57,436 bases of DNA, taken from Planctomycetota bacterium. GTDB lineage: Bacteria; Planctomycetota; Planctomycetia; Planctomycetales; Planctomycetaceae. Position 1 is the stretch's first letter. Every line of letters starts with the position of its first letter. Shown one piece after another: positions 1 to 57,436 of the stretch. Location: contig JAQCEJ010000028.1 of assembly GCA_027618475.1 (NCBI GenBank), positions 1-57,436 on the forward strand. Reading direction: 5' to 3'. Below the pieces are notes generated by a model. It was not told the DNA's origin. It made no database searches and saw only the letters and a program-made list of their open reading frames with translations. The position numbers and the translations under genes are program-made.

Positions 1-135
1 TCGCCGCAAAATTTATTGTCGAATGAAGATTGTGCCGATTTCAACGATTCTCGACATTGCTTCGAAAGTCCGTCGTAAGTCGAAAATTGAGGAACGTTGA
101 ATTCGGGTAGTCATCGTGTATTCGGGATGTTAAAC

Positions 136-163
136 TTGTAATATCAGTTTTGTTGCATATGAT
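136..163 (+). promoter_or_regulatory. Possible sigma70-type promoter for the first DUF1549 gene
   Basis: A TTGTAA hexamer (136-141) and a TATGAT hexamer (158-163) are separated by 16 bp, about 130 bp upstream of the chosen start codon at 291. The match is moderate and rests only on consensus comparison. Confidence 0.35.
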
Positions 164-290
164 TAAGGGAGTGCATGGTTCTTAAAGTCCGTTTTCGAAA
201 GACCGTGTGACTTTCTTGCAGTTTTTGCGGTTACAAACAACTACGGCTATACAGGGTGTTGAGCTCGATACGAAAGAGGAGAGACAAACC

Positions 291-2789
291 ATGAGGCGCA
301 ATCAGGCAAAATTTGGATACCTGTTGCAATCAACCGGCTGGATGCTGGCTGCCGTTCTTCTGTCGGCGACCTGTCAGGTCGTTCAAGCGGAAGAAGTTTC
401 GGGAGACGTTGCCCCTGTCGTGGTCGTCGGAGAACCGACCGGTTTGGTGCTTGAACCAGCAATGTTCGAACTCAAGGGCGTTCGCGCCGAACAGTTCCTT
501 CTGCTGACGGGACAATATGGTTCGGAAGAACTGCGAGATCTCACCTCGATCGCAACATACACATCATCAGACCCGAACATTGCCAAGATTGAAAATGGGG
601 TTGTTCGTCCGGTTGGTAATGGCACAGCCACCGTGACGGCACAAGTCGGTGCGTTAACGGCAACAGCAGCGGTTACAGTCGCTGCCGTCGATCAGCCTCA
701 TCCTGTCAGCTTCAAGAACGAAGTGCTGGCCGCTCTGACGAAGTCCGGTTGTAACATGGGTGCGTGTCACGGTTCTCCTTCCGGCAAGGGAGGATTCCGC
801 CTGTCGCTTCGTGGATACGACCCGCCTCTCGATATTATGACCCTCAAGACCGAATACTTCGGTCGTCGTACAAACGTTATGGCTCCTGAAGAAAGCCTGT
901 TGCTCAAGAAGCCCCTCATGGAAGTCGCTCACGGCGGAGGGCGCAGAATCCGCAAAGACGAAGTCAGTTTTCAAGTGCTGAGAAATTGGATCGGCGAAGG
1001 GATGCAGCTCGACGCGGCCGAAGTGGCCAATCTGGATCGAATTGAAGTCTTCCCTCCGCAACGAACCTTGCAACAGGAATGCGGTCAACAGCAAGTTATT
1101 GTTCTCGGCTATTTCTCCGATGGTTCGGTCCGCGACGTCACGTCGCTCTGTGTATTCAGTTCGTCGAACGAATCGGTCGCTACGGTTTCCGCCACGGGGT
1201 TGGTATCAAAAATCGGACGCGGCGAATCAGCCATTCTAGCGCGTATTCTCGACAAGATGGTGACGAGCCATGTCACGTTCCTCGAACAGGTTCCCGGCTT
1301 TGCTTGGACGAATCCCGAAACAAAGAATTTTGTCGATCAGCGTATCTTCGAAAAACTGTTACAGTTGCAGATTCTTCCTTCGGACATTTGCTCCGATGAA
1401 GAATTTCTGCGCCGTGCCTATCTCGACACGACCGGACGACTCCCCAATCTTTCCGAGACGGAAGCGTTCCTCGCAGATGCGTCAGCCGACAAGCGTGCCA
1501 AGCTGGTCGATCAACTGCTTGCCTCTGACGATTTTGCCTCGTTCTGGACGCTCAAATGGTCCGACATTCTTCGCTCGAATAGCAAGAAGTTAAAGCTTTC
1601 TGGCGTGCATAAATTCCGCCGTTGGGTTTACGATGCGATGCGGAACGACAAACCGCTCAACGACTTCGTGTATGAACTTATCACAGCTCGCGGCAGTGTC
1701 AACGAAAACCCGGCTGCCAATTACTGGCGTGCGAGCCGCGATCCGAACGATGCCACCGAAACGACGGCGCAGCTGTTCCTCGGCATTCGCATTCAATGTG
1801 CAAAGTGCCATAACCATCCCTTCGAACGCTGGACGCAGGACAATTATTACGGTATTGCTGCTGCATTCACTCGCATCGGCCGTAAGAACACGGTCGATCC
1901 CGATGAAGAAGTCATCTTCGTAACCGATTCGGGCGAAATCACTCAACCCAGAACCGGTCAGCAGATGAAAGTGCACTTGCTTCTGCAGGGCGACGTCGAT
2001 GTTCCAGCAACCGAAGACCGCCGCGAAGTCTTCGCCCAATGGTTGGTGGCACCGAGTAACCCGTTCTTCGCCAAGGCAACCGTGAACCGTATCTGGGGTC
2101 ATGTCATGGGTCGTGGCATTGTCGAACCGGTTGACGACTTCCGCGATTCGAATCCGCCGTCGAACGACAAATTGCTCGACGAACTGGCTGCCGGTTTCGT
2201 GCAAAACAACTTCAGCCAGAAATGGGTGATCCGCACGATCATGAACAGCCGGACATATCAACTCAGTTCCCGTAAGAACGACTTCAATGCCAACGACGAG
2301 ATTTATTTCTCACATGCCAACACTCGTCTCTTGAGTGCAGAACAACTTTTGGATGCAATCTGCGAAGTAACTGGTGCACCGGAATCGTATGCCGGTCTCC
2401 CGGCGGGAACGCGAGCGGTTGAACTCCCCGATCCTCCGACCGATCACTATTTCCTGAAGATCTTCGGTCAACCACAACGTGAAATGGCCTGTCAATGCGA
2501 ACGTTCCAACGAATCGAACCTCTCGCAAGCATTGCAGATGATCAATGGCCCCGTCGTCCACAACAAGCTGCGAGCCGACAACGGACGTATCGCGACCATG
2601 CTTGCCGCTGAAAAAACGGACGACGAAATCATCCGTTCGCTGTACTTGACGGCATTGTGCCGACAGCCCTCGGATCAGGAACTTGAAGCGGCGACCAAAC
2701 ATATCGCTGCCTCGGCCGACCGTCGCCTCGCGATGGAAGACATCGGTTGGGCCATTCTGAACTCGAAAGAATTCCTGTTCCAGCACTAA
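291..2789 (+). CDS. Secreted DUF1549/DUF1553 protein with Big_2 domain
   Basis: The product has 832 residues, an N-terminal signal peptide (about residues 1-33) and an Ig-like Big_2 region (about 50-130). A C-x4-C-H motif follows (C154, C159, H160, within SGCNMGACHG). Next come the DUF1549 core with a CxxCH motif (C503, C506, H507, in the family signature ending NHPFERW) and a C-terminal DUF1553 domain. The family is abundant in planctomycetes; the Cys/His motifs suggest heme or metal binding, but no reaction is established. I chose the ATG at 291 because AGGAG precedes it and a signal peptide follows; an upstream GTG at 207 would bury that signal. The gene stands alone and ends at a strong terminator. 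It is a paralog of the gene at 19872 and a more distant one of that at 53644. Confidence 0.93.
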   Translation: MRRNQAKFGYLLQSTGWMLAAVLLSATCQVVQAEEVSGDVAPVVVVGEPTGLVLEPAMFELKGVRAEQFLLLTGQYGSEELRDLTSIATYTSSDPNIAKIENGVVRPVGNGTATVTAQVGALTATAAVTVAAVDQPHPVSFKNEVLAALTKSGCNMGACHGSPSGKGGFRLSLRGYDPPLDIMTLKTEYFGRRTNVMAPEESLLLKKPLMEVAHGGGRRIRKDEVSFQVLRNWIGEGMQLDAAEVANLDRIEVFPPQRTLQQECGQQQVIVLGYFSDGSVRDVTSLCVFSSSNESVATVSATGLVSKIGRGESAILARILDKMVTSHVTFLEQVPGFAWTNPETKNFVDQRIFEKLLQLQILPSDICSDEEFLRRAYLDTTGRLPNLSETEAFLADASADKRAKLVDQLLASDDFASFWTLKWSDILRSNSKKLKLSGVHKFRRWVYDAMRNDKPLNDFVYELITARGSVNENPAANYWRASRDPNDATETTAQLFLGIRIQCAKCHNHPFERWTQDNYYGIAAAFTRIGRKNTVDPDEEVIFVTDSGEITQPRTGQQMKVHLLLQGDVDVPATEDRREVFAQWLVAPSNPFFAKATVNRIWGHVMGRGIVEPVDDFRDSNPPSNDKLLDELAAGFVQNNFSQKWVIRTIMNSRTYQLSSRKNDFNANDEIYFSHANTRLLSAEQLLDAICEVTGAPESYAGLPAGTRAVELPDPPTDHYFLKIFGQPQREMACQCERSNESNLSQALQMINGPVVHNKLRADNGRIATMLAAEKTDDEIIRSLYLTALCRQPSDQELEAATKHIAASADRRLAMEDIGWAILNSKEFLFQH

Positions 2790-2818
2790 GTTGTTGTCAG
2801 GTAATTCAGCCAGTTTCC

Positions 2819-2851
2819 AGCAGAGCGGGTTAATTCCGCTCTGCTTTTTTT
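2819..2851 (+). terminator. Rho-independent terminator
   Basis: A perfect 10-bp stem (AGCAGAGCGG pairing with CCGCTCTGCT) closes a 7-nt loop and is followed by a run of T. It lies 30 bp after the stop codon of the DUF1549 gene. The T tract is on the plus strand only, so it ends that gene and not the convergent putA. Confidence 0.9.
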
Positions 2852-2903
2852 CGCGATTTTGTATTCCCTCTGGAACGTCGACACAATCACAAATGACCGA
2901 CCT

Positions 2904-5897
2904 TCATGTCTCATCATCAGGCGGCGGAGCGAATCCACGACGGAGTGTGTTTTCGGTGACGTTCACAGGAATCAAAAACTGATGCAGATAATCCGGCCCC
3001 CCCGCTTTCGCACCAATTCCCGACAGCTTGTACCCACCGAACGGCTGCCGGTGCACCAGTGCTCCTGTGATCGAACGGTTGAGATATAAGTTGCCAACCT
3101 CGAACTCCTGCCTTACCCGCTTCAAGTTCGCAGGACTGCGGCTGTAGATGCCGCCGGTGAGAGCGTAGTCGGTGTCATTGGCGATATTTAGTGCATCGCT
3201 GAGGTCAGATGCCTTCATAACAACAAGGACAGGACCGAAGATCTCTTCCTGCGCCAGCCGTGAAGTCTGCGTGACGCCGGCGAAGATATGCGGGCCGATG
3301 AAATACCCCTCCTGGTCCCATTTGTCGACCGGAACAGCACTAACCAATGTGTTCTCCTGACGGCCAATCTCGATGTATTCGTGAATGCGATCGAATGCCG
3401 CCTCATCGATCACCGGACCAACAAAAGTACTTGGGTGATCGGCCGGGCCGATGTTCAAACTTTCGGTTGCACTTACAAGCCGGTTAAGGAATAGATCGTA
3501 AATGCTGTCGAGTACGATCACTCGCGAGCAGGCCGAGCACTTCTGACCGGCGTATCCGAAAGCACTCTGAATCACCCCTTTCACGGCTTCGTCAAGATCG
3601 GCGTCATCGTCGACGATGATTGCATTCTTACCCCCCATTTCGGCAATGACATGCTTGACCATCCTCTGTCCCGGTTCGGTGTGGGTCGAATCGCGATTGA
3701 TGGTCAATCCGACCGTGCGCGAACCTGTAAACGCGATAAGCGCCACATCAGGATGTTGTGTGAGCGTAGGGCCGATTTCTTCGCCAAGTCCCGGCAAATA
3801 ATTCACAACGCCGCTCGGTAATCCGATATCTTCGAAGATATGCAGCAGTTGAGCCGCGATGATCGATGATTGTTCCGCCGGCTTCATGACGACGGTATTT
3901 CCCGCAACCAGCGCAGCGGCGGTCATACCGGTCAGTATCGCCAGTGGAAAATTCCACGGGGCGATGACGACACACACTCCCCGTGGTCGATATGAGTACG
4001 AATTCTCTTCACCCGGTAGATCGACCTGGTGTGGAACAGCCAGCTTCTGCATCTGGTCGGCGTAATATCGGCAGAAATCGATCGCTTCGGCAACGTCGGC
4101 GTCTGCCTCTGCCCACGGTTTCCCGCATTCGTAGACCTCCCATGCGGCGAGATCAAACCGGCGTATCCGCATTTCTTCAGCAACCAGATTCAGATACTCG
4201 GCGCGATGCGTGACATCCGTTTTAGACCAGCGGCGAAACGCGCGATGCGCAGCAGAAATGGCTTCTTTGGCATCGTCGGGTGAAGCGGCGGCAATCGTTC
4301 CCACGATCGTCGAGTTCTGCGATGGATTCCGAGCGATCAGTTTTCCGCGCGTATCGAGACGCCTCCCGTCGATCACCAGCGAATATTCTTTGTCGAATTG
4401 ATCGCGTACTCCATCCAATGCCGATTGCATCGCATCGCGATTGGCTTTGATCGAAAAATCGGTATGCGGTTCATTGATGAAGTCCGCATCGGGTTCATGT
4501 TTGACAGCCGGTGCGGTAACGCCGCGGCGTGATGGAGACATAAAGAGATCCTCAAACGAAAGATGTTCCGTAAAACTTTGCCTCAAGAATGAATCGTTGG
4601 ATGTGTTTTCGAGTAACCGACGGACAAGGTACGCCATGCCGGGAATCAGTTCGCCGAACGGCGTATACACGCGGACGCGATACCCTTCTTCCGCGAAGAG
4701 TTGTGCCTGCTCGTTCCCCATGCCGTACAACATTTGCAACTCGAACGCCTGCCTGGGAACCTTCAACTTCTTGGCGACGGCAAGGGCGTGAACGATACTG
4801 CGAAGATTGTGACTGGCGATCGCAGGCCGCAACCAGCGGTAATTCTCGAACAGCGTTCGCGTCATGCGTTCGAAGTTTTCGTCTGATTGCCATTTCTGTT
4901 GATAGACGGGAATCGGCCAGCCTTTCGCCTGAGCGGAGATCGTTTCAAAATCCCAATACGCTCCTTTTACGAGTCGAATCCAGATTGGTGTTCCTCGCTG
5001 TTTAACCCATGCGAGCAACTCATTGAGATCTTTTTCAGCATCAGGAAGATATGCCTGCAGTACCACCCCGACGTCGGCGAAGTCGCGAAACTCCTCTTCG
5101 CTCAACACACGGCGAAAGAGTTCGAGAGTAAGGGCTTTAAAATCGAACTGTTCCATGTCGATGTGCACATAAGCCCCGTTTTCGCGAGCGGTTCGCAATA
5201 ACGTTCGCAACCGGGGAAGCACGTACTCAGCCGTCCCCTCGGGGTCGAGCGGCGAAAACTGACTGTATAACGCCGAGAGTTTCAGCGACACATTCATGCG
5301 CGGAATCGACCGCTCGTGATCGTAATCGAGCACTTCATCGCCGGGCCATTCGTTGACCAGCGGAGTAAGTCCTTCGAGTAGTTGCAGATAGGCGTTTTGA
5401 TAAGCGTCGGCCTCCTGCTCGCTGATCACCGCCTCCCCTAATAGATCGAGCGTGAACGCGAAACCTTGCTTGCGGATTTTTCGAACCGACTGCAATACTT
5501 CGTCGACCTTCAGTCCCGCAATAAACCTCTTGGCCATTCTTAGCGAATTACTTTTCGCATTGAGCGCCAGCGCCCGCCCGAGAACGGAATTTGGCTGAGC
5601 CAGATCGAGCCCAAGCCGCGCGGCCCAGGGGAGATGCAAGCGCACTTCGTCGAAATACTCGTTGAGGTGCCGGGTGATCGATTCGTGCGTTTTGAGCATC
5701 GGCAAGACGTCGACAAAACGGAACATCTGCACCTTAACCGATTCATCGGCCATGGCCCACAAAAGAATGCGATCGTCCCACCAGCGTCGATCAAGAATGT
5801 TCGGCGTGCGACGTTGAATACGATCCCAGAACTTGCGTCCCAGGTTCTGAATCTCGGTTTCGATGTCGTTTTCAACGTCCGTTTTATTGTCCGGCAT
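2904..5897 (-). CDS. putA: Bifunctional proline dehydrogenase / L-glutamate gamma-semialdehyde dehydrogenase
   Basis: This enzyme oxidises proline to pyrroline-5-carboxylate with FAD, then to glutamate with NAD+. The 997-residue product has the proline dehydrogenase barrel at about residues 100-440, with motifs LVKGAYWD, ASHNLRS and YGMGNEQ. The aldehyde dehydrogenase domain spans about 490-990, with FTGSR, the EMGGKN glutamate motif and catalytic Cys787 in GQKCSACSR. It lacks the N-terminal DNA-binding domain of enterobacterial PutA, so autoregulation of that kind is not expected. The start at 5897 has GGAA a few bases upstream. It lies 84 bp downstream of argJ on the same strand, so the two may be co-transcribed around glutamate metabolism. 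The symbol reflects the bifunctional domain order; this short two-domain form is often annotated by its product name instead. Confidence 0.95.
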   Translation of the reverse strand: MPDNKTDVENDIETEIQNLGRKFWDRIQRRTPNILDRRWWDDRILLWAMADESVKVQMFRFVDVLPMLKTHESITRHLNEYFDEVRLHLPWAARLGLDLAQPNSVLGRALALNAKSNSLRMAKRFIAGLKVDEVLQSVRKIRKQGFAFTLDLLGEAVISEQEADAYQNAYLQLLEGLTPLVNEWPGDEVLDYDHERSIPRMNVSLKLSALYSQFSPLDPEGTAEYVLPRLRTLLRTARENGAYVHIDMEQFDFKALTLELFRRVLSEEEFRDFADVGVVLQAYLPDAEKDLNELLAWVKQRGTPIWIRLVKGAYWDFETISAQAKGWPIPVYQQKWQSDENFERMTRTLFENYRWLRPAIASHNLRSIVHALAVAKKLKVPRQAFELQMLYGMGNEQAQLFAEEGYRVRVYTPFGELIPGMAYLVRRLLENTSNDSFLRQSFTEHLSFEDLFMSPSRRGVTAPAVKHEPDADFINEPHTDFSIKANRDAMQSALDGVRDQFDKEYSLVIDGRRLDTRGKLIARNPSQNSTIVGTIAAASPDDAKEAISAAHRAFRRWSKTDVTHRAEYLNLVAEEMRIRRFDLAAWEVYECGKPWAEADADVAEAIDFCRYYADQMQKLAVPHQVDLPGEENSYSYRPRGVCVVIAPWNFPLAILTGMTAAALVAGNTVVMKPAEQSSIIAAQLLHIFEDIGLPSGVVNYLPGLGEEIGPTLTQHPDVALIAFTGSRTVGLTINRDSTHTEPGQRMVKHVIAEMGGKNAIIVDDDADLDEAVKGVIQSAFGYAGQKCSACSRVIVLDSIYDLFLNRLVSATESLNIGPADHPSTFVGPVIDEAAFDRIHEYIEIGRQENTLVSAVPVDKWDQEGYFIGPHIFAGVTQTSRLAQEEIFGPVLVVMKASDLSDALNIANDTDYALTGGIYSRSPANLKRVRQEFEVGNLYLNRSITGALVHRQPFGGYKLSGIGAKAGGPDYLHQFLIPVNVTENTLRRGFAPPPDDET

Positions 5898-5981
5898 GTC
5901 GTTCCGTCTATTATTGTCACGGGCTACGCACGTAAATGATCCTGAAGTCGATGACCATTGCAGAGTGCGAACGTCCCGTTG

Positions 5982-7184
5982 TCATGTCGTATAGTCGGCA
6001 TTGAGTCTAACATATTCGGCAGTCAAATCGCTCGTCCAGAATCGAATCGAGGCATCACCTGAATTAAATGTCAATTCGATCGTGGTTTCACGATTTTGTT
6101 TGATGTTATTCGAGACTTCAGCGGCAATAAATGGCAGCGGTGTACCCTTCTCATAAAGAGAAAAACCATTGACTTTCAGGCTCAAATCAGCTTCCTCAAA
6201 TGCCACGCCGCAGTATCCCGCAGCCGAAATGATGCGGCCCCAGTTCGGATCTCCCCCGGCGATCGCCGTTTTTACGAGGGGGCTGTCTGCGACAGCTTTG
6301 GCCACTGTGTACGCTTCCTCACGAGTTCGCGTTCCTTGCACGTCTATTGTGATAAAATGTGTTGCCCCCTCGGCATCCCGGATGATCGCCTGAGCCAATT
6401 CACTCGTCACCTCGTTGAGCAGTGACTGGATCTCCTCAAGTTGTTGATCCGACAATTCGCCGCAGTTCACCTGCCCGTTTGCCAGCAGAATGACCGAATC
6501 GCTGGTGCTCATGTGACCGTCTACGCTAATGCAGTTAAAGCTCTGTTGAACAGCTTTACGAATCATTGATTGCGTCTGGTCCGGTGTGAGTGGAGCGTCG
6601 GTCATAATGACCGAGAGCATTGTGGCCATGTTGGGAGCAATCATCGCCGCCCCTTTCGCGGCACCGCTGATTCGAACGCTGTGACCGTTAATAGTCGCCT
6701 CTCGCGTTGCCTGTTTCGGAAACGTATCGGTCGTCATCATGCCACGGGCAGCGTTGTGATATCCCGCCGCATTCGCGGAGAGTCCTGATACAACGTCAGG
6801 AAATCCCTTCGATAGAATCTCACGAGGCAAAAACCGTCCGATTACACCGGTCGAACAGACAAGGATATCGTCCGTGGATTCACACTTGAGTAATCCGGCA
6901 ATTTGTTCGGTCATCCAACATGCGTCCGCGATTCCCTGCTCTCCGGTGCATGCGTTCGCGTTGCCGGAATTGATCACGACACCTCGTATTGTTCCGCGCG
7001 GCAGGCGGGCTCGGGAAACCTTTACGGGGGCTCCACACACGAGATTCGTCGTAAACGTTCCGGCGGCGGAACAAGGAGACTCCGAGACAAATAACGACAA
7101 ATCGAGTTTCTTGCGATCGGGTTTGATACCGCAATGTACACCCGCGCTCAGGAATCCCTTTGGTAAGATGAGATCGGTTGACAT
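5982..7184 (-). CDS. argJ: Bifunctional glutamate N-acetyltransferase / amino-acid acetyltransferase
   Basis: ArgJ moves the acetyl group from N-acetylornithine to glutamate and, in bifunctional members, also makes N-acetylglutamate from acetyl-CoA, in arginine synthesis. The 400-residue product has the NSGNANACTG motif and the self-cleavage region KGAAMIAPNMATML, where Thr188 should become the N-terminal nucleophile of the beta chain after autoproteolysis. I placed the start at 7184 (MSTDLILP), the usual ArgJ N-terminus; an in-frame extension to 7262 has no family character. Its length is normal for the family. It may share a transcript with putA downstream. Whether it is mono- or bifunctional cannot be told from sequence alone. 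Confidence 0.95.
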   Translation of the reverse strand: MSTDLILPKGFLSAGVHCGIKPDRKKLDLSLFVSESPCSAAGTFTTNLVCGAPVKVSRARLPRGTIRGVVINSGNANACTGEQGIADACWMTEQIAGLLKCESTDDILVCSTGVIGRFLPREILSKGFPDVVSGLSANAAGYHNAARGMMTTDTFPKQATREATINGHSVRISGAAKGAAMIAPNMATMLSVIMTDAPLTPDQTQSMIRKAVQQSFNCISVDGHMSTSDSVILLANGQVNCGELSDQQLEEIQSLLNEVTSELAQAIIRDAEGATHFITIDVQGTRTREEAYTVAKAVADSPLVKTAIAGGDPNWGRIISAAGYCGVAFEEADLSLKVNGFSLYEKGTPLPFIAAEVSNNIKQNRETTIELTFNSGDASIRFWTSDLTAEYVRLNADYTT

Positions 7185-7569
7185 AGAACTGAACGACTCC
7201 GCATTTCGGGGAATTGTATGAATCCATTGGGCACAGACTTTGCTGCCTATGCACATACGCACTGATTTTACGCCCTGTCATGAACATACCGATATCGGCC
7301 GGAAATCATGTCGTCGGCGCATCATAGCGAGTCATGTATGTCTCCCCAAGTGAAGGAGGAAAACGATTGCTGTTGAGCACATCGTAATTGATTCTTGACG
7401 ACCCCGCGCCGTGGAACTTATACTACTAATTGATGACGATTCCTCTATGAGTTGTAAAATAACTCGCTGATCATCGGGAACTTCAAACCGTTTGGGGCGT
7501 TTCTTTCATACCCAATCGGGTTATGAAACCTGTTCGAGGCCACTGCTCTTCGGTCATTTGTATTTCTAC
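7185..7569. other. Divergent intergenic region, argJ / small secreted protein
   Basis: This 385-bp gap separates two divergent genes. It contains the well-formed plus-strand promoter at 7395-7424. I see no clear hairpin or gene, and I could not identify the argJ promoter with confidence. Confidence 0.5.
7395..7424 (+). promoter_or_regulatory. Sigma70-type promoter
   Basis: TTGACG (7395-7400) and TATACT (7419-7424) are separated by 18 bp, one mismatch each from consensus. The predicted transcript would run into the small secreted-protein gene at 7570, leaving a leader of about 140 nt. Confidence 0.55.
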
Positions 7570-7992
7570 ATGTCACACCTCAACTGCTACACCTTCTCGA
7601 TCTTGATCGCTGTTGCGATTTTCGCAATTTCGGCAACAAACGTGGAGGCAAGCTGCGGGGATTATCTATCGCACGATAAAACCATTTTGAAAAATCTGGT
7701 ACAGGTGACCTCTCTGTTCGACTCTTCCGTGGTAGCGAAGTTTGGGGAACCGGAGAATTCCGTTCCACTTTCTCCCTGTCGTAATAACGGTTGTAAACGG
7801 GCACCGCATGTTCCTCCTGCTCCCTCGACTCCGATTGTTTTGACACTCGCGAAAGGGCCGGTCGGGCTCAAGTCCGATGGTTGTCATGCTTCCCTTCATT
7901 GCCAATCTGCGCCGTTTTTCGCACACGACGCTCTCGCTACAGATCGTTTTTTCATCTCGGAAATCGATCACCCTCCTCGACTGCAGTCGTAA
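7570..7992 (+). CDS. Small secreted Cys-containing protein, unknown function
   Basis: I do not recognise the family. From the ATG at 7570 the product has 140 residues. It begins with a typical signal peptide (hydrophobic run FSILIAVAIFAIS, cleavage likely near VEAS), and the mature part carries at least five Cys residues (SCGDY, PCRNNGCKR, DGCHASLHC), suggesting disulfides or metal binding outside the cytoplasm. A longer in-frame start at 7492 would bury the signal peptide. The promoter at 7395-7424 supports expression. It is followed after about 150 bp by the multiheme cytochrome gene. It could still be a spurious reading frame, though a signal peptide combined with a promoter makes a real gene more likely. 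Confidence 0.55.
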   Translation: MSHLNCYTFSILIAVAIFAISATNVEASCGDYLSHDKTILKNLVQVTSLFDSSVVAKFGEPENSVPLSPCRNNGCKRAPHVPPAPSTPIVLTLAKGPVGLKSDGCHASLHCQSAPFFAHDALATDRFFISEIDHPPRLQS

Positions 7993-8146
7993 CTGGAAAC
8001 CAAGGCGATACCGGTGCTGGGTATCGACTCGGCATTGTCCGTTACAGCCGCGCATGCACTTCGTAATGAGGTGAGTCAGATTGTTCTTGACCACCGGATT
8101 CGGTCGCGCGTAGCAAATGTCTCATGCAGTGTCATAGGAGCAGATC

Positions 8147-11038
8147 GTGAATCCAGTTTCTTCCGATAATCCCATCGGACCCGAACAATCCATGCCGCGA
8201 CGAGCCGTTGGCCCCAACCCGGCCGTCGGTCCGAAATTACGCATCGTGCTTTACATTCTGTTCGGGCTTGTCGGCGTCTTGGGTGCAAACTCGGTCTATC
8301 TCGCCGCGATTACGTTTCTTGAATGGCGCACGGGGGCGACGTATCAGGAATATTTCTATCAGTGGATGTTCCTGATTCATCTCATTCTCGGCTTGCTGCT
8401 GATTCTGCCGTTTATTGTTTTTACGGTGATTCACTTTGCAAATACGAAGCATCGCAAGAATAAACGCGCCATTCGCGTCGGATATCTGCTATTGGGGATT
8501 TCGGTTGCTGTGCTGATCAGCGGGCTGCTTCTATCAAGGATGATCGGTATCGACTTGAAACGTCTTGCCGCGCGTAATGTCGTGTACTGGCTACACGTCA
8601 TCAGCCCGTTAGTTGCCGTTTGGCTTTATTGGCTGCATCGCCTCGTTGGGCCGAAGATTCGCTGGCGACTGGGGTTCGGCTACGCTGTGTTTGTCGGATT
8701 GGTCGTTACCGGGATGGTCTGGATGCATACGCAGGATCCACGCCAGTGGAATGTTGCCGGGCCCAAAGAAGGTGAAAAATATTTCTTCCCCTCGGCGGCA
8801 CGCACGGCGACGGGCAATTTTATTCCCGCATCGACGCTGATGATGAACGATTACTGCCAACGCTGCCATCCCGATGCTCACGCACAGTGGTCCGATAGTG
8901 TGCATCGTTTTAGTTCGTTCAACAACGCCGCCTATCTTGCTTCGGTCATAGAAACGCGAAAAGTTTCTCTCGATCGCGATGGTACCGTACAGGCATCGCG
9001 CTGGTGCGCAGGATGCCACGACCCGGTTCCATTTTTCAGCGGAGCGTTTGATGACCCCCAATTCGACGTCGTCAACCATATGACGGCCCAAGCCGGAATC
9101 AGTTGCACGGTTTGTCATTCGATTACGCATGTCAACAGTACTAAAGGCAATGCCGATTACACGATCGAAGAGCCGATTCATTATCCATTCGCGACAAGCG
9201 ATCACGCAGTGCTGCAGTGGATCAACAATCAGCTCGTCAAAGCCAAGCCGGCAATGCACAAAAAAACTTTCTTAAAAGACTTTCATAAATCCGCCGAGTT
9301 CTGTTCGACGTGTCATAAAGTCAGCCTGCCCTATGAGCTTAATCACTATAAGCAATTCCTGCGGGGACAGAATCATTATGACCCGTACCTTCTCAGTGGC
9401 GTCTCGGGTCACGGAGCCCGCAGCTTTTATTATCCTCCCAAGGCAAAAGAGAATTGCAGCGTCTGTCATATGCCATTAAAGGGATCCCAGGACTTTGGTG
9501 CAAAGCTGTTCGCGGATGCTAAAGAACTGAGCATTCACGACCATCTCTTCCCATCCGCCAACACAGCGATCGCCTGGCTCCGAGACCGTCCAGAAATTGT
9601 GAAAGCCCATCAGGATTTTCTTAAGGATGTCATGCGGATCGATATCTTCGGTATCAAAGAGGGAGGCACGATAGACGGAACTTTGCACGCGCCGCTGCGA
9701 CCCGAAGTCCCTCCGCTTGTACCGGGCAAAAAGTATCTGCTCGAAACGGTGATCCGCACGGTAAAGATGGGACATCTCTTCACGCAGGGAACCGTCGACT
9801 CGAACGAAATCTGGGTCGACGTTACCGTCACCAGCGGTGATCGGATCATCGGAAGGAGCGGCGGCATGAACGAAATCGGCGAGGTCGATCCGTGGTCGCA
9901 TTTCGTTAATGTCTTCATGCTCGATCGAAATGGAAATCGAATCGACCGCCGCAATCCTCAGGACATATTTACGCCGTTGTACAATCACCAGATACCTCCT
10001 GGTGCGGGTCAGGTTGTGCATTTTGGATTGGATGTTCCTGATAATATCGATCGACCGATCTCGGTCTCGGTAAAACTCCAATATCGCAAGTTCGACCAGC
10101 GTTACATGGATTTCGTATCGAAGAATCTTCCCGAAGGATTCCCTCCTTTTAAGGGGTATCGAAAAGGAGAGCCGTACCACAACATGTTGCCGGTAACGAC
10201 ACTCGCCGCCGATGAAATCACATTTCCGGTCGAGGGTATCGAAGAGAATACGACAAATGAAACTCCTAAACCGCCTGCCTGGGAACGTTGGAACGATTAC
10301 GGCATCGGCTTGTTTCTGGAAGGCAAAGCCGAATTGAGACAAGCAGCAGCGGCATTCTTAGAAGTCGAGAAACTCGGTCGTTACGACGGTCCCCTCAATC
10401 TGGCCCGCGTCTATCATCGCGAGGGACAATTAGATGAAGCGGTCGCTGCAATTACTCGTGCGGCGAAATATACCGATCCTGCCGCCCCCCCGTGGACGAT
10501 CGCATGGCTCAGTGGCCTGGTTAACCGCGAACAGGGTCACCTCGAAACGGCGGAGAAAAACTTCCGCAGCGTTCTCACCGAACCGACTCAGGAGATGCTT
10601 GATCGTGGTTTCGACTTCCGTCCCGATTATGAAATCCAGAACCTGCTTGGTCAGACGCTGTTCGACCGTGCTCGTCAATTTGGCCGAATGGGATCAAACA
10701 AAGAAGGTGAAGCTGGCGTTCAACAGCGAAACGTGCTCCTGCAACAGGCGATCGATGTGTTTCACGAAACGCTGAAATACGATGTGGAGAACGTCACAGC
10801 CCATTACAACCTGCATTTGCTATACACGCTGCTCGATCGCCCCGAAAAGGCCGCAGAACATCAGAAATTGCATTCGATTTACAAGGCGGACGACAACGCA
10901 CAAGGTGAGGCGGTCCGTCTCGCCCGTGAGAAATACCCGGCGGCAAATCACGCCGCCGAACCATTAGTCATCTATCCCCTGCATCGCACAGATGCACCCG
11001 GCTTACCGGCGGCCACGGAGAAAGTTACAAAGAACTGA
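8147..11038 (+). CDS. Membrane-anchored pentaheme cytochrome c with TPR domain
   Basis: The 963-residue product has three parts. Five predicted membrane helices (about 33-57, 72-97, 111-131, 145-165, 175-194) carry His78, His96, His150 and His164 within or at the ends of helices two and four, an arrangement that could bind b-type heme. A periplasmic region holds five CxxCH heme c sites starting at C237, C287, C320, C386 and C437. From about 710 a TPR-like helical region runs to the end. The start is a GTG at 8147 preceded by AGGAG at 6-nt spacing. The overall look is of a quinol-linked multiheme electron carrier (cytochrome c554-like), but donor and acceptor are unknown. It lies 108 bp upstream of an ASPIC/UnbV protein, with which it is probably co-transcribed. 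Confidence 0.88.
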   Translation: MNPVSSDNPIGPEQSMPRRAVGPNPAVGPKLRIVLYILFGLVGVLGANSVYLAAITFLEWRTGATYQEYFYQWMFLIHLILGLLLILPFIVFTVIHFANTKHRKNKRAIRVGYLLLGISVAVLISGLLLSRMIGIDLKRLAARNVVYWLHVISPLVAVWLYWLHRLVGPKIRWRLGFGYAVFVGLVVTGMVWMHTQDPRQWNVAGPKEGEKYFFPSAARTATGNFIPASTLMMNDYCQRCHPDAHAQWSDSVHRFSSFNNAAYLASVIETRKVSLDRDGTVQASRWCAGCHDPVPFFSGAFDDPQFDVVNHMTAQAGISCTVCHSITHVNSTKGNADYTIEEPIHYPFATSDHAVLQWINNQLVKAKPAMHKKTFLKDFHKSAEFCSTCHKVSLPYELNHYKQFLRGQNHYDPYLLSGVSGHGARSFYYPPKAKENCSVCHMPLKGSQDFGAKLFADAKELSIHDHLFPSANTAIAWLRDRPEIVKAHQDFLKDVMRIDIFGIKEGGTIDGTLHAPLRPEVPPLVPGKKYLLETVIRTVKMGHLFTQGTVDSNEIWVDVTVTSGDRIIGRSGGMNEIGEVDPWSHFVNVFMLDRNGNRIDRRNPQDIFTPLYNHQIPPGAGQVVHFGLDVPDNIDRPISVSVKLQYRKFDQRYMDFVSKNLPEGFPPFKGYRKGEPYHNMLPVTTLAADEITFPVEGIEENTTNETPKPPAWERWNDYGIGLFLEGKAELRQAAAAFLEVEKLGRYDGPLNLARVYHREGQLDEAVAAITRAAKYTDPAAPPWTIAWLSGLVNREQGHLETAEKNFRSVLTEPTQEMLDRGFDFRPDYEIQNLLGQTLFDRARQFGRMGSNKEGEAGVQQRNVLLQQAIDVFHETLKYDVENVTAHYNLHLLYTLLDRPEKAAEHQKLHSIYKADDNAQGEAVRLAREKYPAANHAAEPLVIYPLHRTDAPGLPAATEKVTKN

Positions 11039-11146
11039 ATCAGGAATGAGAATATGTCCGTTTGAATTCGGGCATTTCGTCCTTCATGTGGTGCCTTACC
11101 ACCATCGGGTAATAAGCCCTTCAATCAAAGCAAGAATCACAATTAC

Positions 11147-13039
11147 ATGACAACACATTCTTCAAATCCGCAGATTGACAATTCCAAGGTCCCTCCCGAA
11201 CCGGAAGACGACGTCCAGAATGATGAAATCATCACTTGGGCAATGTTCTGGTCGCTGATTGCATTTGGCATCGTAGCGATTGTGGGAGGTGGTGTCTGGT
11301 GGTGGTTGATGCAGGAAACGCCCGTCGACGTCGTTGAAGCCAAGCCGCTGGAACTACCGGAAATTCGTGACACGCCACAAATCAAGATACCGTCGATACC
11401 TTTCACCGATATCACGACCGCTTCGGGGATCACATTTCGCCATGAAAACGGCGCCTACGGAGACAAGTTGCTCCCCGAAACGATGGGAGGGGGCTGTGCG
11501 TTATTTGATATCGATAACGACGGCGATAGCGATCTGTTGCTGGTGAATTCGATGCGCTGGCCCTGGGATACGCGACCTGCTGCAGAAACTCCTCCTACTA
11601 TGGCGTTGTATCTCAACGATGGAACAGGGAATTTCGCCGACGTCACTGAAGAATGGGGACTCAATATCACATTCTACGGAATGGGAACAGCAATCGGAGA
11701 TTACGACAACGACGGAAAGACCGACCTGTTTATCTCGGCCCTTGGAGCGAATCGACTGTATCACAACACCGGCTCGAAATTCATCGATGTCACGGCCGAA
11801 GCCGGGGTCGCCGGTGACGCGAACGCCTGGAGCACAAGCACCGGATGGTTTGATTACGACAACGATGGTGACCTTGATCTGTTTGTTTGTAACTGCGTCA
11901 TCTGGACCCGCGAATTCGATATCTCGCAAAACTTTCAATTGACAGGAGGGGGACGCGGCTACGGTCGACCGCAGGCATTTAACGGAACATTCCCCTACCT
12001 TTACCGAAACGAAGGGAACGGTACATTCACCGACGTGACCGAAAACGCACAACTTCAGGTAAAAAACCCTGCCACCGGTGTGCCGATGGCAAAGTCACTG
12101 GGGCTCACATTTACCGATGCGAATCGCGACGGGTTTCTCGATATCATGGTGGCAAACGATACCGTACAGAATTTTCTGTTCGAGAATCTGAAAGACAGCA
12201 CGTTCTCCGAGATCGGTGCCGTGGCGGGAGTTGCTTTCGATGTTGATGGTAAAGCCCGCGGTGCCATGGGAATCGACAGCGGATTCATTCGCAACAACGA
12301 CGCGATCGGTGTCGCCATCGGCAACTTTTCAAATGAAATGACAGCACTCTACGTGACTCAAGGAGACCAGATGCAATTCAGTGATGAAGCAGTCTCGACA
12401 GGCCTAGGTCCGAATACACGATTAGCGTTGACATTTGGGGTATTACTTGCCGATTGGGATCTCGACGGCCGTCTCGATTACTTGGCCGCTAACGGCCACC
12501 TCGAAGATGAAATCAATAAAGTTCAGTCCAGTCAGTTTTACGAGCAATCGCCGCATCTGTTCTGGAATGCCGGCCCCGAACAACCGACAGAATTTTTGCC
12601 TGTCCCTGCTGACAATGTCGGGAACGACTTCGATCGTCCGCTGGTGGGACGCGGTGTCAGCTGTGCCGATATCGACGGCGATGGCGATTTGGATATTCTC
12701 ATCACGGCAACCGGACAGTCCCCACGCGTTCTGAGAAACGATCAGAAATCTGGACATCACTGGCTGCGTATTGTACTTCAAGGGACAAAATCCAACCGCA
12801 GCGCAATTGGTACACTGGTTGAAGTTCACGCCGGAGGAAAAATGTACCGACAACGATTAATTCCGACGCGGAGTTACCTCTCGCAAACTGAACTGGTGCT
12901 GACCTTTGGCCTGGGTTATGCCGAAACTGTCGATGAGATCGTCATTCTTTGGCCGTCAGGAGAGACCACGACGCAAAAAAACGTCGGTGTCGACCAGAGA
13001 ATTCGCCTTGCTGAAACGCTCGATGTCACAAAAGGCTGA
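11147..13039 (+). CDS. FG-GAP (VCBS) repeat / ASPIC-UnbV domain protein (CRTAC1-like)
   Basis: The 630-residue product has a short cytoplasmic N-terminus and one membrane anchor (about 31-55). A beta-propeller follows with repeated calcium-type loops such as DIDNDGDSDL, DYDNDGKTDL, DYDNDGDLDL, DANRDGFLDI and DIDGDGDLDI. The C-terminal ASPIC/UnbV domain (about 545-620) contains the WPSGETT motif. Proteins of this type are extracytoplasmic and thought to bind ligands or partners; no enzyme activity is known to me. The upstream neighbour is the membrane pentaheme cytochrome, also exported, so the two may form one complex on the outer face of the cytoplasmic membrane. I see only a weak ribosome-binding site at the ATG. 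Confidence 0.9.
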   Translation: MTTHSSNPQIDNSKVPPEPEDDVQNDEIITWAMFWSLIAFGIVAIVGGGVWWWLMQETPVDVVEAKPLELPEIRDTPQIKIPSIPFTDITTASGITFRHENGAYGDKLLPETMGGGCALFDIDNDGDSDLLLVNSMRWPWDTRPAAETPPTMALYLNDGTGNFADVTEEWGLNITFYGMGTAIGDYDNDGKTDLFISALGANRLYHNTGSKFIDVTAEAGVAGDANAWSTSTGWFDYDNDGDLDLFVCNCVIWTREFDISQNFQLTGGGRGYGRPQAFNGTFPYLYRNEGNGTFTDVTENAQLQVKNPATGVPMAKSLGLTFTDANRDGFLDIMVANDTVQNFLFENLKDSTFSEIGAVAGVAFDVDGKARGAMGIDSGFIRNNDAIGVAIGNFSNEMTALYVTQGDQMQFSDEAVSTGLGPNTRLALTFGVLLADWDLDGRLDYLAANGHLEDEINKVQSSQFYEQSPHLFWNAGPEQPTEFLPVPADNVGNDFDRPLVGRGVSCADIDGDGDLDILITATGQSPRVLRNDQKSGHHWLRIVLQGTKSNRSAIGTLVEVHAGGKMYRQRLIPTRSYLSQTELVLTFGLGYAETVDEIVILWPSGETTTQKNVGVDQRIRLAETLDVTKG

Positions 13040-13186
13040 CATCATTGACAATGACTCACGAAGATAACGAGACCATGTCCCTGGTATCGCGTTTCGGGGA
13101 ATTCACGTCATTGTCCATTATCAATTCTCCGCTAATCATTATAATGGGGAGGCACAAGAAGCTCGTGAAGAAAAGGAATTCCCTAC

Positions 13187-14797
13187 ATGATGGATAAAAC
13201 GAAGCCGTGGCCGACAATCGACCCCGAAATTGAATCGGACAGCGGTGACCCATCGCCGCATTGGATGTCGCTTGATCTCACGGTGCACGATCCCGAAGTG
13301 ATTCACGAACTGAGCAAGTTTCCGCAGGGAAAATCCCGCGAAGAGTTCGCCTTGAAGGCCCTGCGATTGGGTGTCCTGTCGTTGCGGCATGCTCGCGGTG
13401 TGGTTGATACTTCCGCCCTTCGCAATGAAAGCGACCGTTTGCTCGAACAAATGCGACAGCGGCTGACCGAACATGCCGGCCAGATGCACGACCGCATGAC
13501 AACCGTGCTCAAAGACTACTTCGACCCCAACAACGGCCGATTTCCTGAACGTCTCGAACGTCTGATGCGGCAGGATGGCGAACTCGAACAACTCCTCCGC
13601 CGCCAGCTTGGACAAGAGGATTCTGAACTCTGTCGAACTCTGGCATCACATTTAGGGGAAGAAAGTCCGCTGATCAAACTCCTGAACACCGATCAAACCG
13701 GCGGCTTCCTTGCGGCGTTTCGTTCACTTCTCGAAAAGCAATTGACCGAACAGCGTGAACAAGTCCTCAAACAGTTTTCCCTCGATGTTAAAGACGGTGC
13801 TCTTTCGCGATTCATCTCGGAGTTGACCGATCGCCAGGGAAAGTTTAGCGACGATCTCAACATCAAGATCGACGGTGTGGTCAAACAGTTTTCGCTCGAT
13901 GAAGAAAACTCCGCCCTCAGCCGACTCGTAAGAAACGTCGATCAGGCGCAGCGCCTGATCACGAGCGAGTTCTCGCTCGATGCAGAGAATTCGGCATTGG
14001 CTCGATTGCGCCGCGAATTGTCGCAGGTTCTCACAGAACAAAAGGAAACGAATCAGAAATTTCAGGAGGAAGTCAAAGTTGCGCTACAGTCCATGCAGGC
14101 GCGCCGAGAGGAATCACAACGTTCGACGCGGCATGGAATTGACTTCGAAAACATGGTCGTCGAAGTCATTCAGAAAGAAGCTTCACGGCAGAACGATATT
14201 GCAACGCCGACGGGTACAACCCCCGGCAGACTTAGCGGAAAAGGCTCAAAAGTCGGCGACTGTGTGATTGAACTTGGTCCAGAAAGCGCGGCTCCGGGTA
14301 CGCGAATCGTCCTCGAAGCGAAAGAAGTGCAAAGTTACACCTTTAATACGGCTCGCGACGAAATCGCTGTTGCACGGGATAATCGCGAAGCGCAAGTTGG
14401 ATTATTTGTGTTTTCGCGGCAGTCGGCCCCTGCCGGAATCGAAGCGCTGACGCGGCTTGGCGAGGATATCTTTCTAATTTGGGACAGTCAGGACGAACAC
14501 ACCGATCTGGTTCTCAAAGCGGGGTACTCACTCGCTCGGGCTTTGTGTGTGCGGCAACGGACAATCGAGAAATCGCACGCAGCTGATTTTTCGGCGATTG
14601 ATGCTGCGATTGCCGAGATTGCATCGAAGGTCAACGGCCTCGATGACATCGAAACGTGGGCAACTACGATCAATAACAACAGTGACAAAATCCTCAAACA
14701 GGTAAAAAAAACGCGAGAGACTATTGTCGAACAAGTCGAACTGTTGCGTGAAAAAACCGCAAGCTGGAAACTACTGGCCGAATCGTCGGAAACGTGA
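13187..14797 (+). CDS. Coiled-coil protein with FSLD repeats and PD-(D/E)XK nuclease-like domain
   Basis: I do not recognise a named family. The 536-residue protein has a charged, coiled-coil-rich first half. It includes three copies of a motif resembling FSLDxxxSALSRL, with FSLD starting at about residues 197, 235 and 262. A compact region at about 315-440 follows with E321 in GIDFEN, D358 in KVGDCV, a glycine-rich stretch, and E377-A-K379 in IVLEAKE. That D...ExK spacing is the hallmark of the PD-(D/E)XK nuclease fold. A final coiled coil (about 470-530) ends the chain. There is no signal peptide or membrane segment, so it should be cytoplasmic. AAGGA precedes the ATG. By family logic it might cut or bind DNA; an inactive structural role is equally possible. 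It stands alone. Confidence 0.85.
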   Translation: MMDKTKPWPTIDPEIESDSGDPSPHWMSLDLTVHDPEVIHELSKFPQGKSREEFALKALRLGVLSLRHARGVVDTSALRNESDRLLEQMRQRLTEHAGQMHDRMTTVLKDYFDPNNGRFPERLERLMRQDGELEQLLRRQLGQEDSELCRTLASHLGEESPLIKLLNTDQTGGFLAAFRSLLEKQLTEQREQVLKQFSLDVKDGALSRFISELTDRQGKFSDDLNIKIDGVVKQFSLDEENSALSRLVRNVDQAQRLITSEFSLDAENSALARLRRELSQVLTEQKETNQKFQEEVKVALQSMQARREESQRSTRHGIDFENMVVEVIQKEASRQNDIATPTGTTPGRLSGKGSKVGDCVIELGPESAAPGTRIVLEAKEVQSYTFNTARDEIAVARDNREAQVGLFVFSRQSAPAGIEALTRLGEDIFLIWDSQDEHTDLVLKAGYSLARALCVRQRTIEKSHAADFSAIDAAIAEIASKVNGLDDIETWATTINNNSDKILKQVKKTRETIVEQVELLREKTASWKLLAESSET

Positions 14798-14831
14798 CGT
14801 TGAGGCGTTTCAGTCTATGGTTATGCGGCAC

Positions 14832-15008
14832 TTACGGAAGATTGGAACGATTGCCCAAAAACACAACGATGATAAACGTGGCCACCGGACCCAGAAGCAG
14901 TGAAACAAGAAACCAAGCCAATCCGCCGTGATGCTTAGATTGGGCAAGTCCCGCATTGATCATGGCTAACGTCCCCCACCCAACGAAGAATTGTTGATCT
15001 GAATTCAT
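14832..15008 (-). CDS. Small membrane protein, unknown
   Basis: This 58-residue protein starts at an ATG preceded by GGAGAA at good spacing. It has one clear hydrophobic helix near the C-terminus (FLVSLLLGPVATFIIVVFLG), possibly two helices in total. I recognise no family. It lies convergent to the FSLD-repeat gene, whose stop is about 30 bp away. A longer frame extends to 15155, but its upstream part is polar and lacks a ribosome-binding site. Confidence 0.6.
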   Translation of the reverse strand: MNSDQQFFVGWGTLAMINAGLAQSKHHGGLAWFLVSLLLGPVATFIIVVFLGNRSNLP

Positions 15009-15840
15009 TGCGATTCTCCGCTTTGCTGTTCCGTTCGTGTCGATTCCTGAGATCATACTTACGATAAGAATGCCAGCTTTAGTTCGACATTCTATCCTAC
15101 GCCCTATGGATTCGTGCGAACATTTTACTCCGATGCTGGGTAATATGGGTGGCACATTGTGATTTTAACTCAAAATATCTGATGACGTAATTGAGGCTGG
15201 CAAGTAAAGAGGCGACCATTCGCGTTATAAAAAATCAGTGCGATGGGATCTTTTTTTGCTCTGAATGCGATGGAAAACCGGCTGAACCGCAGGAGATATA
15301 TTCATGCGTACACAATCAATGGCCGGCTAAAGCAGATAGGAAGCGGAAAACGCATCAATACATACTTGACTTTTCGGCCTTCACTTGATTCTAATACAAC
15401 TAATACGTAAGAAATGGCTTATGGATTCTCATTCGGCTACGTGTGCTGGTGATGGGTTCAAACCTCACATACGAATTAGGATCGAAAGTTTTTTTCCAAC
15501 CGATAGACCCTGCCCGGATTCACCACATTTGGTCTCCCCGATGAATTGGCTGCTTTGTTTCGGTGGAGCACCACAAGCTTTTGTAAGCCATAACGATATA
15601 TGATTTAGTCACCCGTGAGTACGCCGACGAGTTGAAGTCCATAAGCGAGTATCCTTAAGCGAGTATCACAGTCAAGACCGTAAATGGCATCGCCGAAGGG
15701 ATTTCTCGACTATGATGATTCCATTGAAAAAAAGACAATCATTGTCGATCGAACTTGTAAACAGGTGATGATGTCTTAACCGACTTTGACCTTTTAAATC
15801 AAAACCTCAGTTGATTTTTCACACCCCTCAGGAGCGAACC
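15009..15840. other. Gene-free stretch upstream of the DUF1501 operon
   Basis: This 832-bp AT-richer region has no convincing gene on either strand. It holds a two-copy tandem repeat of TAAGCGAGTATC at about 15641-15669 and a 13-bp palindrome, GACAATCATTGTC, at 15734-15746. The palindrome lies about 95 bp before the DUF1501 start and might be an operator. No promoter stands out. Confidence 0.5.
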
Positions 15841-17142
15841 ATGTTTCATTCTGGTACCACTCGTCGCGATTTTCTGCACGTCGGATACGTGGGAGGAATC
15901 GGCCTGACACTGGATCATTTCCTCAGAGCCAAATCCGCTCAGGCAGATATCCAGGATTTTGAATCGAAGGAAGGGACCGCCAAATCGGTCATCTTCATTT
16001 ATCTTCCAGGTGGTTGTGCACACCAGGAAACATGGGATCCGAAACCGTATGCTCCGGTCGAATACCGCGGGCCCATGAATTCGATCGAAACCAGTATGCC
16101 CGGCGTGTTCATCAATGAGATGATGCCGCAAACAGCCCAAATTGCGAATAAGCTGACAATCTGCCGCTCGATGAGCCATGGTGAAGCCGCTCACGAGCGG
16201 GGTACGCATAACATGTTCACCGGTTATCGTCCAAGCCCGGCACTTGAATTTCCCAGCATGGGAAGTGTGGTAACTCACGAGTTTCCGCCTCGCAATAATC
16301 TGCCGCAGTATGTCTGCATTCCCAGCCAGCCGAATCAGAATGCCGGCACGGGATATCTCAGTTCGTCGTTCGCTCCGTTCAGCCTCGGTGCCGATCCCGC
16401 CAACGGCAATTTCACCGTGCAGGACTTGAAACTCCCCGGGGATGTCGACGATCAGCGTTTCGGACGTCGCCGTCAGATCCTGGACGCTGTCAACGATTAT
16501 TTCGTCACGAAGGAAAAGTCTGACTCTCTCTCTGCAGTAGATACGTTCTATCAACGTGCCTACAGTATGGTGAGTTCTGAACAAGCGCGCGAAGCGTTCA
16601 ATATCAATGCCGAGCCGGATGCACTCCGCGATGAATACGGCCGAAACACAGCAGGTGCCCGCATGTTGTTGGCACGTCGTCTGGTCGAAGCAGGTTCGCG
16701 ATTTGTGACGTTGACCTACGGTGGCTGGGATATGCACGATAACATCAATGGTGCCATCCGCGGTCAGTTACCGGCGTTTGATCAAGGTTTTGCCGCTTTG
16801 ATTCGCGATCTCGACAACCGTGGATTGCTTAACGAAACGCTGGTGGCCGTTGCTTCCGAATTCGGCCGCACACCGAAAATCAATGCGACCGCCGGTCGCG
16901 ATCACTGGCCGAAGGTCTTCAGCGTGGTGCTTGCCGGCGGCGGTATCAAGCAAGGATCTGTGTATGGCACGTCGAACTCGACCGCCAGCGAACCCGAAGA
17001 CAACCCGCTGAATGTCGAAGACTGGGCCAGCACGATTTACAAGTGTCTGGGAATCGTTTCCGACAAGGAACTGATGGCTCCCGGCGATCGTCCCATCGAA
17101 ATCGTCAACGGAGGAACAGTCCGTACTGAATTGCTCGCCTAA
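15841..17142 (+). CDS. DUF1501 exported protein
   Basis: The 434-residue product belongs to the DUF1501 family (alkaline-phosphatase/sulfatase-like fold). It has a Tat-like N-terminus (TRRDFLHVGYVGG), the GGCAHQETWDPKP motif near the start of the mature domain, and the FGRTPKIN...GRDHWPK signature near the C-terminus. The start at 15841 follows CAGGAGCG; an upstream in-frame ATG at 15811 lacks this. DUF1501 genes sit beside DUF1549/DUF1553 genes throughout planctomycetes, here with a PPC protein between them. The substrate is unknown. It heads a same-strand set running to 24527. A paralog with the same motifs is at 55699. Confidence 0.93.
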   Translation: MFHSGTTRRDFLHVGYVGGIGLTLDHFLRAKSAQADIQDFESKEGTAKSVIFIYLPGGCAHQETWDPKPYAPVEYRGPMNSIETSMPGVFINEMMPQTAQIANKLTICRSMSHGEAAHERGTHNMFTGYRPSPALEFPSMGSVVTHEFPPRNNLPQYVCIPSQPNQNAGTGYLSSSFAPFSLGADPANGNFTVQDLKLPGDVDDQRFGRRRQILDAVNDYFVTKEKSDSLSAVDTFYQRAYSMVSSEQAREAFNINAEPDALRDEYGRNTAGARMLLARRLVEAGSRFVTLTYGGWDMHDNINGAIRGQLPAFDQGFAALIRDLDNRGLLNETLVAVASEFGRTPKINATAGRDHWPKVFSVVLAGGGIKQGSVYGTSNSTASEPEDNPLNVEDWASTIYKCLGIVSDKELMAPGDRPIEIVNGGTVRTELLA

Positions 17143-17200
17143 GTTGGTGAGTTTTAGTCGACAACGAAGGAAATCGTTGATCTGGAATCTTAACCGGTGT

Positions 17201-17227
17201 GGGCTGTGTTCCCCACGAACACAGCCC
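17201..17227 (+). other. Strong hairpin between DUF1501 and PPC genes
   Basis: GGGCTGTGTTC pairs perfectly with GAACACAGCCC over 11 bp around a 5-nt loop, and pairing can extend outward with one bulge. No T tract follows, so it looks more like an mRNA processing or stabilising element, or a partial terminator, than a full stop inside the operon. It lies about 60 bp after the DUF1501 stop. Confidence 0.6.
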
Positions 17228-17273
17228 CACCTTTCAAAACCCACGAACTTCTACCTGTGGGGGGATTTGAACA

Positions 17274-19730
17274 ATGCTGACCCGCTCCATTCCCAGTTTC
17301 CTGATCGCTCTGTTATTTGTTGGCTCCCAATTGGCTCCCGTCGACGCGGCTTCGCCGACTCTATCCATCATTCAACCTCGTGGTGGTCAACGCGGAACCG
17401 AATTAGAAGTCGTCTTCAGCGGAGCCCGCCTGGCAGATGCTCAAGAAATCTACTTCTACGAACCTGGAATGGAAACGCTGAAGATCGAGGCGATCGACGC
17501 CAACCAGATCAAAGTACAACTCAAGATCAATGCCGATTGTCGTTTGGGTGAACACGTTCTCCAGGTTCGCACAGCGACTGGAATTTCGGATTACCGCACG
17601 TTCTACGTCGGAGCACTCCCCTCGGTTGCCGAAGTCGAACCGAATACCGATTTCGAAACTCCTCAAATCATTTCAATGAATTCAACGCTGGTCGGCGTCG
17701 TGACGAGCGAAGATGTCGACTATTTCCAGGTCGAAGCAAAAAAAGGAGATCGTATCAGCGTTGAAGTCGAAGCAATGCGATTAGGCTCAACGTTGTTTGA
17801 TCCTTATGTTGCCATTCTTGATAGCCGTCGTTTTGAACTGGCATCTTCCGACGACTCCCCTCTCGTTTGGCAAGATGCGGTCTGTTCGGTAATCGCACCG
17901 GAAGATGGCCAATATACGATCGAAATGCGGGAGAGCGCATACGCCGGAAGCGGCGGCTGCCAGTACCGACTGCACATCGGCAACTTCCCTCGTCCCACTG
18001 CGGCTTATCCCGCCGGTGGAAAAATGGGTGAGGAACTGGAAGTACGCTTTCTCGGAATGCCGAGCGGTGAACTCGTGCAAAAGTTTCCATTACCAACAAC
18101 GTTTAATGAAGATTTCGGTCTGTTCGCCAGCGACGCGGGGGGGATTGCCCCCTCTGCAAATCCGACCCGGCTCACGGAACATGGAAACGTGCTTGAAGTC
18201 GAGCCAAACGAAACGATAGAGCAGGCGACTCCTGCCGAACTCCCGATGGCATTTAATGGAATTATCCAAGTTCCAGGAGATGTCGACCTCTTCAAGTTTT
18301 CTGCCAAGCAAGGTGTCACCTACGAAATTGAATGTTATGCCCGCAGGGTTCGTTCTCCTCTCGATGCCGTTATGGTTCTGCTGAATGCCCAGGGGCAGGC
18401 CATTGCTTCAAACGATGATTCCCGAGGCCCCGACAGTTATTTCCGCTTCGCCGTTCCGGCAGATGGCGATTACTTCATTCAGGTTTACGATCATCTGAAG
18501 CGTGGCGGAGTCGATTTTGTTTACCGCGTCGAATTCCAGCCGATTCCCGTCAATCTGTCGCTGGGGATTCCTCGAGTCGCCCGATATTCGCAATACCGAC
18601 AAACGATTTTCGTCCCTCGCGGCGGCCGTTTTGCTACGGTCATGACGTGCAGCCGAAATAACTGGGGGGGCGACATGGTTCTTGAAACTCCCGAGTTGCC
18701 TCTGGGTATGACGATGACCGCCGAACCAATGCCGGCCAATCTGACATCGATGCCGGTGCTGTTCGAAGCAGCAGCCGATGCCCCCCTTTCAGGCAAATTG
18801 GTCGACCTGCGTGGTCGTCATGCCGATCCTGCACAAAATATTACAGGGGGATTTACGAATTTTGCTGACTTAATCATTGGCGACGGTCAGCGACTCTATT
18901 GGGGTAAGAAAGTCGACCAACTGGCTGTGGCCGTTGTGGACGAACTCCCCTTCAGTATTGAAATTGTCCAGCCACAGGTGCCGATCGTTCGTAACGGCTC
19001 AATGCAGTTGAAGATCGTCGCCACGCGAAAAGAAGGCTTCACAGCACCGATTACCGTGCAGGTGCCCTTCCTCCCGCCGGGAGTCAGCGGTGCCAGCTCT
19101 GTTCAAATCCCCGAAGGGCAGAACGAAATCACCTATCCGCTCAACGCCAACGGAGGCGCGGAAATTAAATCGTGGAAGATTTTCGCACTCGGCAATGCCA
19201 ATGTCGATGGCGACGGCTGGGTTTCTTCTCAGCTCGCCACTCTTGATGTGGCTGATATGTTTGTCCAATTTGCAATGGAAAGAGCCGCTGTTGAATTAGG
19301 ACAGACGACTGATCTGTTTTGCAAGATTACCGTCACCACCCCCTTTGAAGGCAATGCTAAAGCACAGGTCTTGGGACTGCCTCATATGGTGACTGCACCT
19401 GAAATGGAATTCACCAAGGATACGCAGGAACTTGTGTTCAAAGTCTCCACTAACGCCGAGATGAGTCCTCCGGGAACTCATAAGAATATTTTCTGCCAGG
19501 TCGTGATCACTCAAAACGGCGAACCGATCGTACACTCCGTTGGTGGAACTGAAGTTCGTATCGACAAACCGCTTCCAGCCCCGACAACACCCGAACCGAT
19601 GCCCATGCCGGTTGCACAGGCCGAAGAAACACCAAAACCGCCCGAAGAAAAACGGCTGACTCGACTGGAGAAGTTGCGTCTGGAGGCCAAGGCCCGTGCC
19701 GAAGCTGCCGCTGCGGGGGGCGGAGAATAG
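17274..19730 (+). CDS. Secreted PPC-domain protein
   Basis: The 818-residue product starts with a signal peptide (residues 1-25) after a GGGGGGA ribosome-binding site. It contains an IPT/TIG-like first segment and two bacterial pre-peptidase C-terminal (PPC) domains, at about 121-225 and 308-425. Both begin with the EVEPN motif and contain the DVDYFQVEA or DVDLFKFSA core. Long beta-rich segments follow, then an acidic/proline linker and a short Lys/Arg/Glu/Ala-rich tail. I see no protease catalytic domain, so the name refers to the binding module only. It sits between DUF1501 and DUF1549/DUF1553 genes and probably works with them outside the cytoplasmic membrane, perhaps as a scaffold or adhesin. 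Confidence 0.88.
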   Translation: MLTRSIPSFLIALLFVGSQLAPVDAASPTLSIIQPRGGQRGTELEVVFSGARLADAQEIYFYEPGMETLKIEAIDANQIKVQLKINADCRLGEHVLQVRTATGISDYRTFYVGALPSVAEVEPNTDFETPQIISMNSTLVGVVTSEDVDYFQVEAKKGDRISVEVEAMRLGSTLFDPYVAILDSRRFELASSDDSPLVWQDAVCSVIAPEDGQYTIEMRESAYAGSGGCQYRLHIGNFPRPTAAYPAGGKMGEELEVRFLGMPSGELVQKFPLPTTFNEDFGLFASDAGGIAPSANPTRLTEHGNVLEVEPNETIEQATPAELPMAFNGIIQVPGDVDLFKFSAKQGVTYEIECYARRVRSPLDAVMVLLNAQGQAIASNDDSRGPDSYFRFAVPADGDYFIQVYDHLKRGGVDFVYRVEFQPIPVNLSLGIPRVARYSQYRQTIFVPRGGRFATVMTCSRNNWGGDMVLETPELPLGMTMTAEPMPANLTSMPVLFEAAADAPLSGKLVDLRGRHADPAQNITGGFTNFADLIIGDGQRLYWGKKVDQLAVAVVDELPFSIEIVQPQVPIVRNGSMQLKIVATRKEGFTAPITVQVPFLPPGVSGASSVQIPEGQNEITYPLNANGGAEIKSWKIFALGNANVDGDGWVSSQLATLDVADMFVQFAMERAAVELGQTTDLFCKITVTTPFEGNAKAQVLGLPHMVTAPEMEFTKDTQELVFKVSTNAEMSPPGTHKNIFCQVVITQNGEPIVHSVGGTEVRIDKPLPAPTTPEPMPMPVAQAEETPKPPEEKRLTRLEKLRLEAKARAEAAAAGGGE

Positions 19731-19871
19731 TTCGGTATCAAATGTATCGATCACCGCAGTCACGGTACGATCCGTGGTTGCCAGAATTCTGTGGGACCAC
19801 CGCGTTCCCTCAGATCGAATCACACACCCGCGAAACGAGAACCCTCAGTAAGAACCCTTAGAGGTCCCGCC

Positions 19872-22331
19872 ATGAAAAGTCGTCAACGACTTGTCTTCTG
19901 CATCACCTGGTTGTTTGTACTCGGATGTTTTGTGCCGAACCCAACGAACACCTACGGCCAGGACCAGGCTCCGGCTGCGATCCGTGTGTATCCCGCGGAA
20001 ATCAAACTGAATACCAGCCGTGATCGTCAGTCGTTCATCGTGCAGGCGGTCTTCGCCGATGGTATTACGCAAGATGCTACAGCCCAAGCGACTGTCACGC
20101 TGGCAGACGCCGCCTTGGTGCGTCAAGAAGGGAACATGCTGTACCCGGTCGCCGACGGTGCCACTGAATTGAAAATCGAATTTGGCGGACATACGCAAAC
20201 GATCCCAATTACTGTTGAACAAGCGACGGTCGATCGCCCCATTAGTTTCCGACTTGATGTCATGCCGGTGTTTATGAAATCCGGTTGTAACATGGGAAGC
20301 TGCCACGGTGCCGCGCGCGGAAAAGACGGTTTCCGCCTGTCGCTCTTCGGATTCGATCCTGAAGGGGATCATTTCCGGCTGACACGCGAACAAAGCACGC
20401 GCCGCGTCAATCTGGCTCTGCCTCACGAATGTCTCCTCGTCGAAAAGTCATCTGGAAAAGTTCCGCACACGGGTGGAAAACGCTTTGAAGAAGGAAGCGA
20501 ATACTACAACACATTAATTCGCTGGTTGGAAGCGGGTGCCCCCAACGATCAGGGTGAAGTTCCCAAAGTGGTTAAAGTCGAACTCTATCCTGAAAACGGT
20601 GTGCTTGATGGCGAAGGAAGCGAACAACGTCTGTCCGTCCGTGCGACGTATTCCGACGGTACCGACCGCGACGTCACATCGCTCGCCTACTTCATGACAA
20701 ACAACGACAATTCGGCCGGGGTTACACAAGAAGGAGTCGTCACTGCTGCCAATCGAGGCGAAGCCTTCATTATGGCCCGCTTCGAAACGCATACGGTGGG
20801 TCGACAATTCATCGTGCTTCCCAAAGGTCTGCAATTTCAGTTTCCCGAAACGCCCGAAAATAATTACATCGACACACTGGTTAATGCCAAGTTACGAAAA
20901 TTGCGAATCTCCCCCTCGGAACTTTGCACTGATGAGGCCTTTTTGCGTCGCGTATATCTCGACATCATCGGTGTCCTCCCTGAGGTGGAAGAGTTCGACC
21001 GCTTCATAGCGAGTACCGATCCGAACAAACGCGAACTGCTGGTCGACGAACTCCTCGAACGCAAAGAATTCGTCGAAATCTGGGTGATGAAATGGGCCGA
21101 ACTTCTACAGATTCGCGAAGTTCCCAACCGAGTCAGTTACAAATCTGCAATTCGCTATTACAACTGGCTGCAGGACAAGATCGCCAACAACGTACCGCTC
21201 GATAAGATGGTTCAAGAGCTTCTCGCTTCAAACGGCGGAACGTTTGCGAACGCAGCGACAAATTACTATCAAAACGAAACCGATACACTGAAGACCGCAG
21301 AAAATGTCGCTCAGGTCTTCATGGGAATGCGAATCCAATGCGCTCAGTGTCATAACCATCCGTTCGATCAATGGACCATGGATGATTACTACAGTTTCTC
21401 CGCTTTCTTTTCGCAGATCGGTCGTAAGGGAGGTGAAGATCCTCGCGAACTCATTATTTTCAACAGCGGTGGAGGTGAAGTGACGCACCCCGTTGGCGGC
21501 CGCGTCATGCCCCCGAAGTTTCTCGGTGGTGCCGTACCCGATGTCGCGGGAAAAGACCGTCGTGAAGTGCTTGTGAAATGGCTGGCATCGGCCGAAAACC
21601 CGTACTTTGCAAAGAACCTAGCCAATATCGTCTGGGCACACTTCTTCGGTCGTGGCATTATCGAACCAGTCGATGACGTTCGCGTCAGCAATCCTGCGGT
21701 CAATCCCGAATTGCTTGAAGCACTAGGAACGAAATTCACCGAATACAATTACGACTTCAAGAAACTTGTCCGCGATATTTGTACGTCGCGTACGTATCAA
21801 CTCTCAACACAAGCCAATGAATCCAATGCCTCGGATCAGGCAAACTTCGCTAAAGCCGAACTACGCCGGTTGCGAGCCGAAGTGTTACTCGATTGCATCA
21901 GTCAGGTCACGCTGACGAAGAATAAATTCCCAGGACTGCCGTTGGGTGCCCGAGCGGTGCAGATCGCCAATGGAAACACATCGACGTACTTCCTCACGAC
22001 ATTCGGACGCGCGACCCGCGAAAGTGTCTGTTCGTGTGAAGTCAAGATGGAGCCAAATCTCTCGCAGGCTCTCCATTTGCTCAACGGGGAAACCATTAAT
22101 CAGAAAATGAAACAGGGAAATCTTATCGGTCTGCGATTGCAGGAAGGTAAATCCTGGCAGGACGTCATGACCGAGATGTATGTTGCCGCCTTCTCGCGTA
22201 AGCCGACCGAGAAGGAAATCGCAGCCATCAACGAAATACTTACGGGAATTGATGCGGCACAACACCCACAGGTTCTCGAAGATATCTTCTGGGCTGTATT
22301 GAATTCTCGCGAATTTGTGTTCAATCACTGA
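19872..22331 (+). CDS. Secreted DUF1549/DUF1553 protein with Big_2 domain
   Basis: The 819-residue product is a close paralog of the gene at 291. It has a signal peptide whose end (LFVLGC) could be a lipoprotein box, a Big_2-like region, the C-x4-C-H motif (C139, C144, H145), then DUF1549 with CxxCH (C490, C493, H494, in a motif ending NHPFDQW). A C-terminal DUF1553 domain includes the RESVCSCE...PNLSQALHLLNG region. I chose the ATG at 19872 because the signal peptide starts there; a frame from 19791 only adds a polar leader. It is the third gene of the DUF1501 set. The conserved Cys/His sites suggest heme or metal binding; the reaction is unknown. Confidence 0.93.
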   Translation: MKSRQRLVFCITWLFVLGCFVPNPTNTYGQDQAPAAIRVYPAEIKLNTSRDRQSFIVQAVFADGITQDATAQATVTLADAALVRQEGNMLYPVADGATELKIEFGGHTQTIPITVEQATVDRPISFRLDVMPVFMKSGCNMGSCHGAARGKDGFRLSLFGFDPEGDHFRLTREQSTRRVNLALPHECLLVEKSSGKVPHTGGKRFEEGSEYYNTLIRWLEAGAPNDQGEVPKVVKVELYPENGVLDGEGSEQRLSVRATYSDGTDRDVTSLAYFMTNNDNSAGVTQEGVVTAANRGEAFIMARFETHTVGRQFIVLPKGLQFQFPETPENNYIDTLVNAKLRKLRISPSELCTDEAFLRRVYLDIIGVLPEVEEFDRFIASTDPNKRELLVDELLERKEFVEIWVMKWAELLQIREVPNRVSYKSAIRYYNWLQDKIANNVPLDKMVQELLASNGGTFANAATNYYQNETDTLKTAENVAQVFMGMRIQCAQCHNHPFDQWTMDDYYSFSAFFSQIGRKGGEDPRELIIFNSGGGEVTHPVGGRVMPPKFLGGAVPDVAGKDRREVLVKWLASAENPYFAKNLANIVWAHFFGRGIIEPVDDVRVSNPAVNPELLEALGTKFTEYNYDFKKLVRDICTSRTYQLSTQANESNASDQANFAKAELRRLRAEVLLDCISQVTLTKNKFPGLPLGARAVQIANGNTSTYFLTTFGRATRESVCSCEVKMEPNLSQALHLLNGETINQKMKQGNLIGLRLQEGKSWQDVMTEMYVAAFSRKPTEKEIAAINEILTGIDAAQHPQVLEDIFWAVLNSREFVFNH

Positions 22332-22424
22332 TATAGCAATCGAGTTCGGTACCAGTTCTGTATGAAAAGAAATTTACGTTCAGGCCTTGGTGTTTCGCCT
22401 GTGTTGTGTCTCAAGGAACATTCC

Positions 22425-24527
22425 ATGATACTTTCTATTCGTTCGATTTGCCGCCGTCTGCTGTGTGGAACGGCGTTGCTCGCTTTCTGTTCCACCTCAG
22501 CATTCGCGGAAGATAAGGCCGACGAAAAGGTCACCTACGACGACCACATCAAGCCGATTTTCCGTGAGAAGTGCGGTTCTTGTCACAATACCGACAAGAA
22601 AACGGCCGGTCTCGACCTGATGAGCTATACCGCCACGATGCAGGGTGGCGGCTCGGGAGTCGTCATCGAAGCGGGTGATGCCAGTGCCAGCTATCTGTAC
22701 GATGTCGTCGCACACATTTCCGAACCATACATGCCACCCAACTCTGAAAAACTTCCGAACGAAACGCTGGCAATCATCGCCAAGTGGATCGACGGAGGAG
22801 CGTTGGAAAATTCCGGATCAAAACCGATCGCGAGAAAAAAACCTAAAGTCAGTTTATCGCTGACCGGCGCTCCCACGGGGCGTCCCGAAGGTGATCCGCC
22901 GATGCCCGGTCCGATGTTGCTCGAACCGGTCATCACCACCACACAACGTGGTGCTATCACCGCCTTGGCAACCAGCCCTTGGGCTCCCCTGGCTGCCGTC
23001 GCCGGGCAAAAGCAGGTTCTCCTCTACAATACAAATACGCTTGAGTTGATCGGCGTCCTCCCCTTCCCGGAAGGAACGCCGCATGTCCTGAAATTCAGCC
23101 GAAACGGATCGCTGTTGCTCGTCGCCGGAGGCCGCGGTGCCTATCAAGGACTTGTAGTGCTCTTCGACATTAAAACGGGAGAACGAGTCACCGAAATCGG
23201 TGACGAACTCGATACTGTGCTCGCCGCCGACATCAGCGCCGATCAGACCCTGGTTGCACTGGGGGGAACCTCAAAAATCGTCAAGGTCTACAAGATCGAA
23301 GACGGTCAACTCCTTTACGAAATCAAAAAACACACCGAATGGATCTACGCCGTAGCCTTCAGCCCCGATAACGTCCTGTTGGCGACCGCCGACCGAAATG
23401 GGGGACTCATTATCTGGGAGGGAATCAACGGCCGCGAGTTCCTTGTTCTGGGAGGGCATGGGGCCGCGATCAATGGCTTGTCCTGGCGGATTGATTCCAA
23501 CCTGCTTGCCTCATGCAGCGAAGACGCATCCATTCGACTGTGGGAGATGGAAAACGGCACTATGGTCAAGAATTGGGGAGCGCATAGCGGTGGCTGCTCG
23601 TCGGTTGAGTTTGCACTCGACGGCCGCATTGCTTCGTGTGGACGCGATCGACTCACTCAACTCTGGAACCAAGATGGTGCACAAATCAAGGCATACGAGG
23701 CCTTCAACGACTTGGCATTACAGGTCACGTTCTGCGACGAGACCAATCGTATTATTGCCGGCGATTGGACCGGTACGATCCGCGTCTGGGACGCTGCTGA
23801 AGGAACTCTGGTAGGAGAACTGAGCCCTAATCCGCCCCCCCTCGCCGACCGAATTACTGCCTCGACCCAAGCGCTGGAGTCGAGTAAGACCGAACATGCG
23901 AAACTTGTCGCTGCAGCTGAGGCGGCTCAGACGGCGGCTACAAAAGTTCAAACAGAACTCGATACAGCGAATAAAGCCGTGACCGATAATCAGACGCTGC
24001 TGGATACGGCAAAGACTAAAGTTGGTGAACAGCAGAAAGTCGTCGAAACCGCAACTGCGGCCAAAGCGGAGTCTGACAAGGCCGTTGCAGAAGGAGAGGC
24101 CGAACTCGTTACCTTAAACGAGGTTCTTACGAAGGCTAAAGAAGAAGCCGCGAAGGATCCCAACAACGCCGATTTGGCTAAGGCCGCGGAGGAAGCACAA
24201 AACCAAGTTAACGCTAAAGCTGCTGCGATCGTCGAAGCCAAAAAAGTGGTTGAGACGAAGGCGACAGAACTGAAAGCGGCTCAAGATCAGCTTGCCGTGC
24301 ATCAGAAAGAAGTCGAAACCTATACTGCAAACGTGGACACGGCACAGAAACAGGTCGCCACATTGACGGAAAGCCTGAAACCAGCGATTGAAGCCGCTGC
24401 CGCAGCCAAAACCGCTGCCGATGCAGCCGCCGGAGTCGTTACAGCTGCCGAAGCCAAACTGAAGCACTGGCAGGATGCGTTGGCGTTTGCCCAACAAGTC
24501 AATCAGCAGGCGAGTGCAGCAGAATAG
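22425..24527 (+). CDS. PSCyt1 heme domain / WD40 repeat / coiled-coil exported protein
   Basis: The 700-residue product has a signal peptide and a planctomycete cytochrome (PSCyt1) domain with CxxCH at C50, C53, H54. A WD40 beta-propeller follows (about 185-450, recognisable blades such as IRLWEMENG, TQLWNQDG, IRVWDAAEG). Last is a long Ala/Lys/Glu-rich coiled coil to the C-terminus. AAGGAA precedes the chosen ATG at 22425; a frame from 22362 adds residues before the signal peptide. It is the last gene of the 15841-24527 set and is followed by a hairpin. A heme-bearing propeller on a coiled-coil stalk suggests a surface electron-transfer or scaffold role, but this is inference. Confidence 0.9.
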   Translation: MILSIRSICRRLLCGTALLAFCSTSAFAEDKADEKVTYDDHIKPIFREKCGSCHNTDKKTAGLDLMSYTATMQGGGSGVVIEAGDASASYLYDVVAHISEPYMPPNSEKLPNETLAIIAKWIDGGALENSGSKPIARKKPKVSLSLTGAPTGRPEGDPPMPGPMLLEPVITTTQRGAITALATSPWAPLAAVAGQKQVLLYNTNTLELIGVLPFPEGTPHVLKFSRNGSLLLVAGGRGAYQGLVVLFDIKTGERVTEIGDELDTVLAADISADQTLVALGGTSKIVKVYKIEDGQLLYEIKKHTEWIYAVAFSPDNVLLATADRNGGLIIWEGINGREFLVLGGHGAAINGLSWRIDSNLLASCSEDASIRLWEMENGTMVKNWGAHSGGCSSVEFALDGRIASCGRDRLTQLWNQDGAQIKAYEAFNDLALQVTFCDETNRIIAGDWTGTIRVWDAAEGTLVGELSPNPPPLADRITASTQALESSKTEHAKLVAAAEAAQTAATKVQTELDTANKAVTDNQTLLDTAKTKVGEQQKVVETATAAKAESDKAVAEGEAELVTLNEVLTKAKEEAAKDPNNADLAKAAEEAQNQVNAKAAAIVEAKKVVETKATELKAAQDQLAVHQKEVETYTANVDTAQKQVATLTESLKPAIEAAAAAKTAADAAAGVVTAAEAKLKHWQDALAFAQQVNQQASAAE

Positions 24528-24546
24528 AAATTCGATGACGAATCAA

Positions 24547-24589
24547 GAGCCGGTATCATCTCCGCTGACGGTGGATGTGATGCTGGCTC
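24547..24589. terminator. Long hairpin between convergent genes, possible bidirectional terminator
   Basis: GAGCCGGTATCA pairs with TGATGCTGGCTC through 12 bp, including G-U pairs, and a smaller inner stem can form in the loop. It lies between the stop codons of the WD40 gene and the convergent MFS gene. There is no T tract, so termination would be inefficient or assisted. Confidence 0.45.
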
Positions 24590-24599
24590 CTTGCATGCG

Positions 24600-25901
24600 C
24601 TAATCGTTCATTGTCGAACGCTGAACTCTCGCTCCTTGATTTTCCCATCCCAACAGCACGACCAGAAATGCCATTAATGGCAATATGCCTACCACAGTGA
24701 GAATAGAAGGTCGTATCCCAGGATCGGCATCGACCATGGCCCCTACGACAGGATGCACGATCGAGATGATCATCCAGGCCGAAAAACCAAGCGTGCCCCC
24801 GACTTTCCCCTGGTTTTTCGCCGAGATTTCCTGGTTGAGCGAATAGTATAGAGGGAACAACCCGAGCGAACCAAATCCGGCGATCCAGAACATGCTGATC
24901 AGCAGCCAACCTTTGGCAAGAAACGCCGCTGGAATCACTCCCCCTGCCAGCAGAGCGAAGCCGAAGAAAATTGCAAGTCGTGCTCGATGCACATTCCAAC
25001 CCGCACGCGACAAGAAATATGTCAAACCTCCGCATGCGATACTGCCTGCAAACGTGCTGACGTAATACATGGCAGAGATATACTGTACGTCGTCGAGACC
25101 GTAACCATGTTCTTTGCCAAGTATCAGCGGCAACCAGACACGCAGGTAATGCCAGTGAATGTTGATGCAATTGACAAAGAGAAACAAAATCCAATAACGG
25201 CGAGTTGTGAACACCTGCCACAACGGAATTTCGATCAGCTTGATTTCATGATCGACCGACGTCGCTTCCGCTGTCGCGTATACTTCGCGCTGCATGTCGG
25301 CATAGGTCGTCGAATTCCACCACCAGAGAGCCCACGGAACGCCGAGTACACCAACAACAAGAAACAAACCATACCAGTGTGATGGAGACACACGATCCCA
25401 TGCAACAATGGCCAAGGGAATCACGATTGCACCAATTGATGCACCGCTCTGCAAAAGACTGTTTCCCCAGGTTCGCTGTGCCGGTCGAAACACGCGCTGG
25501 GTTGTCCGCAATGCACAGGGCCAATGACCCGCTTCAAACATTCCCAAAATAAACCGGCTTATCGCCAATACGGTCACATGTCCGACAAACGCAGGCATCG
25601 TCCCGGCAATCGACCACACGACGACGACCAGCGGATACAAGATGCGAACGCTGACTTTGTCGGCGAGCACACCGAACAACAATCCACCACACGCGAAGCC
25701 AATACCAAACCAGCTTTCGAGTTGCCCATACTCCTGCTCACTGAGACTGAAGGTCTTCTGCAGCCGCTCTGCGTTTTGGGTGAATGCCGCACGATTGGCG
25801 TAATTGAGCACGAGTGCCGCCATCAGAATCACCCCCATCCACTGCGCCCAGGCTTCGCTGCGGACAGGGGAAGACGATTCCGTTTCCGAATTGATATTCA
25901 T
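24600..25901 (-). CDS. MFS transporter (ACS-like)
   Basis: The 433-residue product is a 12-helix major facilitator with an early loop of the MFS type (GVLADKVSVR) and overall similarity to the anion:cation symporter (ACS) group. Its ATG at 25901 overlaps the stop of the upstream formate dehydrogenase alpha gene as ATGA, so translation is probably coupled and expression shared. A frame from 25943 would overlap more and is less likely. The context suggests it carries formate, a precursor such as oxalate, or another small organic acid; the family alone cannot tell. Confidence 0.88.
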   Translation of the reverse strand: MNINSETESSSPVRSEAWAQWMGVILMAALVLNYANRAAFTQNAERLQKTFSLSEQEYGQLESWFGIGFACGGLLFGVLADKVSVRILYPLVVVVWSIAGTMPAFVGHVTVLAISRFILGMFEAGHWPCALRTTQRVFRPAQRTWGNSLLQSGASIGAIVIPLAIVAWDRVSPSHWYGLFLVVGVLGVPWALWWWNSTTYADMQREVYATAEATSVDHEIKLIEIPLWQVFTTRRYWILFLFVNCINIHWHYLRVWLPLILGKEHGYGLDDVQYISAMYYVSTFAGSIACGGLTYFLSRAGWNVHRARLAIFFGFALLAGGVIPAAFLAKGWLLISMFWIAGFGSLGLFPLYYSLNQEISAKNQGKVGGTLGFSAWMIISIVHPVVGAMVDADPGIRPSILTVVGILPLMAFLVVLLGWENQGARVQRSTMND

Positions 25902-28738
25902 GCCGACGCGCTTTCCGTTACGGGTTCGATTTTCACCGCACAATATTTGAATTCCGGAATTTTCCCGAACGGATCGAGTACATCAATCGTCAGCACGTTC
26001 GCCGCGGCTTCGCGAAAATGGAACGGAATGAAAATGCATCCCGGCTCGACACTTTCTTCGGCACGAACAGCCAGTTCGATCGCTCCTCGACGGCTGCTCA
26101 CGCGAATTCTCTCGCCGTCGCTGATGTTCAGAACTGCCAGATCGATGGGATGGATCACGACAAATGCTTCCGGTTCGATCGCATTGAGCGCCTGGCTCCG
26201 CCTCGTCATGCTCCCCGTATGCCAGTGTTCGAGCACGCGCCCCGTGCTGAGAACATAAGGATACACGGCATCGGGAACCTCTGCCGCAGGGAGATACGGA
26301 CACGGGACAAGTTTTCCTTTTCCATCCAATGTCGGAAAAGTATCTCCAAAGAGAATCTTTTCGCCGTCTTCATGCTCGGGGTCTCGACACGGCCATAACT
26401 TGCCGGTCGGTCCGAGATTCTCGTACGTCAGTCCACGATAACTCTCCGTCAGCGACGCGAATTCAGCAAAGATGTCCGCGGGAGAAGCGTAGTTCATCGA
26501 CATACCCAAGCGGTTGGATATCTCGCAGATGATTCGCCAGTCCTCACGCGATTCACCGGGACCGTCGACCACTTTGCGTCCCAACTGAACGCGGCGGTCG
26601 GTATTGGTGTACGTCCCCGTTTTCTCAAAAAAAGTGCTTGCAGGGAGAATCACATCGGCGAACTCGGCAGTCTCGGTGAGAAAGATATCTTGAACGACGA
26701 GAAAGTCGAGACTCGCTAACGCCTTGCGGACCTTGTTGATATTCGGATCGGAAATGAACGGATTTTCTCCGAGGATGTACATTCCACGAATCGATTTTGC
26801 GAGTGCTCCCTTCATGATCTCAACAACCGTCAGCCCAATGTGGTGATCGAGTTCGACTCCCCACGCCCGTTCGAATTTTTGTCGTATATCGAATCGAGTG
26901 ACGAGCTGGTAATCGGGATAGGCAAGCGGAATCAGCCCAGCATCACTTGCCCCCTGCACATTGTTCTGCCCGCGCAGCGGATGCAGCCCCGTCCCCGGCC
27001 GGCCGACATTGCCGGTGAGCAGACACAACGAAATAAGACAGCGCGCATTGTCTGTCCCCGTAATGTGCTGTGAGATGCCCATCCCCCAGAAAATTAGCAT
27101 GCTCTTTGCACGGCCAATGGTTTCGGCAATGTCGACAATTGTTTCCGCAGGGATGCCGCAAATCGCCGCCGATTTCTCGGGCGAGTAATCGTCGAGGAGC
27201 AGCTTTTTCAGTTCATCAAATCCGCAGGTGCGCTGTGCGACGAACTTTTCGTCAATCAGGCCATCGCGTATTAACACGTGCATGACACCGTTGTAGAACG
27301 CAACGTCGGTTCCGGGTTTGATTTGTGCAAAGTGCGTGGCGAAGTCGACCATGTCGTGCCTGCGGATGTCGACAACGATCAATTTGACGCCGCGCTTTGT
27401 GGCTTCCTTCATAAATGTAGCAGCAACGGGATGGTTTGCCGTCGTTTGTGAACCTGTGATGAGAATGACATCCGAGTTCTCAACATCGGCGAAGACATTG
27501 GTGACCGCCCCCGATCCAATCGTTTCCATGAGTGCCGCGACCGACGACGAGTGACAGAGCCGCGTACAATGATCGACGTTGTTCGTGCCAAACCCCGCTC
27601 GAACGAGTTTCTGAAACAAATAGGCTTCCTCGTTCGAGCACTTAGCCGAGCCGAAGCCGGCGAGCGCGTTATTCCCATAGGCCTGCTTGATCCCGTTCAA
27701 TTTCTCAGCGACGAGGTCAAGCGCTTCATCCCACGTTGCCTCGCGGAAGGCGGGCATCACTTCATCGATGTCGACGATTCCCCCCGGCTTCCTGCGCTGG
27801 CCCGAGGTTTCCTTCACCTCGGACGACAACGCCCCTTTAGGATACGCTGACTCTTTCCGAATGAGTGGTTTCGTCAATCGATGTGGGTGCATCGTGTAAT
27901 CCCAACCGTATCGGCCCTTGACACACAGTCGGCCATGATTGACCGGGCTCTCGCGCCCTTCGGTCATTACGATGCGGTTATCGACTGTATAAACCGTCGT
28001 CGAACACCCGACACCGCAATAAGGACAGACGGTGTCGGTCGCTTTCATCTCCGATTTGGGGATAATCGGCAGCGTGATCGCCTTCGGTGTGAGGGCTCCG
28101 GTCGGACAATAGCTGACACATTCCCCACACGAGACGCAGGTACTCTCTCCCATCGGAGAATTGAGATCGAATGCAATTTGAGCGTTGTGCCCTTTGCCGC
28201 TACGACCAATCACATGATTCGATTGAATATCGTCGCATGCACGGATGCAGCGATCGCATAAAATACATGCCTGATGATCGACGGCGATCACCGGCGACGA
28301 AAAATCTTGCAGTGGATTCGTCGCTTTCTCAGGGAGCGAGTGCCCCTGTGGGTCTGTGAGTCCATACCGACGTCCCAGTGCTTCAAGTTCGCAATCGCCG
28401 CTCGTCTTTTCGCGCTCGCAGGGAACGAGATGTTCCTCAAGCAACAACCTTGTCAGCACACGTCGATGTTGTTCGACTTTGGGAGAAGTCGTATCAACCG
28501 CCATCCCGTCGCGGCACTCGCGCATGCACGATGGAGCGAGAACTCGTTCGCCCACATCGACGACACACATGCGACAAACACCGACAGGTTCCAGTTTCGG
28601 GGAATGACAAAGAACTGGAATTTCGATCCCCGCTGCTTGCGCCGCAGACCAGATGGTCGTACCCCGCGGGACGGAAACCGATTGACCGTCGATTGTCAGA
28701 GTGATTGTCTGCGACGTTGATTCGGTTCGATTTATCAT
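25898..28738 (-). CDS. fdsA: NAD-type formate dehydrogenase, alpha (Mo/W) subunit
   Basis: This subunit oxidises formate to CO2 at a bis-pyranopterin Mo or W site. The 946-residue product has an N-terminal 2Fe-2S domain (C44, C55, C58, C71), a His/Cys cluster region near 92-116, and two 4Fe-4S ferredoxin clusters (CILCDRCIRAC at 158-168, CVSCGECVSYC at 201-211). Then comes the molybdopterin domain, starting with CPYCGVGC (238-245) and C272. Cys395 in RLCHSSSV takes the position of selenocysteine or cysteine that binds the metal. This layout matches FdsA-type enzymes. The partner subunit is encoded 108 bp upstream and the MFS gene is coupled downstream. I see no fdhD-like maturation gene in the window. 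The symbol follows domain layout; fdhF or fdhA are used for the same protein. Confidence 0.92.
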   Translation of the reverse strand: MINRTESTSQTITLTIDGQSVSVPRGTTIWSAAQAAGIEIPVLCHSPKLEPVGVCRMCVVDVGERVLAPSCMRECRDGMAVDTTSPKVEQHRRVLTRLLLEEHLVPCEREKTSGDCELEALGRRYGLTDPQGHSLPEKATNPLQDFSSPVIAVDHQACILCDRCIRACDDIQSNHVIGRSGKGHNAQIAFDLNSPMGESTCVSCGECVSYCPTGALTPKAITLPIIPKSEMKATDTVCPYCGVGCSTTVYTVDNRIVMTEGRESPVNHGRLCVKGRYGWDYTMHPHRLTKPLIRKESAYPKGALSSEVKETSGQRRKPGGIVDIDEVMPAFREATWDEALDLVAEKLNGIKQAYGNNALAGFGSAKCSNEEAYLFQKLVRAGFGTNNVDHCTRLCHSSSVAALMETIGSGAVTNVFADVENSDVILITGSQTTANHPVAATFMKEATKRGVKLIVVDIRRHDMVDFATHFAQIKPGTDVAFYNGVMHVLIRDGLIDEKFVAQRTCGFDELKKLLLDDYSPEKSAAICGIPAETIVDIAETIGRAKSMLIFWGMGISQHITGTDNARCLISLCLLTGNVGRPGTGLHPLRGQNNVQGASDAGLIPLAYPDYQLVTRFDIRQKFERAWGVELDHHIGLTVVEIMKGALAKSIRGMYILGENPFISDPNINKVRKALASLDFLVVQDIFLTETAEFADVILPASTFFEKTGTYTNTDRRVQLGRKVVDGPGESREDWRIICEISNRLGMSMNYASPADIFAEFASLTESYRGLTYENLGPTGKLWPCRDPEHEDGEKILFGDTFPTLDGKGKLVPCPYLPAAEVPDAVYPYVLSTGRVLEHWHTGSMTRRSQALNAIEPEAFVVIHPIDLAVLNISDGERIRVSSRRGAIELAVRAEESVEPGCIFIPFHFREAAANVLTIDVLDPFGKIPEFKYCAVKIEPVTESASA

Positions 28739-28846
28739 TGACTAATTCCCAAATTTATCAGTAGCAGAGATCGGAATGCCGATTCCTCAATTCCACTACA
28801 ATTCAGTATTTTAGAGATCCTGTAGAAGCACGGTGGCCATACGATC

Positions 28847-30490
28847 TCATCCAGGTACAACATCTGGAAAATGTTTCAACAACGACATGATCGGGTTCAG
28901 TGCAACCTGACCGAGGCCGCAAATCGACGTTTGTTCGAGTGTCGGGGCTAATTCCTGTACGATCGCCAGATCGCTCGCCGGGCGTGTTTTCTGTGATATG
29001 CCGTGGAGGATGCCTACGGCTTGTTCGCTTCCCAGGCGGCAGGGTACACATTTTCCACACGATTCGTTACGGAAAAATTCAACGAGATTCACCGCCAACG
29101 ACCACAAGTCGCGGGTATCGTTCATGACAATCACGGCACCTGTTCCCAGCATGCTACCGGCAGTCTTCATGGCGTCAAAATCGAGCGGCGTGTCAGCTTT
29201 GTCCGCGGGTAGAAAGTTAGAACTCGCGCCTCCGGGAAGAAATGCGAGCAACTCTATTCCGTCCTTCATGCCACCGGCCAAATCAATCAATTCGCGAACC
29301 GTCGTCCCGAGCGGTATCTCGTAAGGGCCGGGATGTTCGACGTCCCCCGAGATCGAAACGAATTTCAATCCCGCCGACCCGCGCATACCTTGCATCTCCC
29401 ACCATTCAGGCCCGTGATGAATGATCGGTACCGCCAGCGCGAATGTCTCCACGTTGTTGATGAGAGTCGGCATGTTCCATAATCCGTGTGTTCCCGGATA
29501 CGGAGGCTTGATGCGCGGTTCGCCTCGCTCGTCTTCGAGGGCCTGCAATAATGCCGTCTCTTCGCCAAGAATATACCCGCCGGGAGATACGAAAATCTCG
29601 ATATCGAAGCTTCTGCCCGATCCGGCGGCATTGGGGCCCAGAATTTTTTGATCCCGTGCGAATTGAATCGCATCGTCGATCGATTGCTTTTCGGGGAGAT
29701 ATTCATGCCTCAGATAGATGATCCCCTGCTCTGCCCCGACGGTCAGTCCGGCAAGCAACATACCTTCGATCACCAAATGAGGGAGCTGCGAGAGAATCTC
29801 GCGGTCTTTGAAAGTCCCCGGTTCGCTTTCGTCGGCGTTACAAATGACGAACTTTGGCGACGCCTGTTCGTCGGCGACCATCTCCCACTTCTTGCCCGTG
29901 GGAAACCCGGCTCCCCCCATGCCACGAAGCTTGCAGGCCGCCAGTCGTTCGATGCAAGTTGCCGGGAGATCCGCTTTTCGCGATAGAAGCTCCCGCACCG
30001 TCCCGTAACGACATTGTTCTTCGGGATAGGGATCGCAACGAAACGATTTAGGAGATTCACCTCCTCGGGAATTCGATAAATCGGTATTCCACCACGTATC
30101 GATGTCATTAAGCGAATAGGGAGCAAGGGGATTCTCGTTGATGGCGACCGCCGGAGCGGCGTCGCAGCGTCCAACACAAGAGACCTCTTCGATGGCGAAA
30201 TTGGGATCGTTTATTGACCGGCTTCTCAATTCCGCCATCGCCGCTTCACGACCCGCAAGACAACAGACTACGTCGCGACAAACTTGAACCACATTCCGGG
30301 GGGGCGGAGTACGCCTGAAATAAGGATAAAAACTAACCAATCCTTCAAGTCGATAGAGCGGCACCCGAAACTCTTTTGCGAGTTCTCTCAGCGTTTGATC
30401 GCTGAGGTAACCTAATGCGTGTTGCCGTTCTGACATCGCTCGCAGCAGTTTCACGATCGGCCTTTCTCTCGATATGTCGACGTTCTCCAT
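28847..30490 (-). CDS. Formate dehydrogenase gamma-beta fusion (NuoE-NuoF-like, NAD-binding)
   Basis: The 547-residue product fuses two complex I-type modules. Residues 1-130 resemble NuoE/FdsG with 2Fe-2S ligands C71, C76, C105 and C109 (C-x4-C and C-x3-C). Residues about 155-545 resemble NuoF/FdsB, with the FMN/NADH motif GMGGAGFPTGKKWEM and a 4Fe-4S site made by SCGKCVPCR plus a later Cys in SICGLGQ. It would pass electrons from formate to NAD+. In many bacteria these are separate fdsG and fdsB genes. It is first in the minus-strand set followed by the alpha subunit and MFS. A divergent sugar dehydrogenase gene starts 175 bp away. Confidence 0.9.
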   Translation of the reverse strand: MENVDISRERPIVKLLRAMSERQHALGYLSDQTLRELAKEFRVPLYRLEGLVSFYPYFRRTPPPRNVVQVCRDVVCCLAGREAAMAELRSRSINDPNFAIEEVSCVGRCDAAPAVAINENPLAPYSLNDIDTWWNTDLSNSRGGESPKSFRCDPYPEEQCRYGTVRELLSRKADLPATCIERLAACKLRGMGGAGFPTGKKWEMVADEQASPKFVICNADESEPGTFKDREILSQLPHLVIEGMLLAGLTVGAEQGIIYLRHEYLPEKQSIDDAIQFARDQKILGPNAAGSGRSFDIEIFVSPGGYILGEETALLQALEDERGEPRIKPPYPGTHGLWNMPTLINNVETFALAVPIIHHGPEWWEMQGMRGSAGLKFVSISGDVEHPGPYEIPLGTTVRELIDLAGGMKDGIELLAFLPGGASSNFLPADKADTPLDFDAMKTAGSMLGTGAVIVMNDTRDLWSLAVNLVEFFRNESCGKCVPCRLGSEQAVGILHGISQKTRPASDLAIVQELAPTLEQTSICGLGQVALNPIMSLLKHFPDVVPG

Positions 30491-30665
30491 CGGATAAGAT
30501 AACGAATCGGTTCGGCAGCGTCAGCGCAAGTTCGACCTCGCGAGACTTTTCCATCTCCTCCGACTTTGTCATGATAATGAACGGGGGGCGGCGTTCGACA
30601 TACGGCGTCCTGGGTATTCACTTCTCAATAAAACTGTCGAATCACTAATTCCAAGAGGGATCGAT

Positions 30666-32948
30666 ATGTTGAACAGAATGACCTCGTTTGGATTATCTTT
30701 CTCAATCATTGTTCTGGTGTTATCGAGTATCGCCACGGCCCAACAAAGCGTCAAAGTCCAGGCGAGAAAAGAATTCGGTATCGATAAGCGAATACCGTGG
30801 ACGACGTCCACGGTCGTTGGAACGCCCGATCCACCATCGCCATATGTAACCGAGATCGCCTATTCAAAGCTCAAATTCTTTGAGCCTTTGGAAATGTCAG
30901 TCGTACCAGGGTCGAATCGGTTGGCAATCGCAGAGCGGCCGGGCAAGATTCTGACGTTCGTCAATGATCGTAAAACCAGTGAACCGCAGCTTTTGGTCGA
31001 TTTGAAAAAAACGACATACGGGCTGGCGTTTCACCCGCAGTTCGAAAAGAACGGCTATTTCTTCGTAACCTATATTCTCGATCCGCAGAATGAGCAGCCG
31101 AATGGCTCGCGTCTGTCGCGTTTCCGCGTCACGAAACATGATCCGCCGATTGCCGACTTGTCGTCAGAGACGATTCTCTTGGAATGGCCCTCTGGAGGGC
31201 ACAATGGGGGTTGTCTGCGTTTTGGTCCTGACGGATATCTGTATCTTGCCACCGGAGACGGAAGCGGCATCGCAGATGGATTACTGACCGGACAAGATCT
31301 TTCTGATCTGCTGGGATCCATCTTGAGAATCGACGTCGACCATCCTGCCGAAGGGATGAATTATGGAATCCCCAACGATAACCCCTTTGTAAATACTGAT
31401 AAGGCTCGTCCCGAGATCTACTCTTACGGTCACCGTCAGGTGTGGAAATACAGTTTCGACACAATAACCGACACCTTCTGGGCGTGTGAAGTCGGGCAAG
31501 ATTTGTGGGAAATGGTCTACATCATCGAAAAGGGAGGCAATTATGGCTGGGGTGTGATGGAAGGAAAACATCCATTTCGTCCCGAGCGCCCCAAAGGGCC
31601 AACGCCATTTATTCCGCCGATTGTCGAACATCCGCACTCCGATTTCCGTTCGATCACTGGGGGGTTTGTATATCACGGAAAACGGATGCCCGAACTCGAA
31701 GGAACTTACATCTATGGCGACTACGATACCGGCCGTATCTGGGGATTGAATTACGATCTGAAACAGAAGAAGGTCGTCGATCATCGCGAATTGACAGATA
31801 CCAATTATCGTATTGTCGGCTTCGGGCAAGACCCTGCCGGCGAAATCTATGTGCTTGATTTTCCAGGGGGATTGATTCACCAATTGAAGAAACGCCCCCC
31901 GCAAGCCGATACGACGAAGAATTTCCCTCGAAAGTTAAGCGATACGGGATTGTTTTCTTCGACGAAATTGCACGAACCCGAAGCGGGAGTCATTCCGTAT
32001 TCGGTCAATGCACAACTCTGGTCGGACGGCGCGTACAAAGAACGATTTCTGGCATTACCTAACGACTCGCAAATTGAATTTGACGTCGTGACGTATCCTC
32101 AACCGGCACCGGGATCGGTTCCCGGTTGGCGATTTCCCGATGGAACCGTGCTTGTCAAAACGTTTTCACTCGAAATGGAATTCGGTAATCCCGAATCGCG
32201 CAAGCGGCTTGAGACGCGAATTTTGCATCACGAACGCCTTCCTGGAAACGACGATGAATATGGCAACCAGGTCTGGAACGGTTACACCTACATCTGGAAT
32301 GACGACCAAACCGACGCCGTGCTCGCCGAGACACGGGGGGAAAACCGTACATACACCATCGCCGATTCTAATGCCCCCGGTGGCCAGAGAGAACAGGTTT
32401 GGCGCTTTCCCAGCCGCGCCGAATGCACACTTTGTCACACTATGGCGGCAAAATACGTGCTAGGCATGAGCACGATTCAGATGAATAAAGATCACAACTA
32501 CGGCGGTTATCTTGCCAATCAATTGGCAACGTTCGATCACTTAAATCTGTTCACCGAAGAACTCCCCCAACCGCCGGAAGAATTACCCTCACTTGCCGAT
32601 TTTCATGACGAAAGTGTGGACATCAACGAACGGGCTCGTGCGTATCTGCATTCGAACTGCTCGCACTGCCATCGCAAATGGGGGGGCGGTAATGCAGAAT
32701 TTCAGTTGCTCTCGACACTTCCGCTTGCCGAGACCGGCACAATCAACATTCGACCCGGCCAGGGGGCGTTTGACCTCGACGATCCCCGACTGCTCGTCCC
32801 CGGCGATGCATCGCGCTCGATGATCTATCACCGCATGACACGTTTGGGACAGGGCCGGATGCCGCATATTGCTTCGACCGTCATCGACAAACCGGCGGTC
32901 GAGTTGATCCGCCAATGGATCGACCAGTTGACGCCGACGTCCGAATAA
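30666..32948 (+). CDS. Sorbosone/glucose-type sugar dehydrogenase with C-terminal heme region
   Basis: The 760-residue product has a signal peptide (about 1-25), then a glucose/sorbosone dehydrogenase-type six-bladed propeller (about 50-415) with motifs such as GGHNGGCLRFGPDGYLYL, GYLFVTYI-like segments and YGHRQVWKYSFD. A separate C-terminal region (about 425-755) contains two CxxCH motifs (C587-C590-H591 and C665-C668-H669). Family members use PQQ to oxidise sugars outside the cytoplasm; here electrons could pass within the same chain to heme c. Substrate and PQQ use are not provable from the sequence. AAGAGG lies upstream of the ATG. It is divergent from the formate dehydrogenase genes. 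Confidence 0.85.
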   Translation: MLNRMTSFGLSFSIIVLVLSSIATAQQSVKVQARKEFGIDKRIPWTTSTVVGTPDPPSPYVTEIAYSKLKFFEPLEMSVVPGSNRLAIAERPGKILTFVNDRKTSEPQLLVDLKKTTYGLAFHPQFEKNGYFFVTYILDPQNEQPNGSRLSRFRVTKHDPPIADLSSETILLEWPSGGHNGGCLRFGPDGYLYLATGDGSGIADGLLTGQDLSDLLGSILRIDVDHPAEGMNYGIPNDNPFVNTDKARPEIYSYGHRQVWKYSFDTITDTFWACEVGQDLWEMVYIIEKGGNYGWGVMEGKHPFRPERPKGPTPFIPPIVEHPHSDFRSITGGFVYHGKRMPELEGTYIYGDYDTGRIWGLNYDLKQKKVVDHRELTDTNYRIVGFGQDPAGEIYVLDFPGGLIHQLKKRPPQADTTKNFPRKLSDTGLFSSTKLHEPEAGVIPYSVNAQLWSDGAYKERFLALPNDSQIEFDVVTYPQPAPGSVPGWRFPDGTVLVKTFSLEMEFGNPESRKRLETRILHHERLPGNDDEYGNQVWNGYTYIWNDDQTDAVLAETRGENRTYTIADSNAPGGQREQVWRFPSRAECTLCHTMAAKYVLGMSTIQMNKDHNYGGYLANQLATFDHLNLFTEELPQPPEELPSLADFHDESVDINERARAYLHSNCSHCHRKWGGGNAEFQLLSTLPLAETGTINIRPGQGAFDLDDPRLLVPGDASRSMIYHRMTRLGQGRMPHIASTVIDKPAVELIRQWIDQLTPTSE

Positions 32949-33071
32949 CGGCAATTGACGTTTTTTCCTCATGTTTAATTCGAAACCGACAAGGGCTGGG
33001 AAGTTCTGAAATATGGGTTAAACACTTTGTGATTTCCAGTTTGTTTTTCCCGATCCCTCAAACACGATTAG

Positions 33072-34091
<1,020 letters not shown>

Positions 34092-34136
34092 AGGTGAAAC
34101 GAAAAGGATTTCAATGCCATTTCGACGCACTTATTG

Positions 34137-34616
34137 TCACCCGATTTCGTTTGGTAAACCACCGAACTGCCGGACAGCTTCATAAACCACCGTATTCACG
34201 GTACTGGCAAGATTCAGACTTCGGACGGTCTCTCGCATCGGCAGCTTGAGATTTTGGCTGGGATTTCTATTTCGCACCGATTCCGGCAAGCCTGTGGTCT
34301 CGCTACCGAAGAGTAACACGTCGCCGCGAGAAAAGGTGGCATTCCAGACCATTCGCTCGCCGAATTTGGTCAGGCACCACCATGTGCGGTCGGGTAGCCG
34401 TTTTTCAACCGCAATAAGATCATCGACTGCTTCCCAATCGAGATGCTGCCAATAGTCCATACCGGCTCGTCGCAAGTGTTTTTCGTCGAGCCGAAATCCA
34501 AGCGGCCTCACGAGCCACAATTTGGCCCCGACGGCGACGCAGGTCCGTCCGATGTTACCGGTGTTCTGCGGGATGTCAGGGTGATAGAGCACGATGTGCA
34601 AAAGCGGTTCGGTCAT
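34137..34616 (-). CDS. trmL: tRNA (cytidine/uridine-34-2'-O)-methyltransferase TrmL
   Basis: TrmL is a SPOUT methyltransferase that 2'-O-methylates the wobble base of certain leucine tRNAs using AdoMet. The 159-residue product matches the family length. It shows the N-terminal NTGNIGRTC motif, FGSETTGLP in the middle and the C-terminal knot [16 protein letters not shown]. It lies between rho (upstream, same strand, 173-bp gap) and the convergent hemB. Confidence 0.93.
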
Positions 34617-34789
34617 GATCGCCCAAGATACGAAATCATTGGTGCTTCCACAATCGATACGAACCCACTCATCGCCGTTGCCCGCTCTCGATTGTTATGC
34701 CAAACCAGGCGATACGTCCAGGACATCGGCGCAGCGAGATATACCCTCCCACGCAAGACGGACCGATCGAGAAATCTGCACCAATTCCG

Positions 34790-36541
34790 TTACAGAATAT
34801 TGCGGATCTTTGTGAGAAACTCGGCGTTCGATTTGAAGCGTTCGAGCGTTCGCGTCAATTGCTCCATCGCTTCAACCGGCTTCATCGAAATGAGGCTGCG
34901 TCGCAGCAAGGTGACACCTTCGAGCACATCGGGAGAGAGAATCTTTTCTTCCCGTCGTGTTCCCGACATAGTGATATCGATAGAAGGCCAGATGCGGCGG
35001 TCGGCCAGTTCGCGACTGAGAACCATTTCCATGTTCCCCGTCCCCTTGAACTCCTGGAAGATCACTTCGTCCATTCGGCTGCCCGTGTCAATTAGTGCCG
35101 TGGCGGCTACAGTCAGCGATCCACCTTCGTCGAACCGTCTCGCCGTGCCGAACATTTTCTTCGGGATATCCATCGCTTTGACGTCGAGTCCGCCGGACAT
35201 CGTACGACCTGTGTTGCCGATCCATTTGTTGAAGGCCCGGGCGGTTCGTGTGATGCTGTCGAGAAGGATGAAGACTTCCCCCCCCGACTCGGCGATTCGT
35301 TTGGCACGCTCGAAAATCAACTGGCTGATGCGTACATGGCTTTCGACATCGCGGTCCATTGAAGAAGCGATGACTTCTCCCTTAATTCGCCGCTGCATTT
35401 CGGTGACCTCTTCAGGTCGTTCGTCGATCAGCAGAACGATCAGGTGCATTTCAGGATGATTCTCGATGACGGCATCGGCAATATCCTGAAGGAGCATTGT
35501 CTTGCCCGTTCGCGGCGGTGCCACAATCAGTGCACGTTGCCCTTTACCGATGGGAGTCAGCAGATCCATCACCCGCATGGTAATTGGCGTGGGACCAGTC
35601 TCCAGCTTGATTTGCTCGAACGGGTTGACGGGTGTGAGTTCGTCGAAATTGCGGATTGCCTGGTATTCCTCGATAGTGCGACCGTCGATCGTTTCAATGC
35701 TCTTGAGTCGCGGTCCCTGCCCCTTCGTCCCCGGACCGACTTCCCCTTTAATCAAAATTCCTTCGCGCAATCGATGACGTTCGATCAGAGAACTGGATAC
35801 GAACGAATCGGAATCCTGAGCGACGTAGTTGGCTTTCGGATCACGTAGAAAACCGTACCCTTTGGGATGTAGTTCAAGAATGCCCTCGATGTCTCCGATG
35901 ACATCCTGCCCGTTCTGCCCCGACGTACGCGTCTGTGAAACTTGCGATCGGTTGCGACGTTGTTGACCAGAATGAGAGCCCGATCCGTCACGGTGGCGTC
36001 CCCCTCCGTTATTTCCGCGGCGTTCTCCACCGGCGTTGCTGCCACCTCCACCTCCGCCTCCGCCCCCACCACCTCGTCTTCGACGGCGGCGTCGACGGCG
36101 ACGCTGTCCCCCTTCGTCTCCACCACCTCCACCTCCGCCGCCCCCTTCACCCGGCTGGCGACCTCCCTCTCCGCTGTTCTGAGCAGACCGTTGCTCGGTG
36201 CCAGTTTCTTCAGAGGCGGCGCGAGCGTTTGATTCTCGCGATTCGACACTCGACGTTGCCGGCCCCCCTTCGATTGAAACGGGGGCGGTTTCTGCACCAT
36301 CGGCCGGAGCTTCGGCACGACGTCGCGTTCGCGTTGTGCGTTTGACTGCCGGCTTCTTGTTCTCCCCCTCCGCTTTCGGTTCATCGGCACTTTGACGCGA
36401 CTCATCGGCAGCAGCCGTCTTGGAATTGGCAACCGCCTTCGATTCCCCCGTGTCGCCGGGAGTGGTTTCGTTGGCCGTTCGACGTCGTCGGGTTTTGCGC
36501 ACAGGAGTTCCCGCACTTTTTTCAGTCATAGTCAGTCTCAT
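34790..36541 (-). CDS. rho: Transcription termination factor Rho with Arg/Gly-rich N-terminal extension
   Basis: Rho is the ATP-driven RNA translocase that ends transcription. From residue 213 onward the protein is ordinary: the cold-shock-like RNA-binding domain (about 213-285, PKGYGFLRD), Walker A APPRTGKT (341-348), Walker B LLIDERPEEV, then the Q- and R-loop region. Residues 1-212 form a disordered charged extension, with runs of 9 Gly, 10 Arg and 11 Gly between about 133 and 167. I see no Rho_N helical domain. The total of 583 residues compares with 419 in E. coli. Two starts are possible, 36541 and 36529; neither has a strong ribosome-binding site. The leader holds a hairpin (36625-36646) and a distant promoter (37417-37444), consistent with leader-based control. 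Confidence 0.95.
   Translation of the reverse strand: MRLTMTEKSAGTPVRKTRRRRTANETTPGDTGESKAVANSKTAAADESRQSADEPKAEGENKKPAVKRTTRTRRRAEAPADGAETAPVSIEGGPATSSVESRESNARAASEETGTEQRSAQNSGEGGRQPGEGGGGGGGGGDEGGQRRRRRRRRRRGGGGGGGGGGGSNAGGERRGNNGGGRHRDGSGSHSGQQRRNRSQVSQTRTSGQNGQDVIGDIEGILELHPKGYGFLRDPKANYVAQDSDSFVSSSLIERHRLREGILIKGEVGPGTKGQGPRLKSIETIDGRTIEEYQAIRNFDELTPVNPFEQIKLETGPTPITMRVMDLLTPIGKGQRALIVAPPRTGKTMLLQDIADAVIENHPEMHLIVLLIDERPEEVTEMQRRIKGEVIASSMDRDVESHVRISQLIFERAKRIAESGGEVFILLDSITRTARAFNKWIGNTGRTMSGGLDVKAMDIPKKMFGTARRFDEGGSLTVAATALIDTGSRMDEVIFQEFKGTGNMEMVLSRELADRRIWPSIDITMSGTRREEKILSPDVLEGVTLLRRSLISMKPVEAMEQLTRTLERFKSNAEFLTKIRNIL
36041..36175 (-). repeat. Low-complexity Gly/Arg codon tract inside rho
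   Basis: The DNA here is a near-trinucleotide repeat (CCA/CCT/CCG and CGA/CGG types on the plus strand) encoding poly-Gly and poly-Arg. Synonymous codons are mixed, so the reading frame is real rather than a sequencing artefact, although length variation by slippage is plausible. Confidence 0.75.
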
Positions 36542-36624
36542 TAGAACTCGTTGAGAAATCCGGTTGAAGACGGATGCAACCGGCGAATTTTGCAGAAAAA
36601 TCAGTGTTAAACAAGTGACGAAAC

Positions 36625-36646
36625 GTTACTGCGACACAGCAGTAAC
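36625..36646 (-). promoter_or_regulatory. Hairpin in the rho leader
   Basis: GTTACTGC pairs perfectly with GCAGTAAC around a 6-nt loop, about 85-105 nt upstream of the rho start codon. No T tract follows on the minus strand, so it is unlikely to be an intrinsic terminator by itself. Confidence 0.45.
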
Positions 36647-37216
36647 AGACAATTTCGTACACTTATTTCGGCATGCGATCGATCCGGGAACTGCGCATGG
36701 TCATAGACTAATGCTTGACTTCAGGAGCAAAGATATCGTCCACCTGACAATCCGATACCATCCCAGACTATTGCATAGCCGCTTCACACGCTGGCAGGTG
36801 GAATGCCAAGAAGCAATTGTCCGCAGGATGTTGATCCTACGTTCGCGGGATAGCCTCTCAAAAAACCTGAAACGATTGGTCCCAACTCTGAATGTGGAAT
36901 CCGGCAACTGTCCTTCCGTGGACACTCCTCGATCGATGGCTGTTAGGGACTGACGACAATAGTCTCATTCGGTTAAGGGGTTTCCCGTCCAGACGAACAT
37001 TTCATTCACTGGAAATCATGATCCTCAAGCCGGACGACCCAATTCAAAACAACAATGCGCAGAGACTTTTTAGGGAGTCGAACATAGAATCCCGGAGCAT
37101 GACTCTGCTTTGCACGACTGGAATGAAACCCCAGTTCCCTGTCTCGAAATTCCCCGAGAGGGACACGCCACAAAGCCACCGCATCGATAAGTTGGAAGTC
37201 GAGAAACTCACAGAGT

Positions 37217-37240
37217 GAGAGACTCAAAATTGAGACTCTC
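37217..37240. repeat. Imperfect 24-bp inverted repeat
   Basis: GAGAGACTCAA and TTGAGACTCTC face each other with a 2-bp centre and one mismatch. It could be a protein-binding site or an RNA hairpin within a transcript started at the 37417-37444 promoter. Confidence 0.4.
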
Positions 37241-37416
37241 TAAGAGCCACTCGCTGAGATTCCTTCAGAATCCCCATCCACGGCAGGAATGTACCTGAGA
37301 TTTACCAGCCACTCCGAATACCTTTCAAGCTCTCCACAACTTCAACTGAACTGCTGGTTGACAAACCGTTGTGGTCAAGCCCTCCGAAAGGAATCATGGC
37401 TTACGATCTAATATGT

Positions 37417-37444
37417 ATCATAACTTTCCGATCAGTTGTGTCAA
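37417..37444 (-). promoter_or_regulatory. Strong minus-strand sigma70-type promoter upstream of rho
   Basis: On the minus strand, TTGACA (37444-37439) and TATGAT (37422-37417) are separated by 16 bp: a perfect -35 and a -10 with one mismatch. Transcription would run toward rho, whose start lies about 870 nt downstream, across a gene-free region. Confidence 0.55.
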
Positions 37445-37783
37445 TTCAACTCTACCGGAATTTACGCACTTTTTGTCGTTCCCAGAAAAAAAATCTGCTT
37501 CGATAGATTCGGACTGGAATTGAAGTTACGTCCGATAGCCCCATATTTTCCCCTCGGTATAGCCGCGAAAATCACAAAACCGTTCGCTTGAGGGTATCAA
37601 CAGGGCCAATGAGGGAGAGGAGGTTCCCAGACGTTGATTAACGACGCCGAATCGCAATCAAGTGACGATTGCAAGATCAGCAGGAGTCAACGATTCGGAC
37701 TAGCAACTCAGAATCTCAAGCCGCGGCAAATCATTATGATATTCACAAGCTTTACCGAATGCTCGAGTATCATCATGACGAAA

Positions 37784-38737
37784 CTAGCGAGTTACCGTCT
37801 GGCCGATCAGATCGGTATTCAAGACATGCTGAGTCCGCGAATAACGAATCGGATTTCGTTTGAAGTTCTCGCGATTCGATTCATTCGTGAAGACATACAG
37901 ATCGCCATCGTAATAGGCACCGAATTTTGTACTTCCGGGAATGGCGCGGTCGGTTTCAGCCAGAATCACGGGATCGCAACCCAGCAGTTTCGGTGCGTAT
38001 TGCTCGGGGTTGTCTTTGAATTTTGCCAGTTCATCGGCACTGCTGAGATAGTATGTCACCCCTTTATGCGTTGACGTGAACTCGGGGCTCCCTTTGAGCC
38101 ATATTCGCTGATGCCACAACGCGACGGGGCTGTATTTATCGAGTCCTGTCAGCACACCGTTTTCGTCCTTAAGTGTGGCGACAGGTGGAATTGCCGATGT
38201 ATCATTAGCAGCAATGGCCGACTTTCCGACACTCGATGCGGGCTTTGCCGAGTTCGGTTTGCGGGTATCGTCTTCCGTCTTTTTCGCGAGCAACATCTTT
38301 TCATATTGTTGATGTTTGACTATGTTTTTGACGGCCGATGCCAAGTATTTGGCTTTGTTCTGGTAGCCGACGTTGCGCGAAATCACTTGCCCGTCGGGTC
38401 GCAAAAAAACGTCGGAAGGAAGTGAATCGATCTGATATTTCTCCGCCAGATCGGGCTCTTTGTCGGTGTCAACCTTTACGAGAATCGCCTGGTTATTGAG
38501 AACACGGGTCAATTCCGTCGATTTGAGCACTTCCTGCTCCATCTGCTGGCACGGGCCGCACCAGCTGGCATAAAAATGCACCAGCATCGGCTTATTCTGC
38601 TTTTTTGCCACAGCCTGAGCCGCGGCAAAATCGTGGTACCAGGTCGGTAACTTGGGTGTTTCCGCGACAAGAACGGTGTTAATAACCGTCAAAGTCAACG
38701 CAACCAGACTTGTCCAGCAAATCCGCATTTTTGTCAT
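37784..38737 (-). CDS. Secreted thioredoxin-fold protein with C-terminal YHS-like region
   Basis: The product from 38737 has 317 residues. After a signal peptide or anchor comes a thioredoxin domain with the active site WCGPC (C60, C63) and the expected downstream cis-Pro region (SLPSDVFLRPDG). A polar linker follows, then a C-terminal part (about 195-305) that resembles two copper-binding-type YHS modules in tandem (YYLSSADELAKFKDNPEQYAPKL and YVFTNESNRENFKRNPIRY patterns). It probably reduces or relays disulfides or metal outside the cytoplasm. The start could instead be the ATG at 38728; a GTG-led frame from 38758 is less likely. It stands alone downstream of pabA. Confidence 0.85.
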   Translation of the reverse strand: MTKMRICWTSLVALTLTVINTVLVAETPKLPTWYHDFAAAQAVAKKQNKPMLVHFYASWCGPCQQMEQEVLKSTELTRVLNNQAILVKVDTDKEPDLAEKYQIDSLPSDVFLRPDGQVISRNVGYQNKAKYLASAVKNIVKHQQYEKMLLAKKTEDDTRKPNSAKPASSVGKSAIAANDTSAIPPVATLKDENGVLTGLDKYSPVALWHQRIWLKGSPEFTSTHKGVTYYLSSADELAKFKDNPEQYAPKLLGCDPVILAETDRAIPGSTKFGAYYDGDLYVFTNESNRENFKRNPIRYSRTQHVLNTDLIGQTVTR

Positions 38738-39021
38738 TTTCCAACCCCGGCGCAACACGAGCTTGTAACAAAGAATTCCGCAAATTCCGTATCAGAGTTG
38801 AAATCGTTCGATTTCAACGTTGCTCTGTTGGTATCGGCAGGAATCCACACGTGTCGAGCACAGGTCTGACGCGGTTCGCCAGACATCTCGCAAGTTTGGT
38901 AACGGTCGTAACGATTTTGCGGAACGCGCCATCTCTGACGACAATTTCGCGAGCGCCGATCCCTCGCCGGGACTGCCAGTGTCAACGTTCTCGCACAAGT
39001 AAGGTGCGAAAAACCAATCGG

Positions 39022-39684
39022 TTACCAGGGGATAAATCGCGATGCGGCAAGGCTGGAGGGAATCGAGGAGGGCTGTAACTCGAGGTGTCCGCTTTGGGAT
39101 GGGATCTGATGTGCAATTTTTGCAAGGTTGAGAAATCTGTGCAGCAGATAATACCCCCCCTCCGTCAGAATCGACTCGGGGTGAAATTGCACGCCAAACA
39201 AAGGCCAGGTTCGGTGCTCCATGGCCATCGGAATTCCCTCGGCAGTGCGGGCAGTGATCGTCCAATCATGAGGCAGCGACGCTTCGTCGACGATCAACGA
39301 GTGATACCGCATGACGCGCAGAGGATTAGAGAGACCGACAAATATTGATTGATCGTGGTGAGTAATCAGCGACGTCCGTCCATGAAACGGTTCGGGGGCA
39401 CGGATGATTCTTCCACCGTACGCCGCCGCCATGGCCTGATGCCCCAAGCAGACACCAAGCATAGGAATCCGCTTACCAAGTTGTTGAATCAATGCGATAC
39501 AGACACCGGCAGCGGCGGGTTCCCCTGGCCCGGGTGACAGAACAATCGCTTCAGGCTTCATCTCGGCGATCTCGGTAACAGACAGCCGGTCGTTACGCAC
39601 GACACGGGTTTCGCAACCAAGCTCCAGCAGGTAGCGGGAGAGGTTGTAGACAAAGCTGTCGTAATTGTCGATGAGCAAAATCAT
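39022..39684 (-). CDS. pabA: Aminodeoxychorismate synthase glutaminase subunit
   Basis: This class I glutamine amidotransferase provides ammonia to its partner. The 220-residue product has Cys79 in GVCLGHQ, His168 and Glu170 in QFHPES, and the oxyanion motif PGPGEP. PabA and TrpG are very similar and can be shared between pathways. The partner here is PabB-like, so pABA synthesis is the better call. Its ATG overlaps the pabB stop by 4 bp (ATGA), which implies translational coupling. A C-terminal tail of about 25 residues is longer than needed. Confidence 0.9.
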   Translation of the reverse strand: MILLIDNYDSFVYNLSRYLLELGCETRVVRNDRLSVTEIAEMKPEAIVLSPGPGEPAAAGVCIALIQQLGKRIPMLGVCLGHQAMAAAYGGRIIRAPEPFHGRTSLITHHDQSIFVGLSNPLRVMRYHSLIVDEASLPHDWTITARTAEGIPMAMEHRTWPLFGVQFHPESILTEGGYYLLHRFLNLAKIAHQIPSQSGHLELQPSSIPSSLAASRFIPW

Positions 39685-41150
39685 TTCAGCGCCCGCAACA
39701 TTCCTTCGGCTTTATGCAACGTTTCGAGGTATTCCGACGCCGGGTCGGACTGTGCGACAATCCCTCCCCCCACCGAACATTGTATCCAGCCCGAACGAAC
39801 GACAAATGTGCGTATGATGATGTTGCTGTCCATTCCGCCGTGAAACCCGACATGAAACAGGCTGCCGCAGTACGGACCGCGAGCGGTCGGTTCGATCGAT
39901 GCAATGACTTCCATCGCCCTGACCTTCGGCGCGCCGGTGATCGAACCGCCGGGAGACAGCGCCGTCAGCAAGTCCCACGCCGTCATTTTATAGGCGAGGC
40001 GGCCTCGGATGGCCGTCACAAGATGTTGCACGGTCGAATACGTTTCGACGCGGCAAAGTTCAGGGACACGAATCGATCCCGGCTGACAGACTCGCGACAA
40101 ATCGTTCCGCAACAGATCGGCAATCATCACGTTTTCCGCTTGATCTTTTTCGCTCTCACGCAACGCATCGCGAGTGTAAAGATCGGCTTCGATGCCGGGT
40201 TGACGTTGTCGTGTCCCTTTGATCGGACGGGTTTCTGCGTCACGGCCGCACAACGAAACAAAACGTTCGGGAGATGCACTGAGAATGTCCCAGGCGTTAC
40301 CGCGCAACAGGCCGGCAAACGGAGCGGGATTTCGCTGACGGAGTCGACCATATAATTCCAGGCTGGATAACCTCTGTGGCAAAAGCAACCGTTGGGAGAG
40401 ATTGGCCTGAAAGATATCACCGGCGTAGATGTGTTCAATCACTTGTCGAACCGCTTGAAGATATCCCTCACGTGAAAAATCGCTGGTAAGACCCTCAACC
40501 CCCGGGGCATCGAATTGTGGAGCCAGTTCGTCGCGACCGAGCGACGTGTGCGGCAATGTTTCAACTGATGTTTTGCCCGGCATCGAGACGATGTCGGCGA
40601 CAACTTGCTCCAAACGCTGTTGCGCCCGTGCCTGCCGACGCATAGGGTCTCGTTCGGGATACCCTTGCGAAATAATCCATGCGCGATCAAGCTGGTGGTC
40701 CCAGGCAATCACCCAGTCGTAACAGCCGAACGCCGCCGCAGGCATTTGAAATTCGTCATACATTGTGCGTGGGAGACGTTCCCAGGCATGCCCTAATTCA
40801 TACGAGAGAAACCCGGCTATTCCCCCCTGGAATGGCGGCAACCCCTCGATCTTCCCCACCTGATACGTTTGACTCAATCGACGCACTTCGGCGAACGGAT
40901 CAACGCCGTATGTTGCCTTGGGCAATTCGTTCCACCAGCAGGGATCAGCCGAAACGAACGAAAACCTCCCTAGCGTCTTGCTCGGCAATGCGCTGTCGAA
41001 TGCCACCAGGTGTGGCCAGTGACTCAGCTTCTCCAGCACTTCGCCGATCAACGGGACAGGGGAAAGCTCTCGCACGGCCACCTCGCGGTCGCCGAGAGGG
41101 GGTAACTCGGCCCCGTCATGAACTTCAGTGGTACCTGATTCGAAGATCAT
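39681..41150 (-). CDS. pabB: Aminodeoxychorismate synthase component I
   Basis: PabB converts chorismate plus ammonia to 4-amino-4-deoxychorismate, the precursor of p-aminobenzoate. The 489-residue product has the chorismate-binding domain with PGGSITGAPK and the motif PIKGTRQR. Lys311 in that motif is the covalent lysine typical of PabB; anthranilate synthase has Ala there (PIAGT). This favours pABA over tryptophan synthesis. No lyase (PabC) gene is in the window. It lies 37 bp downstream of the dihydropteroate-synthase-like gene and overlaps pabA by 4 bp. Confidence 0.92.
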   Translation of the reverse strand: MIFESGTTEVHDGAELPPLGDREVAVRELSPVPLIGEVLEKLSHWPHLVAFDSALPSKTLGRFSFVSADPCWWNELPKATYGVDPFAEVRRLSQTYQVGKIEGLPPFQGGIAGFLSYELGHAWERLPRTMYDEFQMPAAAFGCYDWVIAWDHQLDRAWIISQGYPERDPMRRQARAQQRLEQVVADIVSMPGKTSVETLPHTSLGRDELAPQFDAPGVEGLTSDFSREGYLQAVRQVIEHIYAGDIFQANLSQRLLLPQRLSSLELYGRLRQRNPAPFAGLLRGNAWDILSASPERFVSLCGRDAETRPIKGTRQRQPGIEADLYTRDALRESEKDQAENVMIADLLRNDLSRVCQPGSIRVPELCRVETYSTVQHLVTAIRGRLAYKMTAWDLLTALSPGGSITGAPKVRAMEVIASIEPTARGPYCGSLFHVGFHGGMDSNIIIRTFVVRSGWIQCSVGGGIVAQSDPASEYLETLHKAEGMLRALK

Positions 41151-41187
41151 TTGAGATTCTAAAAAAAACGTGACGGTCTCGATACAC

Positions 41188-42594
41188 TCACTTTACATCG
41201 TCCTTGGGGTTGGTATCGACCCGATGCGAAGGGGGCGTGTGCTTCTCCGGTCGCGTTAGAAACCCCCAATTCAGGGCTTCGTCCTGCACGTATTGTTTGC
41301 CGAGGGTTAGAGCCGTCAAGGCTTTGCACATTTCAAAACCGAGATAAAATGCATGCGCGGCTGAAACATCATTCGGTTGAGACAACGCCTGTTCGAAGAG
41401 TTCAAACGGATCATCTCCCTGCCAATGTCCGTCTCGATTGAAGAGATGCAGCGTCTCTTCTCCGACCAGAATGCGGTAATTGGGATCTTGAATCTGATCG
41501 GCAAGCCGGCTGATATCACCGGGGTCGAGTCTGTGTAATTTCGGATCGCGCAGCATAACAAGTTGATCGCTCAATCGCTTGAGTACAACGTGCCGGGTGA
41601 CACTATGATGCACCAACCGGCGGGCAATATCGAATTCTTGAACGGTCGTTCGAGCCCAGTTGATGACCTGCGTCGTCAGTATGCTGTGGATGCCGAGTTC
41701 CTGGCAGATCGCAGCGAGTAGAAGATTTACGCCGGCCGAATCGACATCGGTTAATTCCGTAAGATTACCGACACCCATCAACATCGGAACATCAAGCCAG
41801 CGCCGACGAACAGTGAAATAACGTTCGAGTGATTTTGCAAAACCGTGACCGATCGGTTCGAGAATCGGGTCGATGCGATAACGGGCTTTCTTCGAATCGA
41901 GAATCTCGATAGTTGATTCGAGGCTCGCGAGATCGGTCGGATCATCGGGTATGACCACCAATTCCGCCGGAAGGTCTGCCCCCCACGCGATGTTCGTCCC
42001 GTTACAGCTCAAAACGAGTTCTGCCCCGGAATTGACGGCGGACTCGACTTCGCTGCGGTCGAAACTATCGATCGAAACCCGCAGACCTTCGGCCACCAAC
42101 ATCGACGTTGCCTCCGCCACTCCACTCCACGTTTCACCGGGAATACAGCCGAGGTCGATTACGTCGGCCCCCTGTGCGACAAGCCGCTTGGCTTCCTTCA
42201 AGAGGTCGTCCGACGACATTCGAGGGGCATGGTTGATCTCAGCGACTATCTCGATATCAAACTCGTCAAATGCAGGTTGAATTCTCTGCGCCGAACCCAA
42301 AAAATCAGGGAGATCGAACAGATCTTTGGGGCCCAGAGTAAAGGGGACGCCGAAATGCTGGTGGAGACGATTGAGATCACCTTGACACCATCCCGGCAGA
42401 ATCACACGTTCGATTTCTGCGGGAAGAACCAGCCGTCGCAACAGCAACTCGACATGCATCAACGCGGCGACGCTGACTCCGATAACGCACACGTCCGTGT
42501 GGAGTCCCAGTCGATCACGCAGGTCTTCACACACGCGGCGCAGCGACGGCTCGGCTAACCGACCGGTCACCATCAGGATGCGTTCGCCATTCAT
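41188..42594 (-). CDS. Dihydropteroate-synthase-like (DUF6513-type) protein
   Basis: The 468-residue product has an N-terminal domain (about 1-125) of the type I recall as DUF6513, followed by a TIM-barrel pterin-binding domain like dihydropteroate synthase. Recognisable strands are FDIEIVAEINHAP, GADVIDLGCIPG and LRVSIDSFDRSEV. It is longer than FolP (about 280). Proteins of this kind occur with archaeal-type C1-transfer genes in methylotrophs and planctomycetes, and are thought to act in methanopterin-type cofactor synthesis rather than folate. The flanking pabB/pabA and phhB genes fit that. Folate synthesis remains an alternative. Upstream phhB is 36 bp away. Confidence 0.82.
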   Translation of the reverse strand: MNGERILMVTGRLAEPSLRRVCEDLRDRLGLHTDVCVIGVSVAALMHVELLLRRLVLPAEIERVILPGWCQGDLNRLHQHFGVPFTLGPKDLFDLPDFLGSAQRIQPAFDEFDIEIVAEINHAPRMSSDDLLKEAKRLVAQGADVIDLGCIPGETWSGVAEATSMLVAEGLRVSIDSFDRSEVESAVNSGAELVLSCNGTNIAWGADLPAELVVIPDDPTDLASLESTIEILDSKKARYRIDPILEPIGHGFAKSLERYFTVRRRWLDVPMLMGVGNLTELTDVDSAGVNLLLAAICQELGIHSILTTQVINWARTTVQEFDIARRLVHHSVTRHVVLKRLSDQLVMLRDPKLHRLDPGDISRLADQIQDPNYRILVGEETLHLFNRDGHWQGDDPFELFEQALSQPNDVSAAHAFYLGFEMCKALTALTLGKQYVQDEALNWGFLTRPEKHTPPSHRVDTNPKDDVK

Positions 42595-42630
42595 GGCGTG
42601 CCTCTTGGAAGAGCAGGTCGGTTCATCTCG

Positions 42631-42987
42631 TTAGTGCGTCCACTTCTTGGGGAACCCGGAGAGAGTCGCACCCGGAGCAGGCTTCCATGTCGAAATCTCT
42701 TCAATTTTACGAGCGAGCTCGACGTCGAGCATCGTAATCCCCTTCACACGATGCGTTTGCAACTTAACAGTGACTTTCGCGTAACCGAGCGACAAATCAG
42801 GATGATGCCACGCCCCATCCGCGAGATATCCGATCGTCGAGGCCAACATGATCGTGTGGGGCCATCCCGGTGTCGCAAATTCCCGCCGTAACCAGTTATC
42901 GCGTAGCTCCCACCCCGGCAATGTTTTTAACGTCTCGGAGATTTCAGCCTCCGACAGTACGACATCTTGCGGATTGTCGCCGGCCAT
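42631..42987 (-). CDS. phhB: Pterin-4-alpha-carbinolamine dehydratase
   Basis: The 118-residue product has the family signature HHPD (in GAWHHPDLSLGYAKV) and the usual length. The start at 42987 is preceded by AGGAG at ideal spacing; a frame from 43041 lacks this. Such enzymes dehydrate 4a-hydroxytetrahydropterins. No aromatic amino-acid hydroxylase is nearby, so here it may serve pterin cofactor synthesis or repair, as seen for homologs acting in molybdopterin or folate metabolism. It sits second in the SDR-phhB-DHPS-like-pabB-pabA set. Confidence 0.92.
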   Translation of the reverse strand: MAGDNPQDVVLSEAEISETLKTLPGWELRDNWLRREFATPGWPHTIMLASTIGYLADGAWHHPDLSLGYAKVTVKLQTHRVKGITMLDVELARKIEEISTWKPAPGATLSGFPKKWTH

Positions 42988-43194
42988 AATTTTGCTCCTT
43001 TCGCAATACTGGGGATACCCACCCCACCCTGTAAGCGACATCCATTGTGCGATGAAAGAGTCCGATACTCAAGCGGGGAGTTAATGACGCAAAGACTTGG
43101 CTCGAAATCGGATCAGAAATGACAAACCGTTTTGACACGCAACCCCAATCGCTTCACCTGCTCAAAACATCAGATCGGTGCCACTCGACATCGT

Positions 43195-43983
43195 TCACCT
43201 CACTGCCCCGCCGTTGGCGTAGATCACTTGACCGGTCAGGTAACTGGCCTCATCGCTCACAAGAAATCGTGCCAGATGGGCGATGTCTTCCGGCGTTCCC
43301 CAACGTTTCAAGGGAGTTTCTCTTACAACACGATCCTGCCACTGGGAGCCCGCTTTTTCGCCCCACGCCGTGCGAATCCAACCCGGAGCGATGCAATTCA
43401 CACGCACTTCGGGGGCAAGGCTCACGGCGAGAGAGCGGCTGAAACCCATAATGGCATTCTTTGCCGTGGCGAACAATTCGCCGCTCTCCCCCTCCATCCC
43501 TCGATCGGCCTGATCCCAGCCAATATTGAGAATCACCCCTTTAGGTCGGTTCGCAATATCATCTCGGACTTTCATCTGATCACCGACGAGACGCGACAGA
43601 ATCACCGTGCTGCGGACGTCAATTTCCCACAACGCCTGGAGTTTTTGGGAGTATTCCCACCTGGAAGCCTTACCGGTCAGCACGTCGACACCGGCATTAT
43701 TGACCCAAATGTCGACTTGAGATTCGTGGTAACAGACATGATTTACTAAATTTTCATAAGAGTTTGGTTCGCTGAAATCGGCCTGAAGCAGCGTCGCCAC
43801 TCCCCCGTGGGACGAAATCTCGGCCAACACATGATTCGCGCCGTCATGATTATGGCTGTAGTGAATGACAACCGAGGCTCCTGCGCGGGCCAGTTCGAGT
43901 GCGATCGCTCGACCGATGCCACTTGATGCTCCGGTCACAACCGCTTTTTTACCAGTCAGTTCTGCAAAATGTCCCTGCCACAT
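43195..43983 (-). CDS. Short-chain dehydrogenase-family protein lacking the catalytic Tyr and Ser
   Basis: The 262-residue product has the NAD(P)-binding TGASSGIG motif (17-24) and NNAG (95-98). The active-site YxxxK is FATAK, with Phe171 replacing the catalytic Tyr while Lys175 remains. The expected Ser about 13 residues earlier is replaced within GWDQADRG. The overall sequence looks like a FabG or pteridine-reductase-type SDR, but standard SDR chemistry should be impaired. The start at 43983 follows GAGGA; frames from 44016/44013 are longer without it. It is first in the pterin/pABA set, though 207 bp separates it from phhB. It could be a pterin-binding, regulatory or alternative-mechanism enzyme. 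Confidence 0.88.
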   Translation of the reverse strand: MWQGHFAELTGKKAVVTGASSGIGRAIALELARAGASVVIHYSHNHDGANHVLAEISSHGGVATLLQADFSEPNSYENLVNHVCYHESQVDIWVNNAGVDVLTGKASRWEYSQKLQALWEIDVRSTVILSRLVGDQMKVRDDIANRPKGVILNIGWDQADRGMEGESGELFATAKNAIMGFSRSLAVSLAPEVRVNCIAPGWIRTAWGEKAGSQWQDRVVRETPLKRWGTPEDIAHLARFLVSDEASYLTGQVIYANGGAVR

Positions 43984-44789
43984 GACATCCTCAAATCCGT
44001 CGAGCGAACGCATCATCCTTTATTATCGGGCTTTTGATGTGTGCCACAGATAAATACCATTCTTTGATCAAAAACTGTCCAAGATAATTGTATCAACCTC
44101 ATCGGAATTTGCGCAGTTTTTTCGCTTTATGATGGGTTCGCCACGGAGGGAAATTGATCGGCGATCCGAGGTTACGTGGGGAGCTCCGAGTGACCAACAC
44201 AGCAGAACACTCATTAAGGTACGTGGCTACATCAGAGAGGGATTACGAATCTGTCATCGGGTTCAGTCGCTTCGCGAAAATGTCGACATTTTCGCTATTT
44301 TTAGCTGTTTTCCACAAAATGCGCGAACTCGCCGGAAGATTATTGACGGCTGAGAACTCGGATGTCATAATAGCGCAAAATGCTTGCGCAACTTGCCCTC
44401 TATTATCTGGAGGATGTGTAAGCTCGCGTTTAATTGATTCACATCTCTGAAAGACGAACCTATCAATATGTAAACCGATCACGATTCACATCTATCCTAT
44501 CTTGCAGTCGCATATAAAATAAATTCAGATCATGCAGTTCATTGCAGAGCGTGGCTCCGAATTCTTCGGTTCTCATGCGAACTCCGTTCGACGCTTCTTC
44601 AAATGCACATGATTTTTGTCGAAGAGAAAGAGTGTTCTGCGGAGAGATTCCACGATCACCAGCGAAGGGGTTGATCCTTTGTCAAAACCACCACATCGGC
44701 CGGAGGCCGATTCCGGGGATGGCCCGCATGATGAGGCCGCAACTTCCCCAAACAGTCTTCAATCCAAGGTAGAAAGTGCAGAAGAGATT
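43984..44789. other. Divergent intergenic region, SDR / ArsR
   Basis: This 806-bp region has no convincing gene. A small hairpin (GCGCAA / TTGCGC, 44372-44388) is present. An AT-rich block near 44500-44525 (ATATAAAATAAATT) may hold a -10 element for the regulator. The sequence near 44090-44125 resembles that around 37436-37480. Confidence 0.45.
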
Positions 44790-45188
44790 ATGATTTCCCA
44801 ACTCGCCGAGCCCGTTAGCAGCAAAACCTCAAGGAAGATTCCTGCGTTAACCGAGCAACTCGAAAAAGACCTCGTGCAGGTATTCAAACTCCTGTCCGAC
44901 GAAACCCGCCTGCGAATTCTTTTGTACCTCGTCCGCGAAGGCGAACTTCACGTTACCGCCCTTTGTGAAAAACTCGGACAGAGCCAACCCGCTGTCAGCC
45001 ATCACCTGGCCCTCTTGCGGGTCGCCAGCTTGATCGAAGCCCGACGCGACGGCAAACACAACTTCTACTCCGTTCGCCGCGTTCACTTCCATCGCATTAT
45101 CGAAGAACTCTTCCAGAATATCAGCGAATTCGGCGAAGAAATTCGCTTCGATGAATTCGTGATCTCGCACGACAACGACGACATGTAA
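44790..45188 (+). CDS. ArsR-family transcriptional regulator
   Basis: The 132-residue product has the winged helix-turn-helix of the ArsR/SmtB family (about 25-100): LLSDETRLRILLYL, then the recognition region SQPAVSHHLALLR and the wing RRDGKHNFYSV. The metal-binding CxC motif of ArsR or SmtB is absent; only one Cys (in ALCEKLG) is seen, so it likely senses something other than arsenic, or no ligand. I chose the ATG at 44790; a TTG-led frame from 44616 would add a polar, proline-rich extension. It lies about 220 bp upstream of carA on the same strand; targets are unknown. Its acidic C-terminus (HDNDDM) is notable. Confidence 0.88.
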   Translation: MISQLAEPVSSKTSRKIPALTEQLEKDLVQVFKLLSDETRLRILLYLVREGELHVTALCEKLGQSQPAVSHHLALLRVASLIEARRDGKHNFYSVRRVHFHRIIEELFQNISEFGEEIRFDEFVISHDNDDM

Positions 45189-45406
45189 TCACACCATCGC
45201 GTCCGCCTCGAATGGGCAGAGAATTTCGATCCTTTGACCCGCGTCACCCCGAAATCGATGAAGCGACCGCCGCACGAGCGATGGTCGCTTTTTTTCTGCG
45301 CGCTGGTATGCTAAAAAAGAGGCCGAGTCGAGAGTCCAAAACCAGAGGTGTGACGACTCGGCGTCCCGCCCAGATACCACTCATCATTCCTCCTTGCGTG
45401 AGCGTT

Positions 45407-46585
45407 ATGTCTCCACAAAAAACTGCAAAACTGGCACTTGCCGACGGTACCGTTTTCACCGGCACCGGTTTCGGAGCCGACGGGGAAGTCTACGGCGAAG
45501 TCTGCTTCAATACGAGCATGACCGGCTACCAGGAAATTCTCACCGACCCTTCCTACTGCGGACAGATCGTCACTATGACCTATCCGCACATCGGTAATTA
45601 CGGCGTCAACCCGGCCGATATTGAAAGCCGCAGCCTGTTCCTGCGGGGCTTCATCATTCGTGATCTCTGTTCGATCCCCAGTAATTATCGCTCGACATCG
45701 AACCTCGACGAATATCTTCGCTCCGCCGGCGTCATCGGATTAGCAGGAATCGACACCCGCGCTTTGGTTCGTCGTATCCGCACGCAAGGGGCCATGACCG
45801 GACTCCTTTCGACCGTCGATCTCGATGATGCTTCACTGATTCACAAGGCCAAGAACAGCCCCGACATCGTCGGGCAGGATCTCGTCCGCGAAGTACTAGA
45901 CCATCGGGCATCCTTCGATTGGCAGGACGGGCTCGACGATCTCGTGACCTCCGCCTATTCGTTCACCGCGGCGGCCGTCGCCGTCAAGGGAACGTATCGT
46001 ACGGCGGAGCATCAGCCGCACGTCGTCGCCGTCGACTACGGCATGAAGTGGAACATCCCGCGGCATCTGCGGGCGCAGGGTTGCCGAGTGACGGTTGTCC
46101 CCGGTTCGACGTCGGCCGAACAGATACTCGCCCATCAGCCGGACGGCGTATTTCTCTCGAACGGCCCCGGGGATCCCCGTCCGCTCGAATACGCCATCGG
46201 CACCATTCGCGATCTGCTGGGCGTAAAGCCGATCTTTGGTATCTGCCTGGGACATCAACTGCTGGGCATTGCCTGCGGTGGAGAAATCTTCAAATTGAAA
46301 TTCGGCCATCGCGGAGCGAATCAGCCGGTGCTTAATCATCGAACGGGACGTGTCGAAATCACATCGCAAAATCACGGTTTTGCTCTCGATGCGACATCGC
46401 TCCCCGAAGCCGTCGAGGTGACGCACGAAAACCTCAACGACCGCACGGTCGAGGGGATTCGCCATCGCGAGCATGCGGCATTCGGCGTGCAGTACCACCC
46501 CGAAGCTTCCGCCGGCCCGCATGACAGCCAGTACCTGTTCCGTGAGTTCATGGAACTGATGTCGCAAGAAGCTGTCACCGGCTAA
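45407..46585 (+). CDS. carA: Carbamoyl-phosphate synthase small subunit
   Basis: CarA hydrolyses glutamine and feeds ammonia to CarB for arginine and pyrimidine synthesis. The 392-residue product has the N-terminal CPSase signature (NTSMTGYQEILTDPSY) and a C-terminal class I amidotransferase with Cys280 (GICLGHQ), His364 and Glu366 (YHPEA). I placed the start at 45407 (MSPQKTAK); a frame from 45212 adds 65 residues without family character. No carB gene follows in the window, so the large subunit is encoded elsewhere. Confidence 0.97.
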   Translation: MSPQKTAKLALADGTVFTGTGFGADGEVYGEVCFNTSMTGYQEILTDPSYCGQIVTMTYPHIGNYGVNPADIESRSLFLRGFIIRDLCSIPSNYRSTSNLDEYLRSAGVIGLAGIDTRALVRRIRTQGAMTGLLSTVDLDDASLIHKAKNSPDIVGQDLVREVLDHRASFDWQDGLDDLVTSAYSFTAAAVAVKGTYRTAEHQPHVVAVDYGMKWNIPRHLRAQGCRVTVVPGSTSAEQILAHQPDGVFLSNGPGDPRPLEYAIGTIRDLLGVKPIFGICLGHQLLGIACGGEIFKLKFGHRGANQPVLNHRTGRVEITSQNHGFALDATSLPEAVEVTHENLNDRTVEGIRHREHAAFGVQYHPEASAGPHDSQYLFREFMELMSQEAVTG

Positions 46586-47145
46586 CCGATCGGGACGCCT
46601 CAACACAGAACGATAACTTCACTCGTTCGACGCGGCACCGAGATCACTTCATGCGAAACGGCATTCGCACATGCTCAGATAACGCTCCAACGGCGTTAAA
46701 ATGGCGAAGCCTTCTCCTCTCCTCTTTTCACACGGTCCGTTCCAAGTCTTGTTTGGGGATCGTGAAATCCGTCCTGATTGAGGTCTGGCGCGCGTTTCCG
46801 GCGCTGAAATGCACCAAATGTGCGCGGTTTTGCACGAAAATGCGCGCGTTTTGCAAATTCATAAACAGGCTGCGCGTGTCAAAATGCGAACCGTGAGTCC
46901 TTCGCGCAAAGATCCCGTTGTTTGCGAATCGGCGTCAGGAAAACCAGCATTGATACCATCACCGGAATCAAATCATCTCCCAAGAGAGAGTCGTTGCGCC
47001 GTGGAATTCACGTCCATCATGAACACAATGCCGGCGAGTTCGATTTGAAGCGAATGAGGAGTGACCAACTCCTGCTCGTGAATCGTCTGCCGGAGAACTC
47101 TCAACTGAGGAGAGGCCGCGATCACCGCTGGCGACACGCTTCCGC
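46586..47145. other. Gene-free stretch between carA and the mosaic kinase
   Basis: This 560-bp region separates convergent genes. It holds an imperfect tandem repeat of about 21 bp near 46815-46855 (units resembling AAATGTGCGCGGTTTTGCA and AAAATGCGCGCGTTTTGCA) and a short hairpin at 47057-47073. No convincing gene or terminator. Confidence 0.45.
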
Positions 47146-50100
47146 TTATTGTTTCTCTTCGAGGATCTTCCAGAACTCGGCGGCCGGTTTGCCGTTGATC
47201 GTCTCCAGGGTCTTGATCGAACGGAGAAGTTCGGTGTCTCGTTCGGGTTGAAAATCGAGGTTGATTTCCTTTAGCGACATTTCCTGCAATGGTGAAAGAT
47301 CGATGGCCTGATTGCTAAACACCGACACAAGCACCAGCGGCATGCCCCTCAAAGGTGAGAGGTCGGTGACCATTGTTTCCCCGCCATAAAATTTCGTCAG
47401 TTTCATACCCTCAAGCGGCGACAGGTCGGATACACCCGTATTTTGAATCGCCAACGTCTGAAGCGGCAATCCTTTGAGGGGCGACAGGTCGCTCAGTTTT
47501 GTGGTGGCCGACGGACTGTTCTGACATGTCAAAAACGCCAGGCCCGCCAACCCCCTCAGCGGAGAAATGTCGGTCACATTATCAGCCAAAATGGAAAGGA
47601 ATACGACCACACCATTTTCTACTTTGTGCGTCACCTTCCCGTCAAACCCCGGATTCAATTCCATCAACTTCTTGCTGACGGCTTCCACCTGCTGTTCGGC
47701 AGGCAGGGCGGCCACGTCTTTCATCCATTGCTGGAACGCCACCTGCTGGGCTTCGACTTCTTTCCAGAACTCGGCTGCCGGTTTATCGTTGATCGTTTTC
47801 AAGGTCTTGATCGAACGGAGGAGTCCCGTGTCACGGTCAGGCTTGAAGTCGAGCATGAGAGCTTTGAGCGGCAGGCCCTCCAAGGGTGACAGGTCGGTGA
47901 CCGACGAGTCTCTAATATCCAGAAGTTCCAGAGGCATCCCTTCCAGAGGTGATAGATCGGAAAACGGCGAGGAATGGAGATACAGACGGGTCAGCGGCAT
48001 CCCTTCGAGCGGCGACAGGTCATTGGCCAGTAAGGTGTTGCCATCCAAATATAAAATCTTGAGTGGCATGCCCTTCAAAGGAGACAGGTCGGAAACTTGA
48101 GTCCACTCAATTTGCAAATGCGTGAGCGGCATGTCCTTTAGGGGTGATAGATCAGCGACCTTGGCTCTGGCACAAGCCAGATATTGAAGCGGCATCCCCT
48201 GCAACGGCGAAAGGTCAGAGACTTGACTTCCTATGATGTCGAGAGCCTGAAGCGACAGGCCCTTTATTGGCGACAAGTCTGCCAGTTGTGAACCTTGTTT
48301 TCCGTTAGGAATGGTCAGCCACCGCAACCCCCTAAGTGCCCGCACCGGCGAAATGTCGGCCACGTTTTCGGTCGAGAAGTACAAGCCCACAACCACACCA
48401 TTTTCGATTTGGGGTGTACCTGTCCCGAATCTCCCTGCTAGCTGCCCATCAAACGCCGGATTCAACTCCACCAGCTTCTTGCTGACGGCTTCCACCTGCT
48501 GTTCGGCAGGCAGGGCAGCGACGTCTTTGATCCACTGCTGGAAGGCGGGTGAGTTGATGTCGGTGAAGGGCTTCGGACGGTTGGGGACTTCGTCTAAATC
48601 GCAAGCGACTCGAAGGCCAATCGTGACATAGGACCGCGCTTCTTCATTGGCAAGTCGACTTCCGGCACGGCAGCTTAGTTCGCCGTGATCTCCGGCACCG
48701 CCGCCGCGCAGTACGCGATGCGTGCCTTGTAAAGGCCCCTGCGGATCTTCCTTCGGATTTTCGCTGTAGTACGTCGGCGAGAAATAGTCCTTACAGCATT
48801 CCCAAATGTTGCCATGCATATCGAACAGCCCGAACGCATTCGGACGATAGATTCCAACCTTTGAAATGGGTTGTGTCGCGGAACAACTGGCATCCATCTC
48901 AGAAAACGTCGGACCGAAGTGATACGCTGTCGTTGTTCCCGCACGGCAGGCGTATTCCCATTCAGCTTCGGTCGGGAGGCGGTAACGACGCCCAGTCGAT
49001 TTCTCATTCTGCATTTCAGACAGTTGCTCACAAAATGAAGCAGCACTCAGAGGACTGACACCCCCTGCTGGATTTCCTCCCGGCGTAGTGGGAACAGGGC
49101 CGCTTTCCATGACACACTTCCATTGATCGCTCGTGACTTCAAATGTCCCCAGATAAAACGGCTTGGTGATTACAACGGGATGGACAGGCGACTCGAAATT
49201 CGAGTGCCATGGTTCATCCGAGGGAGTCCCCATCTGATATTCACCGGGCGGGATCAGGATCATCTTTATGCCGATGCTGTTGGTGTACTCGACCGGCACA
49301 CCGAGATATTTCGCCCATGCCTGCTGATGCGCCTTCGCCTCGTCGGCGTTGAACGGGGCAACGGCGGGAGGAGGAGCAGCGTCCCATTCACAGACGAAAT
49401 AGGTCATGTGCTGCAACGACTTCAATGGCTGATCGGACCATTCACGTTTCGCTAAATACAGTAAGAGGTAATGTTCGGCATCCTGTTTGTTACTGGGCTG
49501 CCCCGGCCCCCATTTTGTAAACGACAGGGGGCTCCCATCGATCCATTTCCATTCACCTTCTTTGTGTTCATCGGTCGCCCCAATCCAGACGCCATCCATG
49601 GCATTACGATTCGGGATCGAATTCTCGGCGAGATCGGCCACAAGATTATTTTCTGCATCGCTTTCGATCGTGGCTAAATGGCCCCCCATCTCTTCGCAAC
49701 GTGCTTTGGCCTCTCGCCAGGTCAGAACCTCGGAAAAGAATTTATAGGAATGCCCATTCAAGACTGCGGCATCTGCGGGCGGTGCCATGCTGTCGAGCAG
49801 TTTGACAGGCATCTGCTCCGGCGAACGAATCCGAAAACTGCGATACTCACTTCGACCTGTGTGCGGGAACAAGCACACCTTTCCAGTTGTTCTTGATGCC
49901 CCGGTATGCTGCGAATTCAATTGTTTCAGTTGGGGCCGGGTTATGTCCGTGACCAGTACATCGTTCAACTCGACTCGTAAATCGCTTTCAGAAGAGGTCA
50001 CCCGTAAGCGATTCCACTCCGGCCACCGCTTGAAATGCCCCGGCTTAGCGGCAGCGACCTTAAAGACAGCGCCACATATCTGCGTGTTTCTGAGACCAGG

Positions 50101-51924
50101 ATAAGCATCATCGTCGATCATTTGAACTTCGAGTCCGTTAATGGATGGATCGCCGCTCCCGGCGTAACAGATACCCAAGCCGCTGTTGCCACCATTCGCC
50201 AGCCGAAACTCTATTTCAATTTCGAGGTTCTGATAGTCACCCGGTGCTGTAACGATCCCTTTTTTTCCGTCATTGACCAAGACACCATTTTCGACAGTCA
50301 TCAATCCGACGTCGCCCGTCCAGCCCGTGAGCGTTTGTCCGTCAAACAAAGCTTTCCATCCGTCATCATTCACTTCGGCTTTCGGAGCCTCAATGACGAA
50401 TGGCTTCCTGGTAGCAGCCAATCCAGGCTCGTCTCCCAGCGGCACGAGCTTCGCCGGGATTGCCGATTTGCCACCCGATTCGATTTCAAAATCCTGCGTG
50501 AAGAACTCGAACCCCTCCTTTTCAACACGCAAACGGTGCTTGCCGGGATCTATAGCAATCGTGACTTTTCCGTTATCACCTTTCTGACTGACTTCGACTT
50601 TCCCTTCGGCATCGAGCACCTGCACGACCGCATCGGGCTGATCGACGGTGACGACCAGCATGCCCTCTTTTGTCGTGAGTGAGATAATGATGCCCGCCAG
50701 AAGCAGCAGACCGAGAGTGGCCGCACCCATCAGCACCTTCGAGTTTTTCCACGGTGGTTGCTGATTCTTGTTCGACTTCTTGGCCGCCACCTTTTTCGTC
50801 GGCTGTGTTTTTTGGATCGTTCGTACCGGAGTATCCTGGAGGAAGTTCATTAGACCCGTGTCGCTGGTAGTGCTAAACGACTGCGGCGTACTGATCGACG
50901 GCTGATGATTGGTACCGCAGCTTTCCAGTGCGGCGATGACTTCGGTCATGGTCTGAAAACGGTCTTCGACTTTTTTGGCGATCATCTTGCAAAAGACCGC
51001 TTCCAGATGTTCGGTGACTTCGGGATTCGAGGCACGCAACGAGGGAATCGGATGCTCGCGATGGGCCAGCAGTTTCGCCATCAGCGTGTCGCCACCGTAG
51101 GTCGCTTTGCCGGTCAGCAGATAATAGAACGAACAACCCAGAGAGTAGATGTCGGCACGGGCATCCGCCGTTTTGGTATTGAGGGCTTGCTCGGGGGCCA
51201 TGTAATCGACGGTTCCCATGACCGTGCCGGTGCCGGTCAATTCGGCCTGCGTCGCCGTGTCCTCGTCTCCGTTCAGACGAGCCAGGCCCATGTCGAGAAT
51301 TTTGACCGTTCCCTTTTTGTCCAACAGCAGGTTGGCGGGTTTGATATCCCGATGAACGATTCCCACGGCGTGGGCGGCTTCCAACCCTTTCGCCGCTTGC
51401 AGAATGAAGTTGACCGTTTTAACGAGCGGAAACGGCCCTTCTTTTTTGACGAGAGCGGAAAGGTCGTTTCCTTCCACCAATTCCATGACGAGAAAGTGAA
51501 CTCCGTTGGCACAGTCGGCATCATGCGCGGCCACGATGTTGGGATGGTTGATCTTCGCTGCGGCGATGACTTCCCGCTCGAAGCGGGCGACAGCCGCCTG
51601 ATCTTTCGTGACGTTGGGGGGGAGCATCTTGATGGCGACGAAGCGTTCCATTCGTCGATGACGGGCCTTGAAGACCTGTCCCATACCACCTGCCCCGATT
51701 TTTTCGATCAGGAGATAGTTGCCCAGAACCAGCGATTTTCCTTTCCCTTGCCAAACTTCGGCCACCTGAAACTTAGTCAGTTTTTTTTGTTTCAGCAATT
51801 CACGGGCGAGGTCTTCGGCATCTTTGGGATCGGCCTTGGGGGGAAGAAAGTCCTTCAGCGTTTCACCGGCGAGTACACCGCTCTCTTCAAGATTCTTGAC
51901 GAATTGTTCGAGGGGAGATGGCAT
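47146..51924 (-). CDS. Mosaic Ser/Thr protein kinase: kinase - TM - PEGA - DUF1080 - C-type lectin - FGE-like - LRR
   Basis: The 1592-residue product starts at 51924 (MPSPLEQF); a longer frame to 52071 is unsupported. A PknB-like kinase spans about 67-330: Lys99 (VAIKML), HRDIKPAN with Asp193, and DMG (211-213) in place of DFG. A single membrane helix (about 397-417) separates it from an outer part. That part is PEGA-like (421-496), DUF1080/3-keto-disaccharide hydrolase-like (521-701), C-type lectin-like (721-848), formylglycine-enzyme-like (881-1111), and two leucine-rich modules (about 1126-1396 and 1395-1592) with LSPLKGMPL-type repeats. The layout suggests a receptor kinase that senses extracellular glycans or proteins. 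The upstream DUF4013-like gene is 174 bp away on the same strand and could be co-transcribed. Confidence 0.93.
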   Translation of the reverse strand: MPSPLEQFVKNLEESGVLAGETLKDFLPPKADPKDAEDLARELLKQKKLTKFQVAEVWQGKGKSLVLGNYLLIEKIGAGGMGQVFKARHRRMERFVAIKMLPPNVTKDQAAVARFEREVIAAAKINHPNIVAAHDADCANGVHFLVMELVEGNDLSALVKKEGPFPLVKTVNFILQAAKGLEAAHAVGIVHRDIKPANLLLDKKGTVKILDMGLARLNGDEDTATQAELTGTGTVMGTVDYMAPEQALNTKTADARADIYSLGCSFYYLLTGKATYGGDTLMAKLLAHREHPIPSLRASNPEVTEHLEAVFCKMIAKKVEDRFQTMTEVIAALESCGTNHQPSISTPQSFSTTSDTGLMNFLQDTPVRTIQKTQPTKKVAAKKSNKNQQPPWKNSKVLMGAATLGLLLLAGIIISLTTKEGMLVVTVDQPDAVVQVLDAEGKVEVSQKGDNGKVTIAIDPGKHRLRVEKEGFEFFTQDFEIESGGKSAIPAKLVPLGDEPGLAATRKPFVIEAPKAEVNDDGWKALFDGQTLTGWTGDVGLMTVENGVLVNDGKKGIVTAPGDYQNLEIEIEFRLANGGNSGLGICYAGSGDPSINGLEVQMIDDDAYPGLRNTQICGAVFKVAAAKPGHFKRWPEWNRLRVTSSESDLRVELNDVLVTDITRPQLKQLNSQHTGASRTTGKVCLFPHTGRSEYRSFRIRSPEQMPVKLLDSMAPPADAAVLNGHSYKFFSEVLTWREAKARCEEMGGHLATIESDAENNLVADLAENSIPNRNAMDGVWIGATDEHKEGEWKWIDGSPLSFTKWGPGQPSNKQDAEHYLLLYLAKREWSDQPLKSLQHMTYFVCEWDAAPPPAVAPFNADEAKAHQQAWAKYLGVPVEYTNSIGIKMILIPPGEYQMGTPSDEPWHSNFESPVHPVVITKPFYLGTFEVTSDQWKCVMESGPVPTTPGGNPAGGVSPLSAASFCEQLSEMQNEKSTGRRYRLPTEAEWEYACRAGTTTAYHFGPTFSEMDASCSATQPISKVGIYRPNAFGLFDMHGNIWECCKDYFSPTYYSENPKEDPQGPLQGTHRVLRGGGAGDHGELSCRAGSRLANEEARSYVTIGLRVACDLDEVPNRPKPFTDINSPAFQQWIKDVAALPAEQQVEAVSKKLVELNPAFDGQLAGRFGTGTPQIENGVVVGLYFSTENVADISPVRALRGLRWLTIPNGKQGSQLADLSPIKGLSLQALDIIGSQVSDLSPLQGMPLQYLACARAKVADLSPLKDMPLTHLQIEWTQVSDLSPLKGMPLKILYLDGNTLLANDLSPLEGMPLTRLYLHSSPFSDLSPLEGMPLELLDIRDSSVTDLSPLEGLPLKALMLDFKPDRDTGLLRSIKTLKTINDKPAAEFWKEVEAQQVAFQQWMKDVAALPAEQQVEAVSKKLMELNPGFDGKVTHKVENGVVVFLSILADNVTDISPLRGLAGLAFLTCQNSPSATTKLSDLSPLKGLPLQTLAIQNTGVSDLSPLEGMKLTKFYGGETMVTDLSPLRGMPLVLVSVFSNQAIDLSPLQEMSLKEINLDFQPERDTELLRSIKTLETINGKPAAEFWKILEEKQ
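47642..47739 (-). repeat. Internal duplication in the kinase gene, copy A
   Basis: About 98 bp encoding the linker with AFQQWMKDVAALPAEQQVE is nearly identical to copy B at 48449-48546. It marks the start of the second leucine-rich module. Confidence 0.8.
48449..48546 (-). repeat. Internal duplication in the kinase gene, copy B
   Basis: This is the matching copy of 47642-47739, encoding AFQQWIKDVAALPAEQQVE at the start of the first leucine-rich module. The module ends (47167-47238 and about 47763-47832, motif KPAAEFWK) are also duplicated, so whole modules were copied. Confidence 0.8.
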
Positions 51925-52098
51925 AGTCGGAATTTGCGTAAGTGACTGCCGTATAACCGATAGTGAGCCTATATTCTCCCTGAATTCTTGTGCGTTTGCC
52001 AGAGGTTCTGTTGGAAAAATTGCACGGCTGTTCAAAATAGAACGGACTGTCAGCCAGCCGCGACAGTTCACCGTTTTTGAGAGTCCGTCCGTCGCCCT

Positions 52099-53373
52099 TC
52101 AGAACGGGATCGGCAATAAAAACGCATGGTGCTCGAACAGCACCCCTTTGCCGTGTTCGCCGATGAATTGTGTGAAGAACAGCACGAAGACGTAAAACGC
52201 GACGATCGGCATCAGCACGAGTTTCGCCGTCCAGCGACGGAAGCGGCCGCGGCGTTCGTCGCGCGTTGTCGCTTTGTGATACGCCCAGCCGGTGAAGACT
52301 TTCACCGGCCAGATCGTGATCAGAAAGACAAGCGTTTCGAGCCACATTGCATCGCGTGGCGGGAGCGCGATCTTGAAGAGGTACATCGGCAACGCCAGCA
52401 CGCAGGTGATGACAATCGCAAAGGCCCACAAGACCGGTGTCCGCGTAAACAATTCGCGAATCGCGCGCAATTCAAACATCGCACGAAAGCGATTCTCGGC
52501 GGCGAATCGTGCCATCAGGAAGGGAAGCCAGCAGATCACCAGAACCAGCCCCAGGCCGCCGATCAACGTGACGACGACATCACCACCTCGTGGTTTTTCA
52601 GCCGATGCGAAAATTAAGGTCGGAATCACCAGCCAGAGAAACGCACCGATCAATCCTTTCAGCCCCAGCAGAAAGTGATGCTTCAGTCGCAGACCCGCAA
52701 CGAAGGCTTTGACATGCCCGGCGGCTTGCGGGAGGTATTCGTGCGACTTCCAGTTCTTCCACAACCAGCGTGCATTCTTGATCGGGCGGAAGAAACAACT
52801 CAAACTCCCTCCCCGTGCCAACGCGAGACAGATGTGTATCGTGATCAGCACCGCTCCGATATTCGTAAGCCCATGCAGGACAACATCGGCACGGCTGCCG
52901 GGGTCGATGAGATGGGCATCGGCCGCGGCGATCGACAGCAGCCGCAGCGGTCCCAGACAGATCCAGAAACCGATGGCAATCGAACCGAGTCGCGGCGCGA
53001 GATTGACAAGGGGGAACGCTTCGCGGAATTTTCCCGTGCGAGCCGTTCGTCCCATCACTTCGAGCAGATATCCCAACGCGAGAATATTCAACAGCGGAAT
53101 CGCCGCCACAACCGCCAGGAGCAAAATCAGACTGGCAATACCGAACGTCGTGCGAATGATCCACCAGAGAGCTCGTAAGGGATGCCGCAGCAGATGCGGA
53201 AACGCCGGTATCGACTGGTATTGAGCGTCGCCGCTTTGCGATGCCGCAGTCACGCCGTCCGCCGCGTCGACGGGAACGGAATCATCGACCATCAGAATCG
53301 CGTCGTCCGATTCAGAGACGTCGAGTTGATCGCATGGCGATGTCGATACGGACTGATCGGGGTGCATGGGCAT
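52099..53373 (-). CDS. Polytopic membrane protein (DUF4013-like)
   Basis: The 424-residue product has an acidic, soluble N-terminal tail of about 65 residues and then about seven to eight hydrophobic helices. Recognisable segments are TTFGIASLILLLAVVAAIPLL, GYLLEVMGRTARTG and LVICWLPFLMARFA. It resembles DUF4013 membrane proteins of planctomycetes; function unknown. GAGGA lies upstream, better spaced for the second Met (53367) than for 53373. It precedes the mosaic kinase gene and may share its transcript, so the two could work together at the membrane. Confidence 0.82.
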   Translation of the reverse strand: MPMHPDQSVSTSPCDQLDVSESDDAILMVDDSVPVDAADGVTAASQSGDAQYQSIPAFPHLLRHPLRALWWIIRTTFGIASLILLLAVVAAIPLLNILALGYLLEVMGRTARTGKFREAFPLVNLAPRLGSIAIGFWICLGPLRLLSIAAADAHLIDPGSRADVVLHGLTNIGAVLITIHICLALARGGSLSCFFRPIKNARWLWKNWKSHEYLPQAAGHVKAFVAGLRLKHHFLLGLKGLIGAFLWLVIPTLIFASAEKPRGGDVVVTLIGGLGLVLVICWLPFLMARFAAENRFRAMFELRAIRELFTRTPVLWAFAIVITCVLALPMYLFKIALPPRDAMWLETLVFLITIWPVKVFTGWAYHKATTRDERRGRFRRWTAKLVLMPIVAFYVFVLFFTQFIGEHGKGVLFEHHAFLLPIPF

Positions 53374-53406
53374 CGTCCTCAGTCTCTTTAGAACCTGCTC
53401 TATAGA

Positions 53407-53439
53407 ACCGGCGGTTGATTCAACACCAGATCCGCCGGC
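53407..53439 (+). other. Hairpin in the divergent intergenic region
   Basis: CCGGCGG pairs with CCGCCGG across a 17-nt loop containing TTGATTCAA. It lies just upstream of the DUF4013-like start and far upstream of the DUF1549 start; its role is unclear. A TATAAT hexamer is at 53529-53534, without a clear -35. Confidence 0.3.
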
Positions 53440-53643
53440 TGCAATAATTAAGGCCAGAACACCACGAGGCTGTCAAACCTCACTATCGATTTATACCTCG
53501 ATTACGGCCGCAGCGTTTCGACAATTTGTATAATCTCAAAAATGTACTGCTGCTGGGACTTTTTCGAAACTGTACCTGCAGCAATCTGGTATTATTCTTC
53601 GGAGTCTCTTCTGATGTTTTGACCGGACAGCCCCGGCCTGTTC

Positions 53644-55380
53644 ATGCCGGCTGATGAGAGGGGCGGACCATTGAATTCAAATTACCCTGAAACACGCACA
53701 TCTGGCGGTGCACAACCGTCGAAGGGACAGGTTCGTTTCGTCATCGTGGCGGTCTTTGTCGGCGTCGCAGGCATGGTGGCGTGGGCGGCGCGCAGTCCGC
53801 TCAATGATGATGCCGTGAAGCATCTCTACCTGTTGCCTCCCCAGAGCGGATTTGCCGAATCGGTCGATCGTGTGAACCGCTATTTCGACGAGCGCTGGCA
53901 AGAGATTGAAATCTCCCCGGCCCCTCCCGCCGACGAACACGCCGTGTTGCGTCGCCTCGCGATTGCCTTGCAGGGAACGGTTCCCTCGCTCGAAGAGCTG
54001 CGTCATTTCGAAGCCGATTCCGAGCCCGAACGACTGCAGCGCTGGACGGCCCGCATGCTCAACGACGTCCGTTTCTCCGATTACTTTGCCGATCGGCTGG
54101 GACGCGTCTTCGTCGGCACAGAAAACGGGCCGTTCATTATCTTCAGGCGCGACCGATTGACTCAATGGCTCAGCGAACAGATTCATCTCAACAGACCTTT
54201 CGACGAGGTCGTGCGCGATCTGATCTCGCAGGACGGCATCTGGACCGACAAACCGGCTGCGAATTTTATTACGGTCGCGTACGCCAACAACGAACTCGAC
54301 GTCAACAAGTTGACGGGACGCACAGTTCGCTCGTTTTTGGGTCAGCGAATCGACTGCGCTCAATGCCACGATCATCCGTTCGACAAATGGAAGCAGTCGC
54401 AATACGAAGGGCTCGCCGCCTTTTACGGCCAGACTCGCAATTCATTAACGGGGATCACCGACGACGCAACGATGACGTACACGGTACAAGATCGCAAATC
54501 GCTCGAAGAGCGTGAAATCGCACCGCAGGTACCGTTTCATCCCGAATGGCTTCCTCAGGAAGGAACCCGTCGCGAACAACTCGCCCATTGGGTGACGCAC
54601 CCCGAGAACCGCCGGTTCGAACGGGCGATCGCCAATCGCGTCTGGGGCTTGCTGTTTGGCAAACCGTGGTACGACCCGGTGGATGGAATACCCGACCCCG
54701 ACGAAACGGCCCCTCCCGATCTACTCGATATTCTCGGAGCCGATTTTCGCGAACACAACTACGATCTGCGACGACTGATTCACGTGATCACGGCGTCTCG
54801 TCCGTATCTGCTCGCATCGAATTACGAGAAGCCCGAGTCGTCCTCTTCCGGTGCGGTATCGACGTCGATGACCGTTACCGACGAAGAGATCGCGTTGATC
54901 GAATCCGAATGGGGACTCTTTCCGCTCACACGGTTGCGTCCCGAGCAGATCATTGGCTCGATGCTGCAAGCCAACAATGTGAAAACCATCGACCAGAATT
55001 CGCATCTGGTCACACGCACAATTCGCTTTTTCCGCGAGCGGGATTTCATTAAAGAATACGGCGATCTCGGAGACAACGAACTCGAAGAGCGCGCGGGAAC
55101 GATTCCGCAAGCCTTGCTGCGCATGAACAGCCAGTTCGCCAAAGATGCCACCGAGGCGAACCCGTTCGGAGCCGTAGGCCGCATCGCCGGCCTGGCGTCG
55201 ACCGATGAAAAATGCGTCGAGACCTGCTACCTCGTGATACTCACACGACAGCCGACGCCGGAAGAACGGGAATACTTTGTCGCACAACTGGCACCGGTTG
55301 AAAAAAGCGAACGAACCGCCGTCGTCGAAGACCTCGTCTGGACGCTGTTCAACTCACCCGAGTTTTCGTGGAATCATTAA
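53644..55380 (+). CDS. DUF1549/DUF1553 membrane-anchored protein, short form
   Basis: The 578-residue product has a short cytoplasmic tail and one membrane anchor (about 30-49), then DUF1549 with CxxCH (C238, C241, H242, in a motif ending DHPFDKW) and DUF1553. It lacks the Big_2 domain and the C-x4-C-H segment seen in the other two family members here, which makes it about 250 residues shorter. The ATG at 53644 has a weak ribosome-binding site; a TTG at 53671 preceded by GAGAGGGG is an alternative start. The next gene is a DUF1501 protein on the same strand, 318 bp away. Confidence 0.9.
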   Translation: MPADERGGPLNSNYPETRTSGGAQPSKGQVRFVIVAVFVGVAGMVAWAARSPLNDDAVKHLYLLPPQSGFAESVDRVNRYFDERWQEIEISPAPPADEHAVLRRLAIALQGTVPSLEELRHFEADSEPERLQRWTARMLNDVRFSDYFADRLGRVFVGTENGPFIIFRRDRLTQWLSEQIHLNRPFDEVVRDLISQDGIWTDKPAANFITVAYANNELDVNKLTGRTVRSFLGQRIDCAQCHDHPFDKWKQSQYEGLAAFYGQTRNSLTGITDDATMTYTVQDRKSLEEREIAPQVPFHPEWLPQEGTRREQLAHWVTHPENRRFERAIANRVWGLLFGKPWYDPVDGIPDPDETAPPDLLDILGADFREHNYDLRRLIHVITASRPYLLASNYEKPESSSSGAVSTSMTVTDEEIALIESEWGLFPLTRLRPEQIIGSMLQANNVKTIDQNSHLVTRTIRFFRERDFIKEYGDLGDNELEERAGTIPQALLRMNSQFAKDATEANPFGAVGRIAGLASTDEKCVETCYLVILTRQPTPEEREYFVAQLAPVEKSERTAVVEDLVWTLFNSPEFSWNH

Positions 55381-55698
55381 CGAGAAGACCGTCGGAATGG
55401 TGATTCGAAAAAATTGTTAACACGGTCGCCGAAGGATAAGACCGATCCGAAGTCATTTTGCCGCAATAAAACTCAAAAGGACACAAAAGGGAGTGACATA
55501 CTGTCTCCGACAAAATCGTCAACTCGAATTAAGTTTTTTTGCGGCCATTCCCCTTCGTCGAATTGAGTGTGGCAGGAATTTGTTGACGAAGTTAACGCAG
55601 AGAATTCAAAGAGGTCGTTCACACTCCTGAATCTCGGCGAACTCTGCGTTTCAAAATCTTGATTTTGTATCGGCATTGTACCGTTCAAAGGATCGACT
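55381..55698. other. Leader region between DUF1549 and DUF1501 genes
   Basis: This 318-bp gap has no gene. AACGCAGAG (55594-55602) and CTCTGCGTT (55642-55650) form a 9-bp stem enclosing 39 nt, about 50 bp before the DUF1501 start; it may be an mRNA structure. Confidence 0.45.
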
Positions 55699-56952
55699 AT
55701 GACCATCAACCTCTCCCGCCGTGATGCCATTACCTATTCGCTCGGATTCGGCGTGAGTTGTCTGTTACCGGGGCTTGATCTTCGTGCGGCAGAGCGGCGC
55801 GGACCGGAACGCCCCCGCTCGCTGCTGACGATCTGGCTGTCGGGGGGGCCGAGTCAGCTTGAAACATGGGATCCGCATCCCGGAGACAAGATCGGCGGAA
55901 TGGTGCAGGCGATTCCTACCACCATTCCCGGAGTCAACATCGCTCATTTGTACCCGCAGACCGCCGAACAGATCGATTGCCTGTCGATCATTCGTTCGCT
56001 GGTCTCGGAAGAAGGCGATCACGAGCGCGGCAGCTATTATCTCAAGACCGGTTATCGTCCTGATACGCAGCTCACGCATCCCGCCCTCGGAGCGATTGCC
56101 GCCCGCGAGTTACCGAGAGAGTCGCTCGAGATCCCGACATTTATTTCTCTGGGTGACGGCCCCTTCCCTGCCCGCGGGGGATATCTCGGCGACCGTTACG
56201 ATCCGTTTCGGGTCTTCAGTCCGCGCGAAGGCTTGTACAACATGCAGGCCCCGGTCGCCGACGATCGGCAGTCGCGGCGATTGCAGAATCTCGAAGTCGT
56301 CTCGCGTGCTTTTCGCACGGGCCGCAAACCGCTCGTCGAGAAAACGCTGCATCAGCACACCGTCGAACAGGCGCTGAAGATGATGACCTCCGAGCAGCTT
56401 AGCGCGTTCAAGTACGAAGAAGAACCTGAAGCGGTCCGAAAAAAATATGGCGAAACCGACTTCGGCACGGGGTGTCTGCTCGCCCGCCGGCTGATCGAAC
56501 TGGGAGTGCAGGCGGTCGAAGTCGTTCTGCCGGGCTGGGACACGCACGCCTCGAATCACGAAGGGCATGTCACGCAGGCGAATAAACTCGATGCCCCGCT
56601 CGCGGCCCTCTTACACGATTTGAAAGAACGGGATCTGCTCGCCTCGACGGTGGTGATGGTATTGGGAGAATTCGGCCGCACGCCGCGCATCAATGCCCTC
56701 GATGGCCGCGACCACTGGCCGACCGGGTTTTCGTGTCTGCTCGGCGGAGGGGGGATCCGCAGCGGCCAGGTGATCGGTGAAACCGATCCGACCGGCGAAC
56801 AGAAAGACCCGACCGACCCGATCAAAATCAAAGACCTCTATGCGACGGTGCTGACGGCCTTATCGATCGACCCGGCGTATGAAGTCATCACCCCGATCGG
56901 CCGGCCGATGCTGTTTAGTGATGGCACGGCGCTGGAGCGATTGCTGGTGTGA
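55699..56952 (+). CDS. DUF1501 exported protein
   Basis: The 417-residue product has a Tat-like N-terminus (LSRRDAITYSLGFG), GGPSQLETWDPHPG and the C-terminal signature FGRTPRIN...GRDHWPT. It is a paralog of the protein at 15841. AAGGA precedes the ATG. Together with the gene at 53644 it forms the second DUF1549/DUF1501 pair in the window. Substrate and role are unknown; the fold is sulfatase/phosphatase-like. Confidence 0.93.
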   Translation: MTINLSRRDAITYSLGFGVSCLLPGLDLRAAERRGPERPRSLLTIWLSGGPSQLETWDPHPGDKIGGMVQAIPTTIPGVNIAHLYPQTAEQIDCLSIIRSLVSEEGDHERGSYYLKTGYRPDTQLTHPALGAIAARELPRESLEIPTFISLGDGPFPARGGYLGDRYDPFRVFSPREGLYNMQAPVADDRQSRRLQNLEVVSRAFRTGRKPLVEKTLHQHTVEQALKMMTSEQLSAFKYEEEPEAVRKKYGETDFGTGCLLARRLIELGVQAVEVVLPGWDTHASNHEGHVTQANKLDAPLAALLHDLKERDLLASTVVMVLGEFGRTPRINALDGRDHWPTGFSCLLGGGGIRSGQVIGETDPTGEQKDPTDPIKIKDLYATVLTALSIDPAYEVITPIGRPMLFSDGTALERLLV

Positions 56953-57103
56953 GGAGGGATCAGGTCAGCGATGGGTGGCTGATTGGAACGTCAACACAAC
57001 CTCAGTCCTGATTCATGTATGGCACGACTGACACAATAGTGACATACATGAACGGAATCGAAATTGGTCGTTGAATGGCTCTCAACTGGGGAACCCGACG
57101 TTT

Positions 57104-57358
57104 TCACGCCTTGGTAACATCGCGATTCGATTGATTTTCATTTGACTTATTGCCCGACGTCAGTGCTAACCCGATCGCAGTAACAATCACCCACCCCAAA
57201 ACCACATACCCAAGTCCATACTTTCGCATGAGGAACCAGACTATTCCTTCCGATGAGTTTTCCGGCGCGCTGCCTACCCTTAGGATCGAATTTACAGCGA
57301 TGAGCAACACTGTGCTTACTGCAGCGCAACCGGCGACTCGTTCTTTAAGATTATGCAC
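57104..57358 (-). CDS. Small membrane protein, unknown
   Basis: The 84-residue product starts at a GTG preceded by AGGGG at 7-nt spacing. It has two hydrophobic segments (about 12-27 and 49-66) and a polar Asn/Ser/Lys tail. I recognise no family. It lies between the DUF1501 gene and a possible transposase end. Confidence 0.55.
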   Translation of the reverse strand: MHNLKERVAGCAAVSTVLLIAVNSILRVGSAPENSSEGIVWFLMRKYGLGYVVLGWVIVTAIGLALTSGNKSNENQSNRDVTKA

Positions 57359-57379
57359 CAGTTACCCCTCTAGAGCCTG

Positions 57380-57436
57380 TTATGCACTTTGGATGGCGAT
57401 TTTCGAGAGTAGGAGTCCGAGGAAGGCAAGCCAGTG
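57380..57436 (-). mobile_element. Possible C-terminal end of a transposase, cut by the window edge
   Basis: The last 57 bp on the minus strand read as HWLAFLGLLLSKIAIQSA and a stop codon. A WLAF-type hydrophobic end is typical of IS5-like transposases. The adjacent GAGCCTGTTATGCA (57373-57386) resembles terminal repeats of such elements. The remainder lies outside the window. Confidence 0.4.

Follow-up and report, generated by a model that had tools for sequence, protein, structure and literature searches.

We identified a planctomycete operon that almost certainly belongs to the pathway for tetrahydromethanopterin (H4MPT). H4MPT is a single-carbon carrier best known from methane-producing archaea. 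The operon lies in the window, meaning the whole 57,436-nucleotide stretch of DNA analyzed here, and contains genes for an SDR, a pterin carbinolamine dehydratase (PCD), a DHPS-like protein with a DUF6513 domain, PabB, and PabA. We infer that these genes serve to build two parts of (dephospho)tetrahydromethanopterin, the pterin and the pABA. PabA and PabB would supply pABA, MptG (encoded on another contig) would convert pABA to beta-RFAP, and the DHPS-like DUF6513 protein would join beta-RFAP to an activated dihydropterin. PCD would work on some pterin intermediate. The SDR would perform the last step, using NAD(P)H to reduce dihydromethanopterin to H4MPT, a task for which other bacteria have the AfpA/DmrB flavoprotein or DmrA. 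We judge this explanation as a whole, SDR step included, to be evenly balanced between right and wrong. Planctomycete H4MPT genes are already in print, as are pcd and pabB as H4MPT genes; the SDR is the new point. Planctomycetes are central to the debate over the age of the bacterial H4MPT pathway, and reports of their H4MPT-linked genes go back to 2004 (cited in a passage of PMC5020050).

H4MPT genes accompany the operon

The preliminary description of this DNA had proposed an H4MPT-type product, a proposal that a genome devoid of H4MPT pathway genes would have refuted, and the source genome does encode H4MPT proteins. Mch (C132; 387.6 bits, cut-off 25) and MptG, the beta-RFAP synthase (C153), are both present. 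MptG exceeds the cut-off of TIGR00144 (123.9 bits, cut-off 113.5) and falls under that of the stricter NF040726 (164.9 bits, cut-off 328). Two Fae proteins and one Mpt_N protein (methylene-H4MPT dehydrogenase family) are also encoded. The contig bearing Mch is 4,740 bases long.

We surveyed 199 planctomycete genomes, 18 with Mch and 181 without. DUF6513 was found in 19 genomes, including all 18 with Mch, and the SDR subfamily in 17 of the 18 and in none of the 181; the Mch-encoding genomes span only seven families, so these co-occurrence counts are not independent. The DUF6513 protein, with its near-perfect association with Mch, is also a clean target for studying the step that condenses the pterin with beta-RFAP.

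The description had also placed the operon in a pABA and pterin branch distinct from folate, and this agrees with the presence of a folP gene apart from the DHPS-like gene (a strong match, 298 bits). It is extremely improbable that this is a folate operon in which the DHPS-like gene codes for a folate enzyme or the SDR replaces dihydrofolate reductase. The genes pabA and pabB do feed folate synthesis too, and DHFR_1 had no match in the source genome. Against such an operon stand the distinct folP, the tracking of Mch by DUF6513, and the lack of the SDR from all 181 genomes without Mch, 112 of which have no DHFR_1 match. The first two of these findings led us to set the folate-only reading aside. 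The SDR as a general DHFR substitute was rejected on the same 112 genomes.

Operon architecture and conservation

All five open reading frames lie on one strand, as first described, and profile searches matched each to its family (Table 1). The reported 4-bp overlap between pabB and pabA is present. Intergenic gaps measure 36 bp between PCD and the DHPS-like gene and 37 bp between the latter and pabB. An internal ATG at 43983, where the preliminary description began the SDR gene, is a possible alternative start, and the ATG at 42987 is a likelier start for PCD than 43041 since it is preceded by AAAGGAG. The gap between the SDR and PCD genes is 153 bp, or 207 bp with the later PCD start. A promoter and terminator scan gave no excess over shuffled sequences.

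Table 1. Genes and domains of the putative H4MPT operon (window coordinates).
Feature	Coordinates	Strand	Evidence
SDR gene	43195-44016	-	adh_short_C2, 161.5 bits
PCD (PhhB)	42631-43041	-	Pterin_4a, 89.1 bits; NF002017, 86.8 bits (cut-off 80)
DHPS-like DUF6513 gene	41188-42594	-	DUF6513, 68.9 bits (cut-off 23.9)
DUF6513 domain within DHPS-like gene	42325-42585	-	PF20123, 72.4 bits
Pterin-binding TIM barrel within DHPS-like gene (residues 112-337)	41584-42261	-	model pLDDT 78.4
pabB, aminodeoxychorismate synthase component I	39681-41150	-	Chorismate_bind, 286.5 bits; PIKGT
pabA, glutamine amidotransferase component	39022-39684	-	GATase, 199.6 bits; TIGR00566, 208 bits (cut-off 121.05)

A comparison of gene neighborhoods, proposed at the outset, found the same genes beside DUF6513 in other planctomycetes, so the arrangement is not due to chance. 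The fixed position that the SDR gene occupies most often is immediately upstream of PCD/DUF6513, as in 30 of 71 named loci whose upstream DNA was long enough. The gene lies away from DUF6513 in 9 of the 17 genomes that carry it, which, together with the 153-207 bp that separate it from PCD in the window, counts against the SDR as a dihydromethanopterin reductase. Four genomes from three families contain a single uninterrupted run of mch, a RimK-like ligase gene, a CitG-like gene, SDR, (PCD), DUF6513, and pabB. The RimK-like neighbor of mch corresponds to Orf5/MyfB, described in a passage of PMC8141765 as a methylofuran glutamate ligase. This placement of the SDR after a RimK-like gene in four genomes would fit an accessory role linked to H4MPT, in making methylofuran or in some other step, instead of one in making the pterin itself. 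Such a role is doubtful, given the SDR's commonest position and the fact that no methylofuran gene was seen there in the window.

The lysine of the PIKGT motif, used earlier to assign PabB, is present. PabB scores fell below the cut-offs of TIGR00553 (325.5 vs 328.4), TIGR01824 (349.3 vs 408.55), and the trpE model TIGR00564 (340.6 vs 517.7). Passages of PMC3615186 describe pabB in methylotrophs as "commonly associated" with the biosynthesis of H4MPT and report a pcbD-mptG island in Methylosinus trichosporium. PCD genes likewise adjoin MptG in two proteobacterial H4MPT regions that we examined. The earlier statement that the SDR and PCD have no described roles in such a pathway stands for the SDR, for which none of the papers listed in our literature searches describes one, but not for PCD, since pcd is already linked to H4MPT in PMC3615186.

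The DHPS-like DUF6513 protein is a likely condensing enzyme

Profile scores confirmed the N-terminal DUF6513-type domain noted earlier on the DHPS-like protein. The protein also matched Pterin_bind marginally (25.8 bits, cut-off 25.5) and PterinBD-DUF4346 below its cut-off (28.1 against 29.6). Residues 114-440 matched TIGR00284, which represents archaeal dihydropteroate-synthase-like proteins, with 172.7 bits, under the cut-off of 256.65; the window protein belongs to a bacterial branch. TIGR00284 was the sole NCBIfam match at E<=0.001, and the DHPS equivalog TIGR01496 was not matched. FolP has the pterin-binding TIM barrel in common with the window protein but lacks the extra DUF6513 domain. 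In the fold comparison, the predicted structure matched DHPS (1ad1; Z 21.3, rmsd 2.9, 214 residues aligned) and a methyltetrahydrofolate methyltransferase (2e7f; Z 21.4, rmsd 3.5, 224 aligned) equally well, and the modeled barrel fold alone does not separate the two.

An archaeal condensing enzyme has been assigned to MJ0301, which has another fold. Our literature search returned no paper mentioning DUF6513, DUF4346, TIGR00284, or MJ0107, and none pairing methanopterin with MJ0301. We consider it likely that the DHPS-like DUF6513 protein condenses the dihydropterin with beta-RFAP.

An SDR may fill the dihydromethanopterin reductase gap

The flavoprotein Afp is a known dihydromethanopterin reductase. 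Passages of PMC6193120 describe two bacterial lineages of this enzyme, DmrA and AfpA/DmrB, and a DmrA/DfrA/DfrB tree in which every planctomycete homolog groups with DfrA. They also report that AfpA rescues C1 growth once dmrA has been knocked out. Afp is reported as unrecognized in planctomycetes (PMC5020050). An AfpA model run over 19 genomes gave nothing above its cut-off (best score, 30.6 bits), and the source genome has no match to the Afp-type model TIGR02699 at E<=0.001. The same AfpA model gave 84-88 bits for two proteobacterial flavoproteins that adjoin DUF6513. Among the Mch-encoding planctomycetes, 12 of 18 have no DHFR_1 match, and all 12 carry the SDR. PF00186 may miss DmrA-type proteins: a "dihydrofolate reductase family protein" near a RimK gene in Azospirillum ramasamyi matches RibD_C.

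We propose, with about equal chances of being right or wrong, a third kind of dihydromethanopterin reductase: the SDR would be a flavin-free enzyme, non-homologous to the other two and of independent origin, that fills a step for which planctomycetes have no recognized enzyme. AfpA/DmrB/DmrX catalyze the reaction proposed here for the SDR and share its neighborhood, adjoining DUF6513, but are PF02441 flavoproteins unrelated to the SDR family. If the proposal is true, unrelated folds have taken over the final step of H4MPT synthesis on at least three occasions. Naming an SDR candidate makes the planctomycete reductase gap testable.

The SDR belongs to a planctomycete subfamily of SDR oxidoreductases and has lost the catalytic tyrosine of the SDR family. 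The window protein reads FATAK where YxxxK is expected, and Phe replaces the Tyr in 50 of 51 subfamily sequences; the Lys is retained, along with an invariant Trp-Asp pair. If the proposal is true, the subfamily functions without the family's catalytic Tyr. PTR1, FolM, and PruA share with the SDR both its fold and the proposed reduction of a dihydropterin to a tetrahydropterin. The motifs given for pteridine reductases in a passage of PMC13259868, YX3K and TGX3RXG, are both missing from the SDR, which has FATAK and TGASSGIG instead; this counts against reduction of dihydromethanopterin. A fold look-up placed FabG-type enzymes at the top (2uvd; Z 32.8, rmsd 2.3, 243 aligned); pteridine reductases were missing among the 50 matches listed, which excludes nothing. 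One 98% complete genome, G185, also argues against the reductase: it encodes Mch, Fae, MptG, Mpt_N, and DUF6513, yet neither Afp nor, at E<=1e-60, the SDR was detected in it.

Other activities could account for a tyrosine-less SDR in an H4MPT operon. The other reductive step in White's pathway is a ring opening that turns the ribofuranosyl group of the beta-RFAP moiety into the deoxyribitol, and we know of no gene for it. The co-occurrence and operon evidence would support this role equally, and hydride-only chemistry at the benzylic carbon would suit the lost Tyr. We nevertheless consider it rather unlikely. Ring opening should be required in every H4MPT producer, and no annotated SDR was present in four proteobacterial H4MPT regions (the plasmid gene table is incomplete). 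Outside Planctomycetota, where the search covered plasmids only, the best match among those listed was 37.2% identical. G185 lacks this SDR as well. An NAD(P)-dependent methylene-H4MPT dehydrogenase would also work by pure hydride transfer, for which no Tyr is needed, and the SDR co-occurs with Mch, but this role is very improbable; we rejected it because all 18 Mch-encoding genomes already have a member of the Mtd family (Mpt_N).

PCD and an SDR-type dihydropteridine reductase form a known recycling pair. This precedent raises the possibility that the two window proteins serve a pterin-dependent aromatic hydroxylase, which we find highly improbable given that the SDR subfamily is confined to Mch-encoding genomes in our survey (0 of 181 others) and that PCD also adjoins MptG in two proteobacterial H4MPT regions.

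Comparison with proteobacterial islands

The "archaeal-like" H4MPT/methylofuran gene islands of Methylosinus trichosporium OB3b (as given in passages of PMC3615186) and a Phyllobacterium zundukense plasmid have in common with the planctomycete genes the order mch-RimK(Orf5)-CitG-like, DUF6513, PCD, MptG, and DUF447. An Afp flavoprotein gene directly adjoins DUF6513 on two of four proteobacterial plasmids examined. In contrast, the planctomycete neighbor of DUF6513 is the SDR rather than afpA, pabA and pabB are inside the operon, and Afp was not detected in the source genome. The OB3b order orf19-orf20-afpA-orf21-orf22 corresponds to DUF447-DUF6513-flavoprotein-MfnE-like-MfnB on the P. zundukense plasmid. 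This synteny indicates that the DUF6513 protein is probably Orf20 of methylotrophs.

The operon and the H4MPT genes of its genome

All five genes of the operon lie on the minus strand, with the 4-bp overlap of pabB and pabA noted in the preliminary description, and each family is backed by both Pfam and NCBIfam. Pfam likewise confirmed the DUF6513 domain of the dihydropteroate-synthase-like (DHPS-like) protein. The same databases identify a divergent carA upstream and a thioredoxin/YHS gene and rho downstream.

Genes of the operon in the window
Gene	Position	Strand	Basis and remarks
SDR (short-chain dehydrogenase/reductase)	43195-44016	-	ORF call and Pfam/NCBIfam family match
PCD (pterin carbinolamine dehydratase)	42631-43041; start probably 42987, behind AAAGGAG	-	ORF call and Pfam/NCBIfam
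DHPS-like	41188-42594	-	ORF call and Pfam/NCBIfam
pabB	39681-41150	-	ORF call and Pfam/NCBIfam
pabA	39022-39684	-	ORF call and Pfam/NCBIfam; 4-bp overlap with pabB

Three genomes (G048, G069 and G181) have the operon broken between SDR and PCD (loci L157-L159, L028, L030 and L032). There the SDR remains next to carA, as in the window (43195-46585), and PCD, DUF6513, pabB and pabA are grouped with a thioredoxin-like gene at another site.

The operon had been read as possibly serving a methanopterin-type C1 carrier distinct from folate, and the window's own genome (5.93 Mb, estimated 100% complete) bears this out. Profile searches found Mch on contig C132 and, on C153, a beta-RFAP synthase family protein (MptG), one of two Fae and an Mpt_N match. 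A separate, strong folP match (298 bits) lies on C40, so the DHPS-like gene is not required as a folate enzyme. C24 carries a second Pterin_bind match, within a frame of 1257 residues that probably encodes MetH. Planctomycete H4MPT (tetrahydromethanopterin) genes are already known, as are pcd and pabB in H4MPT islands. Our literature search, outside which the key gene-island paper PMC1151760 fell, found no publication assigning the SDR subfamily to H4MPT.

The DHPS-like protein matches Pterin_bind barely above the Pfam cut-off and DUF4346 barely below it; its sole NCBIfam match, TIGR00284, is under the model cut-off. The barrel of its structural model fits DHPS and methyltetrahydrofolate methyltransferases equally, and the fold by itself is therefore no proof of a condensing reaction. 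We favour a condensing enzyme because pabA, pabB and PCD lie beside the gene and MptG co-occurs with it. The protein shares 40-42% identity with three proteobacterial DUF6513 proteins. The order orf19-orf20-afpA-orf21-orf22, as reported for OB3b, parallels DUF447-DUF6513-flavoprotein-MfnE-like-MfnB in Phyllobacterium; DUF6513 is thus probably Orf20.

Co-occurrence and gene neighbourhoods

One draw of 199 planctomycete genomes was reused for successive searches. Mch was found in 18 and DUF6513 in 19, namely all 18 Mch genomes and G167. Of the 19, all but G167 also encode Fae, MptG and Mpt_N (14 of the 18 MptG matches are at or above cut-off). The 18 Mch genomes span seven families, with ten from a single family; this clustering makes the counts non-independent and the Fisher values (about 1e-23) too strong. 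G167 also lacks the SDR. Its divergent DUF6513 gene (37% identical; L035, 7183-10196) adjoins pabB, and the pair may be a relic or have a second function.

An SDR profile built from eight neighbour SDRs (E<=1e-60, at most 13 candidates scored per genome) detected one protein in each of 17 genomes: 17/18 with Mch and 0/181 without. The SDR lies away from the DUF6513 gene in nine of these 17, yet is retained. At this threshold, G185 is the only Mch genome without it.

Within 18 other regions of about 20 kb, DUF6513 is adjoined by a close SDR (51-58% identical) in seven, PCD in eight, pabB in 12 (one truncated at a contig end) and pabA in four. We also examined named planctomycete loci, taking the best 80 among 580 that were confirmed; judging by position and length of the contig, some of them coincide with unnamed loci (L112 with L031; L098 with L043). 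Among these best 80, upstream sequence of 1.7 kb or more was available for 71, of which 30 have the SDR and 12 PCD. Downstream, pabB was found in 36 of the 67 loci extending 1.6 kb or more, and pabA in 20 of the 58 extending 3.2 kb or more. Four genomes from three families (G133, G148, G117 and G064) carry the run mch, RimK-like ATP-grasp, CitG-like, SDR, (PCD), DUF6513, pabB, with PCD absent from G064. The CitG-like gene of the G133 run carries a fused 6-pyruvoyl-tetrahydropterin-synthase domain (L036, 8517-9935). G185 has mch, RimK, CitG, PCD and DUF6513 in a single region without the SDR (L045, 4751-11299).

The mch-RimK-CitG order is the same in Phyllobacterium. PMC3615186 reports mch-orf5-orf7 in Methylosinus, and Orf5 is identified in PMC8141765 as MyfB, the methylofuran glutamate ligase.

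The SDR as a candidate dihydromethanopterin reductase

We put the chance that the SDR is the dihydromethanopterin (H2MPT) reductase at about even. PMC6193120 assigns the last bacterial H4MPT step to DmrA or the AfpA/DmrB flavoprotein, and Chistoserdova (PMC5020050) describes the Afp gene as unrecognised in planctomycete genomes. Our search of 19 genomes agrees: TIGR02699 exceeded its cut-off in none, gave weak matches of 20-31 bits in eight, and had no match in the own genome. Two proteobacterial flavoproteins immediately adjoining DUF6513 also fell under this cut-off (84-88 bits); these proteobacterial proteins reached 98 bits with TIGR02700, 'dihydromethanopterin reductase (acceptor)'. Among the plasmid matches listed, a flavoprotein stands under the DUF6513 match in 6 of 20. 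Two Azospirillum plasmids have a kinase in its place, and A. ramasamyi has a RibD_C-type 'dihydrofolate reductase family' protein near the RimK gene. Given this variation, the reductase gene appears to have been exchanged among lineages, with the SDR occupying the DUF6513 neighbourhood in planctomycetes.

The SDR model (pLDDT 85.0) has an ordinary SDR fold, with FabG as top structural match. We aligned 51 sequences, from 50 of 107 scanned loci plus the window, with duplicates kept. At position 182, the Tyr of YxxxK in other SDRs, 50 sequences have Phe and one has Tyr; G166, W167, D168, G173, M174, G176, S178, K186, G212, W213, T216 and W218 are invariant. When the window SDR is aligned to a FabG structure, its Phe coincides with the Tyr of FabG, and three residues are inserted at the Ser region. 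A hydride and a single proton are required to reduce a dihydropterin, and DHFR works with a carboxylate, not a tyrosine; loss of Tyr alongside an invariant Asp would therefore be chemically acceptable. Judged by the motifs given in PMC13259868, the SDR is not a pteridine reductase of the PTR1/FolM type.

DHFR_1 is missing from 12 of the 18 Mch genomes, all 12 of which have the SDR. As a general DHFR stand-in the SDR was rejected: among the 181 genomes without Mch, 69 have DHFR_1 and 112 do not, and none has the SDR. G185 counts against the SDR as H2MPT reductase, since it has Mch and neither SDR nor Afp; it does have a DHFR_1 gene, as do five SDR-bearing Mch genomes. Ribofuranosyl ring opening is another reduction in H4MPT synthesis that the SDR could perform, but the four proteobacterial H4MPT regions examined, whose gene tables are incomplete, contain no annotated SDR. 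Methylofuran synthesis is another process in which the SDR could act. In the DmrA/DfrA/DfrB tree of PMC6193120, planctomycete homologues group with DfrA.

On the Thiodictyon plasmid pTs485 (L193, 11471-20130), H4MPT/methylofuran genes adjoin DISARM drmA in a region with transposases.
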